Below are positions 1-32,482 of a stretch of 32,482 bases of DNA, piece after piece. The first letter of the stretch is position 1; each line of letters begins with the position of its first letter. Origin of the DNA: Candidatus Moraniibacteriota bacterium (GTDB lineage: Bacteria; Patescibacteriota; Minisyncoccia; Moranbacterales; DUUL01). The DNA lies in the NCBI GenBank assembly GCA_027008775.1, contig JALVDV010000005.1, forward strand, positions 67,300 to 99,781. The letters run 5' to 3'. The notes under the pieces were generated by a model, which saw only the letters and a list, made by a program, of their open reading frames with translations, did no database searches and was not told the DNA's origin. The position numbers and the translations under genes are program-made.

Positions 1-492
1 GTTTTTGTAGTTTTATTGTTTTATCAAGTTTTTGTTTGTTTTTTAATTTTTAAAAATTTTTTAGCTTGAAAGGCTGACAGCGTTTGTTTACACATTTTGA
101 CAGAGAGCCGGTTTTTAATTGACAAAAACGTGAAAATATGGTACAACCGAGTGTCAGGTGGGAGGAGTTGCTTGCACTTGAGAGTTCGTTGACAATTAAA
201 TACCAATTGACGCCCAAATTCGGTAACTCTGAGGTGGCGTTGCCTTATTTTTCCACCCGCTCGCTGTTCCGATTGCTCCCAGACACTCTCCTGTTCCACT
301 CCTCCGTCGCTAATCTAAACTCACCACTTAAGAACGATGTTAAAACAATTAACAACTATGCTAAAACGAAACACTGTTTGAAAAAATAATTAAAAAATGT
401 TTTTCTTCATTGTTTTTAAATGGTGAGTTTAGAAGAAAATAAAAAAGAAAAAATAAAATTTAGCCCCCAACAAGGGGGCGAAGGAGGACAAA

Positions 493-1329
493 ATGGAAAT
501 GTTAAGTTTAATAATAAAGGGAGCAATTATTGGGGGGGCGGTCTACAATTCACAAGTAAGAATTCCTGTGAATCATCTTGGCCTCCCCATTTCTATTTTT
601 ACGGGGAGGTTTAAAGATAAAGACAATCATGTCCCTATCCATCCTCCCTATGAGGAGGGGTGGCACCTGAAGCCATTTTGGTGGAAGGTGTTGGTTGTGG
701 ACCAGTCGGCCCAGACCAGAAGGATTGAAAAGCGGGCGTATCCCGCCAACAACGGCACCGTTTTGGTTTCCGGGTTGGTGGAGTGGAGATACTCTAAACG
801 AGCTCTGTTTAGAGTTACTGAAACCAAACAGTCTATTGAGGCCGGCTTGGACGCCTTGATAGACGATCTCTTGTCCAAGGAGGTTGCCGGGGTTGATGTA
901 GAAGACTGTGTCACCCGCAAGGGTGAGCTGAACACAAAGCTCCGACAAAAACTAACCAAGGAGTCTGACCTCATTATCAATGGGGAAAGACTCTCTGAGT
1001 CGGAGAAAAAGTACGGTATTGAGATACTTACCGTACATATTTCTCTGGTTGAATTGCCTCCTGATCTGGAGGAGGCGAGAAACGAGGAGCAGAGAGAGCA
1101 ATACGAACGGCAAGCTCAGAATGTTGAGCGAACCGTTTTGGAAAAGGATGTGGAAGTTTTTACGAAGCTCGGGGCCGATCCAGACTTGGCCCTGAAAATG
1201 GCTATGCAACGGCAGGGAAAACTGCCTGACGGCATGACTGATGAGCGACTGAAGGTTGATGTTCCCGATGGCCTCGGCGGGCTAGTGGGAGCATTGGTAA
1301 AAAAAATAGGGGGTAGGAGTAAAAAATGA
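493..1329 (+). CDS. SPFH/band 7-like membrane-associated protein
   Basis: 278-aa ORF with SD-like gaaggagg just upstream; N-terminal hydrophobic segment, then beta-rich and charged Glu/Arg-rich helical region (EEARNEEQREQYERQAQNVERTVLEKD) resembling SPFH/prohibitin proteins. Confidence 0.6.
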   Translation: MEMLSLIIKGAIIGGAVYNSQVRIPVNHLGLPISIFTGRFKDKDNHVPIHPPYEEGWHLKPFWWKVLVVDQSAQTRRIEKRAYPANNGTVLVSGLVEWRYSKRALFRVTETKQSIEAGLDALIDDLLSKEVAGVDVEDCVTRKGELNTKLRQKLTKESDLIINGERLSESEKKYGIEILTVHISLVELPPDLEEARNEEQREQYERQAQNVERTVLEKDVEVFTKLGADPDLALKMAMQRQGKLPDGMTDERLKVDVPDGLGGLVGALVKKIGGRSKK

Positions 1330-1958
1330 AAAAAATCCTTTTTTTTATAATCCTTGGGGTTGTCGGTTTTTCTCTCTTAGCTTCTTTAGTCTCGCGTTTT
1401 AGCGGAGTTTGGCTGGGAGTGGAAATATTCGTTATGCTCACCCTTTTCTTAGTGGTGGGTATGACAAGGACGGAGAGGTTGGACAATGATTCTGCTTCTT
1501 CCATCCCAGAGGAATCAGAATCAAGCACATCATCTCCTCCTTCCTCCAGGCCTGATTGGTGGGCTTGGGGGGGACTGATTATAGTCATTTTGACCGTTAT
1601 CTGCGGGTCGCTCTATATTTACCACAAGGGCCCGTCGGAGGACAAAAAAATAAGAGCTGCGGGGTGGAGGGAAGTCCCGACCGTTCCCTATTCCTGTTTT
1701 TATAACGGGAAAAGGGTAGCGGTAACGGGGATACCTCTCCCCCCGGAAATGGCGGGAAAGGCAGTTGTCTTCCGCCGTTTTCGTTGGAGTGCTTCTTTTG
1801 CCCTTGAGAACGGGAGGTGTAGATTACACTTCACTTCCCCCGGGGTAGAGGAGGCAGTTAAACTGGACAAAAGTAATTATCCCTTGCTTTTGTCCATTAA
1901 TGGGCGCGTGCCGGACACAATCTGGTGGCGCCCGCTAGATTTAGTCACCCGGCCGTAA
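1326..1958 (+). CDS. Uncharacterised membrane protein with hydrophobic N-terminal segments
   Basis: 210-aa ORF whose ATG overlaps the preceding stop (ATGA), suggesting translational coupling; hydrophobic segments at N-terminus and near residue 80. Confidence 0.7.
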   Translation: MKKILFFIILGVVGFSLLASLVSRFSGVWLGVEIFVMLTLFLVVGMTRTERLDNDSASSIPEESESSTSSPPSSRPDWWAWGGLIIVILTVICGSLYIYHKGPSEDKKIRAAGWREVPTVPYSCFYNGKRVAVTGIPLPPEMAGKAVVFRRFRWSASFALENGRCRLHFTSPGVEEAVKLDKSNYPLLLSINGRVPDTIWWRPLDLVTRP

Positions 1959-1980
1959 CAACGGTTGGGTGACAAACAGA

Positions 1981-2017
1981 AAAGCCCTTGACCGAGGAAA
2001 CGGTCAGGGCTTTTTTT
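1981..2017 (+). terminator. Rho-independent terminator
   Basis: aaaaGCCCTTGACCGaggaaaCGGTCAGGGCttttttta. Confidence 0.85.
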
Positions 2018-2046
2018 ATTGGTTATTGGTCGGTTTTTAGCGTTTT

Positions 2047-3897
2047 TTAGTGACAACCGCAATTGTATCGGGAACCGATGGAAACATGAACGTGATTTAA
2101 TTCGGGATTGACCCAGGCGCCACAAGCGCGGGCGGCGGCGGAAATTTCATCAACAAGATCTTCCCTGCCGTAATCTACCGCATAAGACTGTCCTCTACAA
2201 TTGGTTCCTCCGTAATGACAAGAGTTTCTTTTGTGAGCGCAGGGTGGCTTGCTGTAGTTAAAAGCGCATCTGTCTATTCCGGCTGAATCAGAGATGGAGC
2301 TGATATGATTGGCTTCCGGCGATAAATACCAATCCATGCAATCCATAAATTCTCGCAAGGCCGGCGAGGCATCCGCTTCTTGCGCTTGAATGCCGGGATC
2401 GTAACTGCGGGGACTTTTTTGCGCTCTTCTCTCCGCTTTTCTTCCTCCGGTTTCACCTGTTCCCGCGCCTCCGCCTCTGTTGCCAACGTCCGTTCCTCCG
2501 CCTCTATTTCCGACGTCAGTTCCTCCGCCTCTATTGCCAACGCCAACGCCTCCGCCTTGCGAAATATTGAAGCTGCTTTCCGTGTCACAGCTGAATTGGA
2601 ACCAACCATCATCACCACCTTTGCCAATCATATCTTTGTTAACGGAAAGAAAATTTAAAATCGTGTAAACAACAAGCCAGGAAAGAAGGAAGAGGCTAAA
2701 GCCGAAAATTGTTTTTTGAATTATTTCTTTGGCCAGGCCGGTTAAGCGGGCGCCACCGGAAACAATATACAACACTCCGGCAATGGTCAGCATTAACAAA
2801 GAAACCACTATTAACAAGGATAGAATCAGATCAAAAATATTTTTGATTAAAATAATGAAATGACACAGAGTACAAACTTTATTGATTGATCTGACCTCTT
2901 CATTGCCACCGCTGCCTCCCCCGGCGCACTCCTTGTTGATACCACAAGGCACCAACGGACCGTGGAAGAGGAGAAAATCCACCCCTTTCAGCCCCTCTTC
3001 ACCACAATCATTGGCTTGATTTGTTGTTTGGGTCGTTTGTCCACCGTTTGAACCATTATTTTGCAAACCGTTATTGTTTTGTCCACTTTGATAATTACTA
3101 ATAGCCTGGTTTGATGAGCATCTGATTACGGCACCACCAATGGTACATTGCCAGTTGCACCTTTCTCTGTCGTTTGATGTTTGACAAAATAGACTATTCC
3201 TAACCAAGGTGGCCGGATTTCTACAAGGATTGTTTTTATCAGGCCCGCAAGCATTTGCGTAAGAAAAAGGATTACGACAACATCTTGAACCTTGGTGACA
3301 GTCAAAGCCCAGATCTATATGTCCGCTGGGACAAATGCTACTCGTGGCGCAAACGCCGTTGTTTGCCCGACATCTTTCTTCACCGGTTTCTCTGGGTTCC
3401 CCGCGACATTCTTGCAATTCGGAACATTTTTTATTTATGGCCGTGTCGCCTGACAAACAGGCGTTTTGTGCGTTGCTGGGAGTGTAACAATTACCCGGTC
3501 CCCATCGCCCCGGGTCGTTATAATGTCTAACACAACAATAATCTCTCTCCGGGGGAATTCCCGGGTTGGAAGCCACACAACAAATTTTGCCGTCGTCGCA
3601 AGTGGTATTAAAAGGCGCCTGAGTGGTAAGAATAGGACAACTGTTTTCACAACTGCCTCCCAAGGCTTCACAACAAGCGGTTTTTTTGTAGCATTCTTCA
3701 TCCGGCAAGAGTTGGTAGGCGCCGGCCGGTTCCAAATTGCTACAGTCATTCCCGGTGGTGAAAACACAGCGGTTGCTTAGCATTATCTGATCGCTAAAAC
3801 AACAATTGGCTTGAACGAATCGGGCACCGGAAAAAAACAGGCTGATAAGTAAACCTGCTGAAAGCAAAATGGTTGACTTTATTTTTTTGTTAAACAT
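2047..3897 (-). CDS. Secreted Cys-rich protein with VirB2-like pilin 2-TM unit, Gly-rich 9-aa repeats and C-terminal M15-like peptidase domain
   Basis: 616-aa ORF; signal peptide; many Cys; TM pair (FIILIKNIFDLILSLLIVVSLLMLTIAGVLYIVSGG...IIQKTIFGFSLFLLSWLVVYTILNFL); GGGTDVGNR repeats; C-terminus with SYAVDYG and ELNHVHV (ExxHxH-like). Confidence 0.65.
   Translation of the reverse strand: MFNKKIKSTILLSAGLLISLFFSGARFVQANCCFSDQIMLSNRCVFTTGNDCSNLEPAGAYQLLPDEECYKKTACCEALGGSCENSCPILTTQAPFNTTCDDGKICCVASNPGIPPERDYCCVRHYNDPGRWGPGNCYTPSNAQNACLSGDTAINKKCSELQECRGEPRETGEERCRANNGVCATSSICPSGHIDLGFDCHQGSRCCRNPFSYANACGPDKNNPCRNPATLVRNSLFCQTSNDRERCNWQCTIGGAVIRCSSNQAISNYQSGQNNNGLQNNGSNGGQTTQTTNQANDCGEEGLKGVDFLLFHGPLVPCGINKECAGGGSGGNEEVRSINKVCTLCHFIILIKNIFDLILSLLIVVSLLMLTIAGVLYIVSGGARLTGLAKEIIQKTIFGFSLFLLSWLVVYTILNFLSVNKDMIGKGGDDGWFQFSCDTESSFNISQGGGVGVGNRGGGTDVGNRGGGTDVGNRGGGAGTGETGGRKAERRAQKSPRSYDPGIQAQEADASPALREFMDCMDWYLSPEANHISSISDSAGIDRCAFNYSKPPCAHKRNSCHYGGTNCRGQSYAVDYGREDLVDEISAAARACGAWVNPELNHVHVSIGSRYNCGCH
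2468..2556. repeat. 27-bp in-frame tandem repeat, three units plus partial
   Basis: cctccgcctctgttgccaacgtccgtt / cctccgcctctatttccgacgtcagtt / cctccgcctctattgccaacgccaacg / cctccgcc. Confidence 0.85.
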
Positions 3898-3976
3898 CCG
3901 GTTTTAGAATGTAAATGGTTTATTTTGGGTAAAAATTGTTTTACAACTTTGATTTGCGCACTCGGTTTTTGAAAAA

Positions 3977-5320
3977 TTATTTTCTGACCAAGGCATTGAT
4001 TCTTTCTTGAGCAGTGTTAACCGCTTCTTCGTAGGTGGCCAGACCGCGGTTAACACTGTCAATCATATCATTAAAAATCGCTTCTACAGCATTGTTGTCA
4101 ACTTGTCGCCAGGAACGGGCGGTCAACGCTTGTTGCGCAAAGGGGCCAAGAACAACGTCGTTTTTAAAAACGTTAATTAAGTCGCGACGAGCCGGCGGTT
4201 TGTGAGTTTGTTTAAGATATTCCAGGGTTGGGTCATAACCGGTTAAATCGGAGTTTCTGGGATTGGTAACGAAATTGATATATTGCCAAGCAACTTTAAT
4301 GCGGTAGTCATTGTTGTAATTGGCATTTTGGGGCAGAGCGCGATTTTTAACCACCGCCAAGCCCCAGTAGCTGGGGTAATTGACTGCGCTTACTCCGGTC
4401 GTCTGAGGAACCGGAGCGATGCTAAAATCAAGTTTGGGATCGGATTTTTTGAGGCGATCATACCAGTAGGAATAATTTATCATCATAGCGGTGCGTCCGT
4501 AACGAAAACTGTCCACGGAATAATCTTGTTTGGCATTCCAGCTGTACCAGGGCTTTGAACTGTCCGTAAAGGAAGTAAAAAATTTGAGAGCCTCCACTCC
4601 CGGATCTATATTGGCCAGCCTGGAAGTATGAAAATCGGCTTCCAGGGTGTTGTTTTTGTTCATTACCGCTCCGCCTTGCATCATTAAAAGCATTAAAATG
4701 TCACTGGCGCGGTTGACCGCTCCCGGATTCTTGGCCCGACCCAGGGCAATGCCCGATTGAAGAATGTTGCCGAATTTATCTATTTTGGTGAGCAGTTGCA
4801 CGTCTTTTTTTAGTTCAGCCCAGGTTTTCGGTGGAGAGGTGATGCCGGCCTGGTTAAGGAGATGATTGTTGTAATAAAGGGCCAGGCTGTCGCAATATAA
4901 CGGCTTGGCATAAATCTTGTTCTTGTAAACAAAATCATTGTAAGCGACATCAATAAAAGACTGTTTAAATCTGGCTAAGTCGCTTTCGGAATCCGGTTCG
5001 GGAACAATTTTATCGCCATGCTTCGGCAACCAACTGCTTTTGAAGTAGATAATGTCCGGGGCGGTGCCGTTGGCCATTGCCTTTAAAATTTGATTTTCAA
5101 AATCAGGGATATTGTTGGCAATTTTTTTGTACTTCACATCGGCGACCCGAGGATTAAGACGGGCAAAATCAGTATTGAGACGATTATAAACATCAGAGTC
5201 GTCAAAAACTCCCCAAATTTCCAGAGTAACTTGAGGATATTTGGGCGTTTTCTTTTTGAAACAACCGGCGACAGAAAAACTGATAGTGAATAATAAAAGA
5301 AACAGAAATATTTTTTTCAT
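3977..5320 (-). CDS. Extracellular solute-binding lipoprotein (ABC sugar-binding, family 1-like)
   Basis: 447 aa; signal peptide with lipobox VAGC; IWGVFDDSDVYNRLNTDF..., NGTAPDIIYFKSSW, typical of MalE/UgpB-like SBPs. Confidence 0.8.
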   Translation of the reverse strand: MKKIFLFLLLFTISFSVAGCFKKKTPKYPQVTLEIWGVFDDSDVYNRLNTDFARLNPRVADVKYKKIANNIPDFENQILKAMANGTAPDIIYFKSSWLPKHGDKIVPEPDSESDLARFKQSFIDVAYNDFVYKNKIYAKPLYCDSLALYYNNHLLNQAGITSPPKTWAELKKDVQLLTKIDKFGNILQSGIALGRAKNPGAVNRASDILMLLMMQGGAVMNKNNTLEADFHTSRLANIDPGVEALKFFTSFTDSSKPWYSWNAKQDYSVDSFRYGRTAMMINYSYWYDRLKKSDPKLDFSIAPVPQTTGVSAVNYPSYWGLAVVKNRALPQNANYNNDYRIKVAWQYINFVTNPRNSDLTGYDPTLEYLKQTHKPPARRDLINVFKNDVVLGPFAQQALTARSWRQVDNNAVEAIFNDMIDSVNRGLATYEEAVNTAQERINALVRK

Positions 5321-5391
5321 TTTTGTTTTTTAGTGGCAAGCAACTAAATTTTTTCGTTGTTTTATTATAACATAATTATTTTGGAAAACAA

Positions 5392-5417
5392 AAAAAGCGA
5401 TCTGTTCGCTCTTTTTG
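5392..5417. terminator. Bidirectional-looking hairpin terminator
   Basis: aaaaaAGCGAtctgtTCGCTcttttt, just downstream of the minus-strand pilin genes. Confidence 0.65.
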
Positions 5418-5446
5418 TTTTTTTGTTTATTTTAGCCAAGTTCGTA

Positions 5447-5836
5447 TTACCTCCAGCTAAACTCCTCACCAATAAGGGCTTTGCTGAGGAATACTACAAT
5501 AGCATAACCCAAAACACTGACAACCATACCGATAATGGCATAGGTAATCATATCTCTGGCCGTATCTGCTCGGTCACCACCACTGGATGTTAGGAAGAAT
5601 AAACCGGCAATAACGAAGACCAAAACGGCTAAAGCGAAGACTACCTTTAGTAACCCCTTAATAACATCAAAGATTATACTAACCAAATTTGTATCACCAG
5701 ATTTATTGACGCCTAATTGGGTTGCTTTACTTTCATCAATCTCAAATTGAGCTTGAGTAGTTGGAGAAAACAAAAAAATAGGCATAGCCACAACAGCACT
5801 CAATACCAGTCCGGTGATTATTTTATTTATTTTCAT
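5447..5836 (-). CDS. VirB2/TrbC-like (T4SS_pilin-type) small 2-TM protein
   Basis: 129 aa; signal peptide then two TMs; strong SD on minus strand AGGAAGGAGGTGATATGCGATG. Confidence 0.75.
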   Translation of the reverse strand: MKINKIITGLVLSAVVAMPIFLFSPTTQAQFEIDESKATQLGVNKSGDTNLVSIIFDVIKGLLKVVFALAVLVFVIAGLFFLTSSGGDRADTARDMITYAIIGMVVSVLGYAIVVFLSKALIGEEFSWR

Positions 5837-5908
5837 CGCATATCACCTCCTTCCTGTTTTAATTTTTATTTTTATCCAAATTTGCTTTTTTATTCCTTAG
5901 TGATTCCA

Positions 5909-6580
5909 CTATTGGGTAATCAATTCCACTATTTTTTTAACTATAATCAAAGACATTCCGGTGGCAATCATTCCAACAATTGAGTACTTGATTGTTTTGC
6001 CGGCTCTTTCCGCCACATCAACCGTTCCCGCCAAAAGATACATAATTCCACCGATAACCAATCCTATTATAGCAAGAATTCCCACAATTGACAACAAAAA
6101 CTGCAAAGCTCGTCCGACAATTTCGGCGACGGAAGGCGCTTGACCGATATTGGTTGGCATGGGAGCGTTTTCTCCGCCAAGGACTATCACTTTTATTTCT
6201 TTTAAAAAAGCCGGGCCGGCTACGGCCAAGGCCAGTCCGATAATGGCAAAGGTGATAGTTTGTTGCGCCAATTTCTTCATTGTCTCATTGCCACCACCGG
6301 TGGCGGAAAGAATATACATTACACCGCCAATAACCAAGGCTAGCGTGGCTAAAAAGGCGATAATACTTCCCAGTTTAACCATAACGTTCTGTAAAAAGTC
6401 GGTGAGACTGGGAGTGCCGACGGGATTTTTAAATTCTATATTAGTTGGCGCAGCCAAAGAAAAGTGACTAGCTAAAGAAAGCGCCAGTCCGACTGTTGCT
6501 AAAAAAATTACTAATAGAAGAACTTTTTTATTTGTAAAAATATTTTTGGAAATTTTCATAAGATTAATTTTATTTGGCAA
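5909..6580 (-). CDS. VirB2/TrbC-like protein with two tandem pilin-type units
   Basis: 223 aa; LVIGGVMYILSATGGGNETMKKLAQQTITFAIIGLALAVAGPAFLKEI and LVIGGIMYLLAGTVDVAERAGKTIKYSIVGMIATGMSLIIVKKI are homologous units. Confidence 0.75.
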   Translation of the reverse strand: MPNKINLMKISKNIFTNKKVLLLVIFLATVGLALSLASHFSLAAPTNIEFKNPVGTPSLTDFLQNVMVKLGSIIAFLATLALVIGGVMYILSATGGGNETMKKLAQQTITFAIIGLALAVAGPAFLKEIKVIVLGGENAPMPTNIGQAPSVAEIVGRALQFLLSIVGILAIIGLVIGGIMYLLAGTVDVAERAGKTIKYSIVGMIATGMSLIIVKKIVELITQ

Positions 6581-6641
6581 ATGTCTGCCGGTAGCTTTTT
6601 ATTGTGTTGATAAATTTATTCTATGAATCATTTTTGTTTTG

Positions 6642-7724
6642 TTAACCACCGATTAAAGCGAAAACTTGCTTAACAATTATTAGAGAGGCGCCGGCAACTA
6701 CCACGCCAATGATTGAGTAAAACAGGCCTTTTCTGGCTTTTTCTCCCCGGCCGGTATCTCCCCCGGCCAGAATAAATAGAATTCCGGAAATAGCGAAAGA
6801 GATGGTGGCAATGATACCAAAAACTACCAGAATAAAGTTTAACGCGCTTTCTATGATGGCTTTAATGGGTTTGGCATTTCTGATAACATCACCTCCACCG
6901 CTACCACTTGATCTGGCCAGTTCCACTATTTCCTTGAGAATAGACGGCGCGGCAACGGCAATGGCAAAGCCGATGAGGGCATAAGTAATGATTTTTTTGC
7001 CCAACTCTATCTGCGCGCTGCGACCGGTGGAGGTGATATAGACCAGCCCGCCGATAACTATCATTATAACCGCCAGCCAACCGATAATAGCTTGCAATTT
7101 GGCTAGAAAATTTCCTATCAGGGCGGTAAAACTGTTAACACTGAGGGGGTTTTGATAGGTGACTTCCAGAGCCGGCAATTGTAATCCTTTTAAATTTTTT
7201 CTCGCCTCAGCCAATTGTTCTTTTTCGTAATATCTTTGTCCATCTTCCTCGTACACGTAGCCGTTTATCCTTTCATTTTGACCATTTGGTTTAAGATATA
7301 TTTCTTCCCCATACCACATAGTGGGGCGATCGTGTGTCCACTCACCCGTTAGACCTCTCCATGCTCCTCCGGATTGTTCTATTTTATCAATAAATAAATC
7401 ACCGTCTGTTCTGTCCGGATCTCCAGCTTCTATGTTTTCTTTCCCGTATATATTCTCAAATTCCCCCAAAATAATTCCGTCATTAAGATTTAACTTGTAT
7501 TTTAATATTTTTACAATTTGCCTATTGATACCGTCATTTTTTATGCCATGTTCATCCAGCCAGTCACCGGCGCGTTCGTCAAATTCTTCATTAGTGGCGT
7601 TGTTTCGTTGCTGATAATTTTGTTGCGCCAAACTTTTATCATAAAAGGACGAGGTAAAAAAGACAAGCAGGCCTATAAATAAAATTGGTAAAATAGACAA
7701 CAAATTAAATTCACGAGAAAACAT
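6642..7724 (-). CDS. VirB2/TrbC-like protein with two tandem pilin-type units and N-terminal extracytoplasmic region
   Basis: 360 aa; IVIGGLVYITSTGRSAQIELGKKIITYALIGFAIAVAAPSILKEIV and ISGILFILAGGDTGRGEKARKGLFYSIIGVVVAGASLIIVKQV. Confidence 0.75.
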   Translation of the reverse strand: MFSREFNLLSILPILFIGLLVFFTSSFYDKSLAQQNYQQRNNATNEEFDERAGDWLDEHGIKNDGINRQIVKILKYKLNLNDGIILGEFENIYGKENIEAGDPDRTDGDLFIDKIEQSGGAWRGLTGEWTHDRPTMWYGEEIYLKPNGQNERINGYVYEEDGQRYYEKEQLAEARKNLKGLQLPALEVTYQNPLSVNSFTALIGNFLAKLQAIIGWLAVIMIVIGGLVYITSTGRSAQIELGKKIITYALIGFAIAVAAPSILKEIVELARSSGSGGGDVIRNAKPIKAIIESALNFILVVFGIIATISFAISGILFILAGGDTGRGEKARKGLFYSIIGVVVAGASLIIVKQVFALIGG

Positions 7725-7868
7725 TTCTGTTTTGTTTTGTTATTTTTATAATTGTTTAATCATTTTTTCGGTTTTTGTCGAATATTCTTGTGTTGCAGGG
7801 TAAATTATATCATATATTTAAGGAGAATAACAATCAGCCGGAAAGTTTGTTTTGGATAACTTGGTTAT

Positions 7869-7897
7869 TTGCTAATACTTTACTTGTTTGTTATAAT
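7869..7897 (+). promoter_or_regulatory. Sigma70-like promoter for the plus-strand pilin genes
   Basis: TTGCTA - 17 nt - TATAAT, ~10 nt upstream of ATG at 7908. Confidence 0.55.
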
Positions 7898-7907
7898 TTA
7901 GAGGTAA

Positions 7908-8297
7908 ATGAGATTCTTATATATGAAAGAAAATAAAAACAAAATGAGAGCGTTGGTTATGACTTCCTTTTTGGTTTTGTCGCTTTTTTTGTTGCCTGTT
8001 TTTTCTAGGGCTCAATTCGTGGAAGAACCGGAGGTTCAGGAGCCGGCCAATTCGGTGGCCGTAGCCAGCCACAATCAGGTTAATAAAGTTTTTGACTTGT
8101 TAATTATTTTTTCCGCTTTGATTTTTGTGGTTAGTGTGATGGGTTTTATTATCGGTTTTATTAAACTGGTAATTTCCGAGGGTGATGAAAAGGAGATAGA
8201 GGAAGCTAATAATATTTTAGTTCTATCCGGTTGGGTGTTCGGTGCTTCAATTGCCATTTATCTTCTTGTCAATGTTATTAAATTTTTTGTTTACTAA
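7908..8297 (+). CDS. VirB2/TrbC-like small membrane protein (start may be 7923)
   Basis: 129 aa; signal peptide, two TMs separated by a charged linker SEGDEKEIEEANN. Confidence 0.7.
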   Translation: MRFLYMKENKNKMRALVMTSFLVLSLFLLPVFSRAQFVEEPEVQEPANSVAVASHNQVNKVFDLLIIFSALIFVVSVMGFIIGFIKLVISEGDEKEIEEANNILVLSGWVFGASIAIYLLVNVIKFFVY

Positions 8298-8304
8298 GAT
8301 TGTT

Positions 8305-8757
8305 ATGAAAAAGTTTTTTGTTTTTCTATTATTGGTTTTCGGGATTGGTTTATTGCTCAGCGGAGTTTTTTGGGTGCAGGCTCAAGGTTGGACAGAGGGG
8401 CAAGAAGTCGTTAGTGGCGCCAACACCGGTCTTTCCGAACTAACTCCTTTGGAATTAATCCTGAATATTCTCTATTGGCTTTTAAGTTTGATTTTCTTGT
8501 TAACCATTTTGGCTTTCGTTGCTTCCGGAGTGATGTTTATAATGTCCTTCAATAACAGCAATATGATAGAGAGGGCAAAGGAGTGGATTACTTATGCGAT
8601 AATCGGACTGGTTGTCAGTGTTTTGGGTTTTGCTATTGTAACAACTATTTCCAAGGTGTTGATCGGCGAACAACCAAGCAATAATCAGTGGCAGAATAGG
8701 CGACCGGTAATAAACGGAAATCCCGGTAATGTTTGGAATGAATGGCCGGGGCTCTAA
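8305..8757 (+). CDS. VirB2/TrbC-like small membrane protein
   Basis: ORF track start is 8242, but MKKFFVFLLLVFGIGLLLSGVFWVQAQ at 8305 is a signal peptide and avoids overlap; two TMs with NMIERAKEWITYAIIGLVVSVLGFAIV. Confidence 0.75.
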   Translation: MKKFFVFLLLVFGIGLLLSGVFWVQAQGWTEGQEVVSGANTGLSELTPLELILNILYWLLSLIFLLTILAFVASGVMFIMSFNNSNMIERAKEWITYAIIGLVVSVLGFAIVTTISKVLIGEQPSNNQWQNRRPVINGNPGNVWNEWPGL

Positions 8758-8829
8758 TGATTTTAAAAGAGTGTTTTAGTAATATCGTTTGGCAAATTTA
8801 TTTTTATTTTTGTTTTTGATAAATATTTT

Positions 8830-9567
8830 ATGGGGTTGTTAAGTTTTAAAAAATTTACCTATTTGTTTATTTTTGGCTTGCTGGCAGTTTTGCCTTTTTT
8901 TGCTTTGGCGCAGAGCCAAACAGGCAGTGGTTCCAATATACCTTCCATTGGGAATAGTGCGTCTTCGGGTAATTCCTCCCAAACCGGTAACAATGTCGGG
9001 CAAACGAATGCTACCGGTTCTCAGAGCGGCAATCAATTGTCCGGGCAAGGAATTGTTATCCCCAGTGGAACCGGTTTGCCGGAGGGAACAGTGAAGTCGG
9101 TTTTATCCCGCGTTTTAAATTGGTTGTTAATGATTTTTATTGTGATTGCCACTATTAGTTTTGTTGTGACCGGTTTGCAATTTATTTTTTCTTTTGGCGG
9201 TTCTACCGGCGCCGAAACCCAAGCTAAGAAGAACTTTGTTTATACAATTATTGCCATTTTTATAGTAGGCGGAGCCTTGATAATATTAAATGCAATTTTG
9301 TATCTTTTAGGAAACGGTGGAACCGGTACGGCCGGGAACAATAACACTACGCAAACCAACCCTGTCCAACAAAATAATCCTACCAATACCCCCGGCTCCT
9401 CCGGTAACGCTCAGTCACCTTCTCCGGGAGGAACAAATGGAAATACAGGTAGTGGTAGCGGTAATGGTGGTAGTGGTAGCGGTTCCGGTGGCGCTCCTGG
9501 GTCAACTCCGCCCGGTTCTAATGGTCCAACCTATCCGCCCAACACGCATGGTCCTTGGTGGTTGTAA
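8830..9567 (+). CDS. VirB2/TrbC-like membrane protein with low-complexity Gly/Ser/Asn-rich N- and C-terminal regions
   Basis: 245 aa; signal peptide; TM pair with ETQAKKNFVYTIIAIFIVGGALIILNAILYLL; GSGSGNGGSGSGSGG tail. Confidence 0.7.
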   Translation: MGLLSFKKFTYLFIFGLLAVLPFFALAQSQTGSGSNIPSIGNSASSGNSSQTGNNVGQTNATGSQSGNQLSGQGIVIPSGTGLPEGTVKSVLSRVLNWLLMIFIVIATISFVVTGLQFIFSFGGSTGAETQAKKNFVYTIIAIFIVGGALIILNAILYLLGNGGTGTAGNNNTTQTNPVQQNNPTNTPGSSGNAQSPSPGGTNGNTGSGSGNGGSGSGSGGAPGSTPPGSNGPTYPPNTHGPWWL

Positions 9568-9644
9568 TTTTAAATGTTTTTTACAGAAAGAGTGCTTGTC
9601 TGTGTAAACAAAAATAGGCTTTTGAAACCAACTGCTCTGTAGCT

Positions 9645-9673
9645 AAAACCGGCTTTTGTTAGTCGGTTTTTTG
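9645..9673 (+). terminator. Rho-independent terminator downstream of the pilin cluster
   Basis: AAAACCGgcttttgttagtCGGTTTTTT. Confidence 0.65.
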
Positions 9674-9890
9674 GTGGTAACGGGCTTGGTGGTTGCGAAG
9701 TTGACAGTCGCAAGGTTGAAGTGATGATTGTTAGTTTATTTTATTGGTTTGTTTAACCGAGTTTACGGTGGACTTTTTTATTAAATGTGTTAGAATGCGA
9801 AAGCCCGGAACTCACCTAAGGTTTTCCCTTTTCAATATATAGTCAAGTAAAGAGCCTGGGAAAACAACCCTGAATGAGTTATTAAATAGA

Positions 9891-9961
9891 GCGGGTGTCG
9901 GTTAATGGTAAACCACAGGTCTCCAAAACCTGAACTGTAGGTTCGATTCCTACCACCCGTG
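9891..9961 (+). tRNA. tRNA-Trp (anticodon CCA)
   Basis: Cloverleaf: GCGGGTG acceptor / CACCCGT; D-arm GGTTAATGGTAAACC; anticodon arm CAGGT-CTCCAAA-ACCTG; T-arm GTAGG-TTCGATT-CCTAC; discriminator G; 3' CCA not fully encoded. Confidence 0.93.
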
Positions 9962-9996
9962 CAAATTTTAAAAACTCGTTGCAAGTTTACAAAAAA

Positions 9997-10017
9997 CCCG
10001 GCCAAGCGCCGGGTCTT
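9997..10017. terminator. Hairpin terminator between tRNA-Trp and rpmG (convergent)
   Basis: aaaaacCCGGCcaagcGCCGGgtctttattttatttttt. Confidence 0.7.
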
Positions 10018-10021
10018 TATT

Positions 10022-10183
10022 TTATTTTTTCATCTCCTTATGGAGAGTATGTTTGCGACATTTTTTGCAAAATTTTTTCAACTCCAGCTTGTGCTCCCTG
10101 AGTTTTTTCTTGTTTTTGTGGGAATAATAATTGATGTTTCCGCAAACCTCGCATTTAAGTTTGATAAGATTATCTTGTGACAT
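10022..10183 (-). CDS. rpmG: 50S ribosomal protein L33
   Basis: Manual translation [53 protein letters not shown]; CxxC/CxxC L33 pattern. 53 aa, below the ORF-track cutoff. Confidence 0.92.
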
Positions 10184-10192
10184 ATCCGTAGT

Positions 10193-10873
10193 TTACAGTT
10201 TAATTTTTATCCCCGGTCCCATGGTGGTGCTGATTGTGATTGACTTTATCAGCTGTCCTTTGACTTTGGCCGGTTTGTTTTTTTGAACAGCCTCAATTAA
10301 AACTTTTAAATTTTCCAACAACTTTTCCGGCGTAAATGAACGCCGACCGATAATTTGGTGGATATTTCCTCCCTTGTCGGTTTTAAGCTCGGCTTTCCCC
10401 TTTTTAATTTCGGCAATCATTTCCGCTATTTTTGTCCCGACTGTGCCGGCTTTGGGGTTGGGCATTAAACCACGAGGACCGAGAATTTTGGCAATCTTTG
10501 AAAGTTTAGGCATCATTTCCGGAGTGGCAACGACGACATCAAAGTCAATTTTTTTATCTTTGGCAATTTTTTCTATCAATTTTTCATCTCCGATTATATC
10601 AGCGCCCGCTTTTTTAGCTTCGTCAACTTGGGTTTCGGTGAAAGCGACTATTTTTTGCGCCTTGGCGCCGGTGCCGTGGGGCAAGCTGACAAACCCTCTA
10701 ATGTGTTGATCCGTTTTACGTGGGTCAATGTTCAAATGCAGATGAACCTCCACCGATTCATCAAACTTGACCGGAGGAAGTTGGTTGATGATCTCCAGCG
10801 CTTCTTCTGGAGTATACTTCTTTGTTTTCTCAATTTTTTCTATTGCTGCGCGATATCTTTTACTTTTTTTCAT
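10193..10873 (-). CDS. rplA: 50S ribosomal protein L1
   Basis: 226 aa; GPRGLMPNPKAGTV signature. Confidence 0.96.
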   Translation of the reverse strand: MKKSKRYRAAIEKIEKTKKYTPEEALEIINQLPPVKFDESVEVHLHLNIDPRKTDQHIRGFVSLPHGTGAKAQKIVAFTETQVDEAKKAGADIIGDEKLIEKIAKDKKIDFDVVVATPEMMPKLSKIAKILGPRGLMPNPKAGTVGTKIAEMIAEIKKGKAELKTDKGGNIHQIIGRRSFTPEKLLENLKVLIEAVQKNKPAKVKGQLIKSITISTTMGPGIKIKL

Positions 10874-10954
10874 AATATTGTTTGGTGGTAATGACGAGAA
10901 TTGTCCGTTTTAACTTTAATTCTCTCCCACTTTTAATTATTATTTGATAAAAAT

Positions 10955-11368
10955 TTAGTCTTCAACTTTGATTCCCATGGAACGGGCGGTGCCGGCGATG
11001 ATTTTTACAGCCTGCTCCTTGTCGTAGGCGTTAAGATCATTTTTTTTCTTTTCCACTATTTCCTCCAATTGGGCTCTTGTAACAGTGCCAACCTTGTTGG
11101 TAAGTGGATTGTCAGAGCCTTTTTTAATGCCGGCGGCTTTTTTTAACAATTCGGAAGCCGGCGGTGATTTTAGGATGAAGCTAAAACTACGATCATCATT
11201 AACCGTAATCTCAACCGGGATTACTTCACCCATCATTTCCTTCGTTTTTTCGTTGAACTGGTTACAGAAATCTTGAATATTGATTCCGTGTTGACCAAGA
11301 GCCGGTCCCACCGGCGGAGCCGGATTAGCTTGCCCGGCTTTAATTTGTAATTTTATAACAGTTGCCAT
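10955..11368 (-). CDS. rplK: 50S ribosomal protein L11
   Basis: 137 aa; [35 protein letters not shown]. Confidence 0.97.
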
Positions 11369-11373
11369 TTTGT

Positions 11374-11535
11374 TGGTTATCAGTTATCAGTTATCGGTTT
11401 ACAGTGATTGATAATTGATGACTGATTTTATTGTGTTAGTGATTACTTATTTTAGTTATCAGTTTAATGGTTTATAACCGTGAACCGTACCTGCCCCACG
11501 AGGCCTTGGCGAAATGGGGAACCGTGAATTAGGAA
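11374..11535. repeat. Intergenic repeat region with palindromic core (family also present twice inside ileS)
   Basis: cagttatcagttatcag tandem, then aaccgtgaaccgtacctgCCCCACgaggccttggcgaaaTGGGGaaccgtgaa; core 11494-11519. Confidence 0.75.
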
Positions 11536-11543
11536 CTGGGATT

Positions 11544-12089
11544 CTAGCTTTTTTTAACTTGCAAAAAATCCAGTTCCACCGGAGTTTCTCGCCCAAATAT
11601 ATCCACCAGAGCTTTTATTCGGCCTCGGTTTTGATCCACTTCCTGAACTTTGCCCTCAAAATTTTTGAAAGGGCCATCAACAATTTTTACCAAATCCCCA
11701 ACTTTAACATCCATAGCGTACTTGGGCGCCTCTTCACCCATTTTCTTTTTAATGCCTAACATCTCGTCCTTGTTGACCGGTGTTGGAGTGGTGTCCACTC
11801 CGATAAAACCGGTAACATTGGGGGTGTTTCTGACTACATACCAGGAATCATCGGTAACAATCATTTCCACCAAAACATAGCCGGGAAAAATTCTTTCTTC
11901 TACGGAATATCTCTTGCCATTCTTAATTTTAATCTTCTTTTCTTTGGGAACAACCACGTCAAAAATCTTGTCTTCCATATGCATTGATTTGATTCTTTGA
12001 CGAAGATTGCGGGCCACATTTTCTTCGTAGCCACTGTAAGTATGGATGACATACCATTGTCGTCCGTAATCGGTTGTTTGTTTTGCCAT
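11544..12089 (-). CDS. nusG: Transcription termination/antitermination protein NusG
   Basis: 181 aa; QWYVIHTYSGYEENVARNLRQRI, FPGYVLVEM, VGDLVKIVDGPFKNFEGKV. Confidence 0.97.
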   Translation of the reverse strand: MAKQTTDYGRQWYVIHTYSGYEENVARNLRQRIKSMHMEDKIFDVVVPKEKKIKIKNGKRYSVEERIFPGYVLVEMIVTDDSWYVVRNTPNVTGFIGVDTTPTPVNKDEMLGIKKKMGEEAPKYAMDVKVGDLVKIVDGPFKNFEGKVQEVDQNRGRIKALVDIFGRETPVELDFLQVKKS

Positions 12090-12154
12090 ATTTTTGATTG
12101 TTTAAGTGGAAATCAGCGCCAAAAAAGCGACGCTTTAAAAAATTCATCTCGCTT

Positions 12155-12337
12155 TTAACTTATAAATTTGCTGATAAAGCTGGAAAACAACATATCCAGT
12201 AATCCTAAAAACAGAGCCACGGCTACACTGATGACAATAACGGCAATAGTGTAGTTGACCACCTGTTCCTTGCTGGGCCAAGTAACTCTCCGTAACTCCA
12301 AATACGATTCTTTGATGAAGTTAATGAGCTTGTTCAT
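12155..12337 (-). CDS. secE: Preprotein translocase subunit SecE
   Basis: 60 aa; FIKESYLELRRVTWPSKEQVVNYTIAVIVISVAVALFLGLLD. Confidence 0.93.
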   Translation of the reverse strand: MNKLINFIKESYLELRRVTWPSKEQVVNYTIAVIVISVAVALFLGLLDMLFSSFISKFIS

Positions 12338-12386
12338 TTTTCTTGTTTTAAAAAACAGCCTGACGGCGGTTTATGTTTACGGTGTT

Positions 12387-12415
12387 ATTATACTTGTTTT
12401 TTATCGGATTGTCAA
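12387..12415 (-). promoter_or_regulatory. Consensus sigma70-type promoter for secE-nusG-rplK-rplA-rpmG
   Basis: Minus strand TTGACA - 17 nt - TATAAT, ~50 nt upstream of secE ATG. Confidence 0.85.
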
Positions 12416-12451
12416 ATTAAAAGTGCTGAACTTGATTTTAGAAAATTGCTT

Positions 12452-13354
12452 TTAGAGGAGCTTTTTCTTTTTGAGAATAAAAATGGAAAGAGAAACCGTG
12501 CTGAGAAAAAAGAAAATCATCAGGGCTAAAATAACTTTAAAAGCCGTTTCTGAGTTTTCCAAACCGTTTTTGATGTTCATTCCATATAATCCGGTAATTA
12601 ATGTTAGGATTGAGATTATCAAAACAACCACGGTGGCGAATAGATCTATTTTCACTACAGCCGTTCTTCTTTGACTGAATTTCAAATCTATAAATTCGTG
12701 AACATCTTCCAGATACTCCTCCAGTTTGAAAATTTGTCCGGATTGGTCTTCAATTTGCTCCAAAAAATTTTCCAGGATTGATTCCGCCTCTCCACTGTTG
12801 TTGTATTTTCCTTCCACCAGGACCAACTCGGTAAAATCATCCTCTTCATCCAAAACTTCTTTAATAGCGGAAATAATTTCCTGCAGTCTTATTTTTAAAC
12901 GAGAAATTTTTTTTCTTAGGAAAAGCAATTCTTCCAATTTTTCTTCGGAAAAATTTTTTTTAATCGCCCCGACGGTATTTTCCACCCTGCTTTTCATTTT
13001 TTCTATTTTTGCCTGCATTTGGGCAACCTTTTGGTCAAGTATGTTTTCCAAAACGGATAAATAAAATTGTTCCGTTTTTTTGTTTTTTATCTTTTCTTGA
13101 ATTCTCTGGATTGTTTGATTTAACTTTTTTTCATTTTCGCCAAATAAATAAGCTTTGTCTTTTGTGAGAATAGCTTTGATGGAGCCAAAATTAACTATTA
13201 AGCAATTTTTTCTGGGAAGAATAGTTACCACCTGCAAAGGAGAAAAAATGGGGCGCAGGTCGCGAATATTCAAATCAAAAAGAGAGACAAAATAATTTTT
13301 GTCTTTGTTGATTCGCTGAATTTTTCCGTTTTTATCTATGGAAAAGGTTTTCAT
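12452..13354 (-). CDS. CorA-family divalent cation transporter
   Basis: 300 aa; C-terminal TM pair with LYGMNIKN (GMN motif). Confidence 0.85.
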   Translation of the reverse strand: MKTFSIDKNGKIQRINKDKNYFVSLFDLNIRDLRPIFSPLQVVTILPRKNCLIVNFGSIKAILTKDKAYLFGENEKKLNQTIQRIQEKIKNKKTEQFYLSVLENILDQKVAQMQAKIEKMKSRVENTVGAIKKNFSEEKLEELLFLRKKISRLKIRLQEIISAIKEVLDEEDDFTELVLVEGKYNNSGEAESILENFLEQIEDQSGQIFKLEEYLEDVHEFIDLKFSQRRTAVVKIDLFATVVVLIISILTLITGLYGMNIKNGLENSETAFKVILALMIFFFLSTVSLSIFILKKKKLL

Positions 13355-13403
13355 TCTCTGTTGTTTAATTACTCCAGTCGGAAGTTATTATAAACGGTTT
13401 GTT

Positions 13404-13991
13404 TTATTTGGCAAATATTGTTTCCAATAATTTTGGCACGCCCCGACCGGTTTTGGCGCTAACGGGAATAATTTTTTTCTCCTCTTTTAATTCTTGTTTG
13501 ATAATTTTTAGGTTTTGGTAAAGTTTCTTTTGACTGAGTTTGTCAATTTTATTAACGGCGATTAGAAAGTCATAATTGTATTTGGGGGCATATTCTTGCA
13601 AAACAGCCATCATTTCTCGGTCAAATTCTTTTAATCCGGCTTTGACATCAATTATCAGGATTACTTTGTTAATTTTCGGCTCTCCGCTAATAAAATACCA
13701 AAGAATCATTTTACGCATCTTTTCTCTTTGTTTTTGGGACATTTTAGCAAAACCGTAGCCGGGCAAATCAACAAAGTATATTTTTTTATTAACCAAGAAA
13801 AAATTTATCTCCTTGGTTTTGCCGGGCTGGGCCGAAGTTTTAACCAAATTTTTTTGTCCCAATAATTTGTTTATCAAGCTTGACTTGCCGACATTGGAGC
13901 GACCAATAAAAGCAAACTGTGGTCGTTTGCTTTTCAGAATGGGGTCGGTCCCGGTGATGCCTTTGATAAATTTTACTTCTTTGATTTCCAT
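13404..13991 (-). CDS. engB: Ribosome biogenesis GTPase YsxC/EngB (track ORF extends to 14027)
   Basis: MEIKEVKFIKGITGTDPILKSKRPQFAFIGRSNVGKSSLINKLLGQ...DLPGYGFAK...NKIDK. Confidence 0.92.
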   Translation of the reverse strand: MEIKEVKFIKGITGTDPILKSKRPQFAFIGRSNVGKSSLINKLLGQKNLVKTSAQPGKTKEINFFLVNKKIYFVDLPGYGFAKMSQKQREKMRKMILWYFISGEPKINKVILIIDVKAGLKEFDREMMAVLQEYAPKYNYDFLIAVNKIDKLSQKKLYQNLKIIKQELKEEKKIIPVSAKTGRGVPKLLETIFAK

Positions 13992-14135
13992 TATTAAAAG
14001 AATAATTGAAAAAATTTTCTGTATCAAATAAACAACCCCACTATTTTATCCTTTATGTCAATTTTGGCAGGGTTATTTTTAACCTTGTTGTCAATTATAG
14101 CAGGGTTGTTTTGGTTTGTCAGTTAATTTTAAAGT

Positions 14136-14154
14136 GTTAATTGAGCTAATTAAC
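14136..14154. promoter_or_regulatory. Candidate operator: inverted repeat GTTAATT-gagct-AATTAAC adjacent to a -10-like TATAAT (14157-14162)
   Basis: Perfect 7-nt arms, upstream of the Fur-family gene. Confidence 0.45.
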
Positions 14155-14314
14155 TGTATAATCACTGAATTACGGTATTATTTTTAATGCTTTATTAAGA
14201 AAGCTTTTGGTGTCATTTTAAATAATTTAATGCCGGAGGTTTGACAAATAATTTTTATTAGGATAGAATATTAAATAGGAATTATTATTATTTAGAAGTT
14301 ATTTACTGTCGGAA

Positions 14315-14719
14315 ATGAAACGAATGACAAATCAGAAAAAATTAGTGCTTGATTTTCTGCGTCGGGATACTTCCCACCCTACGGCGGAAGCAGTCTGGGA
14401 AAACGTTAAAAAACAGTTGCCACAAATTAGCCGAGCGACTGTCTATCGTATTTTGGATAATTTTCAAAAAGAGGGTGTGATTAGGGTGTTGGAAACTAAG
14501 CCAACCAGATTTGACGGACAAATTGAACCTCACCAACATTTTATTTGCAATAATTGTGGGAAGATTTTTGATTTAAAAGAAGAAAAAGTTTGTCGGTGTT
14601 TGAGAGATGGCAGTAATATGGTTAGTGTGGGAAAAGTTCATTCTTTTAATGTTAATTTTTACGGTTTATGTCAAAACTGTCAGACCGAGTCGGATGATAA
14701 TTTAAATAATAAACTGTAA
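14315..14719 (+). CDS. Fur-family transcriptional regulator (Fur/PerR type)
   Basis: 134 aa; winged helix (HPTAEAVWENVKKQLPQISRATVYRILDNFQKEGVI), HQHFICNNCGKIFDL, CQNC. Confidence 0.9.
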   Translation: MKRMTNQKKLVLDFLRRDTSHPTAEAVWENVKKQLPQISRATVYRILDNFQKEGVIRVLETKPTRFDGQIEPHQHFICNNCGKIFDLKEEKVCRCLRDGSNMVSVGKVHSFNVNFYGLCQNCQTESDDNLNNKL

Positions 14720-14793
14720 AAGGACAAATCAGAAAAATAATTAATTAAAAAATAAATAAATGAAAATTTATACTAGAAAGCGAGGTGATATTT

Positions 14794-14835
14794 ATGGCTT
14801 GTAAATCAAAAGGAAAGAAAAAGAAGAAAAAATAA
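14794..14835 (+). CDS. Putative 13-aa Lys-rich microprotein MACKSKGKKKKKK
   Basis: SD-like aaagcgaggtgat 6-10 nt upstream of ATG; located between fur-like gene and peroxiredoxin. Confidence 0.35.
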   Translation: MACKSKGKKKKKK

Positions 14836-14903
14836 GTATTTATAACGAAATGGATTTTTTGTTAGTCTAACAATTAAATTTATTAATAATTAAAAAATAA
14901 AAA

Positions 14904-15563
14904 ATGATGTTTGAAGAAGAAAATGGATTACCGTTGTTAGGAGATGCGTTTCCGGAGATGGAAGTACAAACCACTCACGGAAAAATGACTTTTCCTAAAG
15001 ATTTAAAAGGAAAATGGACGGTGTTATTTAGTCATCCGGCCGATTTTACGCCGGTTTGCACCACCGAGTTTGTGGCTTTTAACAAAAGATTTAACAAGTT
15101 TAAAAAGCTGAACTGTCAACTGATTGGTTTATCCATTGATCAAGTTTTCTCTCACATTAAATGGACGGAGTGGATAGAAGAGAATTTGGGAGAAAAAATT
15201 AAATTTCCAATCATTGCCGATGATATGGGTCTAACCGCTGAAAAATTGGGAATGATTCAGCCGGCTAAAGGAACCAATACCGTCAGGGCCGTCTTTATTA
15301 TTGACCCAAAAGCGGTCATCAGAACGATTTTGTACTACCCGCAGGAGGTGGGACGAAGTGTGGACGAAATCTTACGTACGGTAAACGCTTTGCAGGTTTC
15401 CGACGCTAATGGTGTGGCTTGTCCGGAAAATTATCCTGACAATGAGTTGGTTGGCAAAGATGTCATTATTCCTCCGGCTACCGACGAAAAGACCGCCAAG
15501 AAACGCAAGAAACAAAAAGGTTGTTTTGATTGGTGGTTTTGTCACAAGCCTTTGAAAAAATAG
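14904..15563 (+). CDS. Peroxiredoxin (AhpC/TSA, Prx6-like)
   Basis: 219 aa; [15 protein letters not shown] catalytic motif; [21 protein letters not shown]. Confidence 0.95.
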
Positions 15564-15633
15564 CGATTTTGTTGGTTGACTTGATTTGATTTTACAGTTT
15601 GAGGAACTCCGGTAAATAATAACTAGCTGTTAA

Positions 15634-15660
15634 AACCCCGGCGACAAGCCGGGGTTTTTG
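15634..15660 (+). terminator. Rho-independent terminator
   Basis: aaCCCCGGCgacaaGCCGGGGtttttg. Confidence 0.85.
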
Positions 15661-15705
15661 TTGGTGTAGATGTTGGTCGGGTTAGTGACATGGAAAAACT
15701 TTACG

Positions 15706-15738
15706 AAAAAGCACTGCGCTTAGCGCAGTGCTTGTTGT
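15706..15738. terminator. Bidirectional palindromic terminator
   Basis: aaaaAGCACTGCGCttaGCGCAGTGCTtgttgttttt. Confidence 0.75.
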
Positions 15739-15750
15739 TTTTAGAGAATT

Positions 15751-16566
15751 TTAGGTTTTTTTGGTGGGAAGAAATATCTCCACCAAGTTTGCTAAGAACA
15801 AGAATAGAAAAATGTAAATGCCATTTTGAATAATTAGAGCGAGAAGCTCTAATTTTACTCCGGCGCTGTTGGTATAATAAACCACAACTGGAGTCAGCAC
15901 TATAGCAGCAGCCAAGAAACCTTCTCCCGCTTCTTCCAACTTGCTATCACTTTTCAGTTCCGGCCATCTCCGGAACCAGCGATGAGCCAGCCAGTCCATC
16001 AGACCGAATTTTAGATAAATAACGACCAGTGCTGTGTAAGCCAACTCCCGAATAAAAAAGGAGAGCTCCAAGCTGCTTGCCCACGTGGTTAAAAACACAA
16101 ACACAACGTAGGTAAGCATAAACTCCAAAAATCCCCAGGCCGGAATGTTGTGCTTGAGTAATATTAATGCCAAGCACCCCAGTCCCAAAAGAACTGCCTG
16201 CGCCAGAAAAAGGCCTCCCCACCACTTCTCTTTGTGTGGCCGGGATTTTTTTATAATTCCTCCCGGTTGGGAAAGGTAATAATAATCTTCGGTACAATTT
16301 TTTTCGGCCACAACTTTTGGCAAAAAATGCCAAAAGTTTTTCTTACAATCACGCAAATGCGTGATTGAGATTTTTTCGCCGGAATACAGTTGCGCGGCTT
16401 CTTCCGCAATTAGCCCTTTCGGAAGAGATTGTTCAGGGACGATGGTCCAAAAACCGGCGCCGTGGTCAATAAATACCGCTTTATCAACAAAAATCTCGGC
16501 ATTGGCATTATTGATAAAAATTATTACAGAAAAAATCATTACTGCTGTTGCTATAAAACTTCTCAT
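15751..16566 (-). CDS. Uncharacterised multi-pass membrane protein
   Basis: 271 aa with signal peptide and about five predicted TMs; minus-strand SD ggaaaggagaaaggg upstream. Confidence 0.7.
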   Translation of the reverse strand: MRSFIATAVMIFSVIIFINNANAEIFVDKAVFIDHGAGFWTIVPEQSLPKGLIAEEAAQLYSGEKISITHLRDCKKNFWHFLPKVVAEKNCTEDYYYLSQPGGIIKKSRPHKEKWWGGLFLAQAVLLGLGCLALILLKHNIPAWGFLEFMLTYVVFVFLTTWASSLELSFFIRELAYTALVVIYLKFGLMDWLAHRWFRRWPELKSDSKLEEAGEGFLAAAIVLTPVVVYYTNSAGVKLELLALIIQNGIYIFLFLFLANLVEIFLPTKKT

Positions 16567-16906
16567 ACCCTTTCTCCTTTCCTTTTCTATATTTTTTATT
16601 TTTTAACCTAAAAATTTCTATTTCAAAGAACAGCCTCTTATTTTCGCCCGAAAATTACTTTTTGTCAAGATTTTTTAGTCATCCAATTTAAAATCCCTAC
16701 GCCATTATAGATGTCCCACCCTAGTTATTACTAGCGGATCGTTATCACCGGATTAAAAGTACAAAACAACAATCGGATATCGATTGAGATGAAATTCAAG
16801 ATATTTAACCCCCAGTTTGTTACCGGGGTTTTAAAGTGGGAAGAAATTTTTGGTGCAAGTAAGAAAAGGATTTTTTTGGAAAAGATTTTTTTGCTTAACA
16901 ACCTTT

Positions 16907-17560
16907 TTATCTTACTCTAATCAAGACAAGTCTGGTTGTTTTATTACCGGCTTTGTCATAGGCTCTGACTTTCAGTAAATGCAGACCTCTCGGGGTGTTG
17001 GCGGGAATGGTGAACTTTGGATTTTTGTTTTTATATTTTTTATGGAGGAAATAAAATTTGTAACGTTTAATTCCATTTCGTCCTTTGCCAATTTTTTTCT
17101 TATCGGTTGCTTGAAAATAAACAACCTCCCCCGCTCTTTTTGTTAAAAACTTTGGCAAGTTAAATATTTTTGGTTTTTTGGTATCAACTTTTATTTTGTA
17201 ACGCTTTGATTCTCCAATCAAATTTCCGTTTTGATCAAAATATTTAAACTTTATTTTATAACGCCCGTTCTTTTTTATTTTTTTACCAACTTTCCATTTT
17301 CCGTCACTCCTAATGGTTGCTTCATCCTTAAGTTTCCCATCAATAAATAATTTCACTTTCCCTCCGGCCAATCCTTCCGCTTGAGAGCTAAATGCTAATT
17401 TTTTACTCTTTAAGTAAACGGTTTTCTTTTTGTTCAACCGATATTTTTTTCGATGATATTTTATTCTAACATCAGGATCTATGTCATTTATGGCTGAGTC
17501 TGTTGTATTATTATAAACACAATCTTCCTCCAGCACCGGAGACCCCCCCGACACATCCAT
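16907..17560 (-). CDS. C-terminal part of cohesin-like surface protein (Ig-like domains), separated from 17511-18758 by a frameshift at a poly-G tract
   Basis: Reads in frame as ...GGSPVLEEDCVYNN... and completes the TSP1-like motif of the upstream ORF; two beta-sandwich-like Ig domains. Confidence 0.7.
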   Translation of the reverse strand: MDVSGGSPVLEEDCVYNNTTDSAINDIDPDVRIKYHRKKYRLNKKKTVYLKSKKLAFSSQAEGLAGGKVKLFIDGKLKDEATIRSDGKWKVGKKIKKNGRYKIKFKYFDQNGNLIGESKRYKIKVDTKKPKIFNLPKFLTKRAGEVVYFQATDKKKIGKGRNGIKRYKFYFLHKKYKNKNPKFTIPANTPRGLHLLKVRAYDKAGNKTTRLVLIRVR

Positions 17561-18758
17561 CCGGTGAACTGGAAATTACAGTTCTTGTTTTTTTGTTATT
17601 TTGTTGGCATTCGCTCCATTCCGAATAAGTGAAATCCGTGCAAGTGGGAAGACTGGTATCAACTGTAAAACTGTTTACATTCAGAGGACTGGATTGATTG
17701 CCGGCTTCATCGGTAACGGTGATGGTACAATTGGAATGTGCCCCATTGTCCAAATGATTGAAAGTGATGGTGTTGTTACCGACAACTGCGTTAGTTGTGG
17801 AAGATGAACAATCTCCGGCATAAGTAATCGCACCGGCCTCGGTTGAATTAAATGTGTAGTCAGGTGTATCATCGTTGGTGGGATTATCAACGGGAGTAAC
17901 CTCGTTAAGAGTCGGCGTAACAGTGTCTATTCTGAATGGACTAACGGAGATAGTGGAAGACAGACCGGTGCCGGAATCTGTGACGGTTAAAGAACAATCA
18001 TTATAATCGCCATCAGGCATGGGGTTGCTGGCGGTTGCACTGTTGTTACCGGCTCCCACACTGTTGTGTGTCTCCGAAAAATAACCATCACAAGCTCCTC
18101 CCCAATCGGGTGTACCTAAGTCAACATTGTTACTGTAACTGAAAACATAAGTGGGGGTGTTATTATTGGTTGGGGTGGGAACGGGGGTTACTTCTGTAAT
18201 CACCGGTGGTGAATCGTTTTGATGGGTAACAGTGGCGCCGGTTAACGTGCCAGTATTAATATCCCCCTCGGAATTCTCGCTCATTTCATTAACCCTGATG
18301 CTTAGTTGCGTGCTACCGGGAGTGAAAGTGGCGGTTGTTTTCAAATGTATTGTGATTATATTTTGGTTTGGACCCATGGTGCCATTATCAGCTATCATAC
18401 CGGCGAAACGAAAATGACCGGCGGCAATATCATCAACATTTGAACCCATGGTATAATCTTGAGTATCATCACCTTTGTGAAAGCCCTTGCCGTCATCGGC
18501 ATTAGGGTCTTCTCCTTGACTGGTATCAACAGTAATATAGGCTGGATCAAAATCGAGATACATATTAAAACTGTTTAGATGTTTGCTACCGGTGTCAACA
18601 TAAACCTTTACATCAAAATTCTGATTTTCCGGTTGATTTTGGTTAGCCGGTATAATCCAAACATCACCTTCAGCGGCCAAGGAAGTACCGGCAGCAATGA
18701 TGAAGGTCACTGTAGCTACAACGATGATATTCAAAAATTTGAGTACTTTGTTTTTCAT
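17511..18758 (-). CDS. Secreted cohesin-like domain protein with Ig-like repeats and truncated TSP1-like motif
   Basis: 415 aa; signal peptide; GDVWIIPANQNQPENQNFDVKVYVDTGSKHLNSFNMYLDFDPAYITVD...GHFRFAGMI...IITIHLKTTATFTPGSTQLSIRVNEMSE resembles cohesin; two ITEVTPV..PTNDDTPDYTF-type repeats. Confidence 0.65.
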   Translation of the reverse strand: MKNKVLKFLNIIVVATVTFIIAAGTSLAAEGDVWIIPANQNQPENQNFDVKVYVDTGSKHLNSFNMYLDFDPAYITVDTSQGEDPNADDGKGFHKGDDTQDYTMGSNVDDIAAGHFRFAGMIADNGTMGPNQNIITIHLKTTATFTPGSTQLSIRVNEMSENSEGDINTGTLTGATVTHQNDSPPVITEVTPVPTPTNNNTPTYVFSYSNNVDLGTPDWGGACDGYFSETHNSVGAGNNSATASNPMPDGDYNDCSLTVTDSGTGLSSTISVSPFRIDTVTPTLNEVTPVDNPTNDDTPDYTFNSTEAGAITYAGDCSSSTTNAVVGNNTITFNHLDNGAHSNCTITVTDEAGNQSSPLNVNSFTVDTSLPTCTDFTYSEWSECQQNNKKTRTVISSSPDGCVGGVSGAGGRLCL

Positions 18759-18813
18759 TTGTTTTTACTTTAATTTAATCAATTCAATAACTTTAATTAA
18801 TTGGGTAACAATC

Positions 18814-20247
18814 TTAGTATCTGGAAAATCTGGCAAATTTGGCGAAAACAGCTATATTGTATTGTTCATCGTCGCCTTGATTCTGCATAGCCGTACGAAT
18901 GTAATGCAATATACTTTCCCTTGAGGAGGAATGAGAGTACTCTTGTAATTCCAACCATTCATAGAGAGTGGCCGCATCATCATTATAAACCCCACCGCTA
19001 CCATCTATATAATTGGAAAATGTTATGTTATTGGGGTCAATAACCGCCCCACTGGTAAAAGTATTAGCTAAGTATTGTAATTTTTCCTCGGTCCATTGGT
19101 TTCTTAAACCGGCATCATACAAGGAGAAAACAAATTCTGCCAGACGCGCTCCGTGATTTACATCTTCCATTCTATCTTGAGAATTGGGATCAACATCGGC
19201 CGGCCAATAATACCAAGTTAAAAAATGATCGTTTTGGCCGGAAGTTTGTTGGGTGGTGTTCCACCAAATATAGTTGCCAACTTGGGTAACGATATCTCGA
19301 TAAGTATCATTAGCGTGTCCGTCAGCTATGCTGGCTCGATACATTTCAACCAAAGGTTCGGCAATTATGACCGTTAAATTAATAGGGGCTTCTCGGTTGG
19401 AATAATCCAAACTATCCTCTATATGACCGTTGGGATATTGATAATATGTACCTGTTGTGCCATCGCCGTAGGGCGAATCACCATCGTTAACGAAGGGATT
19501 TTGAATACTGTAAAGTTGTTCAACCATATCATAATATCTGTCTGCGTGTGCTCCGAATTCGGGCTGAAGATTGGGATCTTCCTTAACAATTCTGGCAAAA
19601 GCGGCCAGTGGGTAGGCATATAAAGCGTTTGCCAACATTTCAGAATAGCGAGCCTGTCCATCTTGACCAAAACTTTCTCTAAATCCCCAACCGGGCAAAA
19701 CCGTACCGGTGCGATCATCAATCCTGTTGGTGAGAATATCATTGCCATCGGCCACAATTTCCAACAGTTCATCCAATTTGCGAAGGAGGCGAACATCATA
19801 GGAAGCTTCATACATATCAATGTAAGCTCTCATATAGGCGCCGTGATCCCAACCACTGGGATGATCATCAACGCCAAACTTTCCGACGAAATAATCGTTC
19901 TTAAGATCTTCATGTTGGCCGAGAAACCATTGTACCTCTTGCGTCAGATCGGGAAAATTGTTGTCGCACCAACCATTGTCGTCAACCGGTAATCCCAAGG
20001 AATAACGGAAAAGAAGTTGGGCATCGGTTTGGTTGATCTGATTGTCGCAGTTGACATCGCCGGTGGTAGCTGTGTCTACCCAGTTTGTGCCGGATAAATC
20101 ATTATTTAAGATTTTACGCATGGTTAAGCTGGCATCAAGAACACTTATTTTTCCGGAATTATTAACATCGGCACGAATGGTGTTGTCCGCTTGGGCAACA
20201 GAAGTAAAAAGTAAAAGAAATAGAATTATAATTAATGTTTTTTTCAT
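18814..20247 (-). CDS. Secreted dockerin-domain protein with alpha/alpha-toroid (glycosidase/lyase-like) module
   Basis: 477 aa; signal peptide; duplicated dockerin Ca2+ motifs ADVNNSGKISVLDASLTMRKIL and GDVNCDNQINQTDAQLLFRYSLGLP; helical repeat domain follows. Confidence 0.65.
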   Translation of the reverse strand: MKKTLIIILFLLLFTSVAQADNTIRADVNNSGKISVLDASLTMRKILNNDLSGTNWVDTATTGDVNCDNQINQTDAQLLFRYSLGLPVDDNGWCDNNFPDLTQEVQWFLGQHEDLKNDYFVGKFGVDDHPSGWDHGAYMRAYIDMYEASYDVRLLRKLDELLEIVADGNDILTNRIDDRTGTVLPGWGFRESFGQDGQARYSEMLANALYAYPLAAFARIVKEDPNLQPEFGAHADRYYDMVEQLYSIQNPFVNDGDSPYGDGTTGTYYQYPNGHIEDSLDYSNREAPINLTVIIAEPLVEMYRASIADGHANDTYRDIVTQVGNYIWWNTTQQTSGQNDHFLTWYYWPADVDPNSQDRMEDVNHGARLAEFVFSLYDAGLRNQWTEEKLQYLANTFTSGAVIDPNNITFSNYIDGSGGVYNDDAATLYEWLELQEYSHSSSRESILHYIRTAMQNQGDDEQYNIAVFAKFARFSRY

Positions 20248-20400
20248 TTATTTTTTGTTTTTTAAAGTATGTTAATATCTTCATTGGTAGTATATTCCTT
20301 TTGGAGGTGAATGTAAATTCAATTCCAATTTAAATTTTAGTTGAATAAAGAAAGTGTTGTGATTTTCTGGACAAACCTTGTTTTTTGTATTATTTTGAAG

Positions 20401-20740
20401 ACACAATTTTAAAACCCTTTGACGGCGACTATCATCGCCGGAGTGTTGGTTGGACAGACATTATAAAGTTTGTACCGAGAAACCCAAACAACACAGGGTG
20501 CGGAAAGAAAGGTTTAGGTTTCAGGACAGTTGACGGTTTAAACGCTACACCAAAACAAATACCTTGTTATTCTGGGATTGCAACAAAACAGATAGTTCAA
20601 CTGCTACAGTTTAAACCGAGTAGAATCCGTCGGTGGGCGCCCGTAAGCGTCAAAACGAAGAGCGTTTTGTTTAGACGCTGAAGTAAGGTGGTACCACGGT
20701 TTTAATCGTCCTTAGACAAGTTTTGTTTAAGGCGTTTTTT
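20401..20740 (+). promoter_or_regulatory. T-box riboswitch leader (Ile) with terminator, upstream of ileS
   Basis: Hairpin CGGCGA-CUAUCA-UCGCCG (20423-20440) displaying AUC; Stem III-like AGCGUCAAAACG aagag CGUUUUGuuuaGACGCU; antiterminator UAAGG-UGGUACC-ACG-guuuuaau-CGU-CCUUA (20684-20714); competing terminator 20707-20740 with T6. Confidence 0.85.
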
Positions 20741-20742
20741 AG

Positions 20743-20783
20743 TTACCACGAATTTACAAATAAGCTACAAATCTACGAATTTT
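20743..20783. repeat. Left inverted repeat flanking the GxxExxY gene
   Basis: ttaccacgaatttacaaataagctacaaatctacgaatttt; similar to the reverse complement of 21265-21304. Confidence 0.75.
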
Positions 20784-20867
20784 AATTTGGTTTTAAATTT
20801 TAGTGTTGACTGTAGTCGTTGTTGATTTGTTTATGCTTAGAAACAGTAAAAAATCTGATGCAAATTT

Positions 20868-21257
20868 ATGAAAGGAAAAATTATCTATAAAGAATTGAGC
20901 TATCAAGTAATGGGAGTTGTTTTTGAGGTGTACAATGAGCTTGGTTATGGTTATCAAGAAAAATATTATGAAAAAGCAATTGCCAAAGCTTTTGATAAAA
21001 AAGGGATTGCTTATAAGCGACAAGTGGCTTATAAAATCAAATTTAAAGGGGGATTTATTGGGATACAATATCTTGATTTTTTGATTGACGACAAAATCGT
21101 ACTAGAGCTTAAGAAGGGAAACTACTTCCCGAAGAGAAATATTGAACAAGTTAAAAGATATTTAAATGTAACAAATAAACAATTGGCTATTTTAGTAAAT
21201 TTTACATCTACAAATGTAAAATCATTAAGAGTATTAAATATTAATAATAAATCTTAA
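20868..21257 (+). CDS. GxxExxY protein (PD-(D/E)XK nuclease superfamily-like)
   Basis: 129 aa; motif GYQEKYY, and DFLIDDKIVLELKKG (D...ExK). Confidence 0.9.
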   Translation: MKGKIIYKELSYQVMGVVFEVYNELGYGYQEKYYEKAIAKAFDKKGIAYKRQVAYKIKFKGGFIGIQYLDFLIDDKIVLELKKGNYFPKRNIEQVKRYLNVTNKQLAILVNFTSTNVKSLRVLNINNKS

Positions 21258-21264
21258 ATCTTCT

Positions 21265-21304
21265 GCATTTGTAAATTTGTAGTAGATTTGTAGATTCGCG
21301 GTAA
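21265..21304. repeat. Right inverted repeat flanking the GxxExxY gene, abutting the ileS start
   Basis: gcatttgtaaatttgtagtagatttgtagattcgcggtaa. Confidence 0.75.
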
Positions 21305-21306
21305 AT

Positions 21307-24300
21307 ATGAAAAAAGAAAAACATACACCATTCAAACCCGTTGATTCTTCCAGAAAACTTCCGGAGATGGAAGAAGAAATTTTGAAGTTTTGGAATGAAC
21401 ACAAAATTTTTGAAAAGTCGGTGGAAAACAGAAAAACCGGTGATGATGACAATTTGTATAGTTTTTATGACGGACCGCCTTTTGCCACCGGCCTGCCTCA
21501 CTACGGACATATTGTGGGGACTTTTATCAAGGACACCGTTCCTCGCTATTGGACAATGAAAGGGAGATACATCCCTCGCAAGTGGGGCTGGGATTGTCAC
21601 GGTTTACCAATTGAAAATTTGGTGGAAAAAGAACTGGGTAGCAAAACCAAAAAGGAAATAGAGGAGCTGGGAGTAGAGAAATTCAACAATCTTTGTCGCT
21701 CCAAGGTTTTAGAGTTTGCCGACGAGTGGAAAAAAATTATAAATCGTTTGGGTCGTTGGGTGGATATGGAACATCCTTACCGCACTATGGATAGAGATTT
21801 TATGGAGAGCGTTTGGTGGGTTTTTAAGGAATTGTGGCAGAGAGATTTGATTTACTATGATTATCGCTCTATGCATATTTGTCCTCGTTGCGAGACTACG
21901 CTTTCCCAGTCGGAAGTAAGCGAGGGTTATAAGAATGTGAAGGATTTGTCGGTGATTGCTAAGTTCGAACTAGAAGAAGGACAAAAAATAAATGGGGAGG
22001 ATGTTGAAAAAAATACGTATGTTTTAGCCTGGACAACAACTCCTTGGACCCTTCCGGGAAATGTTGCTTTGGCGGTGGGAAAGGATATTGATTATGTTTT
22101 AGTAGAGAAAAAAAATGAGAATACCGACAAACCGGAACAATTTATTTTGGCGGAAAACAGATTGAAAGAGGTTTTTGGAGATGAAAATCAGGAATATAAA
22201 GTTATTGACGAATTTAAAGGAAAAGATTTAATCGGGCTAAAATACAAACCACTGTGGGATATTTATGCCAATGACAAAAATTTAGAAAATAGAAAAAATG
22301 GTTGGCAGGTTTATGATGCTGATTTTGTAACAACTGACGAAGGAACGGGTGTGGTGCATATTGCTCCGGCGTTTGGGGAAGACGATATGAATTTGGGTAA
22401 AGAAAAAAATCTTCCCTTCGTGCAACATGTGGCGATGAATGGAGTGGTGGATGAAAAAGTGGAAGCCATCGGCGGACTAAATGTTAAACCGATTGATAAT
22501 CCGCAAGCAACCGATGTGGAAGTGATTAAATATTTGGCCGGCAAGGGATTATTGTTCGCCAAAGAAAAATACGAACACAGCTATCCTCACTGTTGGCGTT
22601 GCGATACGCCGTTGATTAATTACGCGACGGGGAGTTGGTTTGTGGCGGTAACTAAAATTAAAAAGCAACTTTTGGAGAATGCCAAAGATATTAATTGGAC
22701 GCCAAAACATATTAAAGAAGGTCGTTTTGGCAAGTGGTTGGCAGGCGCCCGAGATTGGTCTATTTCCCGGCAACGTTTTTGGGCCAGTGTAATTCCCGTT
22801 TGGACCTGTGAAAAATGTGGGCAACGAGAGGTTTTTGGTTCTGTGGCAGAAGTGGAAAGTAAGTTGAAATCATTTTTTCTTCTGCGCCACGGCGAAGCGG
22901 AGCATAATATTCATGATATACTATCCGGAAAGGTCGGCGACCGTTATTTTTTAACTGAAAAGGGCATAGCTGATGTGAAAAAGGCAGCGCAAAGACTAAA
23001 AAAAACAGGGGTTGATTTAATTATTGCTTCCGATTTAGATCGCACCAAACAAACCGCTGAGATTGTGGCAGAAATAACCGGGGCAAAAATTGTTTTTGAC
23101 AAAAGACTGAGAGAAATTGATTTTGGCGAATATGAAGGCAAGAAAGAAAGTGATTTAAAAGATTTTATTGCTGATTGGTATAAAGTGCGAGAAGATTTTG
23201 CTTTTCCCAAGGGAGAGAGCTGGGAGAGTCTGTTTGAGCGCGCCAAAGATTTTTATGAACATATGATGGCCAACTACTATGACAAGAGGGTGGTTGTTGT
23301 TTCTCACGGGGACACCTTGGTTGCCTTGGAAGCTGTTTTGGAAAATAAAGATGACATTTATTCCGCCATAAGAAAAATCTTGAAAAGCGCCTACCCGCAG
23401 AAAGCGGAATTGATTGAAAAATCTTATCGTCTAACTGATTTACACAAACACATTGTTGACAAGATTGGTTTCGCTTGTTCAGAGTGTGACGGAACAATGA
23501 AGCGGGTGCCGGATGTTTTGGATACTTGGTTTGATAGTGGTTCTATGCCCTATGGACAACAACACTACCCTTTTGATAACAAGGAGACTTTTGAAAAAGG
23601 TTTTCCGGCGGATTTTATTGCCGAGGGAATTGACCAGACACGAGCTTGGTTTTACTACTTACATGTAGTCGCCGGAGGAATCTTTAATAAAAAGGCTTTT
23701 AAGAATGTAATTGTTAACGGCATTGTTTTGGCGGAGGATGGACAAAAAATGTCCAAAAAATTGAAGAATTATCCGGATCCGATGGAGATGGTACAAAAAT
23801 ATGGTTCCGATCCGCTACGATTTTATTTAATGCAATCTCCAGTGATTAATGCCAATGATTTAAATTTTAGCGAAAAAGATTTGGCGGAAATTGCCCGGGG
23901 AATGTTTAGAATGCTTTGGCAAAGCTATAGTTTTTTTGTGATGTATGCCAATATTGATAAGTTCACAGTTCCCCACTTCGCCAAGGCTTCGTGGGGCAAG
24001 CGCGGTTTACAGTTCACGGAAAGTAAAAATATCTTGGACCGGTGGCTGGTTTCAGAGTTACATCAGTTGATTAAAGAAGTAAATAAACGAATGGAGAATT
24101 ATGAGTTGATGCAGGCCACTCGTTTGTTTGCGCCATTTATAGACAATTTATCCAATTGGTATATTCGTCGCTCCCGAAAACGATTTTGGAAGAGTGAAAA
24201 TGATACTGACAAAAACCAGGCTTATGCCACTTTGTATTATGTCTTAGTGGAGCTGGCAAAGACGATCGCTCCTTTTGCGCCGTTTATTGCTGAAGAGATT

Positions 24301-25083
24301 TACCGGAATTTGGTTCACGGTTCCCCACTTCGCCAAGGCTTCGTGGGGCAGGAACAGTTCACAGTTCACGGTAACAAAAAATTAGTTCACAGTTCACAGT
24401 TCGCGGTTCATAGTAATAAAAAAAGTGGAAGCTCAGGCGAGGTGATGGAGCGAGGTGTTAGCCAATCTAACGAGTCGTTAACCGATATATCTGTGCATTT
24501 GGCGGATTACCCAGTGGCTGATGATGATTTAATTGACGATGAATTGAATAAAAAAATGGGCTTGGTGCGGGAAATTATCAGTGAGGGATTAAAATTGCGG
24601 GCCAGAACACAAATTAAAGTGCGACAACCTTTGGCGCGACTGTCTATTGCAACGGCAGGCACTGACGCTGACTTTCTGCAAACTGAGGTTGAGTTAATGG
24701 AAATCATTAAGGAAGAGCTAAATGTTAAAGAAGTGGCTCAAGAGAAATTTATTTTTAATAAAGACGCAAAAAATATGGGCGAAGTAGGTGGAATAAAGAT
24801 TGCTTTGGTTACCGAGATTACACCGGCGTTAAAATTGGAAGGACAAGCGCGAGAAATTATTCGCTTCATTCAGCAAATGCGTAAAGAAGCGGATTATCAA
24901 TTAGATGATCGGATTGAAGTAAGCTATCAGGGTTTGAATGAAGTTTTTGAAAAATTTGGCGATCTAATCAGCCATGAAACCTTGGCTAAAAATCTTTCAT
25001 CTCGGCCTTTAAACGGTTTTGACTTAGAAAAAGAAATTGAAATTGACAAAACAATAGTTAAGTTACAAATAAGAAAGAAGTAA
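21307..25083 (+). CDS. ileS: Isoleucyl-tRNA synthetase with inserted histidine phosphatase domain
   Basis: 1258 aa; HYGH motif (GLPHYGHIVGT), DGQKMSKKLKNYPDP, DTWFDSGSMPYGQQHYPF; insertion with RHGEAEHN, SDLDRTKQTAEI, REIDFGEYEG, SHGDT between residues ~521 and ~708. Confidence 0.95.
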   Translation: MKKEKHTPFKPVDSSRKLPEMEEEILKFWNEHKIFEKSVENRKTGDDDNLYSFYDGPPFATGLPHYGHIVGTFIKDTVPRYWTMKGRYIPRKWGWDCHGLPIENLVEKELGSKTKKEIEELGVEKFNNLCRSKVLEFADEWKKIINRLGRWVDMEHPYRTMDRDFMESVWWVFKELWQRDLIYYDYRSMHICPRCETTLSQSEVSEGYKNVKDLSVIAKFELEEGQKINGEDVEKNTYVLAWTTTPWTLPGNVALAVGKDIDYVLVEKKNENTDKPEQFILAENRLKEVFGDENQEYKVIDEFKGKDLIGLKYKPLWDIYANDKNLENRKNGWQVYDADFVTTDEGTGVVHIAPAFGEDDMNLGKEKNLPFVQHVAMNGVVDEKVEAIGGLNVKPIDNPQATDVEVIKYLAGKGLLFAKEKYEHSYPHCWRCDTPLINYATGSWFVAVTKIKKQLLENAKDINWTPKHIKEGRFGKWLAGARDWSISRQRFWASVIPVWTCEKCGQREVFGSVAEVESKLKSFFLLRHGEAEHNIHDILSGKVGDRYFLTEKGIADVKKAAQRLKKTGVDLIIASDLDRTKQTAEIVAEITGAKIVFDKRLREIDFGEYEGKKESDLKDFIADWYKVREDFAFPKGESWESLFERAKDFYEHMMANYYDKRVVVVSHGDTLVALEAVLENKDDIYSAIRKILKSAYPQKAELIEKSYRLTDLHKHIVDKIGFACSECDGTMKRVPDVLDTWFDSGSMPYGQQHYPFDNKETFEKGFPADFIAEGIDQTRAWFYYLHVVAGGIFNKKAFKNVIVNGIVLAEDGQKMSKKLKNYPDPMEMVQKYGSDPLRFYLMQSPVINANDLNFSEKDLAEIARGMFRMLWQSYSFFVMYANIDKFTVPHFAKASWGKRGLQFTESKNILDRWLVSELHQLIKEVNKRMENYELMQATRLFAPFIDNLSNWYIRRSRKRFWKSENDTDKNQAYATLYYVLVELAKTIAPFAPFIAEEIYRNLVHGSPLRQGFVGQEQFTVHGNKKLVHSSQFAVHSNKKSGSSGEVMERGVSQSNESLTDISVHLADYPVADDDLIDDELNKKMGLVREIISEGLKLRARTQIKVRQPLARLSIATAGTDADFLQTEVELMEIIKEELNVKEVAQEKFIFNKDAKNMGEVGGIKIALVTEITPALKLEGQAREIIRFIQQMRKEADYQLDDRIEVSYQGLNEVFEKFGDLISHETLAKNLSSRPLNGFDLEKEIEIDKTIVKLQIRKK
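23961..24019. repeat. Palindromic repeat copy inside ileS (frame A)
   Basis: gttcacagttCCCCACttcgccaaggcttcGTGGGGcaagcgcggtttacagttcacgg; core 23971-23996; translated TVPHFAKASWGK. Confidence 0.85.
24312..24414. repeat. Palindromic repeat copy plus tandem gttcacagttcac inside ileS (frame B)
   Basis: ggttcacggttCCCCACttcgccaaggcttcGTGGGGcaggaacagttcacagttcacgg...; core 24323-24348; translated GSPLRQGFVGQ. Confidence 0.85.
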
Positions 25084-25213
25084 ACACTTTTTTTACCCAT
25101 TTTATTGTTTATACCGATACCGGTTATTTATACCGATACCGGTGGGCGTTTGGCGACTAAAGTCTAATGTTATACAAAATTTATTATTATTATGATTTAT
25201 TATTATGCTTGAC

Positions 25214-25252
25214 ATGCTCGATATTGACGATCGTCAACATCGAGCATTTTTT
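25214..25252 (+). terminator. Strong rho-independent terminator downstream of ileS
   Basis: ATGCTCGATaTTGACgatcGTCAAcATCGAGCATtttttg. Confidence 0.8.
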
Positions 25253-25579
25253 GTTCTTTTTGTTCCTTTTATTCTTTTTGTTCTTTTTTATTCTTTTTTG
25301 TTTTTTCATTTTCTTTGGTTTTTGTTTTGCCTCTAATTTTTTATTTGTTTTTTGTTTGTTTTTATTTTCTTATGTTTTAGTTTTGTGCTTTAATTTCTGT
25401 TTTAATTCAAATTTATTTTATATTTTCATGACAATTTTGTGTCTCGTTTTCTGTGACAATTTTATAGCCTTATAAATTTTGTAATTTTGCGAACGCAGGC
25501 TTTGTATATTTGCAACATTTTGTCTTTTTGCAATAGCAATAACAAGCAATAATAGAGTTAAATAAAATATAAAAAAGTA

Positions 25580-26077
25580 CAAAAAAACAGCCTCTCGGCA
25601 GTCTTTCTCTCTTTTATTTTTTAATTCTTTATATCCGGTGTTTTTGATATCCTTTTAACTTTCTCAACTTCTCAACTTATCAGTTTTCTAAATTTCTAGT
25701 TTTTAAAACAAATTGGATACCGGGGCGGTGAACGCCCAAAATTTTCTTTGGTGGCGCACCGCCACCGGATTTATTCCGACAAAGACATTTTGAAGGGTGA
25801 TTCAAAAACGTTGGTCCTTGTCGGGAGGTGAACCGTCTGGTCGGTTCAAAATTTTCTTCCGCCGTAGGGACTTACGCCCTTTTGATGTTTTGTTTTTGTT
25901 TTTATTATTTTTGTTTTTGTTTTAAAAACTCTGAGACTCAGCCAGATACGGTGCGTTGACCGCAAAAAGAATCTCAGCACAGCAGAAGAATTTCAGTCAC
26001 AAATAGGGGGAAATTGTGACTGAAAGTCTTCTGCTGTAAACGGCGGATTTGTGAAAGAACTTTACTTGTCTGCAACT
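25580..26077 (-). ncRNA. Candidate large structured noncoding RNA (ends approximate)
   Basis: No credible ORF; minus-strand consensus promoter at 26078-26106; 23-nt-arm hairpin at 25980-26036 and a cluster of hairpins at 25723-25885; possible GC hairpin plus T-run near 25590-25605. Confidence 0.5.
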
Positions 26078-26106
26078 ATTATACCATTTTTTAAGTGCTG
26101 AGTCAA
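26078..26106 (-). promoter_or_regulatory. Sigma70-type promoter reading into the ORF-free region
   Basis: Minus strand TTGACT - 17 nt - TATAAT; no minus-strand ORF downstream. Confidence 0.8.
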
Positions 26107-26203
26107 AACTGTTAATTACTTGTGAATTTCTTTCTAACTACGGAGAAGGGCTTTTGTTTTGGGTGTTTGTGGCCCAAAAATTATCAACAAGTTATTCACA
26201 ACC

Positions 26204-27682
26204 CTATTTACCGGCATTTTGGACTAAATTGAAGAAGTATTTGGTCAATGTCTCCGCCTCTTTTTTAGACGTGGCAAAATAGAGAATGCGTCCGGCCCCC
26301 AAATCAATAATATTCCAGTCAACGGAAGCGGTCGGGTCGCCGGGTTGATAATTTACATATCTGGCATTGTAGTTGTTGGGGTTTACTTTAAAAACATATT
26401 TTTCTTGTAGGGCTGGACGGTTATTCAATGGGAACAGTTTGAGGAGTTTGGCTGGGAGTTGATCTTCGGCAGATAATATCTTATCTTTTAAAACTTTCTG
26501 GTCAGCCTTTTCTTTTAATTCAAAAACGGCAGCCACTCTCATTTTCCCGCTATCTTTCATTACAAAAACACTACAAATGTCTTTAATATTCTCCGGGGAA
26601 ATGATTTCATTTAATCCCAGGATACTTAAGAATTGAGGCGCCGGCAAATAATTTCCGCTAGCATCATGAACTGTCAGCAAAAATCCTTTATTTAAATCGT
26701 CTTCGCTAACGTTGGTTTTTAGATAACTTAGCGAATTATTGAAGCTTTGCTCAAAGTTGTTGGGGTCTATAGTAAATTTAACCCTTTCTTCTTTTTTTAC
26801 GTTTTGAGTTTTATTTGTTTCTTGACTGTTGGCACCACCCCACTCTGCAGGAGTAACATTGTCATTGTTTTCTTCCCCGTTTGGTAATTTTTCCGCCTCA
26901 AGTTCTTGATTGAAGTTTTCCTGATTGAAATTACCTTCGGCGGCCTGCTTTCCCGCTTCTTTCATATCATTAACAGAAGGCTCTTCGTTTAGATTTTCTT
27001 TTTTGTTGAATTTGTTCTTGATCGCTTTAACCAAATCTCCGTTATTCATATATAAGAAATAGCCTCCCAAGAGAAAGCTGGCTAAAATTAAAATAAAAAC
27101 AATAACGAAAATAAAGCGTCCTCCACCCCTCTTTGTTTGTGTTTTTGTGATTTCAGGCGGAAAAGTGGGAATTTCCTTCGCTTTGATTTTTTCCACTTTT
27201 TCTTTCAAATCATCGTAAGGGTTACCCGTCGTTGTTTGACCGGTATTGGTTTGTGTGTTGCCGGTTGGCGGATAGCTGGACTTATTAAGTTGAGAACTAA
27301 GAGATTTTTCTTTTTTGTTGAATAGAGGACTTTTCTCTCCATTATAAATATTTTTTTGCAGAGCTTGTGGTGGAGCGCTAACTTTGTTAAGGTTATCTGT
27401 TGCTTTGTTGCTGGAAAAAGTTTCTGTTTTTTTCTCAGCAGAACTTCCAATGGAGGGAGAAGGAAAATCTGCTCCTGCTGTCTGTTGGGGTTTTTGATTT
27501 ATTTGCTTGGTTTCGGTTTTTCCTTGCGGTGATTGCTTGTTTTGATTTTGCGCTTGATTGTTGTCCGAAACTTCATATTCAACTTGCTTTGTTCTACCCG
27601 CTGAACCATTGAGGTTGTCTTTCATAGTCTCAATGGTAATGGTTGTCTTTTTCTTTTGGTTTTTTTTGCCGGAGCCGAACAC
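26204..27682 (-). CDS. Uncharacterised membrane-anchored protein with low-complexity cytoplasmic N-terminus
   Basis: 492 aa; Gln/Asn/Lys-rich N-term, single TM (FIFVIVFILILASFLLGGYFLYM), globular C-terminal domain. Confidence 0.75.
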   Translation of the reverse strand: MFGSGKKNQKKKTTITIETMKDNLNGSAGRTKQVEYEVSDNNQAQNQNKQSPQGKTETKQINQKPQQTAGADFPSPSIGSSAEKKTETFSSNKATDNLNKVSAPPQALQKNIYNGEKSPLFNKKEKSLSSQLNKSSYPPTGNTQTNTGQTTTGNPYDDLKEKVEKIKAKEIPTFPPEITKTQTKRGGGRFIFVIVFILILASFLLGGYFLYMNNGDLVKAIKNKFNKKENLNEEPSVNDMKEAGKQAAEGNFNQENFNQELEAEKLPNGEENNDNVTPAEWGGANSQETNKTQNVKKEERVKFTIDPNNFEQSFNNSLSYLKTNVSEDDLNKGFLLTVHDASGNYLPAPQFLSILGLNEIISPENIKDICSVFVMKDSGKMRVAAVFELKEKADQKVLKDKILSAEDQLPAKLLKLFPLNNRPALQEKYVFKVNPNNYNARYVNYQPGDPTASVDWNIIDLGAGRILYFATSKKEAETLTKYFFNLVQNAGK

Positions 27683-27822
27683 TTTTTTGTTTTTATTTTG
27701 TTAGAAAGTTTTTAAAAGCTAAAGTTTTCCCGATTTTTGTCGGTTTTGTCAGATTTTTCTTTTTTCATGATAGCATAAAAACATTAAAAAAGAAAATTGG
27801 AAGATAGAATGTTAATTTTAAT

Positions 27823-27851
27823 TTGATTTTTTACCTTTTTGGGGTTATAAT
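27823..27851 (+). promoter_or_regulatory. Sigma70-like promoter of pyk
   Basis: TTGATT - 17 nt - TATAAT. Confidence 0.6.
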
Positions 27852-27900
27852 TAAGGCTTGATAGATGATTTTTAAATCCATAAATTTTAAATCCTTTGCA

Positions 27901-29313
27901 ATGTTTAAAAAGAGAACCAAAATTGTGGCTACTGTCGGACCGGCCAGTGAGAGCAAAACAAAATTGCAACAGTTGGTGAAAGCCGGGGTAAATGTTTTTC
28001 GTCTTAATTTTTCCCACGGTGATTTTGCGGAGCATGGGCGAAGAATAAAGAGAATTAGGGAACTTGAGAAGAAACTAGCCGTTAAAACCGCTATTTTACA
28101 AGACTTGGGTGGGGTAAAGTTGCGTATTGGTGATTTTAAAAATGGTGAAATTGTCTTAAAAAAGGGACAAAATTTTATTCTGACCACCAAAAAAATCATC
28201 GGGAACAATGAAAGAGTATATATTAATTACAAAAAACTTCCCAAAGAAGTGGCAGTAGGACAAAAGATTTTGTTGGATGACGGCACCAAGGAACTGAGGG
28301 TTGTTAAAATTGACGGTGATGAGGTTTTGACTAAAGTGGTTGCCGGCGGGTTAATTCGTTCCCGGCGAGGAGTAAATATTCCCAACGCCAGATTAAGCGC
28401 CAGCGCTCTGACTAAAAAAGATAAAGAGGATTTGCGATTTGGTCTGGAACAGGAAGTTGATTTTGTGGCCATTTCTTTTGTGCGTTATCCGCGTGATATC
28501 AAACAATTGCGTAATATTCTGAAAAAACACAAATCTCCGGCCCAAATTGTTGCCAAAATTGAAACACCGGAAGCAGTGGAAAATATTGATGAAATTATCT
28601 CACTAACTGATGTGGTTATGATTGCTCGTGGCGACTTGGCGGTGGAAATTCCTCCTCAAGAAGTTCCCCATCTGCAAAAGATGATTATTAAAAAATGCCG
28701 AACAGCCGGCAAACCGGTTATTGTGGCTACTCAAATGATGGAATCTATGATTAAAAACCCCACGCCGACCCGGGCGGAAATCACCGATGTTTCCAATGCA
28801 ATTTTGGATGGAACCGATGCCATAATGTTGAGTGCTGAAACAGCTATGGGAGAATTTCCGGTGGAGACGGTACGGATAATGAGTAAAATTGCCATCAGAA
28901 CCGAACAGGAGATTCTTTATAAAAACGTTTTGACCGGTGAAAAGTGTAAACGCCAGAAGATTAACGCCTTAACCAGAAGTGTGGTACAAACCGCTTTAGA
29001 TATTGATGCTAAGTATATAGTTGTTTTAACAGAGTCCGGCCTGACGGCCAGAAAAATTTCCGAATTTCGCCCTCGGCAGATCATCTTGACTTTAACGCCA
29101 AATGTTGTCACCGCCAGACAACTGAATATTTCTTATGGATGCTATCCTTATAATGTGGATAGTTTTGACACAGTAGAAAATGTTATTAAAAAAGTGAAAA
29201 GCTTCTTAAAAAAGAATCGGTTGGCAAAAAAAGGTGAAAAAATTGTTATTACCGCCGGGATACCTTTTGGAAGAGAAGGAACAGCCAATATGATGATTAT
29301 TCAAGAATTGTAG
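27901..29313 (+). CDS. pyk: Pyruvate kinase (track ORF starts at 27865)
   Basis: MFKKRTKIVATVGPASESKTKLQQLVKAGVNVFRLNFSHG...MIARGDLAVEIPPQEVPHLQKMII... Confidence 0.97.
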   Translation: MFKKRTKIVATVGPASESKTKLQQLVKAGVNVFRLNFSHGDFAEHGRRIKRIRELEKKLAVKTAILQDLGGVKLRIGDFKNGEIVLKKGQNFILTTKKIIGNNERVYINYKKLPKEVAVGQKILLDDGTKELRVVKIDGDEVLTKVVAGGLIRSRRGVNIPNARLSASALTKKDKEDLRFGLEQEVDFVAISFVRYPRDIKQLRNILKKHKSPAQIVAKIETPEAVENIDEIISLTDVVMIARGDLAVEIPPQEVPHLQKMIIKKCRTAGKPVIVATQMMESMIKNPTPTRAEITDVSNAILDGTDAIMLSAETAMGEFPVETVRIMSKIAIRTEQEILYKNVLTGEKCKRQKINALTRSVVQTALDIDAKYIVVLTESGLTARKISEFRPRQIILTLTPNVVTARQLNISYGCYPYNVDSFDTVENVIKKVKSFLKKNRLAKKGEKIVITAGIPFGREGTANMMIIQEL

Positions 29314-29487
29314 TTTTTACCTCTTTGTTTTTTGTTTTTGCTCTTTTTTCTTTTTCCGCATTTTACTTCTTTATTTTTTACTTTTTTGTATTTTTTGTTT
29401 TTTACGTTTTTTATCTTTTGACAGATTTTACATATTATTTGCCCTTCGCTCTCCAAGTTGCTGGCTTTAACGCTTTTTTATTATAAG

Positions 29488-29517
29488 TATTATGATATTA
29501 TCAATAATATCATAATA
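29488..29517. promoter_or_regulatory. Perfect AT-rich inverted repeat, candidate operator or hairpin
   Basis: TATTATGATATTA-tcaa-TAATATCATAATA, 13-bp arms. Confidence 0.4.
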
Positions 29518-29621
29518 GACAAGATAAAAAGTTGTGAATAAAATTTTGTTTTTAAAAATATTTTGAAGACAGGATTTTGGTTGAGAGGAAATAATTTCTA
29601 ACCAACAGATTAAAAAACAGG

Positions 29622-30542
29622 GTGTACCAAACATGGTTCGGAATCAGAAAGGACAAGTTGTTTGCCGAAACAATGTTTCATTTATATTATAGCCCGAATA
29701 TATTGGACAAGAGTTCTGTTTTTGTTATCATAAGTAACGAGTGGAGGAAAGTAAATACTGTAAACAACAACCAATTAAAACAGAATGAAAAAAACCAACA
29801 AATAAAAGTTGAAGAACAGATGGAGAAAAAAGAAGAAAAAGAACCAAAAGACAAACAAACAAAAACAAAAAAGAGAATAAAATTGGTTTTAAAAACAATT
29901 CTGATAATTACAGCTCTTGTTTTTTCTTGGCGTTTCTATTCTTTGGTTCGTTTTGAAGGCAGATTCACTCCTTGGTACGTTTGGGGGATTTCCAATCCCT
30001 ACAAGTATTGGCAAGAGCATATCGGTTTAAAGTTGATAGAACATGGAAAAAGGTATGACTTAAAACCAACCATAGATGAAAACGATCCGACAACCTACAA
30101 TGTTTATCAAAACAAAAAGCATCATTTCAGGTTTAAGTATCCGAAGGGGTTTGATTTGGAGTCAGAAGAGTCGCTTGGCTATAAAGGTCAAGATAATTAT
30201 ATTAAGTTCTCCAAAAAGGGAGATTATTCTCGAGAAAGCCAATGTTGGGTATATATTCTATACAAAGGTTGGGGTGTAGGTAAAAATTGGTTACCAAGAA
30301 AAAGGTTACTTGTTGAACATTACATTAAAAAAGGAAGTACTCCTTTTTATTTTGTGACCAAGAATGGACAGATTGCATACATCATCAATTATCATGCTAA
30401 TTCTACTGAACCTAAAAATAAAGAGGTTATGTATGTTGACCCATTGCACAATTCAAATATAATTAGAGTTAGTTCCACTTGTTATCCTGATAGTATCCAA
30501 ATGATAGATGATATAATTTCCACCTTTGAATTCACTCCTTAG
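29622..30542 (+). CDS. Uncharacterised single-TM protein (true start may be downstream, e.g. MEKKEEKEPK)
   Basis: 306-aa ORF; Lys/Glu-rich segment, one TM (LKTILIITALVFSWRFYSLV), extracytoplasmic domain HHFRFKYPKGFDLE. Confidence 0.6.
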   Translation: MYQTWFGIRKDKLFAETMFHLYYSPNILDKSSVFVIISNEWRKVNTVNNNQLKQNEKNQQIKVEEQMEKKEEKEPKDKQTKTKKRIKLVLKTILIITALVFSWRFYSLVRFEGRFTPWYVWGISNPYKYWQEHIGLKLIEHGKRYDLKPTIDENDPTTYNVYQNKKHHFRFKYPKGFDLESEESLGYKGQDNYIKFSKKGDYSRESQCWVYILYKGWGVGKNWLPRKRLLVEHYIKKGSTPFYFVTKNGQIAYIINYHANSTEPKNKEVMYVDPLHNSNIIRVSSTCYPDSIQMIDDIISTFEFTP

Positions 30543-30565
30543 TTGCAATAATTACAAGTTATTCT

Positions 30566-30621
30566 TTCCATCATCCGCCAAACATATATGTTGAAATATA
30601 TATGCTTGGCAGACGATGGAA
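30566..30621 (-). other. Long imperfect hairpin; mismatches become G.U wobbles in minus-strand RNA
   Basis: ttccatcatccgccaaacatatatgttgaaatatatatgcttggcagacgatggaa. Confidence 0.6.
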
Positions 30622-30681
30622 GATTTTCTTTCATCGTGTTTCTTTGAAAACTAAATAAAAAAACAAAAAAGGAGGTCTGTT

Positions 30682-32376
30682 ATGGCAAAGAAAATCTTGT
30701 TTATGGTTTGTTTGGTTTTCCTGTTCCCCGGTCTTGTCGGGGCGGAGAATTGGACTAGGTCGTCAATTGAAATAAAAGAGAAAGGATGGTCGGAAAATGA
30801 CGGTTACAAAGTTTATGGCAAACTTGTTGAGCCACCGAGTGATAATGACAATGACTGTAATGCCAGCGAAACCATGCCGGATAAAGCCCTTCGTTTTAAT
30901 GTGCAACATTTGCGTGACTTAATCGGGCCGGATTTTGATGTTAACAATATTTACGTGGATGGAGTTACAGCTGGAGGAGAATACGCTTTGAATGTTTTGC
31001 AAGCTGATAATTTGCATCATGGAAATGGTTGGCAATTTAGATATCTGTGGAGAAAAGATCATCCCCCAAAAGATTGGCACCAATACAACGGCTATGTCTA
31101 CGTTTGTGTCGGTTCAACAGCGCGAGCTCTTGTTCAAGACAGTTCTTTTGAAAACATCGTTCTTTGGTATAAAAATCCAAACAAAACAACGTATCGCAAT
31201 GTTGATCTTTGCAAAGATGTTGGTTCAAATTGGTTTCAAAAGATTCTCGGTGAAACACAAGCCAATTTGATAAGCGGGTTTTGCGGAAACAACAACAAGG
31301 CAAACATTACCTTTGATTTTACAAACAATACCGCCGTGGTAACTTCAAACACTCCTTTAAAATCCGATGGTTCCAAGAGAATGGATATTTCCTTTTCCCA
31401 AGCCGGAGTAACTTCCGAACAAGTGAGAAATGGTCTGGGATATAGTCATAACGGAGCTTGGCAAACCAACCCCGGGGAAAGCGAAGGAACTTATGATAAT
31501 GATCCCCATACTCCTTCAGCCGATGTTCACATCGTTCACCTGAAAATCAGAAGAGAGGATCAAAGTCATTTTCACACCGAATCGGGAAAAGCTCTCTCTC
31601 CCGGAGAAAGCGTAGTAGTCTTCGCCGAAGGCAGGATTGAGAATCGTTCCAATGACATTTGTGATTACGTCAAGATGGAATACAATGTAACCACAAAAAA
31701 GAAATTCCGCCACACGGAAAAGAAAACTCTTGATGACGATGTCCTGGATGAAGACGAAAGAGAAGATGATTTCCAACCCGGAGATAAAATCAGTAAGACG
31801 ATGCGCAGAACAACCATTACTCTTTCCAACGATATGCAAGCAGTGACGGTTGCCACTGAAGGGAGGAACTCTTACACCTTTCCCATCACCCAAAAGCATC
31901 TCTACGAAAAGAAAATTCCTCTCTATTTCTGGTTGGATGTCAAAGTCAGAATAGACAACAGCGAGGACAGAGATGTTTCCTGCAATCAGGGAAGCGATTG
32001 TGACGAATACGCCAAGTTTGAGGTTCTCTTGCCTTGGTTTTCGTCCAGTTTTAAAGCCGATGCCGTTCTGGGAGAATCTTCTTTAGCAGTTGCTTTTGAG
32101 AATACTTCCGAGGCCAGTTCCGGCGCTATCAGTTCCTATCATTGGGATTTCGGTGACGGAGAGACTTCAGATGAAGAAAATCCGATCCATGTCTATGAAG
32201 AAGCCGGAACCTATACTGTAAGTTTGACAACCACCAGTACTTGGGGAGAAACCAGGACTTCCCAGCAAAAGATAGCGGTGATGGCGGAGCCGGCAGATGA
32301 ATACCCCAATCCGGGGAGTACGAACAAAGGAAACCTAACGGGAGTTATTTACTTGCTCCTGTTATCAGATGATTAA
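30682..32376 (+). CDS. Secreted protein with C-terminal PKD domain
   Basis: 564 aa; SD aaaggaggt; signal peptide; SSYHWDFGDGETSDEENPIHVYEEAGTYTVSLTTTS (PKD). Confidence 0.85.
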   Translation: MAKKILFMVCLVFLFPGLVGAENWTRSSIEIKEKGWSENDGYKVYGKLVEPPSDNDNDCNASETMPDKALRFNVQHLRDLIGPDFDVNNIYVDGVTAGGEYALNVLQADNLHHGNGWQFRYLWRKDHPPKDWHQYNGYVYVCVGSTARALVQDSSFENIVLWYKNPNKTTYRNVDLCKDVGSNWFQKILGETQANLISGFCGNNNKANITFDFTNNTAVVTSNTPLKSDGSKRMDISFSQAGVTSEQVRNGLGYSHNGAWQTNPGESEGTYDNDPHTPSADVHIVHLKIRREDQSHFHTESGKALSPGESVVVFAEGRIENRSNDICDYVKMEYNVTTKKKFRHTEKKTLDDDVLDEDEREDDFQPGDKISKTMRRTTITLSNDMQAVTVATEGRNSYTFPITQKHLYEKKIPLYFWLDVKVRIDNSEDRDVSCNQGSDCDEYAKFEVLLPWFSSSFKADAVLGESSLAVAFENTSEASSGAISSYHWDFGDGETSDEENPIHVYEEAGTYTVSLTTTSTWGETRTSQQKIAVMAEPADEYPNPGSTNKGNLTGVIYLLLLSDD

Positions 32377-32409
32377 AAACCAAAAAACCAGAAAAAGGAG
32401 GAAAAGAAG

Positions 32410-32482
32410 ATGAAAAGACTTTTAACCTTAACTCTGACTTTAACCATTGGAACCCTTTGTTTATTCTTCGTTACTAGTGTTC
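32410..32482 (+). CDS. Partial CDS: signal-peptide N-terminus of a secreted protein, truncated by window end
   Basis: SD aaaaggagg, then MKRLLTLTLTLTIGTLCLFFVTSV... Confidence 0.65.
   Translation, partial: MKRLLTLTLTLTIGTLCLFFVTSV

Follow-up and report, generated by a model that had tools for sequence, protein, structure and literature searches.

T-box riboswitches have been divided into classes I-IV; class III, represented by ileS of Nocardia farcinica, has a short Stem I whose specifier is apical and, like class IV, acts mostly on translation (PMC10482949). Transcriptional T-boxes generally need the elbow-binding IDTM of a long Stem I to capture the tRNA fast enough during transcription, short-Stem I forms being mostly translational, and reviews describe T-boxes with an ultrashort Stem I and no IDTM only from ileS genes of Actinobacteria, mostly with translational control (PMC7583486, PMC10482949). 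TBDB used its short-Stem I model on Actinobacteria and on truncated hits of class I (PMC7778990), and a 2008 survey lists no CPR genomes (PMC2494555). In the open-access literature that we searched, which left out subscription papers, preprints and the TBDB supplements, no paper was found that links T-boxes to Patescibacteria, CPR, Parcubacteria or candidate phyla, though such absence is not proof.

The leader considered here lies in a window (the whole stretch of DNA that was analysed, 32,482 nucleotides from a Candidatus Moraniibacteriota bacterium) and occupies positions of about 20414-20740 on its forward strand. It is very likely a tRNA-Ile-sensing T-box riboswitch working by transcription attenuation: its anatomy, its covariation and the matching of codon to gene are shown, while tRNA binding and tRNA-dependent antitermination are inferences from the way T-boxes are known to work, there being no expression or binding data.

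Genomic context and detection

Downstream of the leader and on the same strand lies a putative operon whose first ORF (20868-21257, 129 aa) encodes a PDDEXK_3 (GxxExxY) protein (Pfam PF13366, E = 2.1e-28) and is followed by ileS, the isoleucyl-tRNA synthetase gene (21307-25083), recognised with Pfam and carrying a histidine-phosphatase domain inserted at aa 524-678. The divergent neighbours, both on the reverse strand, encode a dockerin-domain protein (18814-20247) and a Big_13 Ig-like domain protein (17511-18758). The IleRS is nearest to Candidatus Moraniibacteriota IleRS (best segments 66-70% identical), with Falkowbacteria next, which places the genome in Patescibacteria (CPR).

The histidine-phosphatase (PF00300) insert sits after the CEKCG segment; inserts of this type are recognisable by motif in several other patescibacterial IleRS (L058, L068, L069, L095), a stand-alone histidine phosphatase gene lies 3' of an Ile-type T-box in genome G082 (L218), and the IleRS of G003 (L008) has, at a different position (aa 305-447), a Ser_hydrolase-like insert (PF06821, borderline score). 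Small ORFs of differing kinds stand between T-box and ileS in the window (GxxExxY/PDDEXK_3) and at L009, L140, L145, L180 and L184.

An Rfam search of the window at gathering thresholds returned tRNA only and did not report a T-box. The T-box model RF00230 does match the leader (44.1 bits, E = 1.9e-8, aligned over 20583-20716 with the Stem I columns deleted), and a standard run misses it because this score lies below the gathering score of 93, which is the threshold of a single model and not a mechanistic feature. All T-boxes detected in the sampled genomes of the window's own family and order also score under the Rfam cut-off, and since none of them reaches the present threshold, they go unannotated. 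The window's own genome (929 kb, 11 contigs) yielded no second T-box.

Anatomy of the leader

All features described here are on the forward strand. The Stem I domain (20414-20499), supported by pair probabilities and by covariation in relatives, begins with a basal helix, ACCC 20414-20417 with GGGU 20496-20499 (pair probability 0.90-0.97), which a K-turn-like junction read from the sequence (UUUGA / GGA) separates from an ultrashort Stem I of 6 bp (20423-20428/20435-20440, pair probability 0.86-0.999); covariation in relatives is seen for both of these helices. Folding places an inserted hairpin (20443-20447/20490-20494) on the junction's 3' side, and since relatives L160, L165 and L172 also appear to carry such a hairpin after Stem I, this extra stem is not unique to the window. 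The hexaloop CUAUCA (20429-20434) contains the specifier AUC (20431-20433), followed by A; this assignment is supported by the tracking of loop codon and gene and by the anticodon GAU of the genome's own tRNA-Ile. When the leader was shuffled 5000 times, 14 of the shuffles contained a hairpin with 6 or more bp and an NNAUCR hexaloop. The class III criterion of an ultrashort, IDTM-less Stem I with an apical loop of 5-6 nt is met by this hexaloop on its 6-bp stem, and the Stem I criterion of class I, a long stem with IDTM and an internal specifier loop, is not, there being no more than an ultrashort hairpin plus an inserted helix 5' of Stem II.

Stem II (20500-20630, pair probabilities about 0.8-0.96) is built from a lower helix (20500-20504/20626-20630, pair probability 0.79-0.97), in which 5/5 pairs covary in relatives, and an upper helix (20511-20516/20612-20617, pair probability 0.94-0.96), with an S-turn-like internal loop between them (AAGAAA 20505-20510 opposite GAGUAGA at about 20618-20624). 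It also bears a long inserted arm, closed by CAGUUG 20527-20532 / CAACUG 20598-20603, which is unseen in the relatives used for training. The putative Stem IIA/B pseudoknot (20631-20651) was assigned from its sequence, in analogy to relatives, its predicted helices being CGG 20631-20633/CCG 20641-20643 and GGCGC 20636-20640/GCGUC 20647-20651; in relatives, the pseudoknot helix has 4/5 covarying pairs and 72.5% of its cells paired. Taking the window sequence together with covariation in relatives, the class III criterion of a Stem II S-turn plus IIA/B pseudoknot is met. Stem III (20657-20682; AGCGU/ACGCU 20661-20665/20675-20679) is flanked by the purines GAAGAG and GAA, following the motif RRRxG...AA described in PMC7583486, and all 6 of its pairs covary in relatives.

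The antiterminator (20684-20714), placed by the RF00230 alignment, comprises helices A1 (UAAGG/CCUUA) and A2 (ACG/CGU) and the T-box bulge UGGUACC (20689-20695), whose UGGU is complementary to the ACCA of the genome's own tRNA-Ile. The competing intrinsic terminator (20710-20740) consists of a stem-loop of 10 bp (20710-20732) and a U6 tract (20735-20740), and it takes the 3' strand of A1 as its 5' arm.

An initial annotation made from sequence alone had reported this antiterminator (UAAGG-UGGUACC-ACG...CGU-CCUUA), the competing terminator with T6, the hairpin CGGCGA-CUAUCA-UCGCCG (20423-20440) with AUC followed by a purine, and the complementarity of UGGU to the 3' ACCA of a tRNA with discriminator A; each of these held, the last with the genome's own tRNA-Ile(GAU) and its A73. 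Its placing of ileS downstream held with the correction that the 129-aa GxxExxY/PDDEXK_3 ORF sits in between. The intermediate stems that it could not assign are resolved as a canonical Stem II plus two inserted, lineage-specific hairpins. The complementarity CGGTTTAAAC/GTTTAAACCG, which it had given as an example of such stems, is real, though the pairing itself has a probability of only ~3% in the 5' part; it was rejected as Stem II on account of this low probability and of the S-turn, which would fall out of register. The 3' copy of CGGTTTAAAC/GTTTAAACCG pairs with GGUUUA 20511-20516 (~95%), giving the upper helix of Stem II.

Conservation and covariation in relatives

The training alignment consisted of 8 ileS leaders from relatives, in some of which variable inserts were cut by hand. 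The window and L008 were excluded from the model; the longer stem of the window had led MAFFT to align the second AUC in its AUCAUC, and the exclusion of the window from training makes the later match of the model to the window independent. In this alignment 95.5% of cells are paired and both-side changes occur at 26/38 pairs, against a shuffled mean of 12 (0/500 shuffles). The resulting covariance model, R1, matches the window with 63.8 bits (E = 1.7e-16), although it puts the window's own Stem I in the wrong place because of the inserted helices. The assignment of that Stem I is an inference from folding, position and the hexaloop rule.

R1 matches most sampled genomes of the window's own order, 59/387 genomes of the class and 122/384 across the phylum. 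For 53 leaders aligned with the covariance model, 96.0% of cells are paired, compared with 67.9% when shuffled and at most 48.8% when slid; this alignment was fitted to the structure of the model and its percentage therefore leans toward that structure, but the result agrees with both kinds of control (slid and shuffled) and with the 8-leader alignment, which was not fitted. All 4 Stem I pairs covary among the 53 leaders (e.g., C-G 22, G-C 22, A-U 7, G-U 1 and U-A 1), and the aligned rows throughout read NNNGA, short stem, loop (mostly a hexaloop NN-codon-A), stem, GA and basal strand.

Specifier codons and tRNA identity

A blind scan for a K-turn, a short hairpin and a basal helix, in which the loop was ignored, replaced an earlier version without the basal helix that gave many false picks. 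It picked 40/86 leaders and 66/1720 shuffles, and the loop held a cognate codon in 34/36 picks with an assigned gene, whereas 10,000 permutations of the gene labels gave 18.1 on average and 27 at most; the Asx class accepted Asp or Asn codons. The window itself meets the specifier criterion that the loop codon match the downstream amino-acid gene, AUC standing before ileS. In a second tabulation, which included more leaders, the diagonal was Ile 41/58, Thr 12/13, Cys 5/5, Asx 20/24 and Gly 5/13, and the off-diagonal counts were lower; the low Gly score is partly due to the Gly codon often preceding U.

The codons found in ultrashort Stem I loops are GAC or AAC (aspS), UAC (tyrS), GUC (valS), UCC (serS), ACC (thrS), UGC (cysK-cysS) and GGY (glyS). 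As R1 was trained only on AUC loops, those before aspS, tyrS and valS constitute independent evidence for the loop as the specifier. For Thr, Gly and Cys the examples are RF00230 matches, Val rests on L233 and L237, which were read by eye (neither valS leader was cleanly recovered by the tabulation scan), and Tyr and Ser on one leader each (L222 and L178). AAC, an Asn specifier, precedes aspS-type genes at L154, L157, L158, L161, L162, L171, L219 and L225, which would fit an AspRS that also charges tRNA-Asn and suggests that tRNA-Asn controls AspRS in lineages that may be without AsnRS; this remains a possible inference only.

The Gly assignments are weaker than those of other amino acids, and one subtype (L017-L019) pairs less well, with 3-4 bp and an 8-nt loop. 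T-boxes of glyS with GGY in a small terminal loop were seen at L011, L015, L017-L019, L024, L254, L267, L272, L274, L275 and L277. Leaders L011, L015, L017-L019 and L024 measure about 100-110 nt from Stem I to antiterminator; these and the similar L267 and L274 seem, on a reading of their sequences, to have neither Stem II nor IDTM, and those read closely are possibly minimal T-boxes. Another group (L263, L269, L271, L278, L280), with a conserved GGGUUGGGUC-type 5' stem and lying upstream of unidentified genes, may carry Trp (UGG) specifiers in an intermediate type of Stem I, as in L056/L057. Long-Stem I T-boxes also occur in Patescibacteria (L028-L048), with 13/384 genomes having one above the Rfam cut-off, and the phylum therefore holds both designs.

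A direct pattern search for the genome's own tRNA-Ile found nothing; it was located with RF00005 and ARAGORN and has the anticodon GAU, discriminator A73 and no encoded CCA. The UGGN-NCCA complementarity criterion is thus met by UGGU and A73, and this tRNA fits both predicted contacts, the AUC specifier and the UGGU bulge. The bulge reads UGGU in most Ile leaders and UGGA in Thr and Gly leaders, the latter fitting the U73 of tRNA-Thr and tRNA-Gly in genome G002. Exceptions are the AUC leaders L006 and L146, which have UGGC instead of UGGU; the genome of L006 has a tRNA-Ile with A73 despite its UGGC bulge.

Taken jointly, it is likely that Patescibacteria hold a large, undescribed branch of transcriptional T-boxes that reads nine or more tRNA identities (Ile, Asp, Asn, Tyr, Val, Ser, Thr, Cys and Gly) by ultrashort Stem I alone; its Gly members, which appear to be without IDTM and Stem II, would then be the smallest T-boxes known, and the tRNA response of this branch is inferred.

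Mode of control

A terminator search of the window found 1 against 0.3 expected in shuffles, and the folding energy of the terminator (-11.4 kcal/mol) compares with -4.3 kcal/mol for the antiterminator alone. The class I criterion of a terminator competing with the antiterminator is met. Terminator-like hairpins with a U tract were found in 61/85 leaders and in 35/425 mononucleotide-shuffled stretches, and in 56/61 of these leaders they overlap the 3' strand of the antiterminator. The usual translational control of class III, by sequestration of the ribosome site, is unmet in the window, which has an intrinsic terminator instead.

During transcription of the leader, AUC in the hexaloop of Stem I would pair with the anticodon GAU of tRNA-Ile, and the purines of the Stem II S-turn would brace the codon-anticodon helix, substituting for the missing elbow-binding IDTM. 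The 3' ACCA of an uncharged tRNA would pair with UGGU in the bulge and stabilise the antiterminator, the overlapping terminator would be blocked and the GxxExxY-ileS operon transcribed; with charged tRNA the terminator would form.

The main alternative is a translational T-box, as in actinobacterial ileS, in which the hairpin and U6 would be incidental. The nearest described aptamer architecture is indeed that of class III, which is mostly translational (PMC10482949). However, the terminator reuses the 3' strand of A1 and relatives conserve this reuse; moreover, ileS starts 567 nt past the U tract with another ORF in between, and sequestration of a ribosome site at the switch could therefore not act directly on ileS. 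We consider this alternative very unlikely. It may also be argued that the T-box is degenerate, its Stem I having decayed in a reduced genome with loss of tRNA sensing, as it is the lone detectable T-box of its genome, scores under the Rfam cut-off and contains long inserts; yet Stem I covariation and phylum-wide tracking of gene by codon are not expected from decay, and the hairpin, bulge and terminator of the window are all intact, which leaves this reading with very little support. A third reading, in which the AUC hairpin is there by chance and another site, e.g., in a long Stem I, carries the true specifier, draws on the covariance model's different placement of Stem I and is also very improbable, given that NNAUCA hexaloops recur above the K-turn at the same place in Ile leaders, that Stem I and the basal helix have pair probabilities >0.85, and that no AGUA...GAA specifier loop was found 5' of Stem II.

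The initial annotation's central proposal, that in a CPR genome an Ile T-box combines an ultrashort Stem I with a transcriptional terminator, is therefore supported, its tRNA response remaining inferred. It had named an Rfam match and conservation in homologues as checks: RF00230 matches, though under the cut-off, and ileS leaders conserve the AUC loop and antiterminator, with covariation. Beyond what it had claimed, this design is used across the phylum and for many amino acids.

An ultrashort Stem I, should these leaders work, would be all that a kinetic, transcriptional decision requires, and it would read tRNA identities in general instead of being a peculiarity of ileS. They would also be natural sensors of tRNA charging in host-dependent bacteria, for which the papers searched describe no T-box, and compact parts for engineering. 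The existence of the proposed branch, if true, would contradict the view that fast transcriptional T-boxes require an IDTM.

Comparison with known T-box classes

Like class II glycine T-boxes (B. subtilis glyQS), the patescibacterial glyS leaders seem to be without Stem II; they differ in seeming also to be without a long, IDTM-bearing Stem I. Class IV (Actinomyces odontolyticus ileS) is resembled by relatives L006, L093, L163 and L176, which have an extra helix inside Stem I and AUC in a side bulge, whereas the window has a simple hairpin, and these four also precede terminator-like hairpins. With class I transcriptional T-boxes (Bacillus subtilis tyrS type, RF00230) the window shares the antiterminator/terminator switch, T-box bulge, Stem II, IIA/B and Stem III, but not the long Stem I, IDTM or internal-loop specifier. 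With class III (Nocardia farcinica and Mycobacterium tuberculosis ileS) it shares a short, IDTM-less Stem I, an apical specifier loop of five or six nucleotides, Stem II with an S-turn, the IIA/B pseudoknot and the discriminator (PMC10482949). There, a Shine-Dalgarno sequestrator takes the place of the window's intrinsic terminator, and the class is described from Actinobacteria and for ileS alone, in contrast with the many specificities found in Patescibacteria; the window also has helices inserted at the K-turn and in Stem II. The element is thus, with switching inferred, very likely no ordinary member of class III but a T-box in which an aptamer resembling class III is joined to an expression platform resembling class I.
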